From Paracoccus gahaiensis (lineage in GTDB: Bacteria; Pseudomonadota; Alphaproteobacteria; Rhodobacterales; Rhodobacteraceae), in the NCBI RefSeq assembly GCF_005048225.1, contig NZ_SUNI01000015.1, positions 1-64,000 on the forward strand: a stretch of 64,000 nucleotides of DNA, in the 5' to 3' direction. The translations under genes were made by a program, and so were the position numbers. Positions 1 to 64,000 of this stretch are shown in pieces (the stretch's first letter is position 1; each line of letters begins with the position of its first letter). The notes below the pieces were generated by a model. It did not search any database and was not told the origin of the DNA. It worked only from the letters and a program-made list of their open reading frames with translations.

Positions 1-117
1 ACCATCACCGACAACCACAACGAAGGAGAAAGCTGACCAGAAAACAGCCTCGAAAAACGCCAACCCCACCGCCCAAAAACCGGCCAACGTGGTTGTCGCT
101 CAAGGACAAGATGGTTG
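1..117. other. Unidentified sequence joined to a truncated IS66 tnpC
   Basis: The IS66 transposase homology on the minus strand stops at about position 118-125, and the sequence to the left continues without recognisable similarity to TnpC. It is purine-rich on the plus strand and encodes nothing I recognise. It is probably the end of another mobile element or the flank of a deletion that removed the 3' part of tnpC. Confidence 0.3.
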
Positions 118-1113
118 ACGCGCTACAACCGCCCTTGCGCGAAGGTTTGGTCAGCCGGTTATAGCCTGTGTAACCATCGATTTGCAGAATGCCATCGAAG
201 CCTGTCAGGAAGGTCTCGGCATTCTCGCCTGCGCGGCCGGGGGCATAAAAGTAGACCACGCCGGGCGGGTCCTCGCCGCCCCACGGCCGGTCATCGCGCG
301 CCAGTGTCCAGAGATATCCGGTCTTTGTGGTCCCACGCCCCGGGTCCAGCACCGGGGCCGTTGTTTCGTCCATGAACAGCTTGCCCGACCGTTTGAGATG
401 CTCGGCCAGCCGGTCCACCACCGGCGTCAGATGGAACGCGGCCTTGCCCACCCAATCGGCCAGAACGGCGCGGTGCAGATCAAGGCCCGCCCGCGCCAGG
501 ATCTGGCTCTGTCTATACAACGGCAGATGGTCCGCATACTTGCTGACCAGCACATGGGCGAGCGTCGCCTCGGTTGGCAGCCCGCCCGTGATCAGGCGGG
601 AAGGTGCTGGTGCCTGAGTGACGCCGTCGGTGCAGGACCGGCAGGCATATTTCGGGCGGACGGTGACGATGACGCGCAGCTGGGCAGGCACGATGTCCAG
701 CCGCTTGGCTCGCGGTCTTCACCGATCTTGTGCATGATGCCGCAGCCGCAGGGGCAGATCAGGCTGGCGGGCTCGATGACCTCTTCGATACGCGGCAGTG
801 CAGCCGGTAGGTTGCCGATATTGCGCTTCGGCGCGGGCCTGGTCGCCCCCTTGTCCGTCCTGGTGGCCTGCGTTTCCCTCGAAGCCTCGACCTCGGCCAA
901 CGCAATGGACAGGTCCTCGAAAGCCAGCTGCCGCTCATCCTCGGTCAGCTTTTCCGACCGCTTGCCATGCAGGGCATGGTTCAGCTCGGCGATCAGATGC
1001 TCCTGGCGTCTGGTGATGTCCTTGAGAGCCGCCACCTCTTCCAACAACGCCTGAACCGCCGCACGCTGCGCGTTGGGAATGGCGGAAAGATCGAGAACAG
1101 AGGCTGCGAACAT
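118..1113 (-). pseudogene. tnpC: IS66 TnpC transposase, frameshifted and truncated
   Basis: The N-terminal part (592-1113) has the coiled-coil leader and Cys-rich zinc-binding stretch (CPCGCG) of IS66 TnpC. The reading frame then shifts at about 700-712, just after the residues GEDR. The remainder (about 118-691) continues in another frame with RPKYACRSC, the LYRQSQ stretch and the DDE-domain motif FMDETTAPVLDPGRG. A full TnpC is about 500 residues or more. Here homology ends after roughly 330, so most of the catalytic domain beyond the first acidic region is lost. Both a one-base frameshift and a truncation are visible, so the gene is dead. Confidence 0.85.
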
Positions 1114-1167
1114 GCTCTGATTTTATCAAGGATCTCCGGCAAAAACATGGAAAATCAGGCAACTGAT

Positions 1168-1521
1168 TCATTCTGCCGCAGCAGGGGGGCGGGTTTCCAG
1201 AGCTTTGACCTTGCGCCAGTCGAGCCCGGCAAACAGCGCCTCAAACTGGGCATGGTTCAGCGCCATGATCCCGTCCTTGATGGCCGGCCAGGTAAAGGTT
1301 GTATCCTCCAGCCGCTTGTAAGCCATTACCAGACCGGTGCCGTCCCAATACAAAAGCTTCAGCCTGTCCGCCCGGCGCGAGCGGAACACGAACACCGTGC
1401 CGGTGAACGGATCCTTGCGCAGCACCGACGACACCAGTGCAGCCAGGCCATCATGCCCCTTGCGGAAATCGACGGGTTTGGTCGCAACCATGATCCTCAC
1501 GCGGTTGGAGGGGAAGATCAT
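1168..1521 (-). CDS. tnpB: IS66 accessory protein TnpB
   Basis: This 117-residue protein is the IS66 Orf2/TnpB accessory factor needed for transposition in this family; its biochemical role is not well defined. Diagnostic stretches are the N-terminal KPVDFRKGHDGL, the VFVFRSRRADRLKLL core and YWDGTGLVMAYKRLE. Length and ends match the family, so the gene looks intact. Its ATG overlaps the tnpA stop (ATGA at 1518-1521), indicating translational coupling. It is followed after about 50 bp by the broken tnpC. Confidence 0.92.
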   Translation of the reverse strand: MIFPSNRVRIMVATKPVDFRKGHDGLAALVSSVLRKDPFTGTVFVFRSRRADRLKLLYWDGTGLVMAYKRLEDTTFTWPAIKDGIMALNHAQFEALFAGLDWRKVKALETRPPAAAE

Positions 1522-1907
1522 GGGGTAGCCGCCAGGGCGCGCACGACCATGGCAATCCGCTCCGCCGAGGCCCCGGCTTCCAGACGGATCACCACCGCGC
1601 CCGCGACGATCTCCGGCCGGGCCACGGCACCGACATCGGCCCGCGGCGCATCTTCAGCGGGGCCGAGCAACAGCGCCGCAAACTCCACCGGATCTTCAGG
1701 AGCAGGCAGCACCAGTCGCCCTTTCCGCGCCAGCGTCCGCCAAGAAGAGACATGGTTCGCCGGCACCCCGTGCCGCCGCGCAACGGTATTCACGGTCACG
1801 CCCGGCATCAGCGTCTCCGCCACAATCCGCGCCTTTACCTCATCCGGCCACTTCCGGTTCCGACGGCCGCGGCCGCCAGCCGGGAGAAGCTCCAATGCAG
1901 ACTCCAT
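1518..1907 (-). CDS. tnpA: IS66 protein TnpA (HTH, Orf1)
   Basis: This is the 129-residue Orf1/TnpA of IS66 elements, a small HTH protein of the transposase-8-like type. RRNRKWPDEVKARIVAETL followed by NTVARRHGVPANHVSSWR forms a recognisable helix-turn-helix. The C-terminal half is variable, as usual. It is the first gene inside the surviving element end at 1991 and appears intact, with an ATGA overlap into tnpB. Confidence 0.9.
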   Translation of the reverse strand: MESALELLPAGGRGRRNRKWPDEVKARIVAETLMPGVTVNTVARRHGVPANHVSSWRTLARKGRLVLPAPEDPVEFAALLLGPAEDAPRADVGAVARPEIVAGAVVIRLEAGASAERIAMVVRALAATP

Positions 1908-1971
1908 GGAGAAACTCCGTCACAACAATCATCACGGTCCAATGAACCGATCAGAATGCCGCGCGGAAGGT

Positions 1972-1991
1972 GGGGGGCAGAGAACGCTTAC
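1972..1991 (-). repeat. Terminal inverted repeat (left end) of the IS66 element
   Basis: Read on the minus strand from 1991 inward, the sequence starts GTAAGCGTTCTCTGCC, which fits the IS66-family tip. The partner repeat is missing, so no target-site duplication can be identified. Confidence 0.65.
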
Positions 1992-2188
1992 GGTCATACC
2001 GGAAAGAAGCAGAGAATAAGCGCGGTTGATCAGCCCTTGTTCAGACTTCCGCGCCACAGGTCACAGGGAAAGGCGACCCTGCGTCCAGTTGGTAGGTCTG
2101 ATCGCCAGCGGTCAGGTCTCAGTAGCTTTTTCTCATGCAAATGCAGGTGCTGCGTAAAGAGCCAGGATGCTTGCCGTAATCAAGGTCT

Positions 2189-2872
2189 TCATTCCGCATA
2201 ATCCTGGATCATGGCGTCCAGACTTGAAAACCACGCAGGCTCGATCTGCCCAAGCAGCAATGCCGATTTGGGCGCTTTGTTTCCATTCCTGACCGTTGCC
2301 GCAATCGCCCGGATAACCTGAGGCTCAACCTTCATCGTGATCCGGTGGCTCCATTCTGCAGGGCCGCTCACCTCTGTTGATTGGGGAACATAGCGCGGCT
2401 CTATCGTGATCGTGGGCATGTTGGCGTAGGCAGCTTTCAGCACCGTTGCGCGGGGGGTGCCTTCGGCCTCAAGTCTCTCCAGCGCATCGGCATGGCGCTC
2501 CAACACCCTCAGGCGGAGGGTATGCGGCGCACCTGGCTTTGATCCGGCACGCCGTGGAATGACGAGATGTGCGAGACGATGGGGTGACGGATTGGTCTTT
2601 GCCTTGGGTGATGGGCCTGTCTCGCGGTCGCCGCTGTAAGACGCTTGTTCGACTTCCTTCTGAGTCACATCAGGCTCCGCATGGGCATGTCCCATGTCAC
2701 CGTTGCGATTGGTGCTTTCCAAGGCAGGCGGCGCAACCGCTGGCTGCGCCTTGAAGCTCTTGATCGCATCGTCGCTGATCGTTTCCAGCTCGGGCCGTTG
2801 TGACCCCGCAGTAACGGCTTTTCCAAACCCGGTCGCATCGGGGCGAAGGGTCTTTATTCTTTCACGCGCCAT
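2189..2872 (-). CDS. VirC2-like conjugation accessory protein
   Basis: This 227-residue protein has a low-complexity N-terminal half, rich in Pro, Ser and charged residues. It is followed by a basic C-terminal domain (about 90-227) containing HTLRLRVLERHADALERLEAEG and then SHRITMKVEPQVIRAI. That layout resembles VirC2, whose C-terminal part is a double ribbon-helix-helix DNA-binding fold. Its start overlaps the end of the upstream ParA/VirC1-like gene (2862-2872), as virC1-virC2 do on Ti plasmids. VirC2 binds next to the transfer origin and boosts relaxosome assembly. I infer that role from synteny and the RHH-like region. A simple ParB-type or unrelated RHH partner of the ATPase remains possible. 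Confidence 0.5.
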   Translation of the reverse strand: MARERIKTLRPDATGFGKAVTAGSQRPELETISDDAIKSFKAQPAVAPPALESTNRNGDMGHAHAEPDVTQKEVEQASYSGDRETGPSPKAKTNPSPHRLAHLVIPRRAGSKPGAPHTLRLRVLERHADALERLEAEGTPRATVLKAAYANMPTITIEPRYVPQSTEVSGPAEWSHRITMKVEPQVIRAIAATVRNGNKAPKSALLLGQIEPAWFSSLDAMIQDYAE

Positions 2873-3626
2873 GGGACGGCTCCATTTTTGTCCCCTCGAT
2901 GATGTTGTTCATCAGATCGATGGCATGGGCCAGGGCGCTTTCATAGTGAAGTGCTTGCCCCTTGTCGCTCCACTGCCCGTTGCGGCACCTGTTCATGATG
3001 CCGCCAAGCAAACCTTGCTCATCCATTTCCCGATACTGCGGTCGCTCCGGGACCATCGTGGACAAGGGATTGAACTCGGCAACAATCTCATAATGGCGGT
3101 CGAAATCGCGGGTGGTGATGTCTTTCGGCTTCGGCAGGTCGCTTTTGTGGCGGACCATGACCGGCGGGACGCGGGTGAGGACAACCTGCAAGGGGGGGAT
3201 CTGATCTGCGGAGACGACGCGCTTCTTGAGGTCATCGTGCCAGGCAATCGTTTCGCGAGTGCGGTCGCGATCAGGGTTGGCATTGGTGCAGGGCACGACG
3301 ATCCGATCCACGACACCGGCCAGGTCATCCGCCCATTCGGCACCCTCTCCCTTGGTGTCGATAATGATGAAATCGACCGTGTCATCATTCTTCGCGACGA
3401 TCTCATAGAGATCCTCTGCAACAGTCGTGGCGCGAACCATGATCTTTTCATCGTAATGGCCGTTGCTCTCAGCCCTGGTCCACCATTTGAGAATATCCTC
3501 GGCGGGATCGAGATCGATCACCAGACACTTCTTTTTGGAGTGCGCTATGGCTGATGCCAATAGCTTCGTGAGTGTCGACTTTCCGGCTCCGCCCTTGCGG
3601 TTCATCAATCCTATGACGATCGCCAT
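2862..3626 (-). CDS. ParA/VirC1-like P-loop ATPase
   Basis: A 254-residue MinD/ParA-superfamily ATPase with an N-terminal deviant Walker A motif (NRKGGAGKSTLTK, residues 9-21), the Walker A' stretch CLVIDLDPAED and a Walker B-like FIIIDTKGEGAEW near residue 90. Such proteins polymerise or dimerise on DNA. In conjugative systems VirC1 of this family recruits the relaxosome to the pole and the VirB/D4 channel. A VirC1 role is favoured over plasmid partition because the gene sits beside the relaxase region, overlaps a VirC2-like gene and no parB or rep gene is present. The start at 3626 is an ATG next to a repeat-rich non-coding region that could hold its binding sites. Confidence 0.7.
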   Translation of the reverse strand: MAIVIGLMNRKGGAGKSTLTKLLASAIAHSKKKCLVIDLDPAEDILKWWTRAESNGHYDEKIMVRATTVAEDLYEIVAKNDDTVDFIIIDTKGEGAEWADDLAGVVDRIVVPCTNANPDRDRTRETIAWHDDLKKRVVSADQIPPLQVVLTRVPPVMVRHKSDLPKPKDITTRDFDRHYEIVAEFNPLSTMVPERPQYREMDEQGLLGGIMNRCRNGQWSDKGQALHYESALAHAIDLMNNIIEGTKMEPSHGA

Positions 3627-4158
3627 GATGTGCTCTGTCCCTGTTCATGTCCGCGGCGAGACAATCATGCGCACGCTGCGTCCATCGTCCTGATTTCCGT
3701 TCTTCATTTTGACATGGCAGCAGTTTGTCAAGACGCACGGGTTCGTTCAGCCATTTAATCATGCATGTTGTCAATCTATTCGTCAGTCATTTCGTCATGC
3801 TGTCAGTCATCGTAAACGTCATGCGTTATGTCATTCTTTAAGCCGCCGTAACGCCATCCGATTATCGTGTTGCTTGGGCTCTGCGACCGCCTGTCCGCTG
3901 GCCAGAGGCGAGATGACGGAGCCCGAAGAGTTGATGGGCGGTCCTGAGTGCTTCAGCGCCCGCTATTTCGGCCGAGGAGCGGCCACGTAGGCCTTTCTCT
4001 TTCACCTACCCGCCTAGAGTCGCGACCTGCCCCCCTGAGGGCCCTCTGCGCGCCTCTGCCGCAGCTCTTCGGCCGCATGCGGCGCTGCGACCTCAGTTCG
4101 AGCGAAATTGAATTCATCTATCGGCTCCGCCCAGGCTTCCTTGACAGTCCCCCGGTCA
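3627..4158. other. Non-coding region with putative origin of transfer
   Basis: About 530 bp separate the divergently oriented VirC1-like and MobC/relaxase genes and contain no convincing reading frame. The stretch 3720-3840 is AT-richer than its surroundings and carries short direct repeats; 4112-4174 holds a perfect 16-bp inverted repeat. In mobilisable alphaproteobacterial plasmids oriT normally lies just upstream of the relaxase operon, which is this position. The nick site cannot be fixed from sequence alone. Confidence 0.5.
3782..3824. repeat. Interleaved direct repeats GTCAGTCAT and CGTCATGC
   Basis: GTCAGTCAT occurs at 3782-3790 and 3802-3810 (20-bp period), and CGTCATGC occurs at 3793-3800 and 3817-3824. 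A further GTCATTC follows at 3830-3836. The regular, interleaved spacing upstream of a ParA/VirC1-like gene suggests protein-binding iterons of the kind found at parS, overdrive or oriT sites. Confidence 0.5.
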
Positions 4159-4174
4159 GAGCCGATAGATGAAT
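4112..4174. repeat. Perfect 16-bp inverted repeat at the putative oriT/operator
   Basis: ATTCATCTATCGGCTC at 4112-4127 is repeated exactly in inverse orientation at 4159-4174, with 31 bp between the arms. The right arm overlaps a candidate -10 element. This is the largest perfect inverted repeat in the mobilisation region. It could be the relaxase recognition arm of oriT or an operator by which the HTH-MobC protein represses its own operon. Confidence 0.7.
4141..4169 (+). promoter_or_regulatory. Candidate promoter of the mobC-relaxase-virD4 operon
   Basis: TTGACA at 4141-4146 is followed after 17 bp by GATAGA at 4164-4169. The -35 is perfect and the -10 is weak. The -10 lies inside the right arm of the 16-bp inverted repeat, so protein bound there would block transcription of the operon that starts at about 4214. 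Confidence 0.5.
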
Positions 4175-4213
4175 GAAGATGTGGCAGGAAATGTTATTGT
4201 AATTTTTTACACT

Positions 4214-4798
4214 ATGGTCATGGTCGGAAGAACGAAGAAAATCACGCCTGGCGACGAGAAGAAGATCGTCGCGTCCGTACGGTCGGGCGTCCCCGTGGCC
4301 GTCCTGGCAAAGACCTATGGCGTCACGCGGCCCACCATCTATCGGGCCATCCGCAGCTTCCACGACAAGGCGCAGGAGGTTCATCTCGAGACTGCGGCCG
4401 TCTCGTTCACCGTCGATCGGAGCACCCTTCTGGCGTTCGATGCCTTCACCGAACGGCTTGGCTTGAAGAGCAGGGCCAATGCGTTGCGTCGCGTGTGTCG
4501 GGTTCCCGCCGGCTTTCTGTCGCCCGATCCGGACCTTGCCGACGCTCTGCGGGACGTTGCCCTCGAGCTATCCGCCATCGGGCGGAACGTGAACCAGCTG
4601 GTGGCCACCAAGAACTATGAGGTTCGCAGGGGCGCGAGGCTTAAACTGACCCGTCCGCAGCAGCAGTTGCTGAGTGATCTGCTGGTCCATATCGACGGGG
4701 TATCGGCGCAGGTGCGCCAGTTGGAGGCCAAGCGCGCCTCGGAAACCTTCCAGCGCTTTGTGGATGGCATGACGGGGGTGGTTGATGGGCCGGAGTGA
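4214..4798 (+). CDS. Mobilisation protein, HTH plus MobC-like
   Basis: About 194 residues. The N-terminal 45 form a resolvase/Hin-type helix-turn-helix (VAVLAKTYGVTRPTIYRAI). Residues 60-110 resemble a ribbon-helix-helix, and ELSAIGRNVNQLVATKN is the hallmark of bacterial MobC mobilisation proteins, which help relaxase open oriT. A more upstream ATG at 4169 is possible, but it lies inside the inverted repeat and -10 element; ATG 4214 or 4220 fits better, although neither has a clear ribosome binding site. The gene overlaps the relaxase start, so it should be translated together with it. Fusion of an extra HTH to MobC suggests it also acts as a repressor of this operon. Confidence 0.75.
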   Translation: MVMVGRTKKITPGDEKKIVASVRSGVPVAVLAKTYGVTRPTIYRAIRSFHDKAQEVHLETAAVSFTVDRSTLLAFDAFTERLGLKSRANALRRVCRVPAGFLSPDPDLADALRDVALELSAIGRNVNQLVATKNYEVRRGARLKLTRPQQQLLSDLLVHIDGVSAQVRQLEAKRASETFQRFVDGMTGVVDGPE

Positions 4799-6647
4799 TG
4801 CTGTTGCCGGTGTTTCCACCAGGCTCTTCGAGGAGGGTTGGGAGAAGATCGGCGGGGGGCGTCCGTTCGCTGACGCCCGGCATATGGCCCGCGCGGCACA
4901 GGGAGCGTCCCCTGCGGTCTTCAAGATGATCCGTACCGGTGGCTGTGCATCAAAGGGTCAGCTGACGGCGCAGTTCAGCTACCTGTTCAGCAAGAGCGTG
5001 GATGTTCATGATTCACGTGGACTTCTGGACGGCGAGAAGCGTCTGACGCCCGAGCAGATCGAGCGTGCCGTGTCGCGCTGGACGGAGGAGTGGCGCGGCC
5101 AGATGAATGCGGCGCGGACAAGCCACATGATCATGTCGTTTCCGCGCGGGGCCAAGTCCAATCATGTCAGCCTGATTGCCGGGGAAATCTGCAAGGAAAA
5201 GCTGGGCGGGCGGTTTGATTACATGATCGCCGTGCACACGGACAGCCCGAACAAGAACCCGCACGCCCATGTCATCGTCAATCGGCGGGGAAGGGAACCG
5301 GGGGATTATTTTACCCTCCGTCAGGGCACGGAATACACCTACCAGGCCTTCAAGGAGGCGATGGTGGATCATGCTGCCCGGTATGGCATCCAGCTGGAGG
5401 CCACATCGCGTTTGCAGCGGGGGCATCTTCATTATCCCCCCACTGACGGCGAATGGCGTCGGGCACAGGAACAGGCCGCCGAGACCGGCACCGCCTTCGA
5501 GGCCCCTTCGGGCAAGCCGCGTACCGGCGATGCGCTCCACCGGGCTGCCGAGGAAATCCGCGACTGGTCGCTGCGCTATCGCGACTTGGCGAGCTACGCC
5601 TCGCTGGCAAATCTGCAAGATCTGGCGACCGCATTTGAAAAAGCATCCGCCGTCCTCGCCGAGGGCGGCGCCATTATCTCGATAGGAGACCCCTACATGT
5701 CTGTAGAGGAAGATTTTGACAAAGCCGCAGCGAATTTGAGGCGCGCAGTCGATGAGGCTGAAGTGCGGATTTCCGACGCCGCGCCGAACCAGCGTCCTGC
5801 CATGGAGCGCAAGCTGTCCGAGGCGCTATCCTCGGTCGCGCATCTGCAACCGCTTGGCGCCCGGTCGCGCGACCTGAGCGAAGCGGCCAGCGAAGAAGGC
5901 ATTTATTCCGCCCAGAACGTCCAGGAAGTGAACACCCGTTTTGCGCTGGAGGGTCGCGACAAGCTGAGTGCCGCACTGGACGGCACCGGCATCGATCCGA
6001 TCGAGGTCGAGGCCCGGATGCGGGTGGCGGCCAATTCCGCGGCGCTGGAAGCCCGGTGGGTTCAGCAGGATCTGCAGAGCGTGGCCGATCTGCGCGGCCT
6101 CGATCTGCGCGATGACGCCCAGCTGCAGCAGGCCATCGCGGTGGTCGATACCGCCTATGACCGGGTGGCCGCGGACTACGGTGTCGATGACGCCATCTAT
6201 CAGCGTGCGAGCGGTCAACGCAGCGCGGCGCTGGAGACCTCCGAGCGGGGGCATGAGACCGCCGCGCAGATCGAACGGGCACGTGAGGCCGACGCTCAGG
6301 AGAGGGCGCCCGTCACGTCCATCGGGTCGCGCGACGCTGCCATCACCGACCATGCTGACTTGGCACGATATGCCAATCCTGTCGGAGCCGAGGACGAACG
6401 TCGCCTGCGCGAGGCTGTCGAGCGGTCGCTGACGCGCGAGGAACTTGTGGCTCTGAAGAATGGCGACGCGGCGGTTCTGCGCGGCGTCGGCGATCGGGAG
6501 GATCAGCTGACCCTGGCTCGCGATTACCTGCGCGCCAGCAACGATCCGACTGCGCTCGAGGGCATCGACCGGGTGAACGACGAACTCAACGCTGAGCGGG
6601 ATCGCCTGCGTCAGGAACGCGGTCATGAGGGAGGCGGGCATGAATAG
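4785..6647 (+). CDS. VirD2-type relaxase (MOBP-like)
   Basis: A 620-residue protein whose first 230 residues form a relaxase/mobilisation nuclease domain. Visible motifs are SHMIMSFPRG and the metal-binding triad region HTDSPNKNPHAHVIVNRRG, with the His residues of motif III. An N-terminal Tyr-containing segment (LTAQFSYLFSKS) may supply the catalytic Tyr that nicks oriT and stays bound to the strand. The C-terminal 390 residues are helical, charged and repetitive, typical of the VirD4-docking part. ATG 4785 has a GGGGGTGG ribosome binding site and overlaps the mobC-like gene by 14 bp; its end overlaps virD4. The expected role is cleavage of oriT and piloting of DNA through the T4SS encoded at 9-21 kb. 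Confidence 0.88.
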   Translation: MGRSDAVAGVSTRLFEEGWEKIGGGRPFADARHMARAAQGASPAVFKMIRTGGCASKGQLTAQFSYLFSKSVDVHDSRGLLDGEKRLTPEQIERAVSRWTEEWRGQMNAARTSHMIMSFPRGAKSNHVSLIAGEICKEKLGGRFDYMIAVHTDSPNKNPHAHVIVNRRGREPGDYFTLRQGTEYTYQAFKEAMVDHAARYGIQLEATSRLQRGHLHYPPTDGEWRRAQEQAAETGTAFEAPSGKPRTGDALHRAAEEIRDWSLRYRDLASYASLANLQDLATAFEKASAVLAEGGAIISIGDPYMSVEEDFDKAAANLRRAVDEAEVRISDAAPNQRPAMERKLSEALSSVAHLQPLGARSRDLSEAASEEGIYSAQNVQEVNTRFALEGRDKLSAALDGTGIDPIEVEARMRVAANSAALEARWVQQDLQSVADLRGLDLRDDAQLQQAIAVVDTAYDRVAADYGVDDAIYQRASGQRSAALETSERGHETAAQIERAREADAQERAPVTSIGSRDAAITDHADLARYANPVGAEDERRLREAVERSLTREELVALKNGDAAVLRGVGDREDQLTLARDYLRASNDPTALEGIDRVNDELNAERDRLRQERGHEGGGHE

Positions 6648-8667
6648 GTTGCGCATCCTCGGGGGCGCGTTGCTCTTCGCCCTGATCGGCACCGGCTTTG
6701 CCTATGTCATCGCGACCGGGTTTCTCTCCTTCCGGTATGGGCTGAACGGGCAGTATCTGGATTGGACGCTAATTGCCCGCGAAAATCTCGCAATGCGCTA
6801 CAAGGACCCGCAGGCGTTTCAGATCATTGGATTAATCTGGGGCGGCTTCATTATCCTGTCGCTGCTGTTCTCGGCGAAGGTTCTGACGGAAAGCTTGACC
6901 ACGTTCGGGCGTGCTCATTGGCAAAGCCGGCGGGAGCTGAAAGCCAACACGTTTTTCCAAAAGCCCGGTCGGGGATTTGTGGTTGGAAAGCTCGGCGCGC
7001 CGAAAGGCAGGGGAAAATTTCTCTGCTCCGCCTCCTTTCCTCACTGTCTTCTGGTGGCCCCCACAGGCGCGGGTAAGGGTATCAGCTTCGTGATCCCCAA
7101 CCTGTTGCTGTTCCAGGGCAGCGCCGTGGTCCTGGACGTGAAGGGTGAGAATTTCGAACTGACCAGCCGACATCGGCGGTCCATGGGCGACAGGATCTGG
7201 CGCTTTGCGCCCCTTGATTGGGACAAGCCGAGCCATCGGTATAATCCCCTCGACCGGATCAATGCCCTTCCCAATCCCGATCAGCGACAGATGGAAATTC
7301 GCCTGCTGGCCGAGCTGTTCCTGCAGACCGAGGACGACAGTGCCAAGGGCTTGCTGGACGGTGGTATCGACCTGTTCGTGGCCTGCGGTATCTTTGCGAT
7401 GGAGCGGGGCACGCCGACCCTGGGCGAGATCTACCGTCTGGCGTCCGCCGGGGGCGACAAGCAGAAGCAGTATCTGTCCTATGCAGACAAGGTGCAAAGC
7501 CCTGCCGCACGTTTGATGTTCGAACGGCTCGCATCCACCAATGACAAGACGTTGACGTCCTACCTGTCGCTGTTGATGACCTCGGGTCTCAGCCTGTGGT
7601 CGAACCCGGCAATCGACCGGGCGACCGAGACGAGCGATTTCAGTTTCCACGATTTCCGCCGCACACCGCAGACTGCATATTTCGTGGCACCGCCGCACGA
7701 CAAGATCAGGGCGGTGGCACCTCTGGTCCGGCTGTTCTTCTCTGACCTGCTTTCCAGCCTGCACAGCCATCTGCCCGGCGCGGAAGAGCCGTGGCCGGTG
7801 ATGATCATGCTGGACGAGTTCGACATGCTCGGCCGCATGCCGAGCGTGACCGACAGCATCAAGACGTTGCGCGCCTATGGCGGACACCTGGCAATCGTGA
7901 CCCAGACCATTCCGGCGCTGGACAAGATCTACGGGGAAGATACCCGGTTGTCGCTGCAAGGCGGGGCAGGTGTGAAGATCTATCTGGCGCCGTCCGAGCA
8001 GCGCACGAAATCGGAGTTGTCTGCTGCGGTCGGCAAGACCACGCACCGGGTGACCTCCAAGTCAAAGACCATCGGAAAGGGTCCCTTCGCAGGGGTCAAC
8101 ATCTCTGAGCGAAGCGAAGACCGTGATCTGCTGACAGAAGACGAAGCTGGCCGGCTGCATGAAGACACGGTGATCATTCTCGCCAACGGTCAGCACCCGA
8201 TCAAGGCGCGCCGGATCAAGTATTTTGACGACAGGGTGCTGAAACCCATTTTCCTGTCGCAGAAAGGCCAGCTGCCGGCGCCGGATCCGAAGGACGCGGA
8301 AATCCGTGACCTGCACGGTAACATGGTTCGCGCGACCGCGCGGATTGATGACCTGTCGGAGCGTGTGCAATCATTGTCTCAACAGCGCAGCCGTATCCGG
8401 CCAGTCCTGCCCGAGGGCTTGCTTGGTCACGGGTCGCAAAAACCTGATGAGGTAAAGCAATCCGAAGGTGCATTGGTTGCCGCAAAGGAAACCCGCAAAG
8501 AGCCGCCGACCCTCAAGCGAATGCGGAAGGTGAATATGTCGATCCGACAAGAGGACATGATTGGGAGCGGCGATGACAATGTCCGGGCACTCAGCCGAGC
8601 GACGGGCGAAGTCGACCAGATCACTGCCCAGAATGATAATGGCAGAACAATGGTCGCTGCCGAATAG
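6640..8667 (+). CDS. virD4: Type IV coupling protein VirD4/TraG
   Basis: A 675-residue inner-membrane ATPase that connects the relaxosome to the VirB channel. Two N-terminal membrane segments (about residues 5-28 and 62-82) precede the ATPase domain with Walker A VAPTGAGKGISFVIPN and Walker B MIMLDEFDMLGRM. The C-terminal tail is hydrophilic. ATG 6640 is chosen because GGGAGG lies just upstream and it overlaps the relaxase stop in ATGAATAG. It ends the operon and is followed by a strong terminator. Confidence 0.93.
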   Translation: MNRLRILGGALLFALIGTGFAYVIATGFLSFRYGLNGQYLDWTLIARENLAMRYKDPQAFQIIGLIWGGFIILSLLFSAKVLTESLTTFGRAHWQSRRELKANTFFQKPGRGFVVGKLGAPKGRGKFLCSASFPHCLLVAPTGAGKGISFVIPNLLLFQGSAVVLDVKGENFELTSRHRRSMGDRIWRFAPLDWDKPSHRYNPLDRINALPNPDQRQMEIRLLAELFLQTEDDSAKGLLDGGIDLFVACGIFAMERGTPTLGEIYRLASAGGDKQKQYLSYADKVQSPAARLMFERLASTNDKTLTSYLSLLMTSGLSLWSNPAIDRATETSDFSFHDFRRTPQTAYFVAPPHDKIRAVAPLVRLFFSDLLSSLHSHLPGAEEPWPVMIMLDEFDMLGRMPSVTDSIKTLRAYGGHLAIVTQTIPALDKIYGEDTRLSLQGGAGVKIYLAPSEQRTKSELSAAVGKTTHRVTSKSKTIGKGPFAGVNISERSEDRDLLTEDEAGRLHEDTVIILANGQHPIKARRIKYFDDRVLKPIFLSQKGQLPAPDPKDAEIRDLHGNMVRATARIDDLSERVQSLSQQRSRIRPVLPEGLLGHGSQKPDEVKQSEGALVAAKETRKEPPTLKRMRKVNMSIRQEDMIGSGDDNVRALSRATGEVDQITAQNDNGRTMVAAE

Positions 8668-8672
8668 CGAAA

Positions 8673-8700
8673 CGGGCGGCCGATGGCCGCCCGTCTTTTT
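8673..8700 (+). terminator. Rho-independent terminator after virD4
   Basis: CGGGCGGCC (8673-8681), a GAT loop and GGCCGCCCG (8685-8693) form a perfect 9-bp stem followed by TCTTTTT. It separates the mobC-relaxase-virD4 operon from the convergent H-NS-like gene. Confidence 0.9.
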
Positions 8701-8713
8701 AGACTTGGGATGA

Positions 8714-9028
8714 TTACTTGATCAGCAGATCATCGAGGTTGCCCCCGGCATCCAGATGACCCTTCACCCAGAGTGGCTGCCGCCCCCGGCCCGTCCAGGT
8801 CGCAGACGTGTCGTCGGGGTTGGCATATTTGGCCGCGACGGACGATTTGACAGATTTGCTGGCCCCAAGCAGCTCCTTCAACGAATAGCCATGCTCTTCA
8901 GCAGCCTGTTGAACCGCCGCCTTGGCTTTGTCTTTCTGCTTTGTCTCATAACCGTCGATCTGCCGACCAACCGTCTTGTGCAGGTCCCGAAGTTCCTTGA
9001 GCGACATGTTTTCGAGATCAATACTCAT
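8714..9028 (-). CDS. H-NS-family nucleoid protein
   Basis: A 104-residue protein with an N-terminal coiled-coil oligomerisation region (LKELRDLHKTVGRQIDGYE) and the C-terminal H-NS DNA-binding core TWTGRGRQPLWV, like HvrA/H-NS proteins of Rhodobacterales. ATG 9028 is preceded by AGGAA at good spacing. Plasmid-borne H-NS proteins usually silence incoming AT-rich genes and reduce the fitness cost of carriage. Its place between the transfer operon and the virB operon suggests control of conjugation genes. It lies 3' of virB6 on the same strand but has its own RBS and a 62-bp gap. Confidence 0.88.
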   Translation of the reverse strand: MSIDLENMSLKELRDLHKTVGRQIDGYETKQKDKAKAAVQQAAEEHGYSLKELLGASKSVKSSVAAKYANPDDTSATWTGRGRQPLWVKGHLDAGGNLDDLLIK

Positions 9029-9090
9029 GTAAGTTCCTTTCGATAAAATGAGGACAGCCAAGGCCGCCCTTTTGTCTTTCGCTAATGCGA

Positions 9091-10176
9091 TTATTTCTTT
9101 CCAAGCATTCGGGCTTTGTCTTGCATCCTATTTATCGACTCTGCAACCCCTGTCGAAGCTTGAAAAACAGTTGGATGGGCGGCGAACGCCTGACCGGCCC
9201 GACCAACAGCATTCTCACCTCGACGGGTTTGGCCGGGCGCGGAGGCAATAGCCGAGCCCGCAGAGCCAATAGTTTTACCTGTCGATATAGCCCCCTTGCC
9301 GGCATTCATGACGCTTCTCCCCTGCCCCATGAATTTGTTTCCCGCAGTGACAACGCCGAGCAATTGAAGGTTTCCTGACACACTCCCTACGATCATCGGC
9401 AAGAAACCAATACAAAGTAAAATCAGGATCATCAGAACCATGAACGGAAGAAAGTCCCCGATGCTTGCATACCCGGATGTACCGATGCGATTGATCAAGT
9501 CATTACCCATGGAAATCATGATCGAGAAAATCGATGCAATGAAGACAGGATAAAGGGACCAGCTTAAACAGGCGGACAGCCAACGTTCAAAAAAGCCTTT
9601 GGTTGCCTCGAATAATGTCAGAGCAATCATGATCGGGGCGAGGCCCAAGAGCACAGTGATGACGACCTTGGGAAACAGGATCATCAATGCGGATGCCGCC
9701 GAGATAAAACCCATGAGAACCAGACAAATCCCGGACACGATGCCTGTCACGAACCAGCCGCCCATTTCAGCTGCAATATTGGTCGCCGCCTCTGCAAATT
9801 GATCCATCATGCGATCAATAGCGGCCGCAAACCCGTCGGTGATGGTGGCCCCGCTGAGGCCATTTCCACTCGATGCAAGTATGCCTCCGGCGACCGCCTC
9901 GATTGCGGCCAGGATCCCGTTCGCGACGGTCCAGAACTGGTTCCAGTTCCATGCGAATATCCCAATCAATGACAGCTTGATCACCAGGCTGAGACATTGG
10001 ACCCACGCCATGGGCCGCAGCTGCACCATCATATTGACGCCGACCAAAGCGACCGCGAGGACTGCCATGTAGCCAACAAGGGTTCCAGACGCCTCGACAA
10101 GTCCCAGAAAAGTTGATCTGGCGGCATTCTCCAGAAACCTTTCAGCTGACTCTATGATCGGTTGAACCGCTGGCAT
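9091..10176 (-). CDS. virB6: T4SS inner-membrane protein VirB6
   Basis: A 361-residue polytopic protein of the VirB6/TrbL family. Hydrophobic segments occur at about residues 25-50, 60-85, 150-185, 190-215 and 230-260, followed by a small-residue-rich C-terminal tail. The conserved Trp-containing early part (FAWNWNQFW) fits the family. VirB6 forms part of the inner-membrane channel that contacts DNA during transfer. The start codon sits one base after the stop of the upstream 195-aa gene, so the two are coupled. Confidence 0.85.
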   Translation of the reverse strand: MPAVQPIIESAERFLENAARSTFLGLVEASGTLVGYMAVLAVALVGVNMMVQLRPMAWVQCLSLVIKLSLIGIFAWNWNQFWTVANGILAAIEAVAGGILASSGNGLSGATITDGFAAAIDRMMDQFAEAATNIAAEMGGWFVTGIVSGICLVLMGFISAASALMILFPKVVITVLLGLAPIMIALTLFEATKGFFERWLSACLSWSLYPVFIASIFSIMISMGNDLINRIGTSGYASIGDFLPFMVLMILILLCIGFLPMIVGSVSGNLQLLGVVTAGNKFMGQGRSVMNAGKGAISTGKTIGSAGSAIASAPGQTRRGENAVGRAGQAFAAHPTVFQASTGVAESINRMQDKARMLGKK

Positions 10177-10177
10177 G

Positions 10178-10765
10178 TCAGCGACCTCGCCATGCCCTGC
10201 AGATATCGATGGACGCTTTCAGGTTTCTGCGCACCAGGCGGCTGACTTCATCTCGCATGACAGGGATTTCGTCCAAACCCCAACTTGCAACCACCGCTTG
10301 ATATGAGGCGTCAGCTTCGTCCCATGATGGATACTCAACTTCGCATGGGCAGCTGCTTGTCTGGACGATATTTTCGTATCTGAAATTGTCGTAAAGGGCT
10401 TTCAGCAAGAGGGCTTGCTGCGCGTCTTCTGGTGGGACATTGGCCGCCCATGCCGGTTCCTCAGGCTTGACGCATCCGTGTCGTGTCAGATTTTGGCCCG
10501 GCGCGGCTTCAGCCAGATCGGGCGTGGTGAAGTCCATGAAGTTGCGATCTGCCTGGGACACAGGCGGCTCCCTCTGGATCTCTGCCATTTGCGGCTCAAG
10601 CATTCCGTCCATGGCAGCCAGCATCGAGTCTCTTTCCGTTTGGGTCAATAACGATGGTTCTGCGCGCGACGGGGAGCCGGCATAATATAGAACCCCTGCA
10701 CCGCCGATGATTGTGCCAAGGATTACTGTTGCCGCGCCTGCCAAGGCTGAGTTGCGATCAATCAT
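10178..10765 (-). CDS. Membrane-anchored T4SS-associated protein of unknown function
   Basis: A 195-residue protein with one N-terminal hydrophobic segment (about residues 9-28, AGAATVILGTIIGGAGVLYY) and a periplasmic remainder with four Cys (GCVKPEE, SSCPCE, DICRAW) that could form disulfides. It sits between virB11 and virB6, its ATG overlapping the virB11 stop, so it belongs to the T4SS operon. It contains FMDFTTPDL, closely similar to the C-terminal LDFTMPDL of the VirB5 encoded in the same operon. No family was recognised. An entry-exclusion or channel-stabilising protein would fit the position, but that is a guess. Confidence 0.7.
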   Translation of the reverse strand: MIDRNSALAGAATVILGTIIGGAGVLYYAGSPSRAEPSLLTQTERDSMLAAMDGMLEPQMAEIQREPPVSQADRNFMDFTTPDLAEAAPGQNLTRHGCVKPEEPAWAANVPPEDAQQALLLKALYDNFRYENIVQTSSCPCEVEYPSWDEADASYQAVVASWGLDEIPVMRDEVSRLVRRNLKASIDICRAWRGR

Positions 10766-11768
10766 GGTTTTGCTCTCCATTGTCCCCGCTCTCGGGGATG
10801 TAAAATTCCAGCACGCCCCGATCGCCGCCGGCGCGGCCGGTCTGGATCACCACGTCGATCGAACTGCCGATGTAGCGCAGCGTGTCGGTATAGGTCAGCG
10901 GCAGCTCTGATTTCAGCGCCATGATGGCGAGTTTCGACAAGGCCAGCCTCGGGGTTTCCGCATGGATCGTGGTCATCGATCCGCCATGGCCGGTATTGAT
11001 CGCTTCGATAAAGGTCATGGCCTCCTTGCCGCGAACCTCGCCGACGATCAGCCGGTCGGGCCGCATCCGCAGACAAGACGTCAGCAGTATGTCCGGCGTC
11101 CTGGTCCGGCTGTCGCGGTCCGCGATCAGCGTCACCACGTTGGGCTGTGTCGGGACCAGCTCGGAGGCGTCCTCGATGGTGATCATCCGTTCGCTGTCGC
11201 TGACATAGGACAGCATCTTGCGGGCGAAGACCGTCTTGCCGCTGTCGGTCGCGCCCGCGATCAGGGCGTTCATCTTGTGACCGACAATGAACGCCATGGC
11301 CGCGTCAATATCCCCGGAGGCCGCCAGATCTTTCAGTTCGCGTTTGGTCTCCGCGCGGGCCTTGTCCACCGAGTACTCCTGGCCATGCAGGTATTTCACC
11401 TTGATCTGGTCGAGAGGCAGAGACGAGAAGAACCGCATCGAGATGGCCGCACCCGACAGCACGGCAGGTTCTGCCACCACCTGTGCACGGATCGGACGGC
11501 CCCGGTAATCCACGGAGGTCGAGATGATCGGGGCGTCCCTGCCGAGGGTCAGCTTGCCCGCGCTGGCGATGATCCGGCCCAGGTCGGTGACTTCCTGCCG
11601 GTTCATCGAGTCGCGGGCTACCAGCTTCATCGCCGGATCGCCGTGTTCCAGCGACCAGATGCGGCCGTCCGGATTGATGGCGATTTCCACCAAGGCGGGG
11701 CTGTCGATGACAGCCCCGATCCGGGCCAGGGCTTCGTCGAGATAGCTGCCATGGGTCATAACGTTCAT
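10758..11768 (-). CDS. virB11: T4SS ATPase VirB11
   Basis: A 336-residue hexameric secretion ATPase of the VirB11/PulE family. It contains the N-terminal domain, the linker with RPIRAQVV, Walker A GATDSGKT (Asp where many VirB11 have Gly, but the GxxxxGKT pattern is kept), the Asp box MITIEDASEL, Walker B LRMRPDRLIVGEVRG and a His box with TGHGGSMTTIHA. ATG 11768 is two bases past the virB10 stop. Longer in-frame extensions upstream run inside virB10 and are not real. Confidence 0.95.
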   Translation of the reverse strand: MNVMTHGSYLDEALARIGAVIDSPALVEIAINPDGRIWSLEHGDPAMKLVARDSMNRQEVTDLGRIIASAGKLTLGRDAPIISTSVDYRGRPIRAQVVAEPAVLSGAAISMRFFSSLPLDQIKVKYLHGQEYSVDKARAETKRELKDLAASGDIDAAMAFIVGHKMNALIAGATDSGKTVFARKMLSYVSDSERMITIEDASELVPTQPNVVTLIADRDSRTRTPDILLTSCLRMRPDRLIVGEVRGKEAMTFIEAINTGHGGSMTTIHAETPRLALSKLAIMALKSELPLTYTDTLRYIGSSIDVVIQTGRAGGDRGVLEFYIPESGDNGEQNHD

Positions 11769-11770
11769 GC

Positions 11771-13192
11771 TCAGAATATCTCCAGATCGCGGTCCACCAT
11801 CACGGTGATCCGGGTGCCCTGGGCCACGCTGATGGTCGGCGGCATCGACACATACTTGCCGATGGCCGAGTTGGTCGCACCGCCGAGAGCGTCGGAGACT
11901 TCGGTCGCGGCATCGTTCGATCCTCCCGTGGAAATGGTCACGCCGCCATCGTTGGTGTCGTTTTCCACAAGTGATGGGATGGCCGAGATCGTGGAGATCA
12001 GCGCCGCCGCCCCGAAGCGGCGGACAAAGTGGTTGTTGACCTTGCCGGTGGTCCCGGAACGGCCCAGAGCATCGCCGCCGAACGAGCTGATCTGCACCGA
12101 CTGGTTGTCGGGCATGATGATGCGTTCCCAAGCCACCAGAAGCCGGTTTTGACCGGTATCCACGTCAGCGGAGTAGCTGCCGATCAGGCGAGATCCGCGC
12201 GGGATCAGGATGCGCGAGCCGTCATGGGCGACCACATCGGTGGTCACGAGGCCACGGATCGGACCTTCCAGCGTCGAGTCGATGGCCGTTTCCAGCACCG
12301 CCTGAATCATCGTGCCCTGCGTGACGGTGTTGGACGGATTGACGATGATTTCCGCGCGTTGCACCTGAACCGGACGACCGGCATCCCGCACAAACTGCGC
12401 GTCACTGCTCAGCCGTGCTGCCTGCTGTGCAGCTGCCCCGTCACCCAGACCCGCCGCTCCCGCGCCAGCACCCGCCGCGCCACCGCCTCCCCCGCCAAGT
12501 GCGACCATGGACGACTGCCGCCGCGCCTGTTCCAGCTGCCCGGCCTCATCCGCCGATTGCCGGCGCTGCGTTAGCAGATCGTCAGTGCTGCCCGGCATCA
12601 CGCTTTGCCCGGTTTGCAGGCGCATCATGTCCATCTGATTGTTCAGCCCGGCGATTTGCAGGTCACGGCTGCTCAACGCATCCCGCAGTTCCTGTTCGCG
12701 GGACTGCGCCTCTTCGCGCAGCTGTTCCAACTCACCACGCATCTGCTCGAGAGCTTCGGTATCCAGGACAGGTTCGACATCGCTCTCTTCAGCCGGGGCA
12801 TCCGCCAGGCGGTCGATCTGGTCTTGCAGCCCCCGGATCAGGTCAGCCAACTCGGAGCCCTCGTTGACCGGGGCAGGCTCAGGGGTGGTGTCCGGCGCAG
12901 CCATCAGCACCGGTTCCGGGGCGGCGTCGGGAGCCAGGCGCGGCGCGCTGTCCAGATCGCCAAAGCCGCTGCCCTCGCGCTGGAACTCGCTGGCCCTGCT
13001 GACATCGAGGTCCGCCGCACCTTCCGGCTGAGAGTAGACATAGACCAACCCGGCAATCAGCGCCCCGCCGCAGAGCAATCCGGTCATCCTGGCGGCATTT
13101 GCCGCAGGACGCGCCTTCCGCGCTGCCTTGGGGTCCGATTTCTCCAGCCCTGCCAAGCGTTCGCGCAGGTCGATGCTGTCCTGATCGCTCAC
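11771..13192 (-). CDS. virB10: T4SS core protein VirB10/TrbI
   Basis: A 473-residue protein with a short cytoplasmic N-terminus, one membrane helix (about residues 33-50, MTGLLCGGALIAGLVYVY), a long variable periplasmic stretch with coiled coil (about 140-200), and the C-terminal TrbI/VirB10 beta-barrel domain (VLIPRGSRLIGSYSADV, VQISSFGGDALGRSG). VirB10 spans both membranes and senses energy from VirB11/VirD4. It overlaps virB9 by 4 bp. A Gly/Ala-rich linker occurs near residues 230-255 instead of the usual Pro-rich one. Confidence 0.95.
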   Translation of the reverse strand: MSDQDSIDLRERLAGLEKSDPKAARKARPAANAARMTGLLCGGALIAGLVYVYSQPEGAADLDVSRASEFQREGSGFGDLDSAPRLAPDAAPEPVLMAAPDTTPEPAPVNEGSELADLIRGLQDQIDRLADAPAEESDVEPVLDTEALEQMRGELEQLREEAQSREQELRDALSSRDLQIAGLNNQMDMMRLQTGQSVMPGSTDDLLTQRRQSADEAGQLEQARRQSSMVALGGGGGGAAGAGAGAAGLGDGAAAQQAARLSSDAQFVRDAGRPVQVQRAEIIVNPSNTVTQGTMIQAVLETAIDSTLEGPIRGLVTTDVVAHDGSRILIPRGSRLIGSYSADVDTGQNRLLVAWERIIMPDNQSVQISSFGGDALGRSGTTGKVNNHFVRRFGAAALISTISAIPSLVENDTNDGGVTISTGGSNDAATEVSDALGGATNSAIGKYVSMPPTISVAQGTRITVMVDRDLEIF

Positions 13193-13902
13193 TGCACCAA
13201 CCTCACGGCTTTCATCATCCCCACGGTGGATTCAACCGAACCCAAGCGCAGCATCCAGAATGGGCTGGTGCCCGTGACCCGCACCACGCCATCGGGCAGG
13301 GTCTGGGAATTGACGGTGACTTCCTGACCCGCCGTGACCTTGAAGATCGCCGGCAGTTCGCCGTTGCGGCGGAAGGCGAAGTAGGTGAAGGCCCCGTCAT
13401 CCCAGACTTCCGTGGGCGTGGTGCCGTTCACGATGCTGCCGCCGTAATCATGATTGAGCGGTCCGCGGGCCACGTGGCGGTTGGCGGGCGTGGTGCCGCC
13501 CGAGCCTCGCGGATAGGTGAAGCGGACCACTGAGAACTGCGCCGAGGCGCTTTCAGAGACTTCGAAGTAGTATTGCCGCTTGTTGGTGTAGACATTGATG
13601 TTCGTGGCCGCCCCGCTGGTGGTGGGCTTCATCACGAAGGCGCTGCCGCCCGGCACTGCATCGAAGTTGAAGCTGACGGTATCGCCTGCGACGACAGAGG
13701 TGATCTGCTCATCGGGGCCGAACTCCACGGAGGTGACCCGGCCAACCTGCGTCTGGACCCGGTAGACCTGTCCATCAACCCATTGGGCATAACGCACGCG
13801 GGCATCGAGATTGCCCGCCCGGGGGGTGACTTCGGCCAAAGCGACCGAGGCCCCCATGCAGACCGCGCACAAGGCCACGGCAAAACGAATACCCCGCATC
13901 AC
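13189..13902 (-). CDS. virB9: T4SS outer-membrane complex protein VirB9
   Basis: A 237-residue protein with a signal peptide (cleavage probably after ASVALA), then the VirB9/CagX/TrbG domain with EFGPDEQITSVVAGDT, MKPTTSGAATNINVYTNKR and the C-terminal DGAFTYFAFRRNGELPAIF. VirB9 joins VirB10 and a VirB7-type lipoprotein in the outer-membrane core complex. It overlaps virB10 and virB8 by 4 bp each. Confidence 0.95.
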   Translation of the reverse strand: MMRGIRFAVALCAVCMGASVALAEVTPRAGNLDARVRYAQWVDGQVYRVQTQVGRVTSVEFGPDEQITSVVAGDTVSFNFDAVPGGSAFVMKPTTSGAATNINVYTNKRQYYFEVSESASAQFSVVRFTYPRGSGGTTPANRHVARGPLNHDYGGSIVNGTTPTEVWDDGAFTYFAFRRNGELPAIFKVTAGQEVTVNSQTLPDGVVRVTGTSPFWMLRLGSVESTVGMMKAVRLVQ

Positions 13903-14597
13903 TGGACCTCCAACCTGTCAGAGGTGATTGCGTATTCGTAGACGGAGAAGCCAAACGGGTTGGTCCAGACCTCTTCCAGCGACCGGGCCTCGCTGGTCTC
14001 ATAGCGGAGCGCCAGGGTGACGGTGAACAGCCCCTGGGTCTCCCCGTCATCGTTCTGCAGCCGCTTGCGCAGCCGCACCTGTGCCCGGTCATTGGTGATC
14101 AGCGTTACCGAAAGGACCTCCACATCCATGCGGGCACGCGGCCCGTATTTGCGCTGCGGATAATCCGGGTTCTCCGAGGCCCAGAGGCTGCGCATGGAGT
14201 GCAGGGCTGCCCCCGAGGACCGGGCCAGCACCAAGCGGACCCGCAGATCGTTGTCGAGCATGCTGTAGGTTTCCCGGTCGCGGACATAGGCATGGACGAG
14301 AGATTGGACGACCGCATCGCGGTTGCTGACGGAGATCGTTTCCAGATTGACCATCGGCAGGGCCATGCCGCTGCTCGGATCGAACGGCACCAGGACTGGG
14401 GCCGGGGACTCGAGGCTGGCCGCGATCACCGCCGCCATGATGCAGCCGACGGCGCCGAAGCCCCAACCCGCCACGCCGAATTTCTGCCAGAAGGCCCCGC
14501 GCCGGCGCTCGCCATAGATCAGCTCTTCTTCCGTTTCACTGACTCTCCGGTTTGCGACGGCGACGGCTTGCGCCATATTATTTTTGCGATTGAACAT
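13899..14597 (-). CDS. virB8: T4SS assembly factor VirB8
   Basis: About 232 residues: a short cytoplasmic N-terminus, one membrane helix (about 45-65, FGAVGCIMAAVIAASLESP) and a periplasmic NTF2-like VirB8 domain with the conserved YVRDRETYSMLDND. VirB8 is a bitopic inner-membrane protein that nucleates channel assembly. I prefer ATG 14597; a GTG at 14609 that overlaps the virB5 stop is an alternative. It overlaps virB9 by 4 bp. Confidence 0.93.
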   Translation of the reverse strand: MFNRKNNMAQAVAVANRRVSETEEELIYGERRRGAFWQKFGVAGWGFGAVGCIMAAVIAASLESPAPVLVPFDPSSGMALPMVNLETISVSNRDAVVQSLVHAYVRDRETYSMLDNDLRVRLVLARSSGAALHSMRSLWASENPDYPQRKYGPRARMDVEVLSVTLITNDRAQVRLRKRLQNDDGETQGLFTVTLALRYETSEARSLEEVWTNPFGFSVYEYAITSDRLEVQ

Positions 14598-14605
14598 CGG
14601 TGGCC

Positions 14606-15394
14606 TCACTGCAAATCCGGCATGGTGAAATCGAGCATCTGCTGCTCCTGCGCCCAGGCACTGGCCTGCGACACGTCTGACATGCCCATCCCGTAGCTCT
14701 GGATGGCGAGCAGCTGGTTGTTCTTGATCAGCTCACTGACCGCCTCGCCCATCATCCGCGTGTTCAGATCTATGGCCTCCTTAATGCCGGTTTGCTGCGG
14801 GATTTCCCCTACCAGACTGTCGAGGCGCTGCAGGCTGACCGCTGTTTCCCGCTGCGCGGTGTCGGCCGAGGCTGCCACCAGCGCCCCGGTGGTGGCTTGG
14901 CCTGCGGCGCGTCTTTCCGCCACGGTGCCGTCCCGGCCCATGGCTTCGACCCGCGCAGGATCGAGGCCTGCCCCGATCATCGTAGACTGCGCGGCGGCCT
15001 GGATTTGCTCGCGGTAGCCTGACGACAGGCCCGACCAGTCGCCCGAGGATGCCGAGTTCGCCGTCTGCAGGATGCTGGTCATTTTCGGATCGAGAACCGC
15101 ATCCAGCCCGCCGCCCATGAGAAGCCCCTGAATGTCGGCATTGCCGGTCAGGACGGCATAGATCTGCTGCAATTCATTCGTCTGCGATTGCAGTTCAGCT
15201 AATTGCTCAATGAATTGGTCCAGCATGTCGCTCTGAATGCCGTAATCTTCCAGCATCCGCCGGATCTGGATGATCTGCTGCGAAATGGACTGAGTATCAA
15301 CGGTCGGCACCCCTTGCGCCGTGACCGGCGCGGGCAGCGCCACAGACAGGCACACACCCGCGCCGGCGATCAGTCCCTTGACTGCGTTTCGCAT
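14606..15394 (-). CDS. virB5: T4SS minor pilin VirB5
   Basis: A 262-residue exported protein: signal peptide to about residue 26 (APVTA-QG), then long helices with IIQIRRMLEDYGIQSDMLDQ and ending in LDFTMPDLQ. Layout and length fit VirB5/TraC minor pilins, which sit at the pilus tip and mediate contact with recipients. The gene directly upstream (stop 15396) encodes a transglycosylase whose C-terminal part aligns without gaps to residues 177-256 here, so the two share a common VirB5-type region. Confidence 0.85.
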   Translation of the reverse strand: MRNAVKGLIAGAGVCLSVALPAPVTAQGVPTVDTQSISQQIIQIRRMLEDYGIQSDMLDQFIEQLAELQSQTNELQQIYAVLTGNADIQGLLMGGGLDAVLDPKMTSILQTANSASSGDWSGLSSGYREQIQAAAQSTMIGAGLDPARVEAMGRDGTVAERRAAGQATTGALVAASADTAQRETAVSLQRLDSLVGEIPQQTGIKEAIDLNTRMMGEAVSELIKNNQLLAIQSYGMGMSDVSQASAWAQEQQMLDFTMPDLQ

Positions 15395-15395
15395 C

Positions 15396-16598
15396 TTACA
15401 ATCCCCCTTGAAAGTTCATGAAGGCGCGTTCCTGCGCAAAGGCTGAGGCTGCCCCGACTTCAGTCGCGGTCATCGGCTTGGAACGGACCGCGACCAGTCG
15501 CGTCCTGATGATCAGCAGGCGCACGAACTCGGCCCGCATATAGCTGTTCAGCGCCATGGCCTCAGCTGCATTCGTTGTGTCTCCAAGACGCGACATGGCC
15601 TCGTTCAGGCGGTCCATCGCCAGCCCCATGTCCTGCCCGGCCTCATCCGCATATTCGGCCGTGGCCCCACCGATCATCGCCCGGTCGGCATTGGCCATAT
15701 AGCTGGCTTCGATGGAGCCGATCTGGTCGGCAGCACCGAGGGCGGCCATGTATTCTCGATACTTGGTCGGGATGATCTGAACGTATTTCCGGGTTTCCGG
15801 GAAAGGCGGCACGCCGCCATGTCGGCGCACATTGCCCGCCCCGGCATTGTAGGCCGCCAGCGCCAGGATCATCTCGCCGTCAAATTCGTTCAGACGCTGC
15901 GCCAGATAGCGCGCACCACCCTCTGCCTGAATGTAAGGGTCATTCCGATAGGTGTTTCTGATGCCCAGATCACCCGCCGTATCAGGCATGATCTGGGTCA
16001 GGCCGTAGGCCCCGACCGGCGATTGGGCATGCGGGTTGAACCGGCTTTCCTGCCAGACCAGCGCCTGCAACCAGCATCGCCACTGGATCGGCGACAGTCC
16101 CGCGCGCTGCATGTGGTGGGTGTCTGCCGCCGCGCGAATGATGATCTGTTCCACGTTTTCGCGCGCGCCACTGAACAGGCGGTCGGCAGCGGCGCTGTTC
16201 TCGGTCGCATACACATCGGCTACCGGGGCCGCGCCGTCCTCAAGGCCACTCATCATGTCCTCCGCCCCGGCGCCGTCATCGGGCAGGGTCATCCCGCCCG
16301 TGACGGCCTCAAGTGCCGCGACCTGCTCACGGTCGGCTTCAAGGCGCCTGCGCCCTTCCTCGGCCTTCTGCCGTTGCAGAACCAGGTCCGCCTCCAGCCG
16401 CAGGGTGATTTCCGCCTCACGGGCATTCTTGGCCGGATCGACCACCGGCACACCCTGCGCCATCGCAGTGCTGGACAGCATCAGGACAAGAAGAGGCACG
16501 CGCAGAGCCAACCGCAGGATGCCCGCCGGCCCTTGCTCGTTCCTTGACGTCTCGCGCGGGCCTGTCCCCAACGTGGCATTAGTATCACCGTTGCGCAT
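15396..16598 (-). CDS. VirB1-like lytic transglycosylase with VirB5-like ends
   Basis: A 400-residue exported protein. After a signal peptide (to about residue 48) the mature N-terminus reads AQGVPVVD, like AQGVPTVD in VirB5, and continues as a charged helix (55-100). Residues 165-285 form an SLT lysozyme-like domain with catalytic Glu in VWQESRFNPH (about E184), GAYGLTQIMP and AAYNAGAGNV. Residues 317-396 align gaplessly with VirB5 177-256 (by hand about 27 identities in 80), including ASAFAQE versus ASAWAQE. The predicted role is local cutting of peptidoglycan for T4SS assembly, perhaps placed at the pilus by the VirB5-like part. ATG 16598 overlaps the lipoprotein gene stop by 14 bp. Confidence 0.85.
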   Translation of the reverse strand: MRNGDTNATLGTGPRETSRNEQGPAGILRLALRVPLLVLMLSSTAMAQGVPVVDPAKNAREAEITLRLEADLVLQRQKAEEGRRRLEADREQVAALEAVTGGMTLPDDGAGAEDMMSGLEDGAAPVADVYATENSAAADRLFSGARENVEQIIIRAAADTHHMQRAGLSPIQWRCWLQALVWQESRFNPHAQSPVGAYGLTQIMPDTAGDLGIRNTYRNDPYIQAEGGARYLAQRLNEFDGEMILALAAYNAGAGNVRRHGGVPPFPETRKYVQIIPTKYREYMAALGAADQIGSIEASYMANADRAMIGGATAEYADEAGQDMGLAMDRLNEAMSRLGDTTNAAEAMALNSYMRAEFVRLLIIRTRLVAVRSKPMTATEVGAASAFAQERAFMNFQGGL

Positions 16599-16812
16599 AG
16601 GGACCGTCCTCGACCGCGCCTTCATAGACGCCCACCTGCCGCACGGCATCCCGGCGCGCTTCGCCCCAGAGTTCCGGCAGGGGGCGCAGGTCGCAGGTCA
16701 GATCGCCGCGCGCATTGAAGCATTTGCTGCTGACCGGCTGCGATGGGGTGCCCGCGCAAGCCGACAAGGCCAGGGTCGCCAAAACGGCGCAGAGGGTATG
16801 TTTACGCATCAT
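16585..16812 (-). CDS. Small lipoprotein, VirB7-like
   Basis: A 75-residue protein with a lipoprotein signal ending in the lipobox LSAC (lipidated Cys at about residue 19), followed by a short tail with two further Cys. Size, lipobox and location in the virB operon fit VirB7, the lipoprotein that anchors VirB9 in the outer membrane. Sequence alone is too short to prove it. ATG 16812 (or 16809) overlaps the virB4 stop. Confidence 0.75.
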   Translation of the reverse strand: MMRKHTLCAVLATLALSACAGTPSQPVSSKCFNARGDLTCDLRPLPELWGEARRDAVRQVGVYEGAVEDGPYAQR

Positions 16813-19180
16813 CAAAACCTTTCCAGAAATCGGGGCGGGTCCGGTAGTCCGCGCCCACCAGCGCCTCACCGGCCTTCATGCCGCCGAGGATGGTCAGGAG
16901 CGGGCCGAGAGCCGACAGGTCGGTGTCGATGACGTGCGATCCGTCATCGGAGCGCAGCAGGGCGATGCGCGATCCGGGGTTCACGCCCATGAGGATTTCC
17001 AGCTCCTTCTGGTTCAGACCGAGACCGGCATAATCTTCAGGATTGGCTTCCTTGTTCGGCAGCAGCATCTTGGTGGGCAGCGCCTGCAACAGGGTCCGCC
17101 CGTGGGCGGAGGCGTTCAGCTGATGCGCAAACTGCGTCATCATCACCACGACCGTGTTCTGCTTCCGCGCTGTCACCAGCCAGTTCTCGATCCGGCCCGC
17201 GAAGTAGGTGTTATCCAGCGCCTTCCAGGCTTCATCGATGATGATGATCGTCGGGCGCTTGTCCTCGATCTGCCGTTCGATGCGCCGGAAGATGTAGGAC
17301 AGCACCGCCATGCGGGCCCTCGGATTTTCGCTGTCCAGAATGTCGGTCAGGTCAAAACCCACAAACTGCCCGTCCAGCGAGAAGTTGTCCTCGACCTCGC
17401 GCCCGAAGATCCATCCGAAGCGATGCCCCTCTGTCCATTCGTTCAGCCGGTCTGCCAATGCCCCGCCGTCATGGGTGGAGCCGACCAGCTGCGCAAACTG
17501 TGTCCATGTCCGCAGGTTCGGGTTTCGCGCCTCGGCGTTCTGGCGCACGGCGTTGCGCACCGCGCGGGATTGTTCGGGCTGAAGTTGACTATGGCCGGTT
17601 TCCATCAGGTGGATGAGCCAGTCGCTCAGCCATTCCTGCCCGGACGTGTCCGTCTCCACCCAGAGCGGGTTGAGGCCGGTGCGTTCACCCGCCTTCAGTT
17701 CCGAATACCGACCCCCGAGGGCGCGCACGGCCATTTCCAGGCCCCGGCGATAGTCGAAGACAAACACCCGCGCGCCCACGCGCTGTGCCTGCGCGGCCAG
17801 AAACGCCGCCTGCACCGATTTGCCCGATCCCATCCGACCCAGGACCAACGTATGGCCGTTGCTCGGCTCCTTGGTCGGATCGCCCGCCTCGTGGAAATTG
17901 AACCGATAGGCGCTGCGCGAGATGGTCGGAAACCAGGTGATCGGCGTGGCCCATGGCACATTGTCGCCGCTCTTGCCCATCGCCGCACAATGCAGGGCGG
18001 CGAAGTCGGTAAACTGTTCGTTGGTGATCGCACCTTCCCGGATGCGAAAGGCCCGGTTGCACGGATGCTGGCCGAAATAGACGGTGCGCGCCGTGTAGCC
18101 CTGCGACACCAGCTTGACGCCCGCGGTCACCGCGATGTTGCGGATCATCGAGCTGATCCGGGCCAGCTCTTCCTCGCTGTCGGCGTAGACGGCGACGGCC
18201 ATCTGATGTTGCCCGAACGAGATTTCTCCCGAAGCCAGCCGGTTCTGCGCCTCGCCCAGGGCATCGATCAGATTGGCGGCCTTGTCGTTGATTGCGGCGC
18301 GGCGGCGCAGTTCCCGCGAGATCCGCTCTTCCATGATGCCGTTGTTGACCGGGACATAGTAGTTCGACACCACCATATCGACGGGCAGGTCCAGTTCATC
18401 GAACATGGTCACGAAGGAGTCGCGGGGAAATTCCTTGATCGAGTAGATCATCCCCACCCGATCCGGCAGGCTGCCCCCGGTCAGATAGATCTTGTCGCCC
18501 TTGAAGGTGACGCGGGTGTTGGACACAGTCTCCGCAATGGACCGGTCCAGCGCCGTGTGGAAAGTCGGCACCTCGATGCCGGTGTTGATGCTTTCCAGAA
18601 ACCCGAGCAGTTGGCCGCTCGATGCGGTCAGCACCTGCGGGTCCATGTGCGACAGGGCCGAACAGAGAAATTCCACGACTTCCTGCAGCTGGCCCACTTG
18701 GCCGTCGATCTGCCGGGCGAGCAGTTCCTGCGATTTGCGCGGCGTGTAGGGGATCTTCGACAGCACGTCAGGCCGCTTGATGACGGTGATGGTGATTGTG
18801 TGCTCGCGCAGGTTGGCCCGGCGCATATGTGCCTGCCAGCGCCGATCGATCCGGGCGGCAAGCCCGTCACCCATGACGGGCGGCAGGTCTGTCTCGATAC
18901 GGCGCGAGACCTTGTGGACGGTATAGGCAAACTTGTCGCCGGTCTGGGCGATGATGCTGGCAAAGATCTCCTTCATCCGGTCCAGCATCTCGTCGGCGAC
19001 CGTCAAACTGTTCAGCCCGGCGACGCGAATGCACTGGAACAACTCGTTGCCCCTGGTGCGGATGGTCAGGTCATCGATCAGCGAGACATAGGGCAGCATC
19101 GAGGCCACCGACTGTTCCCGGCTGGCCCATGCGGGCAGGGCATCGAGGGCGGCAGGCCCGATCCGAAGATCACGGTTCAT
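16802..19180 (-). CDS. virB4: T4SS ATPase VirB4
   Basis: A 792-residue VirB4/CagE-family ATPase. The N-terminal CagE-TrbE-VirB4 region spans about 1-400. The ATPase domain has Walker A VLGRMGSGKSVQAAFLA (about residue 445) and Walker B TIIIIDEAWKAL (about 650), plus a conserved arginine/glutamine region QFAHQLNASAHGR. VirB4 powers pilus biogenesis and substrate transfer at the inner membrane. The start overlaps the virB3 end by 11 bp. Confidence 0.96.
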   Translation of the reverse strand: MNRDLRIGPAALDALPAWASREQSVASMLPYVSLIDDLTIRTRGNELFQCIRVAGLNSLTVADEMLDRMKEIFASIIAQTGDKFAYTVHKVSRRIETDLPPVMGDGLAARIDRRWQAHMRRANLREHTITITVIKRPDVLSKIPYTPRKSQELLARQIDGQVGQLQEVVEFLCSALSHMDPQVLTASSGQLLGFLESINTGIEVPTFHTALDRSIAETVSNTRVTFKGDKIYLTGGSLPDRVGMIYSIKEFPRDSFVTMFDELDLPVDMVVSNYYVPVNNGIMEERISRELRRRAAINDKAANLIDALGEAQNRLASGEISFGQHQMAVAVYADSEEELARISSMIRNIAVTAGVKLVSQGYTARTVYFGQHPCNRAFRIREGAITNEQFTDFAALHCAAMGKSGDNVPWATPITWFPTISRSAYRFNFHEAGDPTKEPSNGHTLVLGRMGSGKSVQAAFLAAQAQRVGARVFVFDYRRGLEMAVRALGGRYSELKAGERTGLNPLWVETDTSGQEWLSDWLIHLMETGHSQLQPEQSRAVRNAVRQNAEARNPNLRTWTQFAQLVGSTHDGGALADRLNEWTEGHRFGWIFGREVEDNFSLDGQFVGFDLTDILDSENPRARMAVLSYIFRRIERQIEDKRPTIIIIDEAWKALDNTYFAGRIENWLVTARKQNTVVVMMTQFAHQLNASAHGRTLLQALPTKMLLPNKEANPEDYAGLGLNQKELEILMGVNPGSRIALLRSDDGSHVIDTDLSALGPLLTILGGMKAGEALVGADYRTRPDFWKGFDDA

Positions 19181-19448
19181 AGCTGTCAGCCCCCCATTGC
19201 TCGCGGTTTGTGGTTCGGCGGGTCTTCTTGCTCACCACTGTGACCACATCGAAGAAATGCGGGTCCCATTCCGCGGCAAGCCAGAAGGCCGGATAGGTCA
19301 GCGCCGTGAATGTGAGGGTCCAGAAACTTTGGACCCACACGAAAGCCAGGACGGACCCCATCGACCAGATCACGAAATAGAACATCGGCAGGCCCATGAC
19401 GCGGGCCGGACGAATGAGACCGAGGAAGAGCGGGGACCGTTTGACCAT
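19170..19448 (-). CDS. virB3: T4SS protein VirB3
   Basis: About 92 residues, with KRSPLFLGLIRPARVMGLP at the N-terminus, characteristic of VirB3, and two adjacent membrane segments (about 24-65). VirB3 is an inner-membrane partner of VirB4. ATG 19448 lies five bases beyond the virB2 stop; the upstream GTG/ATG extension inside virB2 is not needed. Confidence 0.92.
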   Translation of the reverse strand: MVKRSPLFLGLIRPARVMGLPMFYFVIWSMGSVLAFVWVQSFWTLTFTALTYPAFWLAAEWDPHFFDVVTVVSKKTRRTTNREQWGADSYEP

Positions 19449-19453
19449 GAGGA

Positions 19454-19771
19454 TTACTGACCCCACATCGCGTTCACGATGACGCTGGCACCGGCGACGA
19501 TGGCGATACCGGCGACGACATAGACGACTGTGCGGAAATCGACATAGCCCATCAGCCAGGCAGCCCCGATGCCGATCACCGCCAGCGTGGCCATGGCCCG
19601 ACCAAGCGGGCCGGTCAGGGTGGTGGCGATGCCGGTCAGAATGTTGGTGATCGGGCTGAGGTCCACCGTGCCCTGGGCCAGTGCAGGCGAGGTCATCAGC
19701 ACGAGGAGCCCGACCGCCAGCAAGGAAAACAGCAAAAGGCTCATTGCCGGAACTGGCAGGGATCTGGTCAT
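19454..19771 (-). CDS. virB2: T4SS major pilin VirB2
   Basis: A 105-residue pilin precursor: long signal peptide with cleavage probable after SPALA (about residue 32), then two hydrophobic helices separated by a short loop (GPLGRAMATLAVIGIGAAWL and FRTVVYVVAGIAIVAG). This is the standard VirB2/TrbC architecture. The start overlaps the upstream transglycosylase gene by 4 bp. Confidence 0.93.
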   Translation of the reverse strand: MTRSLPVPAMSLLLFSLLAVGLLVLMTSPALAQGTVDLSPITNILTGIATTLTGPLGRAMATLAVIGIGAAWLMGYVDFRTVVYVVAGIAIVAGASVIVNAMWGQ

Positions 19772-20388
19772 AAGGTATCTCCGTTCAATCGGGTAAAGAC
19801 GGCCATGACCTTGCGGACGTGACCTTGGGTCTCGCGGTAGGGCGGAATGCCCCCGTGTCGCGAAACAGCATCCGGGCCAGCGTTATAGCCAGCCAGCGCC
19901 AGCTCCTTCGATCCGAAGCGGTCGAGGAGAAGGAGCAGGTATCGGGCAGAACCGTCGAGGTTCTGATGCATGTCATGGGGGTCCACACCAAGCGTGGCGG
20001 CCGTGCCTGGCATCAGCTGGCCGAGGCCGATGGCCCCGACATGGCTGCGCGCCCGAGGGTTGTAGGCACTCTCGATCTCGATATTGGCGCGATAGAAATG
20101 CCGCCATTCCATGACCGACATGTCCACTTTGCGCAGGGCGACGTGACCGCCGTAGCGCATCGCCGTCTGATCAATGGCATTGAGGACGTCTTCGCTTCCG
20201 AAAACAGCGCGCGGTGCAACAAAACCGCTGTCCGGTTCTGAAAGAAACGACATGGTATCTTGAGAAGGAGAGGCCGAGCGTTCCGCCTCTGGGATTATTG
20301 GTTGCCCGTCTGATCCGAAATGGCGGGCGAAACCGTTACTCTGTTCCCGGTATTGAAAGGTCCCATCGGACCCCGGCACAAGAACCAT
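19768..20388 (-). CDS. Second lytic transglycosylase (SLT family), start uncertain
   Basis: The clear part is an SLT domain with a catalytic Glu in IEIESAYNPRA, GAIGLGQLMPGTAATLG and LAGYNAGPDAV, ending at 19768. This is VirB1-like peptidoglycan hydrolysis. The first ATG consistent with the domain is at 20388 (206 aa). In the same frame just upstream lies an excellent signal peptide (FLDGLSPAAFACLFAGL...ATACLG, about 20405-20475) without ATG, GTG or TTG before it. The next in-frame ATG, at 20649, would overlap the 133-aa gene by about 160 bp. A non-standard CTG-type start, a frameshift or translational coupling is therefore likely for the exported form. It ends 4 bp into virB2. Confidence 0.8.
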   Translation of the reverse strand: MVLVPGSDGTFQYREQSNGFARHFGSDGQPIIPEAERSASPSQDTMSFLSEPDSGFVAPRAVFGSEDVLNAIDQTAMRYGGHVALRKVDMSVMEWRHFYRANIEIESAYNPRARSHVGAIGLGQLMPGTAATLGVDPHDMHQNLDGSARYLLLLLDRFGSKELALAGYNAGPDAVSRHGGIPPYRETQGHVRKVMAVFTRLNGDTL

Positions 20389-20488
20389 GCCCTGCCCGAG
20401 GCACGCAGTTGCATTAACTGTCAGCCCCGCGAAAAGGCAGGCAAATGCCGCCGGGGAGAGGCCATCGAGAAAACGCCGTGTTGGGGCT

Positions 20489-20890
20489 TCAGCTCCCGCT
20501 CTTGTCCGAAGGGTTTTTGGAAAGTGCCTGGATCGTTCGGCCCCCGGAGAGGAAGGGAATATCCAGATGCGTGAAACCAGCTTCGTGCATGAATGACGAC
20601 AGGCCGTTAATGGTTTTGAAGACCCTGATCTTGATTTCGTCCATGTCATCGACCCGCCGCGGCGTGGTGACAAGAAGTTTTTCGATCGTCCTGTCTGGAT
20701 TGACGACGCGGACGGTCCATTCGCCATACCAAACGGACGCTTTGCGATATGCCGCAACCTGGCACACCACCTCAGCGAGGTAGCCGCTGGCGATGAGCTT
20801 TCTGAACCGGGGTTCGGTAACCACATTCGGCGTTTCTTTTTCTAACTCTATTTCCACGCCGGTGGCCCTCCCATTGGTAGGACCCGGCAC
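20489..20890 (-). CDS. First gene of the virB operon, unknown 133-aa protein
   Basis: A hydrophilic protein of up to 133 residues without signal peptide, membrane segment or recognised domain. Motifs that may help identify it are YRKASVWYGEWTVRVVNPD and EIKIRVFKTINGLSSFMHEA. It is the promoter-proximal gene of the T4SS operon. ATG 20890 lacks a clear ribosome binding site. A GTG at 20857 is preceded by GGGAGG and may be the true start, giving 122 residues. A regulatory role in conjugation is plausible from position only. Confidence 0.65.
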   Translation of the reverse strand: MPGPTNGRATGVEIELEKETPNVVTEPRFRKLIASGYLAEVVCQVAAYRKASVWYGEWTVRVVNPDRTIEKLLVTTPRRVDDMDEIKIRVFKTINGLSSFMHEAGFTHLDIPFLSGGRTIQALSKNPSDKSGS

Positions 20891-20915
20891 CCTTCTCGAG
20901 TGCCTGTGTCCTACG

Positions 20916-20927
20916 ATATTATAATAT
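20916..20927. promoter_or_regulatory. AT-rich palindrome in the virB promoter region
   Basis: ATATTATAATAT at 20916-20927 is a perfect 12-bp palindrome, 26 bp upstream of the first virB-operon gene. It contains TATAAT on both strands and so may be the -10 of the minus-strand virB promoter, though no good -35 is evident. An AT-rich block in this GC-rich setting is also a natural target for the H-NS-like protein encoded at 8714. Confidence 0.45.
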
Positions 20928-21063
20928 TGGCAGCAACCCTATAGAGTCACTGACTACTGATTTTAGATCGCGCGGCCATCAGTAGGGTGAAGCACTCTGA
21001 AATCAAAGCTCTTTCGAGCGACGTGGGCTGCGCGGACAACGAGAATGGCGGCATGTAGGCACG

Positions 21064-21168
21064 CCTGCCTCCTGCCGCCGACGTCCTTGCCGCGATCCTG
21101 GGATTTCCCATGTGCCGCTTCGCCGGGTCGTTCCGAACGATGCCCCGACGGCAAGGACGGGGGCAGGC
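21064..21168. other. Highly structured non-coding segment with nested inverted repeats
   Basis: Outer arms GCCTGCC (21064-21070) and GGCAGGC (21162-21168) enclose an 11-bp perfect inverted repeat CGTCCTTGCCG / CGGCAAGGACG (21082-21092 and 21149-21159). Two smaller hairpins (TGGG-CCCA; TCGTT-CCG-AACGA) lie inside it. No convincing gene covers it. It lies in the intergenic region upstream of the virB operon and may be a structured RNA or a replication or transfer site. Confidence 0.4.
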
Positions 21169-21375
21169 ATTCTAAGACATGATTTATGATACAATTTCAG
21201 TGGTGTAGAGCCGAACCTGAGAACTTTGCAGAAGACGGCCGCTGATCCCCCGGGGGCGCGAAAAGCTCAGAAGGACGAATGTGAGGTATCTGAAACGGCA
21301 GAGAAGCAGGCTGGCCCGAACAACCAGCCTCCTTCTTATGCGTCCGGACTTACACCTTGGAGATCACAACATCCG

Positions 21376-21576
21376 TCACTCGTAAATGACGCTTTCGCAT
21401 CTCTCGCCCTTCCACATCACTGCGACCTGACCGGTGTTCCACCTGTAGAGCCATCCCACAACTTTCCGCGACTCCTGATCGAGGACGCGCTTGATCGGGT
21501 ATGCCTGTTCTCGGTCACCGAGCACTCCCACCATGTCGCTCTCGGCGGACATCATCTTGCTGCCTTGTAGACCCAT
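21376..21576 (-). CDS. Small conserved-looking hypothetical protein
   Basis: A 66-residue soluble protein with a strong ribosome binding site (GGGAG, 7 bases before ATG 21576). The stretch YPIKRVLDQESRKVVGWLYRWNTGQVAVMW looks like a small beta-rich fold. No function is known to me. It is transcribed away from the rcgA-like gene and shares the intergenic region around 21.6-21.75 kb with it. Confidence 0.6.
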   Translation of the reverse strand: MGLQGSKMMSAESDMVGVLGDREQAYPIKRVLDQESRKVVGWLYRWNTGQVAVMWKGERCESVIYE

Positions 21577-21747
21577 CTTTCAGCTCCCACGGGTTTTGCG
21601 GTCCGGTGACGCAACGCGCGTCTCGGACAAGCCATTTGTTCATTGCTGGTTAATGAACTATGGCTTCTGCCCTGATCACGGCATGATGCGAAATTGAGCG
21701 AAATACAACGAAATGAAATCTCGTAATACACTGTCAAATAATGAAAA

Positions 21748-23340
21748 ATTTATGTTCCTCCCGATGGTGATGGCAAGGATTTCAAGACGCTCTTCAACCA
21801 TCTCGCAGCTGCCGGTGCCGGGCGACCCGTCGACGAGCACGGGTTTCCACAAGGTCCGTGGACCCCAGACCTTCTGACGGAGGCAATCTCACAGATCGAC
21901 GCGAACCAGGCCGGGATCGAGCTGCGCACTGTCCAGCTCTGGTTTCAGGACAATGACAAAGGCATCAGCCCGGACAATATCCGGTGGCTGGCGCGCATCT
22001 TCGGATGCGACAACCCCGAGGCCACAAGCGCATGGCAAGTTGAACTGAGCAGCTCCCAAACGCGATTGATCGCCCAGAGGCGGCAGCGGCGACAGCCATC
22101 GGCCAGCTGTGATCAAGGCGTGGACAGCAGCGAGGAACCGGCAGCCGCCGGTGACGACACGATTGTCCTGGAGGCACCAGATGATCGGTCGTCTGACATC
22201 CGGCCGATCAAAGGCTTCAGCCTTGCTCGGAAGTCTGAGGAAATCTTTGGCGGGGGATCATTTCTGGATCTGCCGGCATCGGTCTTCGCGGGGGCAATTG
22301 CGCTTGGATTCATGTCTGTCTTCTTGGGCGTCCACAGCATCAGCTACGCCGAAGGCAACGGTACTCTCAGGCAGGTCGGATTTCTTTGGGCCCCCAACTG
22401 GACCCTCCTGTTCATGATCTTCATGCCTCTTTTCCTCGGCTTCTCGAGAGAGATTTTGGCCTACTGGAAGAATGAGGGCCGGGCGCAACTCGTTGCATCC
22501 AATGGCGGCGCAGGGGGCGACGATGGGTGGAGAACGAAAGTCGAGGCTTCCCCCCTCACCTACTGGGCGGTCTTTCTTGTTTGTATAGGATTTGCGGGTA
22601 TTTTTCAGTGGATCAGCGTTCGTTTTATCCCCTTGCTGGAAGGGGGTGGTGATTATGCAGTTGATTGGGGATCCATCGGTATCTTGAGGCCTGAAGTCGT
22701 GTCCATCTCCGCAGAGGCAATATTTACGGCACTCACCTACCTGTATATGTGCCTGTGCTTTTACCTCTTTTTTGTCGGCCTTATTCTGATTTACACGATG
22801 GTGTATGATTATAAGAATATCAGGAGATTGGTGGATACGTCACGCGACAGGATATTTCCGGATATCGGCATATCTATCGGCGAGAGCATCATGCGCGGTA
22901 TTTTCAGATGCACTCTGTCGGGTGTCCTGATTGCGATTTGCATGAAGCTCCAAGCCATTTACCTCTTAACGAACAGTGGAAATATTCTGGAGTGGCTAAC
23001 TCAGGATTTCACGTCGGTGGTGATTGGGCAGGGCCATGGAATTAGTTTGCACGATTTTACTGCCCCAACACAATATACAAGCCTTCTGATCATTTTGGTA
23101 ACCTGCTTCGTCTTCGTCTCTGCCCTTACCCAGATCAAAATTAATGTTGACGGTGGTGCAAGCTCCATGAAAATGGCGGCAATCATCGCGCTGTTGGTCG
23201 TATCTTATCTCGCGATAGGTGCATTTCAGGGCTTTTCAATACTGTTGGGAGCTTCGGTTCTTCTTGCAATTTACGGGCTGCTTGATCCGAGGCTAGGATC
23301 AGGGCCCAAGAGCAATGGAGCACGCGTCATTGTATCATAG
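21748..23340 (+). CDS. rcgA: RcgA-like membrane protein (putative transporter), no canonical start
   Basis: The open frame runs from just after a stop at 21742 and encodes a soluble N-terminal domain of about 100 residues (FKTLFNHLAAAGAGRPV, TVQLWFQDNDKGISPDNIRW, then IFGCDNPEATSAWQ). A linker and seven or so membrane helices (about 22273-23300) follow. This layout and the adjacent hydrolase gene match RcgA, described with RcgR beside the transfer genes of a rhizobial plasmid and reported to modulate conjugation. No ATG, GTG or TTG occurs in frame until TTG 22066, which would delete the domain. I list ATT 21748 as the most upstream possible start. The gene may use a rare start or have lost it. 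Confidence 0.65.
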   Translation: MYVPPDGDGKDFKTLFNHLAAAGAGRPVDEHGFPQGPWTPDLLTEAISQIDANQAGIELRTVQLWFQDNDKGISPDNIRWLARIFGCDNPEATSAWQVELSSSQTRLIAQRRQRRQPSASCDQGVDSSEEPAAAGDDTIVLEAPDDRSSDIRPIKGFSLARKSEEIFGGGSFLDLPASVFAGAIALGFMSVFLGVHSISYAEGNGTLRQVGFLWAPNWTLLFMIFMPLFLGFSREILAYWKNEGRAQLVASNGGAGGDDGWRTKVEASPLTYWAVFLVCIGFAGIFQWISVRFIPLLEGGGDYAVDWGSIGILRPEVVSISAEAIFTALTYLYMCLCFYLFFVGLILIYTMVYDYKNIRRLVDTSRDRIFPDIGISIGESIMRGIFRCTLSGVLIAICMKLQAIYLLTNSGNILEWLTQDFTSVVIGQGHGISLHDFTAPTQYTSLLIILVTCFVFVSALTQIKINVDGGASSMKMAAIIALLVVSYLAIGAFQGFSILLGASVLLAIYGLLDPRLGSGPKSNGARVIVS

Positions 23341-24334
23341 CTGGCTGGATCGTTGGGACGATCGGCGCGCGCAGCGGGGAAACGCGGTGAAAGAAAGAAC
23401 CGCGTTCCGTCTGGATCCGGAACTCGCTTTCCCTTTTTTCCAAAAGGAAGAAATTGGCATTGAGGGCTTCTGCGATCTTGCAGACCAAGCCGTGGCAGAC
23501 GCTTCATTCTTTTATCAACCTACAGGGTCTGGTCTGATCTTCGAGTGGCAGAATGGTTGGATCGAGTTTCCATCCGATATTTCAACGGACACCGCGGAAA
23601 ACAACCTTGTCAGGGCAAAGGTAACCGAGAGTAAGTCACAAAAACACGCGCTGATCATTTTCCATCATTGGAATGCAAGCGCTCGATATCGTCAGATCGC
23701 CAGATTTTTCTCGAGACGGGGTATCACGGTTGTTGAGATCGCGATGCCCTATCACTTTGAGCGCAGTCGCCCGGGGTCCCGATATGCGGACGCCCTGCTC
23801 AGTCCGAACCTGGGTCTTACCATTCAGTCAGTCCGCCAGGCGGTCGTGGATGGACGGAAGCTCATACGCGTCCTGGAGCGCCGAGGCTATGAGCAGATTT
23901 CGGTCATGGGCCTGAGCCTGGGATCCTGGGTGGCCGGCCTCGTCGCAGCCAATGACCCGGCAGTCCAAAAGGCTGTGCTGTGTCTTACGGCCGGAAGTCT
24001 CGCCGATATGGTCTGGACCGGGCGCGCCACAGAGCACATTCGCGCCAGCCTGGCAGGACAGATTGATCTGACCCAGCTCAACCGAGCATGGAGTCCGTTG
24101 AATCTGGAAAACTACATAGGACAGCTGGCGCGCCCCGATCTGGAGCTTCAGATCGTGCTGGCGCAACGCGACACGGTGGTGTTGCCGCATCTGTCACAGC
24201 CGCTGATAGCAAAACTGGCGGAGGCAGGAGCCCGGGCTGACATCCTGGAGCTGAACTGTGGACACTATTCGTTTGCCCTTCCACCCTACATCCTGCGCAG
24301 CGGCCTCCGCACCTTGCGGCTGCTGACAGGATGA
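23315..24334 (+). CDS. rcgR: RcgR-like alpha/beta hydrolase (putative lactone hydrolase)
   Basis: A 339-residue alpha/beta-hydrolase-fold protein without signal peptide. The nucleophile elbow is GLSLGSW, the oxyanion-side stretch is ALIIFHHWNASARYRQ, and a late NCGHYSF supplies a likely catalytic His. It overlaps the rcgA-like gene by 26 bp, so the two are translated together. The RcgR family has been proposed to hydrolyse quorum-sensing lactones and thereby tune plasmid transfer. That substrate is inferred from the family and from linkage to the T4SS, not shown here. Confidence 0.65.
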   Translation: MEHASLYHSWLDRWDDRRAQRGNAVKERTAFRLDPELAFPFFQKEEIGIEGFCDLADQAVADASFFYQPTGSGLIFEWQNGWIEFPSDISTDTAENNLVRAKVTESKSQKHALIIFHHWNASARYRQIARFFSRRGITVVEIAMPYHFERSRPGSRYADALLSPNLGLTIQSVRQAVVDGRKLIRVLERRGYEQISVMGLSLGSWVAGLVAANDPAVQKAVLCLTAGSLADMVWTGRATEHIRASLAGQIDLTQLNRAWSPLNLENYIGQLARPDLELQIVLAQRDTVVLPHLSQPLIAKLAEAGARADILELNCGHYSFALPPYILRSGLRTLRLLTG

Positions 24335-24444
24335 TCCGTCAAAGAATGACTTCCTAGGCGTTGCCAAACCGCTTCCCTGGGCTCTATACGATCTTATACT
24401 GATGACAGTCATCGTATAAATTCGTCCGTTCTGGGAGAGTGGCT

Positions 24445-25017
24445 ATGTGTCGAAACCTGAGCCCAGGCATGTTGGGTGTGATGACTGTGGTGGCAGCGGG
24501 GTTCGTGGCGCCATCAAGTGGTGCCGCTCAGCCCTACCCTATCGACTGTGCGATCCTCCTGTGCATGGCCGGTGGGTTTCCGCATTCGGCCGAGTGCACA
24601 GCGGCCCAGATCGAGGTCATCCGGCGCGTGACCCCTTGGCCGATCGAGCCGCCGTTACAGCTCTGGAATTGCCCAATGGGTGGGGGCGGGTCGATGCCCG
24701 GTCCCAGTCTGGGCTCTGATGGGATCACCCCAGAGATCAGGCAGTATCGTGACGCTGTTGAGGTCTGGGAGCTTTCCAAGCGGATCGAGAACAGCAGTGG
24801 TGGCCGCAATGTGTCCGCGACTGCGATCCGGAATTTCTACAACAGTGACGGCGAATTCGTCCGGCAGGCTCAGAGCAATGTTCCAGCTTGGGTGAGCGCA
24901 GCGGTTGCGGAGCATACAGGGAGCACCTTCACATCGGACCATATGAGCTTCCGGGCCATTCTGCTCCGGATGCAGGACCATACCGGTGAGTATTCCACCG
25001 AATGGGTCAGCTACTGA
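24445..25017 (+). CDS. Secreted Cys-containing protein, copy 1 of a duplicated module
   Basis: 190 residues: signal peptide (to about residue 27, ending SSGAA), then a Cys-containing core YPIDCAILLCMAGGFP, ECTAAQIEVIRRVTPWPIEP and LQLWNCPMG, followed by a hydrophilic tail. ATG 24445 has GGGAG upstream. A paralogue with the same core lies at 53696-54244, and in both places the next gene is an HTH protein. The family is unknown to me. Four Cys in an exported protein suggest disulfides, and location near T4SS genes suggests a surface or periplasmic role in transfer. Confidence 0.75.
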   Translation: MCRNLSPGMLGVMTVVAAGFVAPSSGAAQPYPIDCAILLCMAGGFPHSAECTAAQIEVIRRVTPWPIEPPLQLWNCPMGGGGSMPGPSLGSDGITPEIRQYRDAVEVWELSKRIENSSGGRNVSATAIRNFYNSDGEFVRQAQSNVPAWVSAAVAEHTGSTFTSDHMSFRAILLRMQDHTGEYSTEWVSY

Positions 25018-25136
25018 TGCAGGTAGGTCGCCGCCGACCGCAACACAAAGGACCGCCACATTCGTGAGGCGATCGTCAAAATGCCTGCATAAGGACGAGG
25101 AATGAACATCACTAGATAAACCACGACCCCAAAAGT

Positions 25137-25178
25137 AAAACCCCCCGCGCGGGGGTCCGCACGAGGGGGCTTGGTTTT
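25137..25178. terminator. GC-rich hairpin, probable bidirectional terminator (copy 1)
   Basis: A perfect 14-bp palindrome CCCCCGCGCGGGGG (25142-25155) is followed by GAGGGGGC (25163-25170), which can pair alternatively with the first C-run. TTGGTTTT lies on the right, and the minus strand shows GGGGGGTTTTACTTTT. The two alternative pairings are repeated in the second module at 54371-54408. Confidence 0.65.
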
Positions 25179-25204
25179 GGTAACACAGGTTTGGCGACCT
25201 GAAT

Positions 25205-25224
25205 TAGCACCGTTCCATGTGCTA
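25205..25224 (+). promoter_or_regulatory. Leader hairpin/operator upstream of the HTH gene (copy 1)
   Basis: TAGCAC (25205-25210) and GTGCTA (25219-25224) form an inverted repeat around an 8-base centre, directly followed by TATAGTTACCCTCC. The second module has TAGCAGC/GCTGCTA in the same place, so both arms changed together while pairing was kept. It is either an operator for the downstream HTH protein or an RNA stem. Confidence 0.55.
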
Positions 25225-25325
25225 TAGTTACCCTCCAACTCCCAAAAATCAAGAGCAAAAACGCATCTGTGCGGACGGATACGGCTGGCCTGCGGACACC
25301 GCGCTTCTTGATCGAGGAGCAACAG

Positions 25326-26078
25326 ATGACTACCGGGATGACCGCTACGCGCGGCAGATTTTTCCAACGCATAGACAGCGTTATCGAAGAAACGCGAACA
25401 GAGGGCTGCGCAAGGCAACGTCCGCCCCTACACCGCAATTCGCGCCGGGCAGGATCGTGCGAAGCGTCGTTCTGGCGCGGGACGTCACGCCAGGATGTTC
25501 AGAAGGTGCTGATGGCTGCCCAGAAGTATGAGCGGGAGAACCGCGCACCTGGCAAGCGCAACGGGCCCCTCGGCGGCATTGCCCTGGAGGTTCTCGCCCT
25601 GTTTGCCAATCTGGTGAACTTCAAGTCTGGGCGACTGGACCCGTCCCTGGACTATATCACCGATAAGCTGCGCCGGTCGCGGGATGCGGTTGTGCGGGCA
25701 TTGAAGGCGCTGCGCGATCACGGGTTTCTGGACTGGTTGCGCCGGTTCGAGCCAACACCAAACGACGGCAAGGGGCCGCAGGTGCGGCAGGTCAGCAATG
25801 CCTATCGGCTGTCCGTCCCAAGGCGTGCCCTGGCGCTTCTAGGGCGATGGGCTGGACGCCCAACGCCACCGGATGACGACCAAGGTGCCCGCGCTGATCG
25901 CGCCGCCATGGAAGCCGAGCATGTTGCCACCCTCGATCTGGCCGGATTTGCTACGTTCCATATTGAGGATTCAGACCTTGCGAAGGCGCTGGCCCAGATA
26001 GGAAAAGCCATCGATTTACGCGAGTCTGCCAAGCGGACTGAATCCCAATCTACCTCTTGTTCTTATGCCGGATCATGA
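25326..26078 (+). CDS. HTH protein (replication-initiator-like), copy 1
   Basis: 250 residues, no membrane segment. The core GGIALEVLALFANLVNF, GRLDPSLDYITDKLRRSRDAVVRALKALRDHGFLDWLRRF is a winged-helix DNA-binding domain like that of small plasmid replication or regulatory proteins. ATG 25326 is preceded by GAGGAG. A near-identical protein is encoded at 54562-55314 after a paralogous secreted-protein gene. It could be a plasmid replication-type initiator or a regulator of the module. I see no iterons next to it, which weakens the replication idea. Confidence 0.75.
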   Translation: MTTGMTATRGRFFQRIDSVIEETRTEGCARQRPPLHRNSRRAGSCEASFWRGTSRQDVQKVLMAAQKYERENRAPGKRNGPLGGIALEVLALFANLVNFKSGRLDPSLDYITDKLRRSRDAVVRALKALRDHGFLDWLRRFEPTPNDGKGPQVRQVSNAYRLSVPRRALALLGRWAGRPTPPDDDQGARADRAAMEAEHVATLDLAGFATFHIEDSDLAKALAQIGKAIDLRESAKRTESQSTSCSYAGS

Positions 26079-26208
26079 AGCAGACGCTGCGCACATGAAG
26101 CCTCATGCTTGCCTGCGGAGGTTCCAATTCGTGAAAGGGGGCCGGGCAACGGCACCCAAAGCACCCTATACTCAACCGTTAGCTGCGACGGCACTGTCGT
26201 ATGGCTGA
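26065..26208 (+). CDS. Short ORF overlapping the HTH gene end (copy 1)
   Basis: 47 codons starting with an ATG inside the last codons of the HTH gene. A counterpart begins at the same point in module 2 (55301). The two share H-x-ADAAH near the start and LRRF..VK..., while the rest diverges. Conservation of start, overlap and motif suggests translation. The role is unknown. Confidence 0.35.
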   Translation: MPDHEADAAHMKPHACLRRFQFVKGGRATAPKAPYTQPLAATALSYG

Positions 26209-26419
26209 GGAAAACAATCTGTTGAGAGGATGGCACTGTAGCGATCGACCTCACCGCGTTCCCCCCCCTCTGGCCTCGGTTATTTGATGTCCAATCACCC
26301 TCATCCTGAGAAGGCTGAAGGAGATCGGCGACACCTTGCGGTTAAAAGACCAAAGCGGCCTTGCGAACGGGACGTTGCACTGCATCCGCCCCGCCTGCTT
26401 GCCTCAAGGGCACGTCTGG

Positions 26420-26626
26420 TCATGCAAGAGACAGGTTCACCGCGCTCTCGCGATTGTCTCGGCCAGCTTCGATATCAAAGCTGACCTTCTGTCCATCTGC
26501 CAGAGAACGAAGGCCAGCGCGCTCGACAGCTGAAATATGGACGAAAATGTCCTTGTTGCCGTTATCGGGCTGGATAAAGCCAAACCCTTTTGTTTCGTTG
26601 AACCATTTCACAGTTCCGGTTGCCAT
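26420..26626 (-). CDS. Cold-shock protein CspA family
   Basis: A 68-residue single cold-shock domain with RNP1 KGFGFIQ and RNP2 DIFVHIS, starting [12 protein letters not shown]. It binds single-stranded RNA and DNA and acts as an RNA chaperone. ATG 26626 is preceded by AAGGAAG. Similar genes are common as single transcriptional units; longer readings through the upstream region are spurious. Confidence 0.95.
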
Positions 26627-26882
26627 TTTGTCTTCCTTGATTAATTTGTGCAGCAAAGCTGCTACTCTCAAGAAAACCCGTTGATGAACACTTGTCGAGA
26701 CGCAACATGCAGCGGATTGCAAGCCGGCAGTATGATTCCGGAGCGGACGGCAGACTAAACTCGGACGCCGCGCATCTCGCTCTGGATAGATTGATCCGGC
26801 ATCAGGGTGACCACCCGCCTCTGCATTCCCAGGTAGCGGGTGGGCACTGGGCGCGACAGAGGGGACCCCACCGCCCCTCCGC

Positions 26883-29069
26883 TCAGCCCGGCTTTGCGGC
26901 GGCCAGCCACTCGTCGAGCTTTGACCAGCGGCGGCGCCCCGAGGTGTTTTTGACGGCGATGGCCACGGCCCTCTTCTGCCCCACCAGGACAACCAGCTTC
27001 CTGCCGCGGGTGACGCCGGTGTAGATGAGGTTGCGCTGCAGCATGGCGTAATGCTGGGTCATCACCGGGATGACCACCGCTGGATACTCCGAGCCCTGGC
27101 TCTTGTGGATGGTCGCGGCGTAAGCCGGCACCAGCGTGTCCAATTCCCCAAAGGCGAACACGACGGTGCGGCCGTCGAAGTTGACGGCCACCTCGCCTTC
27201 ATTCAGATCGACGTCCTCGATCGATCCGATGTCGCCGTTATAGACCTCTCGGTCATAGTCATTCTCGATCTGCATGACCTTGTCGCCGGGGGCGAAGGTC
27301 CATCCGAACCGCTCGACCTTTTTGTCGCCTGCCGGGTTCAGGACGGCCTGCAGTTCGATGTTGAGCGACCGGGCGCCGACACCGCCCCGGTTCATTGGGC
27401 AGAGCACCTGGATGTCCCTGATCGGATCGAGGCCGAACCGGCGAGGGATGCGTTTGCTGACAAGCTCCACAATGCGCTGTACGGCCTGCTCCGGGTCCGC
27501 CGCCGGCACGAAGTAGAAGTCAGCCTCTGCGTCCGGTGGTGTGAGATCCGGCATCCGGCCAGCGTTGATGGCGTGCGCCGTGGTGATGATCTTGCTTTGT
27601 GCGGCTTGCCGGAAGACTTCCGTCAGCCGAACCACCGGCACGGCACCGGAGCCGATGATGTCTGCAAGGACCTGCCCGGGCCCGACAGAGGGAAGCTGGT
27701 CGATGTCGCCGACGATCAAAAGCGCTGCCGTGCCCGGTACGGCCTTCATCAACGATTGCATCAGGAGCACGTCGACCATCGAGCTCTCATCGACAACCAG
27801 CAGATCGCAATCGAGCGGGTTCTCGTCACTGCGCTTGAAGCCAAAGGCCTTGGGGTCGAACTCCAGTAGCCGGTGAATGGTCCTGGCCTCCATGCCCGTG
27901 GCCTCGGACATGCGTTTGGCGGCGCGTCCGGTCGGCGCGCACAGCAAAAGCTTCACGGCCTTGGCGTGCAGGACGCGGAGGATCGAATTCACGATCGTGG
28001 TCTTGCCCACGCCGGGTCCCCCGGTGATCACCAGGATCTTGGACCTCAGCGCCAGGCGAATGGCCTCTGCCTGACTGGCCGCAAGGGTCAGACCCGTCTT
28101 CTGTTCGATCCACGGCAGGGCCTTGTCGGCGTCGATTGCCGACCAGGGCAGAGGCGCCCTCCGGATCCGCTGGAGGTGCTCGGCGATTGCGCGCTCTGCC
28201 TGGTAGAGCCCGGCCAGGAAGATGCACTCCGCATCCCCGACCCGATCTGCGATGACCGTGCCCTCGGCAAGCTCCTCGTGCAGGGCGCTCTCGATCAGCG
28301 TCGCGGGCACGTCGAGGAGCTTTTCCGCAAGCGTAATCAGCTCCGCGCGTGGCAGGCCGCAGTGGCCGTTGCCCATTGCCTCTGCCAGCGCAAACGACAC
28401 CCCCGCGCGCAGACGTATCTGGGCAGTTTTCTCGATCCCGAGCTTTTCTGCGATTGTGTCTGCCGTGCGAAAGCCGATGCCGCGGATGTCCCTGGCTAGG
28501 CGATACGGGTTCTCGCTCATCACCTGCACGGCGTCGGTGCCGTAGGTTTTGAAGATCCGCACCGCGCGCGCTGTCCCCACAGCGTGCTGATGCAAGAAGA
28601 CCATGATCTCGCGAATGACCTTCTGGTCCGCCCAACCCGTGGTAATCTTCGCCGCCCGCAGAGGACCAATGCCTTCGACCTCGCGCAGACGTTCCGGTGT
28701 CGCCTCAACGATATCAAAGACGTCGGTGCCGAACTGCTTGACCAGCCGCCGGGCATAGACAGGCCCGATCCCGCGGATCATGCCGGAGCCCAGGTACTTT
28801 TCGATCCCCTCACGGGTGGAGGGTGCATGGGTCTTTAGAAAGTGCGCCTTAAACTGCAGACCATGGGTGCGGTCGTTGAGCCAGATGCCGGACGCCGTGA
28901 TCCACTCCCCTGCGGAGATCATCGCGGCATGTCCCACGACGGTGACAAGATCCCGATGCCCTCGCGCCTTGACCCGCAGGACGCAAAAGCCAGTCTCGGC
29001 GTTGTGGAACGTGACCCGCTCGACCAGGCCCGCCAACACTTCTGTTCCGCTGTCGGCCTGCGACGTCAT
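26883..29069 (-). CDS. RecD2-like ATP-dependent DNA helicase
   Basis: A 728-residue SF1B helicase. An N-terminal OB-like region and helix-hairpin-helix repeats ([38 protein letters not shown]) precede the motor with Walker [10 protein letters not shown] (about residue 345), Walker [12 protein letters not shown], and the late motif [17 protein letters not shown]. This is RecD2 architecture, a 5'-3' helicase independent of RecBC. It acts in repair or in processing of mobile DNA. No RecBC partner is adjacent. The following AT-hook gene on the same strand lies 24 bp upstream of its start, so the two may be cotranscribed. Confidence 0.92.
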
Positions 29070-29092
29070 GCGCGGCGCATCCCACGGCTCCC

Positions 29093-29488
29093 CTACTCGG
29101 CCGCGTCAGTTCCTTCGGCGACCACCTTTGGTTTACGGCCCCGCTTTGCCTTGGGGACATCGCCCTCCTCAGCCATGGCTTTCGGTTTGCGGCCCCTGGT
29201 CGCTTTCGGGGCATCTGCCGAGGGCTCGGTGCGTGCCTCGGCTGCCGCCTTGGGCGGCCGGCCGCGCTTCGCTTTCGGTGCTTCCGCGACCTCGCTCCCG
29301 GATGTCGCCGCCTTGCGCCCTCGGCTTCCAACCTTTGCGGCCGGTGCGGACGCTCGTGCGCCTTCCTCCGCCGCAATCTCGCGTTCGGCCTGCGACCAGT
29401 GTTCGGCATCCTGCCCCTGTGGACGACCGGCTTGCTCCCAAAGAGCGTGCGCCCGATCCCGGACCTTTTGTGTGCGTTCGTCATCCAT
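29093..29488 (-). CDS. DUF2934-type protein with three AT-hooks
   Basis: 131 residues. The N-terminal 45 (RTQKVRDRAHALWEQAGRP, HWSQAEREIAAEE) match the DUF2934 pattern. The C-terminal half is Ala/Lys-rich with three AT-hook cores, KRGRPPK, TRGRKPK and KRGRKPK, which bind the minor groove of AT-rich DNA. ATG 29488 has GGAG upstream. It precedes the helicase gene, so it may be a small DNA-bending or nucleoid partner. Confidence 0.8.
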   Translation of the reverse strand: MDDERTQKVRDRAHALWEQAGRPQGQDAEHWSQAEREIAAEEGARASAPAAKVGSRGRKAATSGSEVAEAPKAKRGRPPKAAAEARTEPSADAPKATRGRKPKAMAEEGDVPKAKRGRKPKVVAEGTDAAE

Positions 29489-29772
29489 GATGAAACTCCA
29501 TCTTTACCACCGCAACTATCCCGTTTTCCTGCCCAGACCGCAGGATAGTAACGCCTCTCGTTGAAGATCTGCAGTTCAGCGTGCCACGGCGACACGGCGT
29601 TTCCAAGAGATCCCTCAGCGCAAGGCTGGTCATGGATCTACGGTGCACTGTGCCGCTCCATCGCCCTCTGCGCAACCGGTGAACCGCCACCCGCCTCCTA
29701 GGGCAAGATTGCCTTGAGGCACCGGCGCTGTAGAGTGTTTATGACCCACGAGAGCACTGGTATCGCCAACCC

Positions 29773-31209
29773 ATGTCCAAGAAGACCCTGAACAAAGAAA
29801 ATCTACAGAAGCTGGGTTCGGAGACGCTAGCCGGACTGGTGATGGATCTGGTGCAGGGTAGCGCGACACTTCAGCGACGCGCACGGATGGAACTCAGCGC
29901 TGCACAGGGGCCAAAAGACGTCGCCGCCGATATCCGGAAACGCTTCGCCTCGCTCCGGCGCTCGACCAGCTATATCGACTGGCGCCAGCAACGAGCGCTG
30001 GTCAAGGATCTCGATGGCCTTCTGGGCGCAATCGAAAGCAACATAGCTGCAGTGGACGCCAGCGAGGCCTTTGAACTGCTCTGGTCGTTTCTGCAACTCG
30101 CTCCTTCGATTTACGAACGCACAGACGACAGCAACGGCGCAGTCGGGGGCGTGATGGCTGAGGCTGTTGATCTGATTGCCGCGATCGCACCTCGGTTGTC
30201 GCCTGACCCTGAAACATTGGCAGAGCGGATACTCGAAGCCGTTGCAGAGGCAGCCTATGGCGAGTTCGATGGGATCATTCCAGCGACGGCAGAAGCCTTG
30301 GGAACCGATGGCCTTGACCACTTGAAGCAGATCACCGAGGCGTGGGCAGCACAGCCGCCCACCACCCAGGATCTGGACCGATACGCAGGCTACGGCTTTT
30401 CAAGCTCGCCCGAAGAGATTGCTTATCGGCAGAAACAGGGCACCAGGTCGATTATCCTGGCCGATATTGCGGACGCCCAAGGTGATGTCGACGCCTACAT
30501 GGCCCGTTACTCGGAAGAGCAGCTGACCTACGCAACCATTGCGCCCGGCGTCGCCCGCAGATTGCTGGATGCGGGCCGCATCGAAGACGCCCTTGGTGTC
30601 AGCGAGCGCGCAAAGGCGGCCGAAGGCGCGACGTCATTCATGATGTACGACGACAACCTCGACGAGGTCTACGAGGAGTGCCTCGAGAAGCTGGGTAAGG
30701 CGGACGAGCTGAAGGACCACCTGTGGAACGCCTTCCGGGAGAACCTGAGCAAACGCAGCCTCCGGAAATACTTGAAGCTGCTTCCCGACTTCGACGATAT
30801 CGAAGCAGAGCAAAAGGCTTTGGATCTTGTCGAAGCTTTCTCGCACACTGACACCGCCATCAGCTTCCTCATTGAGTGGCCAGCTCATGAGCGTGCGGCG
30901 AAGGTAGTGCTGGCGCGGGCGAACGATCTGGATGGAAATTCCTACCATATATTGACGACAGGGGCCGCCGCCCTTGAACCCCAATATCCGTTGGCTGCAA
31001 CATTGATGCGTCGCGCCATGGTTCAGGACACGCTGGATGGGGGGAAGTCCAAGCGATACCGATACGCGGCGCGTCACCTAGCCGAATGCCAGTCCTGCGA
31101 TGCGTCCATCGATGATTACGGCGGTTTCCCCACACACGAGACGTTTGTTCAGGCTCTCAAGCAAAAGCACGGGCGCAAATATGGGTTCTGGCAACTGGCT
31201 GACGGGTAA
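29773..31209 (+). CDS. DUF6880-family protein
   Basis: A 478-residue cytoplasmic, mostly helical protein with HEAT/TPR-like character. Useful stretches are TSYIDWRQQRALVKDLDGLL, GTRSIILADIADAQGDVDAY, LPDFDDIEAEQKALD and the C-terminal KQKHGRKYGFWQL. The molecular function of DUF6880 is not known. A decayed partial copy lies at 61966-62400, with similarity extending about 60 bp past the stop, so the segment was duplicated within the replicon. Confidence 0.85.
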   Translation: MSKKTLNKENLQKLGSETLAGLVMDLVQGSATLQRRARMELSAAQGPKDVAADIRKRFASLRRSTSYIDWRQQRALVKDLDGLLGAIESNIAAVDASEAFELLWSFLQLAPSIYERTDDSNGAVGGVMAEAVDLIAAIAPRLSPDPETLAERILEAVAEAAYGEFDGIIPATAEALGTDGLDHLKQITEAWAAQPPTTQDLDRYAGYGFSSSPEEIAYRQKQGTRSIILADIADAQGDVDAYMARYSEEQLTYATIAPGVARRLLDAGRIEDALGVSERAKAAEGATSFMMYDDNLDEVYEECLEKLGKADELKDHLWNAFRENLSKRSLRKYLKLLPDFDDIEAEQKALDLVEAFSHTDTAISFLIEWPAHERAAKVVLARANDLDGNSYHILTTGAAALEPQYPLAATLMRRAMVQDTLDGGKSKRYRYAARHLAECQSCDASIDDYGGFPTHETFVQALKQKHGRKYGFWQLADG

Positions 31210-31620
31210 CGGCCATTTTTGTATTGCATCACCCTGTCGGCTTTCGCGCGAAGTTGCCCGGTACGGCTGAAACTCATGAGCCACAAAAGCGCGCTGGATC
31301 CTGATCCGGGTTCCGCTTTGATACGTAGTTCGGCTCGTGCCGGCGCAAGGAAAATCTGCAACTCTAGAAAATTCTCTGCATTGGCAAGATCCCGCCGCAA
31401 GGCACGCAGGGCCAGCTGATAGTGCGAGATCAGCTGGCGAAAACGGGCTGGTGCGCCTATACGCCAAGCTACTATGCAACGGCATCAATGTGATAATGCA
31501 ATAATGCCTGCACATCGACCAGCGTGACAGTAGCTTCAACTGCGTGCGCGTGGGCATCTGCTAGGCAGATTGCCTGGTTTTTCTCTTCCCGCTCGCCTAA
31601 CGAGCTCCTAGCGAGGCATC
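31210..31620. other. Non-coding gap of about 410 bp
   Basis: No convincing reading frame. It contains the 10-bp hairpin at 31411-31438. Its first 60 bp resemble the sequence after the DUF6880 pseudogene at about 62400. Confidence 0.5.
31411..31438. repeat. Perfect 10-bp inverted repeat
   Basis: GCCAGCTGAT (31411-31420) and ATCAGCTGGC (31429-31438) flank an 8-base centre. No T-run follows, so it is not a typical terminator. It may be an operator or recombination site. Confidence 0.6.
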
Positions 31621-31842
31621 ATGACTGAGTCATACAGCAGGCAGCGTCAACAGGCGGAGATTGCTTTCGCTAAGACACAATTGCCGCTAACTTCCAGAGG
31701 ACGGGCTTTTGAAGAACTCGATGCGCTCAAGGTCACGCGCGAGGAAAAAACCCTGAGGCTGCGCGAAGCTCGTCGTGCCAAGGAACTGCAGGATAATCCC
31801 GAGCCCACAGCCACATCAGCCTTCAAAAATATGCGACCTTGA
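31621..31842 (+). CDS. Small charged helical protein of unknown function
   Basis: 73 residues, rich in Arg, Lys, Glu and Gln (YSRQRQQAEIAFAKTQ; EELDALKVTREEKTLRLREA), predicted to be helical. Its beginning has a GCGAGG-type ribosome binding site. Small proteins of this look are frequent in Rhizobiales and Rhodobacterales, but I know of no assigned role. Confidence 0.6.
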   Translation: MTESYSRQRQQAEIAFAKTQLPLTSRGRAFEELDALKVTREEKTLRLREARRAKELQDNPEPTATSAFKNMRP

Positions 31843-31843
31843 A

Positions 31844-31862
31844 GATGAGCTCATAGCTCATC
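31844..31862. terminator. Stem-loop after the 73-aa gene
   Basis: GATGAGCT (31844-31851), CAT loop, AGCTCATC (31855-31862) lie immediately after the stop codon. There is no U-tract, so a processing or weak termination role is only suggested. Confidence 0.35.
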
Positions 31863-32374
31863 CACGGACACCGCGATTTCTTAGCTGGCGGCGTCCAGCG
31901 TATCGGTAAAATCGCCCGTGGCAAAGCCCTTCGTAGGCGCGTTTCTCGCTTTATCGGGATCCGAAGCACTTGAAGCTAACCCCACCGCGGCGGACCGCCC
32001 CATTCCAGTTGCGATTGCCAGTGCCAAAAATAGCCCCAAGTTGGCCTTATTGCTACATAACAAAGCTTATTCCGCTCTTCCCTGTTAGCGGGGTGGGTTC
32101 TACACTGAGACGCGAAAATCTATCATTTGCTCGCTTTTGTAGATCGACGAACATCCCCTCGGCCTAACATCTCTACCCTTCCCGAGCACCGCATCATTGC
32201 AGGTATGTGGCGCAGACGTTCGTTCGACTCGACCGCATGCAAAGCTGTCTTCCCGGATCAGAATTATCCTTAACCAGCCGATACGTAGCCACCGCCAATG
32301 CTGTGGGCGTGCAGCGACGTGTAGAGCCATTACAGGCTTCATCAGCTACCTAGGCAATGGAGCGGGTTGGCCAT
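31863..32374. other. Non-coding region of about 510 bp
   Basis: I see no gene with coding character here. A 60-codon frame on the minus strand (31881-32063) lacks a good ribosome binding site and was not accepted. Confidence 0.4.
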
Positions 32375-33625
32375 CTAATTTCCGCTGGAGCGCCTCATGC
32401 TCCAAGTGCTCCGAGCGAGCTGCCCTGCTTTTTTTTGCTCGCGTTCCCGGCGGGCAGCAAGCCGTGCCTTGGCGGCCATCGACCGGGCAGGATCGTCTCG
32501 GGCGAAGATTGTGCGAAGCACAGGCGCTGAACAAAGGACCTCTGCCTGTCTTTCGTTGATGATCGCGGTGCTTACTAGCGTAGATTTAGTCGAAATCTTC
32601 TTTTTCGAGGACGCGTCCGGGTTCAGCCGCGCCTCGATCGCATCAAGGCGGTGCATGATAGCCGCGGAAATCTGCGCCCCCGCTGCGTCCTCGAAAAGCT
32701 CGGACAGATCTAGGACATCTTCGCCCTCCACGTCATCCAGCAGCGCCGCTCGATTGACGGCAGCCACGTGATGCCGTCCCAGGCCAATGGCGGCTTCAAG
32801 GATCAATTGCTTTCGAAGGCCCGAGTTCTCCGGGCGCAGGAACAGTCCTTTCATGCTCTCAAAATTCTGCATGAAAATGCCGGTATTTGCGCTGGCCTTG
32901 AAGGCAGACAGGCGGACACGCGGAGATTTCGCTGTGCATAGCTGGACGATGAAGGCTCTAACATCCGGATCATCCGCGTGAAGGCTGGATGCGATCGTCG
33001 TGAATTTCTCGATCAGCGACGTATTTTCACTTTGCCGCGCGAAAATGCTCAGCATCAACTCGTGGAGTTCGGTGCGGGAACCGGTGATGCTTCTAAGGAA
33101 GTAGAACAGGTCGGTGCGCTTGGTCAGGTCAATGTCGTCGGCGAGCAGCTTCTGGCAAAGGATTGCCGCAGTCTCTTGGTCGGCCTTTTTCAGGATCGAG
33201 TGCCTCTCGGGCCGATTTCTATAGCGTTCATGCAACCAGCCGGAGATTTCGAAGGGATCGCCTTCGAGCAGTGTTCGATACATGCGGACGGCCATCGGGT
33301 TTTCTCTGAAAAGCAAAAGCTCTCGGTAGTAGGTCGCAAAGCATGATCCTTGGAGGTCGGCTCCATCGAAATTGGTGCTGCCGTCGAAGATGACGTCGGC
33401 ACCGTAGCCGCCTCGCAGGTCTGCGCCGCGAAAGTCGAACCCGCGCAAATCGGCCCTCGAAAAGTCAGTATCTCGAAGGTTGCTGAAGCGAAAGTCCCGC
33501 GCGGGGTCTAGGCACAGCGCGACGCAAACTTCCGAGAATTGCCCAGATGTCACGGCGACGCCTTCGAAGGCCGCTTCAATATCTCCGGGATCCAAGAGCT
33601 CCTGAAGACTTGCCTCACTCCTCAT
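32375..33625 (-). CDS. Pentapeptide-repeat protein with long helical C-terminal region
   Basis: About 416 residues. After a short N-terminal segment, residues about 45-95 contain pentapeptide repeats (FSNLRDTDFSRADLRGFDFR, GADLRGG, NFDGADLQGS), which fold as a right-handed beta-helix. The remaining 300 residues are alpha-helical, HEAT-like in feel, ending in a basic Ala/Arg-rich tail. ATG 33625 overlaps the stop of the upstream 254-aa gene by 11 bp (ATGAGGAGTGA), so they form one translational unit. The function is unknown. Short pentapeptide modules in accessory DNA often mediate protein interaction or effector functions. Confidence 0.7.
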   Translation of the reverse strand: MRSEASLQELLDPGDIEAAFEGVAVTSGQFSEVCVALCLDPARDFRFSNLRDTDFSRADLRGFDFRGADLRGGYGADVIFDGSTNFDGADLQGSCFATYYRELLLFRENPMAVRMYRTLLEGDPFEISGWLHERYRNRPERHSILKKADQETAAILCQKLLADDIDLTKRTDLFYFLRSITGSRTELHELMLSIFARQSENTSLIEKFTTIASSLHADDPDVRAFIVQLCTAKSPRVRLSAFKASANTGIFMQNFESMKGLFLRPENSGLRKQLILEAAIGLGRHHVAAVNRAALLDDVEGEDVLDLSELFEDAAGAQISAAIMHRLDAIEARLNPDASSKKKISTKSTLVSTAIINERQAEVLCSAPVLRTIFARDDPARSMAAKARLAARREREQKKAGQLARSTWSMRRSSGN

Positions 33626-34379
33626 CTGGTAACTCAATATTCGCGGAAGACAACGTGATTTCGCCAACGTATTTGCCGGATCCCCGAAGCGCAGAATCTA
33701 TCGATTTCGCGATGAAAATGTCTAACAGCCGGCGCTGTGTCGTGCTGAACCTTTTGAAATACCTCCAGGAAATGGGGTCCCTCACGACGTTGCCTATTGT
33801 GACATCCCTCTGCTTCACAGTCGCACGCGCCAGCACAGCTGTTCGATTTGCTCGCTCCGTGCGAGTAAACCGCACTAAGCTGTCACTTTCCAAGTAGGTC
33901 CCGTCAAGCTGGCTGTCGTCTGCTTCTCTGACTTCCCAACGGAGGTTCGGCATCGCCTTTACTCGGTGGTGCACGAGGCGGTCATGTGTGGTCAGGACGG
34001 TTTCCCGCCGCACCGACGCCTCCACCTGGCCTGAGGCAGAGCTTCCAAGCGTTGGACCGGTTATGTCAAGATTTGCCTTTGCTGACGCTTTGAAAGCTGT
34101 CGCTACATCATTTCCCTGGGTGACCACCCTGTCCATCTCGGAGGTCGGCTGTCTGCGGGGCTCGCCGAAGCGGCTTCCGGGCACGGGCGTCGCTCCTTCA
34201 AGGGCGAGGGACAGCGTCAACTTCGATATCGAGATTTCGCAGGTCTCGTCACCCAGATCTACATCTCCGGAGGCGAGCCGCAACTCAACGATGCAGTCCA
34301 GCTCACATTCGCGCGCGGCCGAAGGTTCCACGCGGATGACCAACTCGCACAGCTCGGAAACAGCATTCCTGGTATTCAT
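33615..34379 (-). CDS. Unknown 254-aa partner of the pentapeptide protein
   Basis: A soluble protein, beta-strand-rich in its first and middle parts (SISKLTLSLALEGATPVPGS; FKASAKANLDITGPTLGSS) with a helical, basic C-terminal region (SWRYFKRFSTTQRRLLDIF). There is no signal peptide or recognised motif. ATG 34379 has a GGAGG ribosome binding site. It is cotranscribed with the pentapeptide protein gene, and the pair sits between unrelated accessory genes in a defence-island-like position. I do not recognise the family. Confidence 0.65.
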   Translation of the reverse strand: MNTRNAVSELCELVIRVEPSAARECELDCIVELRLASGDVDLGDETCEISISKLTLSLALEGATPVPGSRFGEPRRQPTSEMDRVVTQGNDVATAFKASAKANLDITGPTLGSSASGQVEASVRRETVLTTHDRLVHHRVKAMPNLRWEVREADDSQLDGTYLESDSLVRFTRTERANRTAVLARATVKQRDVTIGNVVRDPISWRYFKRFSTTQRRLLDIFIAKSIDSALRGSGKYVGEITLSSANIELPDEE

Positions 34380-34612
34380 ATGACCTCCGCGGCTACCGCC
34401 AGTATTAAACCCTAAAAAGCGATCGACACCCCCGCTTGCTACGTCCTACGTGGTGCATTTCTGCTCTTCAGCCGGTTCGACCAGCGGCTATGGGCTTAGG
34501 CTATATGGGAATTGGCCGCGCCGGAACTTCGCACTGCGCCTATGAAGGTTCTAAGAGGGTATGGTATGTCGAGCAGGCTAGAGATCGCTTCTAGACACGA
34601 AGCAAACCTACG

Positions 34613-34641
34613 TTGACATACTTAGTAATGAACTCTATATA
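34613..34641 (+). promoter_or_regulatory. Near-consensus sigma-70 promoter
   Basis: TTGACA (34613-34618), 17-bp spacer, TATATA (34636-34641). It points toward the terminator at 34722 with no gene between, and is the best housekeeping promoter seen in the window. Confidence 0.75.
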
Positions 34642-34647
34642 TCTCCT

Positions 34648-34758
34648 TGTGACCCGTCATGCCGCGTGCAGGGCGAGCGCAGCGGTGACCCGGGCCTTCA
34701 ACGAGGACGGTTGCCAGCCGCACACAAAAAGCTGCTCCTATGGGGCAGCTTTTTGTGT
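34648..34758 (+). ncRNA. Candidate small RNA of about 110 nt
   Basis: A perfect -35 and good -10 with ideal spacing are followed about 80 nt later by a strong Rho-independent terminator, and no ribosome binding site or conserved ORF is found between. The 3' end overlaps the terminator of the convergent DUF3800 gene, so the RNA could also act antisense to that transcript. Confidence 0.55.
34722..34758. terminator. Bidirectional terminator, 14-bp stem
   Basis: ACACAAAAAGCTGC (34722-34735) pairs perfectly with GCAGCTTTTTGTGT (34745-34758) around a 9-base loop. The stem contains A- and T-runs on either side, so it can end both the plus-strand sRNA and the minus-strand HTH-DUF3800 operon. Confidence 0.85.
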
Positions 34759-34760
34759 AT

Positions 34761-35375
34761 TCAGACTATACGGATCTTGTAATTCTGCCGCAGTCCCTCC
34801 GCGTTCTCCTCGCCTCGGCGAATCCACATGCGCGCATATGCAACGACATCGGCTAGCTGAAGCATCCTAGACGCAGCCGAGTCGATCTGCGTGGCATGCG
34901 TCACGGCACGAAATCGACCGTCCCGCTTCTGGGCTGTCGCGATTGCCGACATGAAGTCTGGATGGGTGTTCTGTTCGTTCCGGTCCAGAATGAGCTCCAC
35001 GTTTCCGATGTTCCGGTCGCGGATATTGTTTTCGTCTCTGAACTGCTTTGCGGCAATCTTGACAGCTTCGACGACGTCGTTCGCATAGATCTGCGGCGCC
35101 GTCCCGACAGTCGACGTGCCCAAACGGTTCAGCATCACCATTCCATTTGGTGTCTCCGTCTGCGCAAAGCGCGCCAGCAGGCTCTGCAGATACTCATGCT
35201 GGAGTCCTGCTGCGTGCAGTTCATTCACGTTCGGCTCCAGAAGGTCGCTAAGCGACTTGTCTGCCCTGCCTGCATCCCGTGCCCATAGCATGACACACCC
35301 CAAGGCGAAGTTCGGCTGTCCTGCCGTTCCGCATTCGTCGATGAAGCACAGGATCTTTTTGTTAAGCCGTGCCAT
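34761..35375 (-). CDS. DUF3800 protein
   Basis: About 204 residues. LCFIDECGTAG at the N-terminus and DSAASRMLQLADVVAYA near the C-terminus, both with conserved Asp residues, plus VELILDRNEQN in between, identify the DUF3800 family. That family has an RNase H-like nuclease-type fold and is common in phage and defence loci. ATG 35375 overlaps the upstream HTH gene stop by 14 bp. It is likely an effector nuclease or toxin-like protein controlled by the HTH protein. Confidence 0.8.
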   Translation of the reverse strand: MARLNKKILCFIDECGTAGQPNFALGCVMLWARDAGRADKSLSDLLEPNVNELHAAGLQHEYLQSLLARFAQTETPNGMVMLNRLGTSTVGTAPQIYANDVVEAVKIAAKQFRDENNIRDRNIGNVELILDRNEQNTHPDFMSAIATAQKRDGRFRAVTHATQIDSAASRMLQLADVVAYARMWIRRGEENAEGLRQNYKIRIV

Positions 35376-35886
35376 TAATAACCCCCGTCCGCGCTCGTGT
35401 GCGCTTGGGTGCCTCGACAACAGATTTGAGCGCTCTCCTCTCCTCGCGCTCTTTCTCAAATTTCGGCTGCAGTCTCTTCAGCTTCGCGATCAGGCCGTCA
35501 AGGTGGTAGGTGTTCGAACTCCAATCCCCGAAGGATGTCAGCTGCTGCTCCCGCCTAATCAGACCACGGTCTTCGAGTTTCTTGATGTTAATGCGGAGGG
35601 TGTCAGTCGTGATGCCCATCCGTTGCGCCAACTCCTCCTTTGATGGAAAGGGCGGGCGGTCGGGATTGATATAGTAGCTTAGGAGTTGCACGATGATGTT
35701 GAACTGCGTCGTATTGATCCCGAGCGCTGCTTGACTGCGAACTAGGATATTTGGGATCGCCGTGTAGCCGTGGTCCCAGACCTTCGCTCCGAAGATCTTT
35801 GCGCCCGAGGACATTACACGTTTCGCGGTCGCCTTCGCGGCGGGCTGGGGTTTCGTAGGTTTAGGTGGTGTTGTTTTCTTTGCCAT
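35362..35886 (-). CDS. Winged-helix regulator upstream of the DUF3800 gene
   Basis: 174 residues: a basic Lys/Pro/Ala-rich tail (1-35), then a winged-helix domain (about 50-125) with PFPSKEELAQRMGITTDTL and KKLEDRGLIRREQQ. ATG 35886 has AGGAGG. It is cotranscribed with the DUF3800 gene and may autoregulate it. The helix layout resembles helix-turn-helix domains of plasmid replication and phage proteins, but no replication features are nearby. Confidence 0.7.
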   Translation of the reverse strand: MAKKTTPPKPTKPQPAAKATAKRVMSSGAKIFGAKVWDHGYTAIPNILVRSQAALGINTTQFNIIVQLLSYYINPDRPPFPSKEELAQRMGITTDTLRINIKKLEDRGLIRREQQLTSFGDWSSNTYHLDGLIAKLKRLQPKFEKEREERRALKSVVEAPKRTRARTGVINGTA

Positions 35887-36335
35887 CTTGGGCCTCCTGA
35901 CCTTTGGATCTACGCAGGTCAGAGGCAGCGCTCAATGCAGCAAACGCATCTCGCGATGCCGGGTTTTCGCCCCCACCGGAACTATATCTATCCCGCTATC
36001 TTAAATCCCGCTGCTTGTACACACGCTACTTAGATGCTGGGTTTTCGGGGAGGGGGTGGGGGCGAGAATCACGCAGGTGGTGGCCATGAAAACCTCGCAT
36101 CGATAGATGTCGATTTTTCGGCTAACGCTTGGTCTCAGGCCTGATTTTAGCACAGTTGGCGGCAGGCTCAACGACAACCAGCCTTGCGTGTCCCACCTTA
36201 AACGCAGCAAGAGGTCCAATTAGGCGCGCTTGAGTGGAGCGGAGACGCGGCTGTCCTTCGGATCACGATTGCGGCCACTACTGCGATCACCGGAGCAGCT
36301 TCCGATGCAACAGGGAGCCTTTTCCAGTCATTCAG
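35887..36335. other. Non-coding region of about 450 bp
   Basis: Upstream of the HTH-DUF3800 operon and without convincing genes. It probably holds that operon's promoter, which I cannot place. Confidence 0.4.
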
Positions 36336-36521
36336 CTACACGCCCAGCCACGCCAGCCCTGCGAAGGCCGCTACACCAACGGCCATGGTCGCGATAACAT
36401 GGTTTGTCATAACGGCAGCGCCAAGCGCCACTCCAGCGGCCATCCAAATCAACAATGATTGGCCGGCGAGTGGAGATGCGACCAAGCTGACCACGATCAG
36501 TCCCGGCAATTCATCCAGCAT
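36336..36521 (-). pseudogene. Fragment of an AzlD-like small membrane protein
   Basis: Sixty residues with hydrophobic segments LPGLIVVSLVASPLAG and WMAAGVALGAAVMT...MAVGVAAFAGLAWLGV, similar in style to the C-terminal half of AzlD branched-chain amino acid export subunits. The N-terminal half and the AzlC partner are missing, so I read it as a decayed remnant. The assignment rests on pattern only. Confidence 0.4.
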
Positions 36522-36983
36522 CCAGGCGTGTCGTGATGCCCGGATTCGGCCTCCCGTATGCAGTCCCGCTAAAACTGAGCCGTTATGGCAGTCTGACGGT
36601 CGGTCACACCAACAACCTGTGCCTGACCTTCATTGCATCGGCTATCAGTTTCGGGAGAAGGCTAAGTAACAGCCTCCGCAAAGGATGAGAGGTGTGCCGA
36701 CCCATGTCGCGGCCATCGGAAGTTCGTGTTGGCCTACCGCGCACAAAGCGCGTCTTCAGGGCTCGCTCTTAATAGCCTTCGTAGCCAAGCTCGTTCCGCA
36801 TTGAGCAATAACCCAACCGGCGCGACGTCTACATCGTTACCGCTAGGGCAACCTGACAAGTCGGTCTCTATTCCTAGATGAACCGTAACCGGCGGCTAAA
36901 CCTCACATTGCTTGGCTGACGCGCTGCTGCGAAGTCCTTTCATCGGTTGACAAGGACTGTATTCAACAGTGCGTGCCAACAAG
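36522..36983. other. Non-coding/decayed sequence of about 460 bp
   Basis: There are no convincing genes here. The sequence appears to be debris between the membrane-protein fragment and the catabolic cluster. Confidence 0.4.
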
Positions 36984-38105
36984 TCACAACGCCGCTTGGA
37001 AAATTTCCTGGACTTCGTCCACGCTCATGTCGCGCGGGTTGTTGTCCATCAGCCGTCGGATTGCATAAGCATCACTGGCGAACTGAGCCAACTGATCTTG
37101 GTTTGCACCATGTTTGGACAGCGACATCTGAATACCAAGAGACCTGCAGAAGGTACGTGCTTCATTTAGAAGGCCCTCTTCTTCAGACTGTGCCTTGAAG
37201 CCAAGCGCTGCGGCGACCTCGGCGGTCTTTGAGGGGACGGCGCTGAGGTTGAAGGCCAGTACATGCGGAAAGATGATCGCATTCGCCAGCCCATGCGGCA
37301 GGTTCAGCCGCGTGCCCAGGGGATAGGCCAAAGCGTGTCCCGCCGCCGTGTTCACCGGGCCCAGGCAGATCCCGCCATAGAACGAAGCTAGCATCATCCC
37401 CTCGCGCGCCTCGGTGTCAGAGCCGTCGCGCACAGCGCGGGCCAGATAGCGCCCCACAAGGTCGATCCCCATGCGTGCGAAGCCGTCGATGACCGGATGG
37501 GCGTTTTTGTTGGTGAATGCCTCGACGCAATGGGCCATGGCATCGACGCCGGTTGCGGCGGTGACGGCGGGCGGGACGGAATAGGTCAGGACCGGGTCCA
37601 GTACCGCCAGATCGGCGATCAGATGCGGGCTTTCCACGGCGATCTTGGTCTTGGCGACTGGATCGGTGATCAGCGCTCGGATGCCCGCCTCGGAACCGGT
37701 GCCGGCCGTCGTCGCAACCTGCACCAGCCGTGTCCGGCGGCGTGCGACACGGTTCGGTCCGGCCACCTCGGCCAGCGTCTGAGTACCGTCCCACATCGCC
37801 GCGACCAGCTTAGCCACGTCCAGCACCGACCCGCCGCCCAGGCCCACGACCAACTCAGGCCGCGCCGCCCGCGCCGCCGCCAGCGCGGCGTCCAACGTGC
37901 CGGTGTCAGGTTCGCCCGGAATGTCGTCAAAGATCGCGATGGCACCGCGCAGGCTCAGTTGATCCACGAACCCGGCGGTGATGGGCGAGGCGATGACCAG
38001 AACGCGCTCCGCATCCCCGGCCCATTCCCCGACCCGGGCAGCAGAGCCTGCCCCGATCTCAAGCCGTGCAGGCTGATGCAGTGTAATGATGCGGGCGGGC
38101 GTCAT
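36984..38105 (-). CDS. Iron-containing alcohol dehydrogenase
   Basis: A 373-residue group III Fe-ADH/maleylacetate reductase-fold enzyme. The NAD-binding GLGGGSVLDVAKLVA and TTAGTGSEA, and metal-ligand regions HCVEAFTNKNAHP and NLPHGLANA, are present. It oxidises or reduces an alcohol/aldehyde with NAD(P). It overlaps the aldolase gene by 4 bp, which suggests it handles the aldehyde released by that aldolase. The exact substrate is unknown. Confidence 0.88.
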   Translation of the reverse strand: MTPARIITLHQPARLEIGAGSAARVGEWAGDAERVLVIASPITAGFVDQLSLRGAIAIFDDIPGEPDTGTLDAALAAARAARPELVVGLGGGSVLDVAKLVAAMWDGTQTLAEVAGPNRVARRRTRLVQVATTAGTGSEAGIRALITDPVAKTKIAVESPHLIADLAVLDPVLTYSVPPAVTAATGVDAMAHCVEAFTNKNAHPVIDGFARMGIDLVGRYLARAVRDGSDTEAREGMMLASFYGGICLGPVNTAAGHALAYPLGTRLNLPHGLANAIIFPHVLAFNLSAVPSKTAEVAAALGFKAQSEEEGLLNEARTFCRSLGIQMSLSKHGANQDQLAQFASDAYAIRRLMDNNPRDMSVDEVQEIFQAAL

Positions 38106-39022
38106 GCCGCACCTGCCCTAGCGTGCAGCCGGTCCATTTCGGCCCAGACCTCTGCGCGCTCAGCGTCGTTCAGAGCCGTGAAGGGCGGATGGATATTTAA
38201 CCAGCCGTCGTCGCCCCGCCGCTTAGCGATCATCGCCTTGACGGTCGGCAGCTGGACATAGCTATTAGTCAGAGTGCGCCACGCGACGATGACATCCTGC
38301 GCCGCGCTCACCTCGGCCGCGCGGGTGGGGTCTTGCCAATGGTCGAAGACGGTGCGCAATTCGCGCGCGACCAGATTGGACGTGGCGGTGATGCAGCCCG
38401 CCCCGCCCCCCTGCAACACCGGCAGCAGCAGCGGATCGGCGCCCGCCAGCACCGCAAAGCCGGGAAAGCGCGCCGAGATGGCGTGCATGTTCTCGATCTT
38501 GCCGTCGCTGTCCTTGATCCCCACGACTGTGTCGGGGAATGCGTCGGTCAGCATAGCAATCAACTCGTGGCTGATCGGCACGCTGGTCAGGGCGGGGATG
38601 TGATACAGCACCACCTTCAGCCGGTCATCGGCAACCTTTTCGATGATTGAGGCATAGAACCGGAACAGGCTCTGGTCCGTGAACGCAGTATAGTAGAAGG
38701 GCGGTAGCAGGACGACGGCCTTGACGCCTGCCTGCACGGCGTGGGTCGTCATCTCGACCGCTTCGGTGACTGCGCAGGACGAGGTGCCAGGCATTAGTTG
38801 GCTGGGCAGGGTGCCGCCTTCGATAGCCGCATCCAGCAGGGCCATGCGCTCGCGAGCGGAAAAGCTGTTTGCCTCTCCGGTGGAGCCCAGCATGGCGATA
38901 CCGTGACAGCCCTCGTCGATCAGTGCCTTTGTATGGGCACCAAACAACGCCAGATCCGGAGTTCCGTCCGCTTTCAATGGCGTGGCCGAGGCGCAATAGA
39001 CGCCCTCGATGGAAAAGCTCAT
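38102..39022 (-). CDS. DHDPS/N-acetylneuraminate lyase-family aldolase
   Basis: A 306-residue class I aldolase of the dihydrodipicolinate synthase family. It shows [12 protein letters not shown], the catalytic Tyr in LYHIPALTS and Schiff-base Lys in VGIKDSDG. Members cleave or form 2-keto acids from pyruvate. In this catabolic operon cleavage of a 2-keto-3-deoxy sugar acid is more likely than lysine synthesis. It is coupled to the Fe-ADH and PdxA2 genes by 4-bp overlaps. Confidence 0.88.
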
Positions 39023-39969
39023 GTCCGTCCCCCCGCGACCAGCTTGCGCGCATAGGCGATGGCCGCATTCATGTTGCCGTGATTGGCCAATCCCTGCCCC
39101 GCGATGTCGAAGGCCGTTCCGTGATCGACCGAAGTCCGGTCGATGGGCAGTTCCACCGACACGTTTACTGCCGTGTCGAAGGCCACCAGTTTGATCGGTA
39201 TATGGCCCTGATCGTGATATTGTGCGACGACGAGATCGAAGCCGCCGGAATAGGCGCGGTGAAACACCGTATCGGCCGAGATCGGCCCTTGCACATCGAT
39301 GCCCTCGGCGCGGGCGGCGGAGACGGCGGGAGCGATGTGGTCGTCATCCTCGGTCCCGAAGAGGCCGTTCTCGCCGCAATGGGGGTTGATGCCGGCCACG
39401 GCGATGCGCGGCGCGTCGATGCCGATGCGCCGTAGATGCGCGTGCCCCGCCCGGATCGTGGCCAGCACCCGTTCTGGCGTAGCGCGCGCGATCGCGTCCT
39501 TGAGCGAAACGTGGGTCGAGACGTGGATGACCTTCAGCCGCTCTGATGCCAGCAGCATGTAGGCGTGATCCGCCCCGGTCAGGCTGCGCAGCATACCCGT
39601 GTGGCCGTCGTAATGATGCCCGGCCAGATTCAGCGCCTCCTTGTTGATCGGCGCCGTCACGATGCAGGCAATCGAGCCGGCCTGCGCGTCGCGCACGGCC
39701 TTTTCGATGAAGCGGAACGCCGCATCGCCCGCAACCGGCGACAGTTGTCCCCACGGCAGCGGCGCGCCCTCCAGGGCCAGATCGACCACGTGCCCGTCCA
39801 GTTCGACCTCGACGCCCACTGCCGCCCGTGCGGCCTGCAAGGTGGCCATGTTGCCGTAGATGCGGGTGCGCGCACGGTTTATTGGCGACATGTCAGCCAG
39901 CGCTTTGATGCAGATTTCGGGGCCGACGCCGCAGGGGTCGCCCATGGTGATGCCAATGATGTCGCTCAT
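39019..39969 (-). CDS. PdxA-family 4-phosphate dehydrogenase (PdxA2-like)
   Basis: A 316-residue protein with [14 protein letters not shown], the metal-binding His in YDGHTGML and [11 protein letters not shown]. PdxA acts in vitamin B6 synthesis, but PdxA2 paralogues oxidise D-threonate or D-erythronate 4-phosphate to dihydroxyacetone phosphate and CO2. The four-carbon acid sugar kinase at 48840 in the same cluster makes PdxA2 the better reading. Overlaps on both sides show cotranscription. Confidence 0.85.
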
Positions 39970-41156
39970 GCCGTTTCCAGTGCTGCGAAGGCCGCGGGGG
40001 ACAGGCGCACATGCCTGATCGCCCGGCGGTGATAGGTATAGCTAAGGTGGAGGGTGCCGTCGGCGTCCTGCACGATCCAGGGATAGGACATTTCCATATT
40101 CCGCCCGTCGGTCGAATCGTTCGACAGACAGGTGCCCGGCCCATCCTCGATCATCAGGCGCGTGGGGAAGGTCTGCCCCTCGTCATCGGAAATCGCCACC
40201 ACAACGGGCGCGCGCGGCACGCCCCAGATGGGCATGCAACCCCCGGCGGGGTCGGCATTGGGGCGGTCGTCATCCTCCCCCAACTCGTCATACAGTGACG
40301 CGCGGCGGGCGGACGACATCTGCGCATTGACTGGGTTGCAGATCATCGCGATCCGCCCGTCCTGCAGCCGAATCGCCGCGACCGAGGAATTGTTGTTCGG
40401 CACATCCGTGGCCTGCGCCACCGACCAGCTGCTCCCGCCATCTTCGCTATCGGAACGGTGGACATGATCGGCCTGTCGGCGACGATAAAATGCCGCCATC
40501 CGCCCATTTCCCAGCAAGACCGGCCCCATATGCACGCAGCCAAGCGTGCCCTCGACCGGCTCCAGCCGCCACGTTTCGCCCTGATCGGTCGAGATGCCGA
40601 CCGCCGCGTGATCGTGGCTGCCGTTCCATTTCTGCCCAGGCCGCGAGGTGCAGACAAAGATCGGCAGCAGCCAAGCCTCATCGTCCCGCAGCGTGACATT
40701 GCCGCGCACGAAGCAGCCGCGCGGCAGGTCCAGATAGCGCCCCTGATCCGACGAGATCTGCGTGGGGTCCGCCGGGTCGCGCAGCAGCCGCGCCATGCGG
40801 ATGCGGCATTCGTCCTGATTGCCCGAGGGCTGCGAGGTGTGGAACAGCCAGAGCACGCCATCGGGCGCGGCAAAGATCACCGGGTTCTGTTCGGAATGGA
40901 CCGGATCGTCCGACAGGGTCTGCGCCGGACCCCAGCTGTCCGCCCCGCGTGGCAGGATCGAGGCATGGATGGAAATGTCCGACTTGCCCTCCAGCGTGCC
41001 GCCGAACCACGCGCAGATCAGGTCGTCCCCCGGCAGGACGTAAAGGAACGAGGCATGGTTCTGGATCTTGGGCGAGGGCAGGAACGCCTCGTCCCGGCCC
41101 GGCGCGGCGGCAGTCAGGCGGCCGTCCATGCGGTGCGCAATCTCTGTTGGGTTCAT
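39966..41156 (-). CDS. Sialidase-like (BNR repeat) protein without signal peptide
   Basis: A 396-residue six-bladed propeller protein of the exo-alpha-sialidase superfamily. Asp-box-like motifs are [16 protein letters not shown] and SDDEGQTF. No signal peptide or membrane anchor is present, so it should work in the cytoplasm on an imported substrate, unlike secreted sialidases. ATG 41156 has a GGGGGGAG ribosome binding site. It is the first gene of the leftward operon and overlaps pdxA2 by 4 bp. Whether it hydrolyses, lyases or isomerises a sugar-acid conjugate is open. Confidence 0.75.
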
Positions 41157-41206
41157 CGGTTCTCCCCCCCTTCGGTTCTGGAGAAACAAGCCCGTCGTCA
41201 CAGCAG

Positions 41207-41333
41207 TTGTCAAGTTATTTTAAATATAGCTATGGATGATTTCCCCGGTTGGTTGCACGAAAACCTTGTTTTAACAGTGTGTTATTCGGATAATCTTTAG
41301 GCATTTCACCAAATTCTAAAATTAAGTTGACAA
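41207..41333. promoter_or_regulatory. Divergent promoter region with paired inverted operators
   Basis: TTGTCAAGTTATTTTA (41207-41222) recurs in inverse form as TAAAATTAAGTTGACAA (41317-41333). Each copy contains TTGACA, reading leftward in the first and rightward in the second, so each may be the -35 of one divergent promoter. A repressor such as the GntR protein at 49865 could block both operons there. Confidence 0.55.
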
Positions 41334-41481
41334 GTAATGGGTCATTCAACCAATCTGGGGCAACCCCCGTCACTCGTGAATGGGGGTATGGGAGGGGCGG
41401 CGATCTGAGCCGACGGCAGTCGAGCTGCGGCGGACATGTCGCGGGCGCTGGACGTGCCAACAACACTAGGGAGGATACCTG

Positions 41482-42990
41482 ATGCGACTTACTGGCTTGA
41501 TGATGGGCGCCGCTTTCGCGGCCTGCGCGGCGGTCCCCGCCTTGGCGCAGGATGCCGACCGCGATCTGCGGATCGTCGTTGCCGAAGAGGTGGATCTGCT
41601 GGAGCCGTGCATGGCGACGCAATCGACTATCGGTGCTGTGCTTTTGCAGAATATCAGCGAAACGCTGACCTATCTCGACGTGCGCGGAGAGTCGGAGCTG
41701 ACGCCCAAGCTGGCCGAAAGCTGGACCCAGAACGACGACGGATCGTGGCGCTTCAATCTGCGCCAGGGAGTCACGTTCTCGGACGGGTCTGCCTTTGATG
41801 CGGCAGACGTCAAGCATTCCTTCGACCGTATGATGAGCGATCAGATCGTCTGCGAGGCCAAGCGCTATTTCGGAGGCATGGAGGTTCAGGCAACGGTCGT
41901 CGATGACCACACCATCGATTTCACCGCCGATCCGGCACAGCCGATCATGCCGCTGCTGCTGTCGCTGATGGCGATCGTGCCGTCCGAGACGCCCATCGAA
42001 TTCACGCGCGAACCCGTGGGTACCGGGCCATATGTCCTGTCGGACTGGACGCCGGGCCAGCAGATCGTGCTGAGCGCGCGCGACGATTACTGGGGCGATG
42101 CGCCTGCAGTGACCAGCGCGACCTGGCTGTTCCGGTCCGATCCCGCCGTCCGCGCCGCCATGATCCAGACCGGAGAGGCCGATATCGCGCCCTCCATCGC
42201 CGTGCTGGACGCCACCAACCCCGAGACCGACTTCAGCTACCTAGACAGCGAAACGATCTATATTCTGCTGGATGACGCCGTCGCGCCTACCAACGACGTG
42301 CGGGTGCGCCAAGCGATGAATATGGCAATCGACCGCGAGGCATTCATCGGCACGCTGCTGCCGCAGGATGCTCTGCTGGCCACCTCGCTGTTCCCACCTT
42401 CGACCCTCGGGTGGAACCCCGATGTCGCGGTCACCCCCTATGATCCCGAGGGCGCCATCGCCCTGCTGGAAGATGCACGCGCCGATGGCGTGGCCGTGGA
42501 TACCCAGATGACGCTGCTGGCCCGGACCGCCAATTTCCCGAACATCGTTGAGGTGATGGAGGCCCTGCAGCAGATGTTGCAAGAGGTCGGACTGACCGTG
42601 GACCTGCGCTTCCTCGAGGTGGCCGAATACCAGCGGATCTTTAAGAAGCCATTCCCCACCGAAATGGGTTCGGTGCTGTTCACTGCGATGCACGACAATT
42701 CGAAGGGCGATCCGTCCTTCACGATGTTCTTCAAATACGCTTCGGAAGGGCCACAATCGGGCACTGACGACCCCAAGGTCGACCAGCTTATTGAGGATGC
42801 GTCGGCGGCGACCGATGACGATCGCGCGCGGCTGTGGTCGGAACTGCAGGCCTATCTGCATGACGAGCTGTATGCCGATGTTCCACTGTTTCACACGGTG
42901 GGATATGCACGGGTCGCCCCGCAGATCGACTGGCGGCCGACCATCGCCACAACCTCGATGCTGCCCCTGGGCGAGATCGGGTTCAAGTGA
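41482..42990 (+). CDS. ABC transporter substrate-binding protein (family 5)
   Basis: A 502-residue periplasmic solute-binding protein of the oligopeptide/nickel type (SBP_bac_5). It has a signal peptide cleaved after VPALAQ, then the LTPKLAESWTQNDDGSWRF and GTGPYVLSDW motifs. It should deliver substrate to the permeases that follow. Related proteins bind peptides, but also glucosides and sugar-acid conjugates, so the ligand may be the cluster's substrate. Confidence 0.92.
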   Translation: MRLTGLMMGAAFAACAAVPALAQDADRDLRIVVAEEVDLLEPCMATQSTIGAVLLQNISETLTYLDVRGESELTPKLAESWTQNDDGSWRFNLRQGVTFSDGSAFDAADVKHSFDRMMSDQIVCEAKRYFGGMEVQATVVDDHTIDFTADPAQPIMPLLLSLMAIVPSETPIEFTREPVGTGPYVLSDWTPGQQIVLSARDDYWGDAPAVTSATWLFRSDPAVRAAMIQTGEADIAPSIAVLDATNPETDFSYLDSETIYILLDDAVAPTNDVRVRQAMNMAIDREAFIGTLLPQDALLATSLFPPSTLGWNPDVAVTPYDPEGAIALLEDARADGVAVDTQMTLLARTANFPNIVEVMEALQQMLQEVGLTVDLRFLEVAEYQRIFKKPFPTEMGSVLFTAMHDNSKGDPSFTMFFKYASEGPQSGTDDPKVDQLIEDASAATDDDRARLWSELQAYLHDELYADVPLFHTVGYARVAPQIDWRPTIATTSMLPLGEIGFK

Positions 42991-43041
42991 CCCCCCGGCC
43001 GGGCGATCCGTCGTCCGGCCCTTTCCTGACCGGAGCCAGGC

Positions 43042-43956
43042 ATGTCCAGTTTCATCCGCAAGCGCGCCTTCGCCAGCCTGATCTCGCTGATCGGCCTCGT
43101 AGTGATCGTGTTTTTTCTGTCGCGCCTGACCGGCGATCCGACGGATCTTTTCCTGCCCATCGAAGCCCCGGAGGAAATGCGCCAGCAATTCCGCGAGCTG
43201 AACGGGCTGAACGACCCGCTGCTGGTGCAGTTTTGGAATTACTTGGGCGACATCGTCCGGCTTGATTTCGGTGTTTCCCTGCGCCGAGCGCAGCCGGCGA
43301 TCGACGTAGTCCTGCCCGCCTTCCTGTGGACGCTGCAACTGGCGGCCATCACGATGGCGCTGGTCACCGGGGCGGCGATCGTCGTGGGATCGCTGGCGGC
43401 CTTTCGGGTGGGCGGCATCTTTGATCGCATCGCGTCCTTGACTTCGCTGATCGGGGCGTCGGCCCCGGATTTCTGGGTGGCGATCGTGGCGATCGTAGTC
43501 TTTGCGGTGGGGCTGGGCTGGCTGCCGACATCGGGCACCGGGACCGTCTGGCATTGGATTCTGCCGGTCGGGGTGCTGTTCATACGCCCCTTCGGGCTGA
43601 TCGTGCAGGTGGTGCGCGGATCGATGATCTCGGCCCTGTCCTCGGGCTATGTCAAGACAGCGCGAGCCAAGGGCGTCAAGTCGCGGGCGATCATCTTCGT
43701 CCATGCGCTGCGCAACGCAATGCTGCCGGTCATCACAGTCATCGGCGATCAGGCGGCGGCGCTGCTGAACGGCGCCGTCATCGTCGAGACCATCTTTGGC
43801 TTTCCCGGCGTCGGCAAACTGATGATCGACAGCGTCCTTCAACGCGATTTCAACGTCGTGCTGGCCACCATCATGATCACCGCACTGGCGATCTTCATCA
43901 TGAATCTTCTGATTGATCTGACCTATGCGCTGCTTGATCCGCGCATTCGGTATTGA
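43042..43956 (+). CDS. ABC transporter permease (DppB type)
   Basis: 304 residues with six membrane helices and the EAA-loop-like segment TARAKGVKSRAIIFVHALRN. It is the DppB half of the peptide-type permease pair. It starts 51 bp after the binding-protein gene and 9 bp before the partner. Confidence 0.93.
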   Translation: MSSFIRKRAFASLISLIGLVVIVFFLSRLTGDPTDLFLPIEAPEEMRQQFRELNGLNDPLLVQFWNYLGDIVRLDFGVSLRRAQPAIDVVLPAFLWTLQLAAITMALVTGAAIVVGSLAAFRVGGIFDRIASLTSLIGASAPDFWVAIVAIVVFAVGLGWLPTSGTGTVWHWILPVGVLFIRPFGLIVQVVRGSMISALSSGYVKTARAKGVKSRAIIFVHALRNAMLPVITVIGDQAAALLNGAVIVETIFGFPGVGKLMIDSVLQRDFNVVLATIMITALAIFIMNLLIDLTYALLDPRIRY

Positions 43957-43965
43957 GGACGCGCC

Positions 43966-44880
43966 ATGACCCATGACCCCGACATCATTCCGGCCGAACC
44001 GGGCACCCTGACCCGGTTCCGGAGGATGCTGATGGCCGACAAGTTCGCGCTTGCAGCAGTGATCTTCCTGACCATCGTCGTGCTGATGGCGATCTTGGGG
44101 CCGATGCTGCTGGACGCATCTGCGCAGCGGCAGAACCTGCGAGGCCGCAACGCGCCGCCCTTTGATTTGGATCAGGGCTGGCTGATGATCCTGGGCGCCG
44201 ACGCGCTTGGCCGGCCGCTGCTGTCGCGCATCGTCGTCGCAGCCCAGAACACCATCATGGTGGCCGCAGGTGCTGTGGTGTTCTCGGCCCTCACCGGCAC
44301 GCTGCTGGGGTTGCTGGCGGGCTATTCGGGGCCACGCACCAGTCAGGTGATCCTGCGTATGGCCGACGTGATCATGTCGTTTCCGTCACTGCTGCTGGCG
44401 GTGATCGTGCTCTATGTGCTGGGGCCGTCGGTGGTGAATCTGATCATCGTGCTGGCGATCACCCGCATCCCCGTTTATCTGCGCACCACTCGCGCCGAGG
44501 TGCTGGAGATCCGCGAGCGCATGTTCGTGCAGGCCGCGCAGGTTATGGGCGCTTCGCGCTGGCGCATCGCCATGCGCCACATCCTGCCGGTGGTGTTCCC
44601 GACGCTGATGACCATCGCCACGCTGGATTTCGCCTTCGTCATGCTGGCCGAAAGCGCGCTGTCCTTTCTGGGTATCGGCATCCAGCCGCCCGACATCACC
44701 TGGGGCCTGATGATCTCTCAGGGCCGCCAATATCTGACGACCGCATGGTGGCTGTCCTTCTGGCCGGGCCTTGCGATCATCCTGACCACCTTGTCGCTGA
44801 ACCTACTGTCGAACTGGCTGCGCATCGCGCTGGACCCCACGCAGCGCTGGCGTCTGGAAATGAAAGGCCGCAGATCATGA
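43966..44880 (+). CDS. ABC transporter permease (DppC type)
   Basis: A 304-residue permease with an N-terminal helix, six helices overall and the conserved loop QVMGASRWRIAMRHILPVV. It forms a heterodimer with the preceding permease. Its stop overlaps the ATPase start in ATGA. Confidence 0.93.
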   Translation: MTHDPDIIPAEPGTLTRFRRMLMADKFALAAVIFLTIVVLMAILGPMLLDASAQRQNLRGRNAPPFDLDQGWLMILGADALGRPLLSRIVVAAQNTIMVAAGAVVFSALTGTLLGLLAGYSGPRTSQVILRMADVIMSFPSLLLAVIVLYVLGPSVVNLIIVLAITRIPVYLRTTRAEVLEIRERMFVQAAQVMGASRWRIAMRHILPVVFPTLMTIATLDFAFVMLAESALSFLGIGIQPPDITWGLMISQGRQYLTTAWWLSFWPGLAIILTTLSLNLLSNWLRIALDPTQRWRLEMKGRRS

Positions 44881-46499
44881 CCGACCACCTGCTGGAGATC
44901 CGCAACCTCTCCGTCGAATTCCACACGGCGGCGGGCACCGTCCACGCGGTGCGCGATGTCAGCTTTCATCTGGACCGCGGGGAGACGCTGGCCATCCTGG
45001 GCGAAAGCGGATCGGGCAAGTCCGTCTCGGCTTCAGCGATCATGAACCTGATCGACATGCCGCCGGGGCGCATCACCTCGGGTCAGGTGCTGTTCGGCGG
45101 GCGCGACCTGCTGCACCTGTCCGACGAGGCGCGCCGCGACATCAACGGCAGCCAGATCGCGATGATCTTCCAAGACCCACTGAGCCACCTGAATCCAGTC
45201 TATGACGTGGGCTGGCAGATCGCGGAAACGATGATTGTCCACGGCACCCCGCGCGCCAAGGCCAATTCCGAAGCGCTGAGGCTGGTGACGCGCGTGGGCA
45301 TCCCCAACCCCGAAGGTGCGCTGCGCAAGTATCCGCACGAGTTTTCAGGTGGCCAGCGCCAGCGCCTGATGATCGCCATGGCTCTGGCGATGAAGCCAGA
45401 CCTCTTGATTGCGGACGAACCCACTACCGCGCTGGACGTAACCGTGCAGGCCGAGGTGCTGTCCCTGCTGCACGAATTGCAGCAGGAAACCGGCATGGGC
45501 GTGCTCATCATCACTCATGACTTGGGCGTCGTGGCCGAGATCGCCGACCGCGTGGTGGTGATGAACGCGGGCGAGATCGTCGAGGCGGGCATCACCCGCG
45601 AGGTTTATCACAACGCCACCCACCCCTATACTCGCAAACTGATTGGTGCAGCCCCCGGCAAGGGGCGGATGCACCAGCCGGGCGCGGAAGCGGAACCCGT
45701 GCTGCAGGTCCGCGACGTGGTCAAGGATTATGCGGGTTTTCGGGCGCTGGACGGGGTCAGCTTCGATCTGATGGCGGGGCAGACACTTGCCGTGGTGGGC
45801 GAGAGCGGGTCGGGTAAATCGACGCTGGCGCGCATCCTGCTGCGCCTGGACGAGGCCAACAGCGGCACCGCGCTGTGGAAAGGACGCGATCTGTTCACCA
45901 TGCCCCCGTCCGAGCTGTTCAAGATCCGCCGCGACCTGCAGATGGTCTTCCAGGACCCGACCCAATCGCTGAACCCGCGGATGAGCGTCTATCAGCTGAT
46001 CTCAGAGGCTTGGGCGATCCACCCCGACATCCTGCCCCGTGCCCAGTGGAAGGCGCGCGTGGCGCAACTGCTGCAACAGGTGGGCCTGCGCCCCGACATG
46101 GCCAATCGCTATCCGCACCAATTCTCGGGCGGACAGCGTCAGCGCATCGCCATCGCCCGCGCACTGGCGCTGGAGCCCAAGCTGATCGTCTGCGACGAGG
46201 CCGTATCGGCGTTGGACGTCTCGGTGCAGGCGCAGGTGATCGCCCTGCTGGACGATCTGCGCAAGACCATGGGCATTGCCTTCATCTTCATCGCACATGA
46301 CTTGCCGGTGGTGCGAGATTTCGCAGATCACGTCATGGTCATGCAAAAGGGCCGCGTGGTCGAGTTGGGGACCGTTCAGCAGGTCTTCGACGCGCCCCAG
46401 CAGCCCTATACGCAGGCGCTGCTGGCGGCGGGGCTGGATCCCGACCCCGACGTGCAGACGCAGCGGCGCGAAGCGCGGCTGGCCTTGGCCGGGGCATGA
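44877..46499 (+). CDS. ABC ATPase, fused DppD-DppF type
   Basis: A 540-residue tandem ATPase. Two Walker A motifs (GESGSGKS), two signatures (SGGQRQR) and two Walker B motifs (LLIADEPTT and LIVCDEAVSALD) are visible, with the first domain about 1-265 and the second from about 270. Peptide importers usually use two separate proteins. The fusion is common in alphaproteobacteria. ATG 44877 overlaps the permease stop; a longer upstream reading would run inside the permease. Confidence 0.94.
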   Translation: MTDHLLEIRNLSVEFHTAAGTVHAVRDVSFHLDRGETLAILGESGSGKSVSASAIMNLIDMPPGRITSGQVLFGGRDLLHLSDEARRDINGSQIAMIFQDPLSHLNPVYDVGWQIAETMIVHGTPRAKANSEALRLVTRVGIPNPEGALRKYPHEFSGGQRQRLMIAMALAMKPDLLIADEPTTALDVTVQAEVLSLLHELQQETGMGVLIITHDLGVVAEIADRVVVMNAGEIVEAGITREVYHNATHPYTRKLIGAAPGKGRMHQPGAEAEPVLQVRDVVKDYAGFRALDGVSFDLMAGQTLAVVGESGSGKSTLARILLRLDEANSGTALWKGRDLFTMPPSELFKIRRDLQMVFQDPTQSLNPRMSVYQLISEAWAIHPDILPRAQWKARVAQLLQQVGLRPDMANRYPHQFSGGQRQRIAIARALALEPKLIVCDEAVSALDVSVQAQVIALLDDLRKTMGIAFIFIAHDLPVVRDFADHVMVMQKGRVVELGTVQQVFDAPQQPYTQALLAAGLDPDPDVQTQRREARLALAGA

Positions 46500-46510
46500 G
46501 TCACGCAGTG

Positions 46511-47254
46511 TCAGCCCAGATTGACACTCACCGTGCCAAGGGGCCCCAGATCGGCGGAGACGCGGCGCGCATCGCCCGTCATGGGCAGCTTGATCCGCGC
46601 ACCGGTGATCACGATGTCGCCTGCCGTCAGGGGCAGGCCCCGCGCCGCCGCGTGACCCGCCAGCCAGGCCAGCGTCGTCAGGATCTGGTCCCAGCTGGCG
46701 CCGGTGGCCACGCTATCCTGCCGGTCGTCCACCTGCAGCCCGATGACCAGCGCGGACAGGTCGGGCAGACCCTCCACCGCCACCGCAGCGCCCGTGATGA
46801 CGGCAGCGTTGTTCTGTGTGTCACCCAGCCTCAGCATTGGCACGGCCTGATCGCGGTCCGACAGGGCAGAGCTGCACAGCTCGATTGCGGGACGGACATT
46901 GCGGATGCGTGCGGCGATCTCGGCCGGCGGCCACGGGGTGTCACGGGCCGGCAGGTCTGCGGACAGCTCGACCGCCACCTCGGCCTCGGCCAGATAGGCC
47001 AAGGGGCAGGCAATGCGCGCGCCATCGGCGTAAAACCGGTCGCGCGGCAGGGGCGAGGTCTGCGGCACGTCTGCACCCCCAGCCAGCACCTTCCATCCGC
47101 CTGCACCTCCGTCGTGGGTAATCATCGCGTTCTGCAGCGCATACGCCTGATCGAAATCGGTGGGCACCGTCACGATGCTGCCCGAGACGATAGGGCGATG
47201 CGCCTTGCGCGCGGTCGCAAGCAAGCGGGCTGTGTCAAGGAAAGGCTGGGTCAT
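46511..47254 (-). CDS. 2-keto-4-pentenoate hydratase-like protein (FAH superfamily)
   Basis: A 247-residue member of the hydratase/decarboxylase branch of the fumarylacetoacetate hydrolase fold, with DFDQAYALQNAMITHDGG and the acidic metal-site region AEAEVAVEL. It acts on 2-keto enoic acids or related 2-keto sugar acids, with a divalent metal. It is on the opposite strand to its neighbours and ends 12 bp from the ABC ATPase gene. It fits dehydration or hydration of a keto-deoxy acid before the aldolase step. Confidence 0.75.
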   Translation of the reverse strand: MTQPFLDTARLLATARKAHRPIVSGSIVTVPTDFDQAYALQNAMITHDGGAGGWKVLAGGADVPQTSPLPRDRFYADGARIACPLAYLAEAEVAVELSADLPARDTPWPPAEIAARIRNVRPAIELCSSALSDRDQAVPMLRLGDTQNNAAVITGAAVAVEGLPDLSALVIGLQVDDRQDSVATGASWDQILTTLAWLAGHAAARGLPLTAGDIVITGARIKLPMTGDARRVSADLGPLGTVSVNLG

Positions 47255-47328
47255 GCTTCTCTCTCTGCGAAGGTCAGGGGCATGAGACACCTTTTTTCTA
47301 ACAAAGGACAACCGTCCGGGACTTGGAT

Positions 47329-48135
47329 ATGACAGAGCAGTCGCAGGATTTTCACGGAAAGACCGCCATCGTCACCGGCGGGGCGCGCGGGCTTGGCGCG
47401 CAGATCGTCGGCGGGTTGGCCCTGGGCGGCGCGCGGGTCTTCGTGGCTGACGTTTTAGACGCGGACGGCACTGCACTTTGCAAGGCGCTGACAGCCGGAG
47501 GGTGTCAGGTCTACTATCATCATTTGGATGTTTCGAACGAAAGATCATGGCGCGGGCTGGTAGAAAGCGTGGCCGATCAGGTCGAACAGCTGGACATTCT
47601 GGTCAACAATGCCGGTATTATCATCCGTAAGACGCTGGATGCGACCACACTAGACGAGTGGAACCGCGCCTTTGCTGTCAACGTCGCGGGGGTATTCCTA
47701 GGCATGCGCGATTGCCGTGCGCTGCTGGAACGATCTGCCTCCGGATCAATCGTGAACATTTCCTCCACGGCGGGTCTGATTGCGCATTCCGATCCTTCGT
47801 ATACGGCCAGCAAATGGGCGGTGCGCGGGCTGACGAAATCGGCGGCATTGGACATGGCCCCGCGTGGCATCCGCGTAAATTCCGTTCATCCGGCGACCAT
47901 CGCCACGCCGCTGACCGCTGCAGCCCCTGCGGGGCATCTCGAGGCAAACCGCCACGCCATCCCCCTTGGCCGCGAGGCGACCGCTGCGGAAATCGCCCAG
48001 ATCGTGCTGTTTCTGGCCTCCGAGCGCGCGTCTTTCGTCACGGGGGCCGAAATCGCAGCCGACGGCGGACTGGTGACCGGGGGTGTCGCGCATATGCGCG
48101 AGGCGTTCCAACGCGCCTTCGTGGCTGACATCTGA
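47329..48135 (+). CDS. Short-chain dehydrogenase/reductase 1
   Basis: 268 residues with the NAD(P) motif TGGARGLG, LVNNAG, catalytic Ser in VNISSTAG and YTASKWAVRG. The C-terminus has GAEIAADGG, usual in 3-ketoacyl reductase-like SDRs. The probable role is oxidation of a sugar or sugar acid. It begins the rightward SDR-SDR-kinase-gntR unit; TTG/GTG codons further upstream are less likely than ATG 47329. Confidence 0.9.
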   Translation: MTEQSQDFHGKTAIVTGGARGLGAQIVGGLALGGARVFVADVLDADGTALCKALTAGGCQVYYHHLDVSNERSWRGLVESVADQVEQLDILVNNAGIIIRKTLDATTLDEWNRAFAVNVAGVFLGMRDCRALLERSASGSIVNISSTAGLIAHSDPSYTASKWAVRGLTKSAALDMAPRGIRVNSVHPATIATPLTAAAPAGHLEANRHAIPLGREATAAEIAQIVLFLASERASFVTGAEIAADGGLVTGGVAHMREAFQRAFVADI

Positions 48136-48147
48136 ACATCGGAGGAT

Positions 48148-48840
48148 ATGAGAATCATGAATCAGGGCAGACACGCATTCGTCTCAGGGGTCAGTTCGGG
48201 TATTGGCCTGTCCATCGCACAGACACTGCTGGAGGGGGGATGGCAGGTGACCGGGATCAGCAGGCGGGCGCCTGAGATCGCCCATCCGGGCCTGCGCCAC
48301 CTGCCCGCCGATCTTATGGATGTTGACGCGTTAAGCGCGGCGCTGGCCTGTGTCGGGCCGGTGGATGCGATCATCCATGCCGCCGGTGTGTTGCGCGTGG
48401 GCCATCTGGGGCAACTGGACTCCGAGAATGGTCGGACGATGTGGCAGTTGCACGTCGTAGCCGCCGAACAGATCATAAATGGGCTGGTTGGCAGTATGAT
48501 CGATGGCGGGCGTGTCGTGCTGATCGGCAGCCGCACCGCTGCGGGATCCGCGGGCAAGTCACAATATGCAGCCAGCAAGGCTGCGATGGTCGGCATGGCG
48601 CGATCCTGGGCGGCTGAGTTGGCATCGCGCCGGATCTGCGTCAATGTGGTCGCCCCCGCAGCCACCGACACGCCGATGCTGCGCGATCCGGGGCGCGCAG
48701 GCGTGCAACCCAAGTTGCCACCAATGGGACGTCTGGTGACGCCGGAAGAAATTGCCGCGACCGTTGCCTTCCTCCTGACGGACGGTGCCCGCAGTATCAC
48801 CGGTCAACAGATCATCGTTTGCGGTGGTTCGTCGCTGTGA
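48148..48840 (+). CDS. Short-chain dehydrogenase/reductase 2
   Basis: 230 residues with SGVSSGIGLSIA, IHAAG, catalytic Ser in LIGSRTA and YAASKAAMVG. GGAGG precedes the start (48148 or 48157). Two SDRs in one catabolic unit suggest two successive or stereospecific oxidations. Its stop overlaps the kinase start (TGATG). Confidence 0.88.
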   Translation: MRIMNQGRHAFVSGVSSGIGLSIAQTLLEGGWQVTGISRRAPEIAHPGLRHLPADLMDVDALSAALACVGPVDAIIHAAGVLRVGHLGQLDSENGRTMWQLHVVAAEQIINGLVGSMIDGGRVVLIGSRTAAGSAGKSQYAASKAAMVGMARSWAAELASRRICVNVVAPAATDTPMLRDPGRAGVQPKLPPMGRLVTPEEIAATVAFLLTDGARSITGQQIIVCGGSSL

Positions 48841-49865
48841 TGGGCCGCCCCCGGCTGTGTATCATCGCTGACGACCTGACCGGTGCCCTAGATGCGGCCG
48901 CACCCTTCGCGACGCGCGGCCTGTCCGTGCATGTTGCAACGCATCCGGCGGCGCTGGACCCAACGTCTGGCGCGGATATCCTGGCCGTCAGCACCAACTC
49001 CCGGGACGGCACCCAGAACGCGGCGCGCGATGCCGTCGCACAAGTTCTGTCGCGCCTGCCAGTCGGAGTACTCCTGTTCAAGAAAGTTGATTCCCGGTTG
49101 AAGGGTCATGTTGCGGTCGAATTGGATGCGCTCTGGTCCGGGCCGGTGCTGGTCGCCCCTGCCATCCCGGAATTTGGCCGAGTGACACAGAGTGGTCACG
49201 TTACGGGCTTCGGTGTGGAAATTCCGATCTCAATCGCAGACATCCTTGGGCCCTTGGCGCACCGTGCTGAAATCCCCGACACGCTGACTACCCAAGACAT
49301 GCGCCGCGCAGCGGACGCGTTGCCCGACACGACCTTGCCCGTCGGTGCGCGTGCGCTCGCCGAAGCTCTCGCCGCGCGTATGACCGACGACGTTGCGCCT
49401 CTGCCATGGCAACCCCCTCGAGGGCCGGTCCTGATTCTTGTCGGATCGCGCGATCCAATCACGCTGGACCAGGTGGCCGCCGTGGCACGGCAGGGCGCAG
49501 CGCATGTCATTGAGGCGCCCTCGGGGCATCTGCCTCCCCTGCCCGACGATGCCCCCGGCCCGGTGCTGGTCGTGGCGCGGCCCGGCGGTGTCCCGGCGTC
49601 GGGCGATGAGGTCGCGGATCGGCTGGCGCACGGTGCGCATCCGGCCCTGACTGCGGAACGTCCGGTGCTGGTGCTAACCGGCGGCGCCACGGCGCAGGCC
49701 ATGCTGGCGAGGCTGGGTGTGGACCGGCTGACCCTGATCGGGGAATGCCTGCCCGGCCTTCCAGTTGCACAGGCCGGAGGCTTCACGGTGATTGCCAAGT
49801 CGGGTGGGTTTGGCGATACCCGGACCCTTGTCACACTACTTGCCAAGTTCGTCGGAGAGTCCTGA
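48840..49865 (+). CDS. Four-carbon acid sugar kinase (DtnK/OtnK-like)
   Basis: A 341-residue kinase of the DUF1537/four-carbon acid sugar kinase family. It shows IADDLTGALDAAAPFA at the N-terminus, and VLTGGATAQAML and VIAKSGGFGD in the C-terminal nucleotide-binding part. It phosphorylates D-threonate, D-erythronate or a relative at the 4-position, giving the substrate of PdxA2 (39019). It is coupled by TGATG overlaps to the SDR before and the regulator after. Confidence 0.88.
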   Translation: MGRPRLCIIADDLTGALDAAAPFATRGLSVHVATHPAALDPTSGADILAVSTNSRDGTQNAARDAVAQVLSRLPVGVLLFKKVDSRLKGHVAVELDALWSGPVLVAPAIPEFGRVTQSGHVTGFGVEIPISIADILGPLAHRAEIPDTLTTQDMRRAADALPDTTLPVGARALAEALAARMTDDVAPLPWQPPRGPVLILVGSRDPITLDQVAAVARQGAAHVIEAPSGHLPPLPDDAPGPVLVVARPGGVPASGDEVADRLAHGAHPALTAERPVLVLTGGATAQAMLARLGVDRLTLIGECLPGLPVAQAGGFTVIAKSGGFGDTRTLVTLLAKFVGES

Positions 49866-50593
49866 TGTCAGTCCCGGAAAAAACTGCGCGCCGTTCCCTT
49901 GCGGAGATCGTGTTCGACCGGATGGAGCGGGCGATCAAGTCGGGCTCCTATCGCCCGGATGAAAAACTGCCGACCGAGTATGATCTGGCCGCCGAGTTCG
50001 AGGTATCGCGCCCCGTAATCCGTGACGCACTCCGCCGGTTGCGCGAACGCGGCCTGATCTATTCGCGCCAGGGGGCGGGCAGTTTTGTGCGTTCTGCGGG
50101 ATTGCGCCGCCCGCTCGGATTCGGAGCGCTGGAAAATGTAGCCGACCTGCTCAGCTGCTACGAGTTTCGGCTGACCCTGGAACCGGCAGCGGCGCAATGT
50201 GCCGCCGAGCGGCATGATGCAGCATCATTGGCTGAGATCGCCGTCGCGCTGGACAAGATGCGCGATGCGACCAATCGTGCCACCCACCGTGAGGATGCTG
50301 ACTTCCAGTTTCATCTGGCCATCGCGCGCGCCAGTGAAAACACGTATTTCGCAACCGCGATGGAGGCGTTGCAGGACCATATCGCCGCCGGGATGCGCTT
50401 TCACGGCGCCTCGGTTAAGCGCGAGGCGCAAGGGCTGGAACGGGTGCTGGAGGAACACCGCTGCCTGTTCGAAGCGATCCGTGCGGGTGATGGCACCGGC
50501 GCACAGGCGCTGATGCATGTGCATCTAACCGGTTCGCGCGAGCGGCTGTTTGAGCGACGCAAGCCAAGCGCCAATGCAGATATCAATTCCTAG
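49865..50593 (+). CDS. GntR-family regulator (FadR/FCD subfamily)
   Basis: 242 residues: a winged helix (about 15-75, EYDLAAEFEVSRPVIRDALR, RERGLIYSRQGAGSF) and an all-helical FCD ligand domain with a metal-binding His pattern (HLAIARASENTYF). It ends the kinase unit and probably senses a pathway intermediate. Candidate operators are the inverted elements at 41207-41333. Confidence 0.92.
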   Translation: MSVPEKTARRSLAEIVFDRMERAIKSGSYRPDEKLPTEYDLAAEFEVSRPVIRDALRRLRERGLIYSRQGAGSFVRSAGLRRPLGFGALENVADLLSCYEFRLTLEPAAAQCAAERHDAASLAEIAVALDKMRDATNRATHREDADFQFHLAIARASENTYFATAMEALQDHIAAGMRFHGASVKREAQGLERVLEEHRCLFEAIRAGDGTGAQALMHVHLTGSRERLFERRKPSANADINS

Positions 50594-50847
50594 CGCGAGC
50601 CTCGGCCGCGGATGGCGAGCGCAATGACCATGCCGTAAACCAATATGGCGGCGCCGATTGGTGCAAGAACGCCCGACAAGCCAAACGACATGGCCTGTGT
50701 CATCCAGACGAAGCTAGGTCCCGCATGACCAGCAGTCAGAGGCTTTTCGCGTCGATGCTGTTCTAAGCTGTGAAACCGCTTTCCGAAGAGATGTGGTGAT
50801 TGCGGCAACCGCAATCGCCGATCCCGATGGCAGCTCGTGAGTGTCAA
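50590..50847 (-). pseudogene. C-terminal fragment of a membrane protein
   Basis: The last 45 residues contain two membrane segments (AMSFGLSGVLAPIGAAILVY and MVIALAIRG), while the preceding residues look non-coding. The upstream part of the gene is absent. The parent family could not be identified. It marks the edge where the catabolic cluster was joined to transposon-rich DNA. Confidence 0.35.
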
Positions 50848-50862
50848 GCAAAAACGTCATTT

Positions 50863-50888
50863 TGACCTTTTGTCGGACCAAAAGGTCA
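50863..50888. repeat. Perfect 10-bp inverted repeat
   Basis: TGACCTTTTG (50863-50872) and CAAAAGGTCA (50879-50888) flank a 6-base centre. It lies between the membrane-protein fragment and the IS1182 element; it may be a terminator without U-tract or a recombination site. Confidence 0.5.
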
Positions 50889-50995
50889 TACAGCTTTCTT
50901 AGGCGGGCAAAACACAGTCACATGCAGCCGTTCCATAGCTGCAACGCGGATCAACGAATGCCTGCCTCCCCTGCCCCTTTTTCAAAGTGTTCAAA

Positions 50996-51018
50996 AACGA
51001 TCCAGACCGTGTGAAAAC
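50996..51018 (+). repeat. IS1182-family left terminal inverted repeat
   Basis: 23 bp, exact inverse of 52650-52672. Confidence 0.92.
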
Positions 51019-51168
51019 TTGGGGAAGTCTGATGGTGTGCAGGGGTTTCGGCTGGATCGGAGATTTTCCTTTAGAGGATCCGGATCAAACGCTTAATCGT
51101 GGGTTTTGGGGTCCTGTGGGGATCTCTGAAGGCAAATATGGGCTGACACTTAAGAAAATGGGGAGCCT

Positions 51169-52605
51169 TTACAGCCTGACAGCCGCAATCAACGCCGGAA
51201 TGCCGACAAGGCTGATCGCTCGACGCAAATTGTAGGCGATGGCCGTCAGGCTGAACTCAGCGCGCACGTTCTCCAGCCTGCGCATCAGGAATGCACCCTG
51301 GCCCATCCATTGCTTCACGGAGCCGAACGGGTGCTCGACGCTCTCGCGCCGCTCATCGAGCACCCCGGGCCGCGCGGCAAGCCGTTTCGCCATCCGGTCC
51401 AGCACGGCCTCGTTCTCATAGCGCGCAACCTTGCGGTAGGCCGCGGTGGTGCAACGTGTCTTGAGTGCGCAGGACTTGCAGGCAGCGGCATTGGCATAAT
51501 CGAACACGCGGATCTCGCCACGAACCGGGCGGCTGTGCACATGGCGCAAAGCCGCGCCGCCCGGGCATGTGTAGATGTCTGCCTCGGCGTCATAACGGAA
51601 CTGGTCCTTGGGAAAAAATCCCTTGGCAACGGCAGATCCGCGCTGCGGTTTGGGAACGTAAGGGACGATGCCTGCCGTTTCGCAGGCCTCGATATCTTCG
51701 ATCTTGAAGTAGCCCCGGTCGGCCACGGCATCGATCTGCGCAACATCGAGGGTCTCACGCGCAGCCTTGGCCGTCTCGGTCAGCAGGCCCAGGTCGCTGA
51801 CCTTGTTGTGGACCTGCTGCTCCGCAATCAGTTTGTGCTTGGTATCGACCGCAATCTGGACGTTATAACCGACCCCGACGCGACTGTTGGAGTGCATCGC
51901 GCGTGCGTCCGGGTCGGTCAGCGAGATCTGGTCCGCGCCGCTGTCTGCAAGGGCTTTGCCATGATCATCAAGCCGTTCACGCCGCTTGCGGAGCGCTGCG
52001 ATCTTTTCCTGCAGCCTCTCGACGGTGCCCCTCTCTGGCGCGTCCTCACCGTCCTTGTCGGCCTCATCGAGCTGCTTGAGATACCGCGCCAAGCGCTCAT
52101 CGCTTTCCGCTATCGCTTTGGCCAGCTTGGCCTTGGTGAAATTCCGCTCCCGGCTGTTCACGGCCTTGATCCGGGTGCCGTCGACTGCGATCAACTCTCG
52201 TCCGAACAAGTCGAGTTCACGACACAGCAGCACGAACTCCCGGAACACCTGGCGAAACGCCGTTCTGTTGTCGCGTCGGAAGTCTGCGATTGTCTTGAAG
52301 TCGGGGGTCAGGCGGCGGAGCAGCCAGATGACTTCAAGATTGCGATGCGTCTCTACCTCCAATCGGCGGCTGGACCGCACCCGGTTCAGGTATCCGTAAA
52401 TGTAGAGCTTCAAGAGATCGGCCGGATCATATCCCGGTCGACCGGTACTTTTCGCCTGGACCCGCCCAAAGCCAGCTGCCCTCAGATCGAGCCCGTCAAC
52501 GAAAGCATCGATAAACCGGACAACATTGTCCGGCCCCACATAGTCGTCCACAGAGTCCGGCAAAAGCAGGAGTTGGGACCGATCACCGCCTGAAATATGT
52601 GCCAT
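51169..52605 (-). CDS. IS1182-family transposase
   Basis: A 478-residue DDE transposase. The N-terminal DUF772-like region has VDDYVGPDNVVRFIDAFVDG and GRPGYDPADLLKLYIYGYLN. The catalytic part contains ELIAVDGTRIKAVNS, VADRGYFK and the C-terminal VEHPFGSVKQWMGQGAFL. Length matches IS1182 enzymes, and no frameshift or internal stop is seen. Confidence 0.94.
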   Translation of the reverse strand: MAHISGGDRSQLLLLPDSVDDYVGPDNVVRFIDAFVDGLDLRAAGFGRVQAKSTGRPGYDPADLLKLYIYGYLNRVRSSRRLEVETHRNLEVIWLLRRLTPDFKTIADFRRDNRTAFRQVFREFVLLCRELDLFGRELIAVDGTRIKAVNSRERNFTKAKLAKAIAESDERLARYLKQLDEADKDGEDAPERGTVERLQEKIAALRKRRERLDDHGKALADSGADQISLTDPDARAMHSNSRVGVGYNVQIAVDTKHKLIAEQQVHNKVSDLGLLTETAKAARETLDVAQIDAVADRGYFKIEDIEACETAGIVPYVPKPQRGSAVAKGFFPKDQFRYDAEADIYTCPGGAALRHVHSRPVRGEIRVFDYANAAACKSCALKTRCTTAAYRKVARYENEAVLDRMAKRLAARPGVLDERRESVEHPFGSVKQWMGQGAFLMRRLENVRAEFSLTAIAYNLRRAISLVGIPALIAAVRL

Positions 52606-52649
52606 GCCCAAAAATACCATGGCCGCTCAGTGCTGGGAATCCGGTTCGT

Positions 52650-52672
52650 GTTTTCACACGGTCTGGATCGTT
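52650..52672 (-). repeat. IS1182-family right terminal inverted repeat
   Basis: 23 bp, exact inverse of 50996-51018. The transposase start lies 45 bp inside this end. Confidence 0.92.
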
Positions 52673-52704
52673 GGCGCAACAGTGTCAAACGTGCTGCAAA
52701 GGCC

Positions 52705-52727
52705 GTCGCAAAGGCGACTTTTGCGAC
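52705..52727. promoter_or_regulatory. Inverted repeat upstream of resolvase, possible res/operator
   Basis: GTCGCAAA (52705-52712) and TTTGCGAC (52720-52727) flank a 7-base centre, 45 bp before the resolvase start. Serine resolvases bind such repeats at res and repress their own promoters. Confidence 0.45.
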
Positions 52728-52771
52728 ATGTCCATTACGGGCTGGCTTTTGCAACTTTGGGAAAGCATGCG

Positions 52772-53344
52772 ATGGCGGCAGTAGGCTATCCCATGGCATC
52801 GACCAGCGGTCAGGAGCATCGGCTGCAACACGATGCTCTGAACGCGGCAGGATGCGACTGTATTGCCTCAGAGGCCGAAAGCGGCGCGGACGAAAACGCC
52901 CGGCCTCGGTTGCAACGCCTGCTAGCTAACCTGTCGGGCGATGACACCCTTGTCGTCAGGCGGCTTGATAGGCTGGCGCAAAGCGTCAAAGAGCTGATCA
53001 CAGTTGCCAACAGGCTTTCCGAACGGAAGGTTTGCCTGCGGTCTTTGAACGGACAGATCGACACCACGACGCCGCAAGGGCGGATGATGTTTCATGTCTT
53101 CGCCCTGATCGCACAGTTCGGGCGTGACCTGATCGCGGAACGGACACGGGCCGGACTGGAAGCTGCCCGCGCCAGTGGCCGCATCATAGGACGCCGGCGC
53201 CTCTTGGCGCCTGCCCACATTACCCAGGCTCAAGCATGGTTAACGTCCACGCAAGTGACGCAAGCTCAGGCGGCTAAGGCCTTTGGGGTCAGTTGGCCCA
53301 CCCTCCTACGGGCGCTTTCTCCCGCCAAGGAGCTGAGCGAATGA
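52772..53344 (+). CDS. Serine recombinase (Tn3-type resolvase/invertase)
   Basis: 190 residues. The catalytic domain begins VGYPMASTSGQEHRLQHDAL, where the first Ser of MASTS fits the nucleophile position. DDTLVVRRLDRLAQSVKELI and the R-x-L-I-A-E-RTRAG helix follow, with a C-terminal HTH (VTQAQAAKAFGVSWPTLLRA). ATG 52772 matches the usual family start; the in-frame extension through the IS end is spurious. It may resolve plasmid multimers or belong to a lost transposon. Confidence 0.9.
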   Translation: MAAVGYPMASTSGQEHRLQHDALNAAGCDCIASEAESGADENARPRLQRLLANLSGDDTLVVRRLDRLAQSVKELITVANRLSERKVCLRSLNGQIDTTTPQGRMMFHVFALIAQFGRDLIAERTRAGLEAARASGRIIGRRRLLAPAHITQAQAWLTSTQVTQAQAAKAFGVSWPTLLRALSPAKELSE

Positions 53345-53628
53345 TCGGCGCCGTCGCGATTTTGGCTTTGTCGCAGATGATAGGACCTGGCGCTCTACCA
53401 GCCACGCCTCAAGCCTTACATCTGTGTCTGTTCCCGGAAGATCCTATCGTCAATGAACGAGCCCTAGCCGATTACGGGATCTCGCTGAAAGATGAATATG
53501 ATAGATATTTCAGTGACCTGAACGCATACCTCATGTGCCTTCAACGGTCACATGCTGACACGATCGAACGAGGCACCGTTTGGCACAATCGCTACAAAGA
53601 AGCGTTCCCAACCAACATAATTGAATGA
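53341..53628 (+). CDS. Small exported protein coupled to the resolvase
   Basis: 95 residues. The N-terminal MIGAVAILALSQMIGPGALP looks like a signal peptide (cleavage near PATPQA). The mature part has two Cys and AYLMCLQRSHADTIERGTVW. Its ATG overlaps the resolvase stop (ATGA). No family was recognised. It precedes the secreted protein of module 2. Confidence 0.55.
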   Translation: MIGAVAILALSQMIGPGALPATPQALHLCLFPEDPIVNERALADYGISLKDEYDRYFSDLNAYLMCLQRSHADTIERGTVWHNRYKEAFPTNIIE

Positions 53629-53695
53629 TGCAAGATTTCATTTGCCTGGCATGGTGATGTTCTCATGTGCTGTCGCACCCCAAAGGAGGTTCACG

Positions 53696-54244
53696 ATGAG
53701 ATTGAAAATTCTGGGAGCTGCAGCCTGCGCCGCAGCCCTGGCGTCGGCACCAAAAGCTGACGCCTATGCAATTGATTGCGCAATCCTGCTGTGTCTGGCA
53801 GGCGGCTTTCCTGCATCAACCGAATGCACGGCAGCCAAAGTCGAAATGATCCGTCGCGTTACGCCGTTTCCCATCGAGCCGCCTTTGCAGCTTTGGAACT
53901 GCCCTATGGGCGCAAGTGGCATGCCACCGCTTCCCAACATTGGCAGCGATGGTTTGTCCGACGAAATCCGGGGCTACCGTGACGGCCTCGAGATTTATCA
54001 CGTCGACTACGAAGGCCAGCGCAACAGCGGTGGCGTCGATGTCAGAGATTCGACGCAAGAAGGATTTTACGACGAGAACGGGGACTTCCGTTGGGTTGGA
54101 ACTAGCCTCGGGGGTACCCCGTCATGGGTTCAGGAGACCGTCGGCTATCGCAGTATCAACATGAGCATGACGATCCAAGGGATCGCCATGCGGACCAGAG
54201 ACTACGAAGGTCAGGTTTCTGAAATCATATGGCAGACCTACTGA
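53696..54244 (+). CDS. Secreted Cys-containing protein, copy 2 of the duplicated module
   Basis: 182 residues: signal peptide (cleavage around SAPKADA), then AIDCAILLCLAGGFP, ECTAAKVEMIRRVTPFPIEP and LQLWNCPMG, almost the same core as the protein at 24445, with a divergent tail. ATG 53696 follows AAAGGAGG. The strongly conserved Cys core and variable tail suggest a constrained exported domain. Confidence 0.75.
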   Translation: MRLKILGAAACAAALASAPKADAYAIDCAILLCLAGGFPASTECTAAKVEMIRRVTPFPIEPPLQLWNCPMGASGMPPLPNIGSDGLSDEIRGYRDGLEIYHVDYEGQRNSGGVDVRDSTQEGFYDENGDFRWVGTSLGGTPSWVQETVGYRSINMSMTIQGIAMRTRDYEGQVSEIIWQTY

Positions 54245-54370
54245 TGCGGATAGTTGACCGCCTATCGCCCCTTAATCAGATACCGCGTCTGTCCCTATCA
54301 CGTAGGTTGTGCAGCAAAATGCCCACCAAGGGGGGAACGAGTGTAATCAAATAAATCCACTAACCAAAAG

Positions 54371-54408
54371 GAAACCCCCCGCGCGGGGGTCCGCACGAGG
54401 GGCTTGGG
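54371..54408. terminator. GC-rich hairpin, probable bidirectional terminator (copy 2)
   Basis: CCCCCGCGCGGGGG at 54376-54389, followed by a GAGGGGC that can pair alternatively, as in copy 1. Flanking A- and T-rich runs support termination. Confidence 0.6.
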
Positions 54409-54437
54409 TTTCGTAACACAGGATTGGCGTCCTGAAT

Positions 54438-54460
54438 TAGCAGCCATATCACAGCTGCTA
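54438..54460 (+). promoter_or_regulatory. Leader hairpin/operator upstream of the HTH gene (copy 2)
   Basis: TAGCAGC (54438-54444) pairs with GCTGCTA (54454-54460). Compared with TAGCAC/GTGCTA in copy 1, the arms changed in compensating fashion. Confidence 0.55.
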
Positions 54461-54561
54461 TAGTTACCCTCCCACTCCTGAAAATCAAGAGCAAAAGCGC
54501 ATTTGTGCGAACGGATACGGCTTGCCTGCGGACACCGCGCTTCTTGATCGAGGAGCAGCAG

Positions 54562-55314
54562 ATGAATACCAAGACAGCCGCGGCAAGCGGCGAATTCTTC
54601 CAGCGAATAGACAGCTCTATTGATGGCGCGCGCGCCGGTGGCCGTGAACCAGACGGCAAACCCATCCACCGAAACTCGCGTCGTGCAGGAACTTGTGAGG
54701 CTTCTTTCTGGCGTGGAACGTCACGCCAGGACGTACAGAAGGTCTTGATGGCCGCGCGCCAGTACGAGCGGACCAAACGCGCGCCCGGCAAACGCAACGG
54801 GCCCCTCGGAGGCATCGCCCTAGAGGTGCTGGCGCTGTTCGCCAATCTGGTGAACTTCAAATCGGGCCGACTGGACCCGTCACTGGACTACATCACCGAC
54901 AAGCTGCGCCGGTCCCGGGATGCAGTTGTGCGAGCGTTGAAAGCGCTGCGCGATCACGGCTTTCTGGATTGGTTGCGCCGCTTCGAGCCTGTGCCCAATG
55001 ACGGCCGAGGGCCGCAGGTTCGCCAGGTCAGCAACGCCTATCGTCTGTCGGCGCCAAAGCGCGCTCTGGCGCTTCTCGGGCGATGGGCTGGGCGACCAGC
55101 TGCGCCGGATGATGACCAAGCTGCCCGCGCAGAGCGCGCTGCTATCGAGGCCGAGCATGTCGCCACACTCGATCTGGCCGAGTTCGCCACGTTCAAAATC
55201 GAGGATTCACGACTTGCGAAGGCTCTGGCCCAGATGGGGAAAGCCGTAAGTTTACGCGAGTCCGCCAAGCGGACTGAATCCAAATCTATCTCTTGTTCTT
55301 ATGCAGGGTCATGA
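54562..55314 (+). CDS. HTH protein (replication-initiator-like), copy 2
   Basis: 250 residues, nearly identical in residues 60-200 to the protein at 25326, including the whole winged helix (DKLRRSRDAVVRALKALRD) and the C-terminal RESAKRTES. The N-terminal 50 residues vary. ATG 54562 follows GAGGAGCAGCAG. It is one of two paralogues in the same replicon, so a shared or competing DNA target is likely. Confidence 0.75.
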   Translation: MNTKTAAASGEFFQRIDSSIDGARAGGREPDGKPIHRNSRRAGTCEASFWRGTSRQDVQKVLMAARQYERTKRAPGKRNGPLGGIALEVLALFANLVNFKSGRLDPSLDYITDKLRRSRDAVVRALKALRDHGFLDWLRRFEPVPNDGRGPQVRQVSNAYRLSAPKRALALLGRWAGRPAAPDDDQAARAERAAIEAEHVATLDLAEFATFKIEDSRLAKALAQMGKAVSLRESAKRTESKSISCSYAGS

Positions 55315-55510
55315 TGCGGACGCCGCGCACCGGGCCGCTATCGCGCCCCTGCGGCGCTTCCGAGCCGTGAAAGATGGGCCGGGCAATGGCATCCAATCGA
55401 CTACAAAACCAATCCGCAGTTCCGGCGGAACTGCTGCATGCCTATGGGAAACAGCCTGTGGAAGCCGTGGAGCGATGCAAGCACGTTTCAAGACAGAAAG
55501 CGCTGAATGA
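55301..55510 (+). CDS. Short ORF overlapping the HTH gene end (copy 2)
   Basis: 69 codons beginning inside the HTH gene end, the counterpart of 26065-26208 (shared H-x-ADAAH and LRRF..VK). Its stop overlaps the next gene start in ATGA. Coding is plausible from this conservation and coupling. Confidence 0.4.
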   Translation: MQGHDADAAHRAAIAPLRRFRAVKDGPGNGIQSTTKPIRSSGGTAACLWETACGSRGAMQARFKTESAE

Positions 55511-55698
55511 GCAGGATTTTCGCAATTGCCGCACTGTGTTCCGCGCTGGTAGGACCGGGCTTTGCCAAGGGCGATGGGTACCACCAGACTGCGCTGCATG
55601 TGTTGCAGATCGTTCAACTCATGCAAATTATACGCGGAGGGCATCATCTTCACCAGAGACTATCGGAGCGCGCCAGGGCATCCGGCAGCCTTTCGTGA
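55507..55698 (+). CDS. Small exported protein
   Basis: 63 residues with a signal peptide (FAIAALCSALVGPGFA) and a short helical mature part (HQTALHVLQIVQLMQII). Its ATG overlaps the preceding short ORF. There is no counterpart in module 1. Confidence 0.45.
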   Translation: MSRIFAIAALCSALVGPGFAKGDGYHQTALHVLQIVQLMQIIRGGHHLHQRLSERARASGSLS

Positions 55699-55766
55699 AA
55701 TGATGTTTTGGGAACCCGTTCAGCGAACATGATGTTTGCTCAGCAAATGGGATGCCGATTGATTTT

Positions 55767-55788
55767 TTGTGTGACATCATTTACACAA
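55767..55788. promoter_or_regulatory. Inverted repeat upstream of the AbiEii-like pair
   Basis: TTGTGT (55767-55772) and ACACAA (55783-55788) form an imperfect palindrome 27 bp before the GTG start at 55815. It may be an autoregulatory operator of the kind found in toxin-antitoxin loci. Confidence 0.4.
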
Positions 55789-55814
55789 GGGCGTCTCCAA
55801 CAAGGAATAGTCAG

Positions 55815-56078
55815 GTGACACCTGTTGCGTCGAAAGTCCTCGCCACTGTCAACGCGCCCTACAGCGTGGCAGTGACGCCTGAGGAACTAGCAGAAAAGCT
55901 CGCCGACATGGGAAGTGCTTCTTCTTTTGACGCGGCGGCTTTTGCTTTCCTGTCCGAAGTCAGTCCGACGTTACAGGCACAGTTTCTATTAGAGATGGGT
56001 GTCGAAAGGGCGTCCGTGTCAGAGGTTGCAAAAGCCTATTCTGAGTTAGCGGGCTATTTGCTTCCGCTGGCGGCTTGA
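55815..56078 (+). CDS. Small partner protein upstream of the nucleotidyltransferase
   Basis: About 87 residues from a GTG start with AAGGA upstream; an ATG at 55752 is possible. Helical, with EELAEKLADMGSASSFDAAA and a C-terminal AYSELAGYLLPLAA. Its stop is next to the nucleotidyltransferase start, so it could be the antitoxin-like partner. No known antitoxin HTH is seen. Confidence 0.55.
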   Translation: MTPVASKVLATVNAPYSVAVTPEELAEKLADMGSASSFDAAAFAFLSEVSPTLQAQFLLEMGVERASVSEVAKAYSELAGYLLPLAA

Positions 56079-56092
56079 TCTCCCCGCCCACA

Positions 56093-56764
56093 ATGAGCCG
56101 CTGGTCTGATCTTTTCGACGAGACTCTACGCATCATCGACCAGGCTAATGACAGCGGAATCGACATGCATGATTGGAGCTTCGGGGGCGGCACCGCACTC
56201 ATGCTGCAGATCGGTCATCGCGATAGTTATGACAGCGATATTTTCATCTCGGATCCGCAATACCTTCCATACCTCAATCCGACCATTCAGGAATATGACC
56301 TTGACCTCGAGCCCAGCAGCTATGAGGGCGACGGTACTCGGGCCCTGAAGATCATCTTTGATGGGGTCGGCGAAATCGACTTCATCAGCTGCGCGGCTGT
56401 CACCGATGCGCCTACGGAGATCACTGAAGTTCGGGGGCGTTTCGTAGCTCGGGAAGTTCCAAGCGAGATCCTCGGGAAAAAGCTGGTGTTCCGGGGATCA
56501 GCACTGCAGCCGCGTGACATGTTTGATATCGCTGCTGCAGCGCAAGTACTGGGTGAAGAAAAGATTATCACCGACCTTTCGCAATTCCATGATGCAGCGA
56601 AGACCACCCTTGAAGTCGTCCAGAAAATGGATCCCGACTTTGCAGCGGCAATCATGGGACGTCTCATGCCATGTGATGGCTTTGAGCAGCTGCACAAACG
56701 TGCTCATGGCATCACCCGCCGGGTACTTGAAGCTGCGATTGAGCGGGCTGAGAGCTTGGCTTGA
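56093..56764 (+). CDS. AbiEii-family nucleotidyltransferase
   Basis: About 223 residues. The motif FGGGTALMLQIGHRDSYDSDIFI contains the GG(G)T and the D-x-D catalytic residues of AbiEii/type IV toxin-like nucleotidyltransferases, followed by a helical domain. TTG 56075 is an alternative start overlapping the previous stop. Relatives act as tRNA-modifying toxins or anti-phage abortive-infection proteins. The cognate partner here is the small upstream gene, not a typical AbiEi. Confidence 0.8.
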   Translation: MSRWSDLFDETLRIIDQANDSGIDMHDWSFGGGTALMLQIGHRDSYDSDIFISDPQYLPYLNPTIQEYDLDLEPSSYEGDGTRALKIIFDGVGEIDFISCAAVTDAPTEITEVRGRFVAREVPSEILGKKLVFRGSALQPRDMFDIAAAAQVLGEEKIITDLSQFHDAAKTTLEVVQKMDPDFAAAIMGRLMPCDGFEQLHKRAHGITRRVLEAAIERAESLA

Positions 56765-57091
56765 TGTGAATCAGGTGATCAGAGCTGGACGTTGATTGCG
56801 ATCATCTCAGATCCAAGCGACTGAAGCCGGCGCGACATCGACTTGAGGTGTTCCGCTCGTCCAAGCAAAAGGACGTTCCATATGCGGCCTTATGCGCCGA
56901 AGTGCCGCGGGGAGATCGCGACGGGCTGTGGGACGAGGGGAATGGCCGACCAACAAACAGAGACCTGCCTCGGCGACCCAAAAGACTATGCTATGCCCTA
57001 AGATCAAGCAGCGTGCCGCCGCCCGCCGCTGTCAGAGCAGCCATAAAGGTGACGCGCACCGGGTCCAGCTGCACTTGGCTTGCCACCATGA
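56765..57091. other. Non-coding gap of about 330 bp
   Basis: No convincing gene or repeat is seen between the nucleotidyltransferase and the convergent DUF6522 gene. Confidence 0.4.
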
Positions 57092-57382
57092 TTATTCAGA
57101 CGGGGATCGCGCTACTCTGAGACGCGCTGTCGTCAGCACTGTCCCATCTTCCGCGCAGGTGAGTCTGACGCGCCACCGAGGGGACACAAACGTCAGGCGA
57201 AGCTTGCCTGTATCGTCTCCGGTGCCCCTCTCCAACCCAGTGCTGATGCTGCCGGACTGCATCAACACTTGAAAACCGATCAAATCGAGATCCATCAGAG
57301 GGGCAATCAGTGCGGCATCGACAATGGGCTGCCCGTCTGCGAATTCGACCTGCATGACCGGGTTCGTCACTACCTTCCCCAT
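57092..57382 (-). CDS. DUF6522-family small protein
   Basis: 96 residues with VEFADGQPIVDAALIAPLM and ERGTGDDTGKLRLTF, the pattern of DUF6522 proteins found with denitrification and nitrosative-stress genes in Rhodobacterales. It overlaps the hmp stop (TGATG) and is cotranscribed with it. Its biochemical role is unknown. Confidence 0.75.
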   Translation of the reverse strand: MGKVVTNPVMQVEFADGQPIVDAALIAPLMDLDLIGFQVLMQSGSISTGLERGTGDDTGKLRLTFVSPRWRVRLTCAEDGTVLTTARLRVARSPSE

Positions 57383-58572
57383 CAGGCAGCCAACTGTTCA
57401 TCTGCCGGGCCAAAGAATTCGTAGTGGATACGATCGGCAGGAACGCCCGCCTCCCTCAGGCCAGCCACGAAGTAGCGGAGGAACGGGCGTGGTCCGCACA
57501 GGTATATGTCAGCCTCGGCCAGCGGGGTGCTGGTTTGCAACCATTCCATGCTGATCCGTCCGGGATGGGCCATGGTCTCTTCAGCGCTTTCGTAAAAGGT
57601 TTCGACCACGATGTTGCCATGCCGCGCAGATGCCTCCTGCACCTGCCGGACAAGCGCATGATGCGCAGGGCTGCTTGTCCCATGGACGTAGTAGACCGGT
57701 ACATCACGATGCTGCTCGGCCAGAACCTCCAGCATACTGACCATGGGGGTCAGACCGACCCCGCCCGACAATAGCATCACCGGACGCGGAAGATCGTTGG
57801 CCAGGTGGAAATCCCCGGCGGGCGGTGTGGTTTCCAGAACCGTTCCCACCACGACATGTTCATGCAGGAAGCTGGATCCCTCGCCGTCCGCCTCACGCTT
57901 GACGGTGATCCGGTAGCATTCGTCGTTCGGACGACTGGAGATCGAATAGTTGCGCTTCACGCCCGACAACCCCGCCTCGTCAAAGCGCAGAGTCAGATAT
58001 TGGCCAGGCCGATGCGCGATGACGGGCCCCCCATCCTCGGGGCGCAAGACGAACGACACGATCCCCTCGGCCTCGACTTGCCGCTCGGCAACCGTAAAGC
58101 GGCGCCAATCGGTCCAGCCCCCGGGCTGGGCCTCGATGCCCTCACGGATCACGGCTTCGCGGGCGATCAGCAGGTCTGCCAGGAACCAGTAGGCCTCGCC
58201 CCAGGCCTCGAGGATTTCGGGAGTAGCGGCGTCGCCCAGAACCTCCTTGATGGCGCCCAGAAGGGCCTCGCCGACAAACGGATAATGCTCCGGCAGGATC
58301 GCGTAGCCGATATGCTTCTGGGCAATCCGCTCGACCGCCGCGCCAAGAACCGAAAGGTTCTCGATGTTGCGGGCATAGGCGAGCACGGCATGGGCCAGCG
58401 CCAGCCGCTGTGTACCCTTCTGCTGGTTCGCCTGGTTGAACAGGGCGGCGATGTGATTGTTGCGAAACAGCCGCCGGTACATGGTCTCGGTGATCAGCGG
58501 TCCGTGCTGTTCCAGTGCGGGAACGGTGGCCTTCACGACAGTGATGGTCTGCTGGGACAACGGGCGGGCCAT
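57382..58572 (-). CDS. hmp: Nitric oxide dioxygenase (flavohaemoglobin)
   Basis: 396 residues. An N-terminal globin domain (about 1-140, with HAVLAYARNIENL) is followed by a ferredoxin-reductase-like FAD domain (RNYSISSRPN) and an NAD domain (LSGGVGLTPMVSML, ending YEFFGPADE). It oxidises NO to nitrate using O2 and NAD(P)H. It is divergent from an NsrR-type regulator, whose likely sites lie between them. Confidence 0.95.
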   Translation of the reverse strand: MARPLSQQTITVVKATVPALEQHGPLITETMYRRLFRNNHIAALFNQANQQKGTQRLALAHAVLAYARNIENLSVLGAAVERIAQKHIGYAILPEHYPFVGEALLGAIKEVLGDAATPEILEAWGEAYWFLADLLIAREAVIREGIEAQPGGWTDWRRFTVAERQVEAEGIVSFVLRPEDGGPVIAHRPGQYLTLRFDEAGLSGVKRNYSISSRPNDECYRITVKREADGEGSSFLHEHVVVGTVLETTPPAGDFHLANDLPRPVMLLSGGVGLTPMVSMLEVLAEQHRDVPVYYVHGTSSPAHHALVRQVQEASARHGNIVVETFYESAEETMAHPGRISMEWLQTSTPLAEADIYLCGPRPFLRYFVAGLREAGVPADRIHYEFFGPADEQLAA

Positions 58573-58584
58573 ATGATTCTCCTA

Positions 58585-58650
58585 AACATGCATTCTTGGT
58601 ACATCTATACGCCTCTATACATGCGATGCAAATACTTCTATCTCTGCATC
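58585..58650. promoter_or_regulatory. Likely NsrR operators between hmp and the regulator
   Basis: AACATGCATTCTTGGTACAT (from 58585) resembles the NsrR palindrome with ATGCATT half-sites. GATGCA (58625-58630) and TGCATC (58645-58650) form a second symmetric pair right before the nsrR-like start. Binding here would repress both genes until NO damages the Fe-S cluster. Confidence 0.5.
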
Positions 58651-59079
58651 ATGAAACTGAGCCGCTACACCGACTATGCCCTTCGTGCGCTGATCTACCT
58701 CGCGGCCAGCGATGGAGGGCTCGTGTCGATCCGCCAGATTGCCGAAGCCCATGGCATTTCCCAGAACCACCTGATGAAGATCGTCCAGGACCTTGGGGGG
58801 GCAGGCTTCATCACGACAACCAGGGGACGCCGAGGCGGCTTGCAACTGGCGCGGCCGGCGACGGAGATCACCATTGGCCAGGTCGTCCGCCATACCGAAG
58901 GGAATGAGCCTTTGGTGGATTGCAGCACCTGCCGCATCGCCCAGGGCTGCGGGTTGCCGGCCGTCATCTCCGAGGCCAGAGAGGCATTCATGGGCGTTCT
59001 GGACACATGTCGGCTGTCAGACGTGGCACGGATGCCAAATGCTTTCCAGCATCTGTTCGTAGTTCAGGACCGTCCTTAG
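58651..59079 (+). CDS. NsrR-like Rrf2-family regulator
   Basis: 142 residues. Winged helix LSRYTDYALRALIYLA, ISQNHLMKIVQDLGGAGF and RGRRGGLQLAR, followed by three Cys (91, 94, 100; CSTCRIAQGC) that hold an Fe-S cluster. This fits NsrR, the NO-sensing repressor of hmp. ATG 58651 is chosen over longer in-frame readings through the intergenic operators. Confidence 0.88.
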   Translation: MKLSRYTDYALRALIYLAASDGGLVSIRQIAEAHGISQNHLMKIVQDLGGAGFITTTRGRRGGLQLARPATEITIGQVVRHTEGNEPLVDCSTCRIAQGCGLPAVISEAREAFMGVLDTCRLSDVARMPNAFQHLFVVQDRP

Positions 59080-59168
59080 GATTTCGTTTCCTGAGACCCC
59101 TGCCTTCCATCTGCTCATGTCTTGGGCATATTGATTGCCAATCGTGCAACTGGACCGGAAGCATCACA

Positions 59169-60257
59169 GTGCCACCCTCTCTGATCAGTGCTTTGCGGGC
59201 TTTGGGACCGTCAGTTGCCTCAGTACCGCTGACCGAGGCGGTCAGGGCGGGCATCGGCGCCGTGGTGGGGCTTGTGTTCGCCGGGCTGTTCGTGCTGTCG
59301 CCTGCGATTGACAGCCAGCTGGGCCTCTATTTGATCGCACCGTTCGGAGCCAGTTCGGTCCTGCTGTTCGCCGTCCCGAACAGTCCCCTGGCACAGCCTT
59401 GGGCGGCGATCGTGGGCAATACTGTGGCGGCGCTGATCGGCGTGGCGGTCTGCCTGCACATCGCCGATCCGGCGCTGCGGATTGCCTTAGCCGTAGGCCT
59501 TGCCATTACCGCGACGATCCTGTGCCGCGCGCTACATCCCCCCGCGGGCGCGGTGGCAATGACTGCAGCCATGAGCCCTGAAGCGATTGCAGACCTTGGG
59601 TATCGCTTTGCGCTGACGCCGGTCGCGGCGGGAACGTTGCTACTGGTTCTTGTCGCGACCCTCTATGCCCGGCTGACGGGGCGCCATTATCCAATGCGAC
59701 AGGTCGACGACCGGAATGCCAACCATACCGTTGACTCCTCCCCGAGTACGCGGGCTGGGCTGTCTGCGGCACAATTGAATACCCTTCTGGAGCGCTATCG
59801 ACAGAACTTCAATCTTGGCGCGGGGGATCTCGCGCGATTGGTCGGCGCCGCCGAACTGCAGGCTGCCGCACAACAGGTGGGACCTGTCACGGCGGGATCG
59901 ATCATGTCGCGGGACCTGGTGACGGTCGAGCCTGATAAGAGCGTGCAGGACGTGGCAGCGCTGTTTCGGCGGCATCGGTTCACCTCGATCCCGGTCACCA
60001 GCAAGGGCCAGCGTTATCTTGGTATGATCTTTCAAATCCATCTGATCACGGCAGACACGGTGCCAATCGGTCCCGCCAGGGTTCTGATGGAAACGAGCGT
60101 GCCTGTGGCCTTTATGGACACACCGCTCGGCACCCTTCTTGCGCTGATGGCCGACGGTGAGGTCGACGCCGTTCCGGTTCTTACAGGCCAGCAACTGGTC
60201 GGTGTCGTGACCCGCACGGACCTGATCAGCGCTTTCGCCCGCCACAGTATGTCCTGA
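59169..60257 (+). CDS. HPP-family membrane protein with CBS domains
   Basis: About 362 residues from GTG 59169 (GGAAGC upstream). Residues 10-170 hold four to five membrane segments and the HPP signature RALHPPAGAVAMTAA. Residues about 240-360 form two CBS domains (SIMSRDLVTVEPDKSVQDVA; LTGQQLVGVVTRTDLI). HPP proteins have been linked to nitrite transport. The gene follows nsrR and faces hmp, consistent with N-oxide metabolism. Confidence 0.88.
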   Translation: MPPSLISALRALGPSVASVPLTEAVRAGIGAVVGLVFAGLFVLSPAIDSQLGLYLIAPFGASSVLLFAVPNSPLAQPWAAIVGNTVAALIGVAVCLHIADPALRIALAVGLAITATILCRALHPPAGAVAMTAAMSPEAIADLGYRFALTPVAAGTLLLVLVATLYARLTGRHYPMRQVDDRNANHTVDSSPSTRAGLSAAQLNTLLERYRQNFNLGAGDLARLVGAAELQAAAQQVGPVTAGSIMSRDLVTVEPDKSVQDVAALFRRHRFTSIPVTSKGQRYLGMIFQIHLITADTVPIGPARVLMETSVPVAFMDTPLGTLLALMADGEVDAVPVLTGQQLVGVVTRTDLISAFARHSMS

Positions 60258-60432
60258 TGATTGGTCGGACACATGCGCTCTCCTCTTCAAGTGCTAATCT
60301 GAGAGAGCTGAAAAGTCCTGTCGCTTCATGTCCAGAACGTTGTGACAGCCTGATGGTGGAGTTTACGAAGACCAGTCGACGGCCGACAAGCAACCGAAAC
60401 CGAAAATCGTCGATCAAACACCTGCGCCACGT

Positions 60433-61383
60433 TCAGTCGAGCATTCCCTTAGATCCCAACCACTCCACGAGGAGATCGGGCCATGCCTCCGCCGGCATGT
60501 CGCGAACCATGCGTAGCGAGAAGCCGTGTCCACCTTGTTCGAACTGGTGCAACTCGACGGGAACGCCAGCCTCCCTCAAGGCAGTCACAAAGCGGAAAGT
60601 GTTCTCCGGAATGACCGCGTCGTCGTCATTGGCCCCGAAGATGAAGGTCGGCGGCATCTCGGCTGTGACAAGCTTGTCGATCGAGTGGGCCTCGAGCGTA
60701 GCATCATCAGGTGTGGTGCCGAGCAGCTCCTCACGCGACTGCGGGTGAGTGATGCCCTCCTCCATGCTGATCACGGGATATCCAAGAGCGAGAAAGTCGG
60801 GGCGGGCAGATGCCGTATCTGTCTCGTCGACAGGCTCGTAGGCGTCGAGAGTGGGCGCGGCTGAAAGCCAGGCCGCCAAGTGGCCGCCGGCTGAGAAGCC
60901 CAGTACGCCCACACGCGAGGCATCCAGACCCCACTCAGCCGCATTGGTGCGGATCAGCCGCATCGCCCTTTGCGCGTCTGCGATCGGCGCGCTGGTTGCC
61001 TGCCCGCCACCTGGGAGCCGGTAAAGGAGTCGAAACACTGTGATCCCCGCTTCGTTCAAAGCCGGCGCGATCTCATCTGCCTCCTTGTCGTAGACAACTC
61101 GCGCATAAGCGCCGCCCGGTGTCACCAGCATTGCAGATCCATTCGGGTTCTCGGGCAGGTAGACCATGAGGTCGGGCGTCGTGATGTTGAACGCCGCCCG
61201 GTCCTTCACGGCAGGGTCTTCCGACCGCTCGCGGATCTCTTGCGGCTCTTCGAACGTGGCGGACCCCACCGGCGTATCCGGCCAGACCTCGATCTGCATG
61301 CGATCTGTCAGCGGTTCAGCATGTGCAGCAGCGCCCATTATCCATATGCCGAGCGTCACGATCGCGAGGTTGCGTTGGATCAT
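60433..61383 (-). CDS. Exported alpha/beta hydrolase (esterase, acetylxylan-esterase-like)
   Basis: About 316 residues: signal peptide (IMGAAAHA), oxyanion region LVTPGGAYARVVYDKEAD, nucleophile elbow GFSAGGHLAAWL and a C-terminal QGGHGFSLR with catalytic His. It resembles secreted esterases acting on acetylated carbohydrates. ATG 61383 is chosen for the signal peptide. It is the only gene in its unit. Confidence 0.85.
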   Translation of the reverse strand: MIQRNLAIVTLGIWIMGAAAHAEPLTDRMQIEVWPDTPVGSATFEEPQEIRERSEDPAVKDRAAFNITTPDLMVYLPENPNGSAMLVTPGGAYARVVYDKEADEIAPALNEAGITVFRLLYRLPGGGQATSAPIADAQRAMRLIRTNAAEWGLDASRVGVLGFSAGGHLAAWLSAAPTLDAYEPVDETDTASARPDFLALGYPVISMEEGITHPQSREELLGTTPDDATLEAHSIDKLVTAEMPPTFIFGANDDDAVIPENTFRFVTALREAGVPVELHQFEQGGHGFSLRMVRDMPAEAWPDLLVEWLGSKGMLD

Positions 61384-61636
61384 GTATCTCGACCTTCCAT
61401 GGTGACGCGGAATTGCCCGGGCCTTCACGATAACAGCTTCACTATTGGGCTGTCGGCGTCCAGTCATGCAAGTTGCTTCCGGGACCAAATGATGAAGATC
61501 GGTAGAGCCCTCTGGTATAACGACCGGCGGCTATGGACTGTAAGCTATGGCCGATTTTGGGTGATGGGGTCTGAGAAGGCGGCGTATCGTGGTGGGTGTC
61601 AAAGCTCACCAGAACCTCTCGAAGGAGCGATACGCG

Positions 61637-61965
61637 TTGGAAAACGATATCACGATCACCTCGCTTCAGTAGCCCGGATCTGTCATTGATCCCCTTACCA
61701 AGATCGCACGTGACAGCGCCCGGCAGATGCTGGCTGCGGCGCGCAGGGCTGAGGCCGCGAGTTTTGTCGCGCAGTTTGCTGAGGAGTGCCTGCCCGATGG
61801 CCGGCCGCGCGTTGTCCACAACGGCACCGGCCCTCAGAGGAACATCCAGATCAGGATCGGGCCTATCCCGGTGCAGAGACAGGAGGTGCGCGACCGAGCA
61901 GCTGATGCGCCGCAGGAGGAGAAGATCCGGTTCAGTTCGCGTATTCCTCCGTAGTGGGCGCGCCG
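61637..61965 (+). pseudogene. N-terminal remnant of an IS256-family transposase
   Basis: From TTG 61637 the frame reads ENDITITSLQ, stop, PGSVIDPLTKIARDSARQML, then VAQFAEECLPDGRPRVV and IRIGPIPVQRQEVRDRAADA, up to EEKIRFSSRIPP, stop, WARRA. This is the standard start of IS256-type transposases with two in-frame stops; the DDE domain is missing. At about 61966 the sequence passes directly into a DUF6880 fragment. Confidence 0.8.
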
Positions 61966-62400
61966 GGCTACCTTCGACGATATTGAAGCAGAGTAAGAGG
62001 CTTTTGATTTTGCCAAAGCTGTCTTCACGCCGATGCCGCCATCGGTTTTTTCTTGACTGGCCGGCTCATGAACGTGTGGCAAGGGAGGTGCTGGCCTGGA
62101 CGAACGATCTGGACGGAAACTCCTTTCGCGTATTGACGAAATCGGCGGCCGCTCTCGAACCTCGATATCCATTGGCTGTGACATTGATGCGTCGCGCCAT
62201 GGTTCGGGACACGATGGATGGGGGAAATCCAAGGTATACCGAAACGAAGGCGTTAATTTGCCGACTGCCAGTCATGCGATGCATCCATCAATAACTACGG
62301 CGGTTTCTTCAAGCCCGAGACTTTTGTTCAGGCTCTCAAGCAAAAGCACGGGCGCAATTTTGGGTTCTGGCAACTGGTGGAGGGGCAGTGGCTCTTTTTG
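61966..62400 (+). pseudogene. Decayed partial copy of the DUF6880 gene
   Basis: The sequence corresponds to the last 135 codons of the gene at 29773 (FDDIEAE, LDWPAHER-like, MRRAMVRDTMDGG, then KQKHGR..FGFWQL), with several frameshifts and stops. Similarity continues about 60 bp past the former stop. The 5' portion was lost at the IS256 junction. Confidence 0.8.
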
Positions 62401-62504
62401 TGAAACATCACCCTATCGCCTTTAGCGAGAAGTGCCCGGGGTGGAGACCTAGCCGTTTGGTACTCAAAACTCGGGCTGGTTCTATATGCGCCATTATTCT
62501 AGCA

Positions 62505-62725
62505 CCTGACCACCAGCCTCGGCGCCATCACTGCCAACCAGGTTGTGGTGGCGACGGGCGGCTTTGACAGCCCCATTGTGCCGCCCTATGTGGCGCGGAT
62601 ATTGACGCGGCAATCATGCATTCGCGCGATTACCTGAGGCCGCCGCGACTGCCCGAAGGTAGCACACTAACTGCGGGCACCGGCCAGTCGGCTTGCAGCT
62701 CCCCCAGATCATGAGATCGCCAGCG
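62505..62725 (+). pseudogene. Fragment of a flavin-containing monooxygenase-like protein
   Basis: One frame reads TANQVVVATGGFDSPIVPPYVARI. A second frame continues IMHSRDYLRPPRLPEG and TAGTGQSA. These match the ATGG and HSRDY..PEG...GSGQSG pattern of FAD-dependent monooxygenases (CzcO-like), interrupted by a frameshift and truncated on both sides. Confidence 0.5.
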
Positions 62726-63060
62726 TCACCGCCGGCACCTTTAACACCCGGAAGTGCTATACATCGCCGTCCGTGGTGTTGATGCAGTCATGCCACCCAG
62801 CATAGACGCCAAACTAAGCGCATTTGCTAGGCATTATTGGCGTCGCAAGACGCTTGCAGTCGATGCACTGCAACTTTGGCGTGGTACATGTTCGTGGACC
62901 CCCCGCGAGGGACCAATACGTATGGCTGCCTTCCATCTTGGTAGAATAATCGGGCACCAGCCAAACGCTCCTACTCATGTATAACTTTATTTTTTTGCAC
63001 AGATGGACCGTTCCCTCTCACAACCTCCCGTAGGGCATCAGACCACACCGCGCAAAACTA
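62726..63060. other. Intergenic region before the second ABC system
   Basis: No convincing gene. It holds the first of three TGTATRAC elements (62978-62985). Confidence 0.4.
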
Positions 63061-63108
63061 TTGACAGCCTTCATCTTTGTATAACATATTGCCGATGCTG
63101 TATGACAT
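62978..63108. promoter_or_regulatory. TGTATRACAT operator repeats and promoter
   Basis: TGTATAAC at 62978-62985, TGTATAACAT at 63078-63087 and TGTATGACAT at 63099-63108. The last two are 21 bp apart, two helical turns, and overlap a promoter of TTGACA (63061-63066) and CATATT (63085-63090). These look like regulator half-sites of the GntR or similar type. Confidence 0.5.
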
Positions 63109-63148
63109 CTGGGGAGGTTCGGGTGATCAGCAGACATGGGAGGATACA

Positions 63149-64000
63149 ATGACTGGACCCACGCGCCTACGCCTGATCGCCACTGTCTCGGCTGCTGCCT
63201 TGGGCCTGTCGGCCCCGGTGGTGCTGGCGGAAACACCTGACGACCAGCTGGTCGTCGGGTTTTCCATGACCAACATTCTGACACTGGATCCCGCTGCGAT
63301 CACCGGCAAGGAAACGGTGCAGGTCCTTGCCAACGTGTATGACGGGTTGGTCCAGCTGGACCCCGTGAACCGTACCGAAGTGCAGCCTGACCTCGCCGAA
63401 AGCTGGGAAGTCGCACCAGATGCCATGTCGATCACCTTCACCCTGCGCGACGGGGCCGAGTTCGCGTCGGGCAACCCGGTCCGGGCCGAGGATGTGGTCT
63501 GGTCGTTCCGCCGCCTGCTGACGCTGAACCTGGCGCAGGCCAGCTTCCTAAAGACCTATGGCTTTACCGCCGAAGGGGCCGAACAGGCATTTGCCGCACC
63601 TGATGACCGCACTGTCGTCGTGACCCTGCCACAAAAGATCAACCCGCAGCTGATCATCGCAACGCTTGGCATCGTTGGCCCCGGCTCGATCATCGATTCA
63701 GTTCTGGTGACCGAGAACGAGGTGGATGGCGATCTGGGAGCGGCATGGCTGGCGCAGAACTCAGCCGGGTCGGCGGCCTTTACGCTGCAGCAATGGCAGT
63801 CGAACAATCTTGCCCTGCTGACCCGCAACGACAATTTCTGGGGCGAGCCTTCGACCATGCGCCGGATCATCTGGCGCCACATCCCCGAATCACAAAGCCA
63901 GCGACTGCAGCTGGACCAGCACGATCTGGACATCGCCTTCCAGCTAGCGCCTGCCGATCTGGCCGCGCTGGAGACGACCGAAGGAGTCCAGATCCAGACC
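63149..64000 (+). CDS. ABC transporter substrate-binding protein (family 5), partial
   Basis: The frame runs from ATG 63149 (GGGAGG upstream) to the window end without a stop, giving 284 residues so far. A signal peptide (LGLSAPVVLA) is followed by the family-5 solute-binding pattern (DGLVQLDPVNRTEVQPDLAE, SWEVAPDAMSITFTLRDGAE, FTLQQWQSNNLALLTRNDNF). It differs from the protein at 41482 and probably heads a second peptide/solute import operon beyond 64 kb. Confidence 0.92.
   Translation, partial: MTGPTRLRLIATVSAAALGLSAPVVLAETPDDQLVVGFSMTNILTLDPAAITGKETVQVLANVYDGLVQLDPVNRTEVQPDLAESWEVAPDAMSITFTLRDGAEFASGNPVRAEDVVWSFRRLLTLNLAQASFLKTYGFTAEGAEQAFAAPDDRTVVVTLPQKINPQLIIATLGIVGPGSIIDSVLVTENEVDGDLGAAWLAQNSAGSAAFTLQQWQSNNLALLTRNDNFWGEPSTMRRIIWRHIPESQSQRLQLDQHDLDIAFQLAPADLAALETTEGVQIQT

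Follow-up and report, generated by a model that had tools for sequence, protein, structure and literature searches.

In R388, VirB5 is described as a pentamer that sits on the VirB6 pentamer and becomes the tip of the pilus (PMC9259494, PMC12624023), and wall-cutting enzymes of the VirB1 type are described as often not essential (PMC9259494, PMC12857230). In Agrobacterium, VirB1* is a C-terminal piece of the transglycosylase that is reported to interact with VirB5 (PMC2653234, PMC6536674). Wall enzymes joined to a part that places them at the machine are found among the multi-domain VirB1 proteins of Gram-positive bacteria, such as PrgK and TraG, which have membrane anchors and further hydrolase domains; the passages on wall enzymes in the paper that describes them mention no VirB1-VirB5 fusion (PMC12857230). 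Tandem virB5 genes have been described in Lysobacter, with no enzyme domain mentioned for either in the passage concerned (PMC6536674). The pYEE5 plasmid of Paracoccus yeei encodes a lytic murein transglycosylase between a VirB4-like and a VirB5-like protein, and a second one after a VirB2-like protein; the account of this cluster reads both as VirB1 stand-ins and makes there no mention of a likeness to VirB5 (PMC6209633). Among the papers listed in searches of the open-licence literature we saw no description of a VirB1-VirB5 fusion, nor of a VirB5 paralogue of the kind reported here.

The window that we analysed is a stretch of 64,000 nucleotides from Paracoccus gahaiensis (contig NZ_SUNI01000015.1), whose gene cluster (Table 1) further includes relaxase, virD4, virB3 and virB2 genes. 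By sequence comparison, the lytic transglycosylase encoded in the slot between virB4 and virB5 is a chimera, whose mature N-terminus and C-terminal ~95 residues are homologous to the adjacent VirB5 and stand in the same order. It resembles VirB5 (PF07996; TraC of pKM101, TrwJ of R388) in the N-terminal mature motif, the first helix and the C-terminal helices, and the two genes adjoin, as do the two VirB5-type genes of Lysobacter; it differs in having an SLT domain instead of the VirB5 middle, and in falling, as a whole protein, under the cut-offs of the VirB5 models. Like VirB1 and VirB1* of Agrobacterium, it is a T4SS SLT enzyme with a C-terminal extension, but its extension, like its N-terminus, is homologous to VirB5 itself, and the virB1 position is held by a separate SLT gene. 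Whereas PrgK and TraG have membrane anchors, the chimera has a VirB5 scaffold. Judging by gene order, the pYEE5 transglycosylase beside the VirB5-like protein is probably this same gene, likewise in the slot. The 94-aa protein between virB4 and the chimera is VirB7-like by position alone, and could be VirB7.

Table 1. Features of the window cluster, with the SLT-less slot proteins of other loci in the last row
Feature	Position	Strand	Remark
virB6	9091..10176	minus	PF04610
200-aa protein beside virB6, displays NFMDFTTPDL	10178..10780	minus	no Pfam family; N-terminus with a hydrophobic stretch (by eye)
VirB5-tail peptide within the 200-aa protein	10515..10534	minus	other of two genome occurrences
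virB8, virB9, virB10	11771..14609	minus	
virB5, 262 aa	14606..15394	minus	PF07996
VirB5 C-terminal tail DFTxPDL	14613..14632	minus	one of two genome occurrences
virB5/transglycosylase chimera, the slot protein between virB4 and virB5	15396..16598	minus	400 aa from ATG at 16598; longer ORF (417 aa) starts at 16649
VirB5-like C-terminal part of chimera	15411..15689	minus	ungapped BLASTP vs VirB5 164-256; hhalign 1.7e-14
SLT (family 1 lytic transglycosylase) domain, invariant WQESRF glutamate	15810..16070	minus	PF01464
VirB5-like N-terminal part of mature chimera (AQGVPVVD...)	16287..16460	minus	hhalign 2e-11; predicted helix 9-57 (AF2)
94-aa protein, lipobox-like LSAC (by eye), between virB4 and chimera	16585..16869	minus	
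virB4	16802..19180	minus	
Second SLT protein, ordinary virB1 position	19768..20826	minus	uncertain start; the L021 annotation is shorter
VirB5-like paralogue without SLT, virB4-virB5 slot of other loci	L060 7534-8373; L108 1618-2469; L109 1502-2428; L110 1527-2423; L112 1620-2378		annotated hypothetical

A sequence-only reading of this DNA had matched residues 317-396 of the transglycosylase (400-aa numbering) to residues 177-256 of VirB5. The match is indeed gap-free, at an offset of 140 and with exactly 27 identities; the motif pair ASAFAQE (chimera) and ASAWAQE (VirB5) and the mature starts AQGVPVVD and AQGVPTVD are present as described, and the SLT domain (PF01464, E 7.3e-25, 87 bits) lies between the VirB5-like ends. 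The pairwise and profile alignments that the same reading had proposed agree with it. BLASTP of the chimera against the neighbouring VirB5, as a single comparison, returns one ungapped alignment of 93 residues, 31 of them identical (E 5e-12). For profile comparison, the chimera alignment comprised 39 rows: the mature chimera of the window, 36 rows picked by diversity from the 120 listed of 1727 matches (one of which, P0001, is the window's chimera again), and two from the matches to the VirB5 query. The VirB5 alignment comprised 50 rows, namely the window's VirB5 and 49 of 94 VirB5 matches. With hhalign the two families align end to end (P 1.9e-19), the SLT domain falling opposite the VirB5 middle. 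When the parts are compared separately, the first 80 mature residues of the chimera match VirB5 with P 2e-11 over 58 columns, the last 122 residues match with P 1.7e-14 over 99 columns; no match is seen for the SLT part (P 0.45). That is, the VirB5 middle region is absent from the chimera, and PF01464 occupies its place.

The matched parts are helical in the predicted models, as they would be if the likeness were a product of coiled coils or of compositional chance. We regard this explanation as extremely improbable, because the controls fail: the best P value from 30 column shuffles of the VirB5 alignment was 0.087 for the N-terminal part and 0.11 for the C-terminal part, and the reversed alignment gave 0.1 and 0.037, respectively. 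Moreover, each half matches VirB5 alone and in register, and reciprocal HMM matches occur in 49/49 loci (38-70 bits for the VirB5 HMM on the chimera, 45-76 bits for the chimera HMM on VirB5). By these tests, both the N-terminal mature helix and the C-terminal helices are recognised as VirB5 homologues.

Over the chimera family, invariant residues are kept at both VirB5-like ends. The VirB5 query alone retrieved two chimeras among its 96 matches (E 8.9e-6 and 1.3e-5). PF07996 was already annotated, as a precomputed match, on three of the 120 listed chimera matches, and it matches 24 of the 39 alignment rows at E <= 0.1 (best 9.8e-9). For the window's chimera this match is weak (E 0.022 with the 417-aa ORF, 0.014 with the mature part; 16.3 bits against a curated cut-off of 24.7), and TIGR02791 gives no match at E <= 0.1. 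There is also a weak match (E 0.014) between the first 62 positions of the chimera profile, about a third of them signal peptide, and residues 2-63 of TrwJ (7o3v). AlphaFold gives a fair model of the chimera (pLDDT 79), with a long N-terminal helix, the SLT domain and three C-terminal helices; its best matches among solved structures are SLT domains, and the matches listed cover mainly its SLT domain. For VirB5 the model is too poor (mean pLDDT 57) for the folds of the two proteins to be compared, and the predicted structures speak neither for nor against the likeness to VirB5.

As to the enzyme, PF01464 scores over its cut-off, as for a VirB1 SLT domain, and E138, which we take to be the catalytic glutamate, is invariant in 39/39 rows of the chimera alignment. 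The N-terminus looks signal-like by eye. The gene does not lie at the virB1 position, the operon head, where a separate SLT gene is found in the window and in three further loci (L018, L019, L021). By analogy with VirB1*, including its reported interaction with VirB5, the C-terminal part of the chimera might be cleaved, secreted and active on its own in pilus formation; cleavage would leave the VirB5-like N-terminal end unexplained, and we consider this course of events very unlikely.

The same fusion, which the sequence-only reading had suggested looking for in other Rhodobacterales, is present there: the chimera profile has a match at E <= 1e-45 in 126 of 390 sampled genomes, and most matches listed for Rhodobacterales genomes cover nearly the whole model. 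A class-wide sample contributed three model-spanning matches among the matches listed. We read 56 loci by script, 49 of Rhodobacterales type and seven from Hyphomicrobiales plasmids; the 49, one of which is the window (L022), include a few that are MAGs or carry the label of another family, and two of them (L008 and L069) look like one organism. A VirB5 ORF directly follows the chimera in 49/49, and no virB1 ORF occurs among the VirB5-HMM matches listed for the scripted loci (up to three per locus). On annotated plasmids of Dinoroseobacter, Marinibacterium and Paracoccus, the gene order is virB1-virB2-virB3-virB4-(small gene)-chimera-virB5.

We scored the ends of the chimera against own-operon and other VirB5s in 18 Rhodobacterales-type loci that are under 90% alike, drawn from 44 (5/49 were dropped, the strict motif not being found). 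The C-terminal 105 residues score 108 against their own VirB5 versus 88 against others (0/10000 permutations; median own rank 3.5 of 18). The effect is modest for the 26 N-terminal residues (45.2 versus 42.8; 251/10000; median own rank 9 of 18), and there is no own-operon effect for the 58 N-terminal residues (2574/10000). For the 26 residues of the mature start, own VirB5 scores 44.7 versus 32.4 in seven Rhodobacterales loci (75/10000; own ranks first in 3/7), and 38.5 versus 29.8 in 15 Hyphomicrobiales loci (0/10000; own ranks first in 3/15). These scores are indications, because the permutations ignore relatedness; as such, they suggest that the C-terminal ends match the VirB5 of their own operon better, on average, than they match other VirB5s. 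The chimera and VirB5 use the same codon at 65 of 140 matching N-terminal residues, and so recent gene conversion does not look likely.

Hyphomicrobiales plasmids have slot proteins of their own in the virB4-virB5 interval; an SLT domain is present in some of these and absent from others. We considered 17 loci with a readable stretch before virB5, a non-random set picked from similarity searches. The slot holds an SLT protein in ten of them (L020, L052, L053, L056, L058, L105, L106, L107, L113, L114), a protein without a recognised SLT domain in six (L060, L108-L112), and a 45-aa gene alone in one (L061). The SLT-less proteins occur in Nitrobacter, Bosea, Afipia, Bradyrhizobium and Methylocystis; the one from L060 has no Pfam family, those from L109 and L110 have no NCBIfam match, and those from L108, L111 and L112 were classed as SLT-less by alignment and eye. 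An alignment of five of the six, without L111, matches Hyphomicrobiales VirB5 (15 sequences) end to end (1.1e-11; score 83.6, with 18.7 as the best among 30 shuffles). For the SLT-bearing Hyphomicrobiales form (35 rows), the N-terminus matches VirB5 (5.9e-9; score 49.2 versus 17.6 shuffled), the C-terminus is marginal (0.0031; score 26.2 versus 25.8 for the best shuffle), and the SLT part does not match (0.79). Apart from this, the slot gene looks interrupted in L111 (1529-2424) and L114 (1262-2429), where its parts lie in two overlapping annotated frames.

The sequence-only reading had seen the SLT domain as inserted into a duplicated virB5. A VirB5-derived scaffold around the domain is supported: both flanks are homologous to VirB5, the gene has a fixed place before virB5, and there are slot proteins without SLT. 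Its route of origin may have been duplication followed by insertion, or another. In a tree of 49 SLT domains, whose root is arbitrary and which rests on a short alignment (124 columns) with some long branches, the Rhodobacterales slot domains share a group of 29 rows (support 100/99) with VirB1 domains, two of these from Hyphomicrobiales and the others from Rhodobacterales, and the Hyphomicrobiales slot domains fall at three other places. A single clade of all slot SLT domains is rejected (p-AU 0.007); thus the enzyme probably entered the virB4-virB5 slot more than once. The VirB5 families of the two orders are mutually homologous (7.4e-11), and the C-terminal part of the Rhodobacterales chimera resembles its own VirB5 and matches neither Hyphomicrobiales VirB5 (0.23) nor the Hyphomicrobiales slot proteins. 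Given the tree, the rejected clade and this resemblance to its own VirB5 family only, there are two possibilities: several separate fusions, or an exchange of SLT domains during which the ends kept pace with VirB5.

These patterns bear on the view that an SLT domain ended up in a duplicated virB5 by chance, the VirB5-like ends now being of use for export and stability alone and the enzyme acting as a free second VirB1. Such a view fits the dispensability often described for VirB1-type enzymes (PMC9259494, PMC12857230), as well as the pYEE5 account with its two VirB1 stand-ins (PMC6209633). It does not fit the invariant residues kept at both ends over the family, C-terminal ends that follow the partner VirB5, or a slot that has taken in SLT domains of more than one lineage; we find it distinctly unlikely.

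A third protein of the cluster shares the VirB5 tail: the NFMDFTTPDL of the 200-aa protein is close to the tail QMLDFTMPDL of VirB5. Searched as a DNA pattern, DFTxPDL has two occurrences in the 4.18-Mb genome, exactly in these two genes, against 0 for a backward control pattern. Of the tail, the window's chimera has the part that comes before this motif (AFAQERAFMNF); it ends in FMNF without DFTxPDL, and FMDF is the reading in relatives, P0215 and P0216 among them. A tblastn search with the 200-aa protein led to 11 loci, of which nine have [FV][ML]DF..PDL, two of these (L008, L016) in two copies, and the other two have divergent versions. No such tail was seen by eye in four Roseobacter loci. 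As a separate observation, three Nitrobacteraceae loci encode, right after virB5, a protein of 61-67 aa with a hydrophobic N-terminus (L108 3220-3405, L110 3173-3367, L111 3156-3359); six residues before its end stands ASRAMTFTQ, which resembles the tail ARAMKFTQ of the VirB5 in the same operon.

We lean, with modest confidence, towards the view that the chimera is a paralogue of VirB5 and docks its wall-cutting domain at the stalk of VirB6 and VirB5. In this reading the first helix and the last helices of VirB5 are kept, with the SLT domain in place of the middle; after export, the VirB5-like ends would bind where VirB5 binds, at the base of the VirB6 stalk or in the VirB5 pentamer, and peptidoglycan would be opened along the axis of the growing, VirB5-tipped pilus. 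The 200-aa tail protein might hold or compete for the docking site, which is a guess. The sequences show the homology of both ends; that the protein is exported, is active as an enzyme, docks on VirB6/VirB5 and cuts there is what we infer. The sequence-only reading had already supposed that the VirB5-like part may carry the enzyme to the site of pilus assembly, and such carriage becomes likelier because the ends match the partner VirB5 and a third protein shares the tail. In favour of docking are the profile matches with their controls, the 49/49 loci, the 126 of 390 Rhodobacterales genomes, the Hyphomicrobiales slot with its SLT-less form, the own-operon match, the polyphyly of the SLT domains, the shared tail, and VirB5 on VirB6 as described in R388 (PMC9259494). 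Against it are the poor VirB5 model, the patchy N-terminal own-operon effect, the median ranks of the own VirB5 (3.5 and 9 of 18), the marginal Hyphomicrobiales C-terminal part, a Rhodobacterales C-terminal part that does not match Hyphomicrobiales VirB5, and a chimera without DFTxPDL; in addition, since its middle is not VirB5, the chimera may not form a pentamer.

Tail-tip lysozymes of phages offer a comparison for wall cutting borne at a tip. Likewise, the chimera could enter the tip complex of the pilus alongside VirB5 as a minor component, exit the cell with it and cut the recipient's wall, a reading we hold to be possible though rather unlikely. Both ends are VirB5-like and tend to match the partner VirB5, an ordinary VirB1-type SLT gene is present in the operon for the donor's own wall, and VirB5 is described as a tip protein (PMC9259494, PMC12624023); yet a tip-borne SLT domain would still have to get through the outer-membrane complex, and nothing in the sequence separates the tip from docking at the stalk. 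In an extended form, which we put forward as an unlikely conjecture, the chimera would be a wall-cutting pilus head that assembles with VirB5 through the shared ends and a lineage-specific tail code on several operon proteins, opening the recipient wall at the tip, and such heads would have arisen more than once.

Under docking at the stalk, a transglycosylase with VirB5's own ends suggests how the wall cut could stay where the DNA-transfer pilus must pass, and this is directly testable. The presence of more than one SLT lineage in one slot, together with the sharing of the tail, suggests a docking code, which simple deletions could map.
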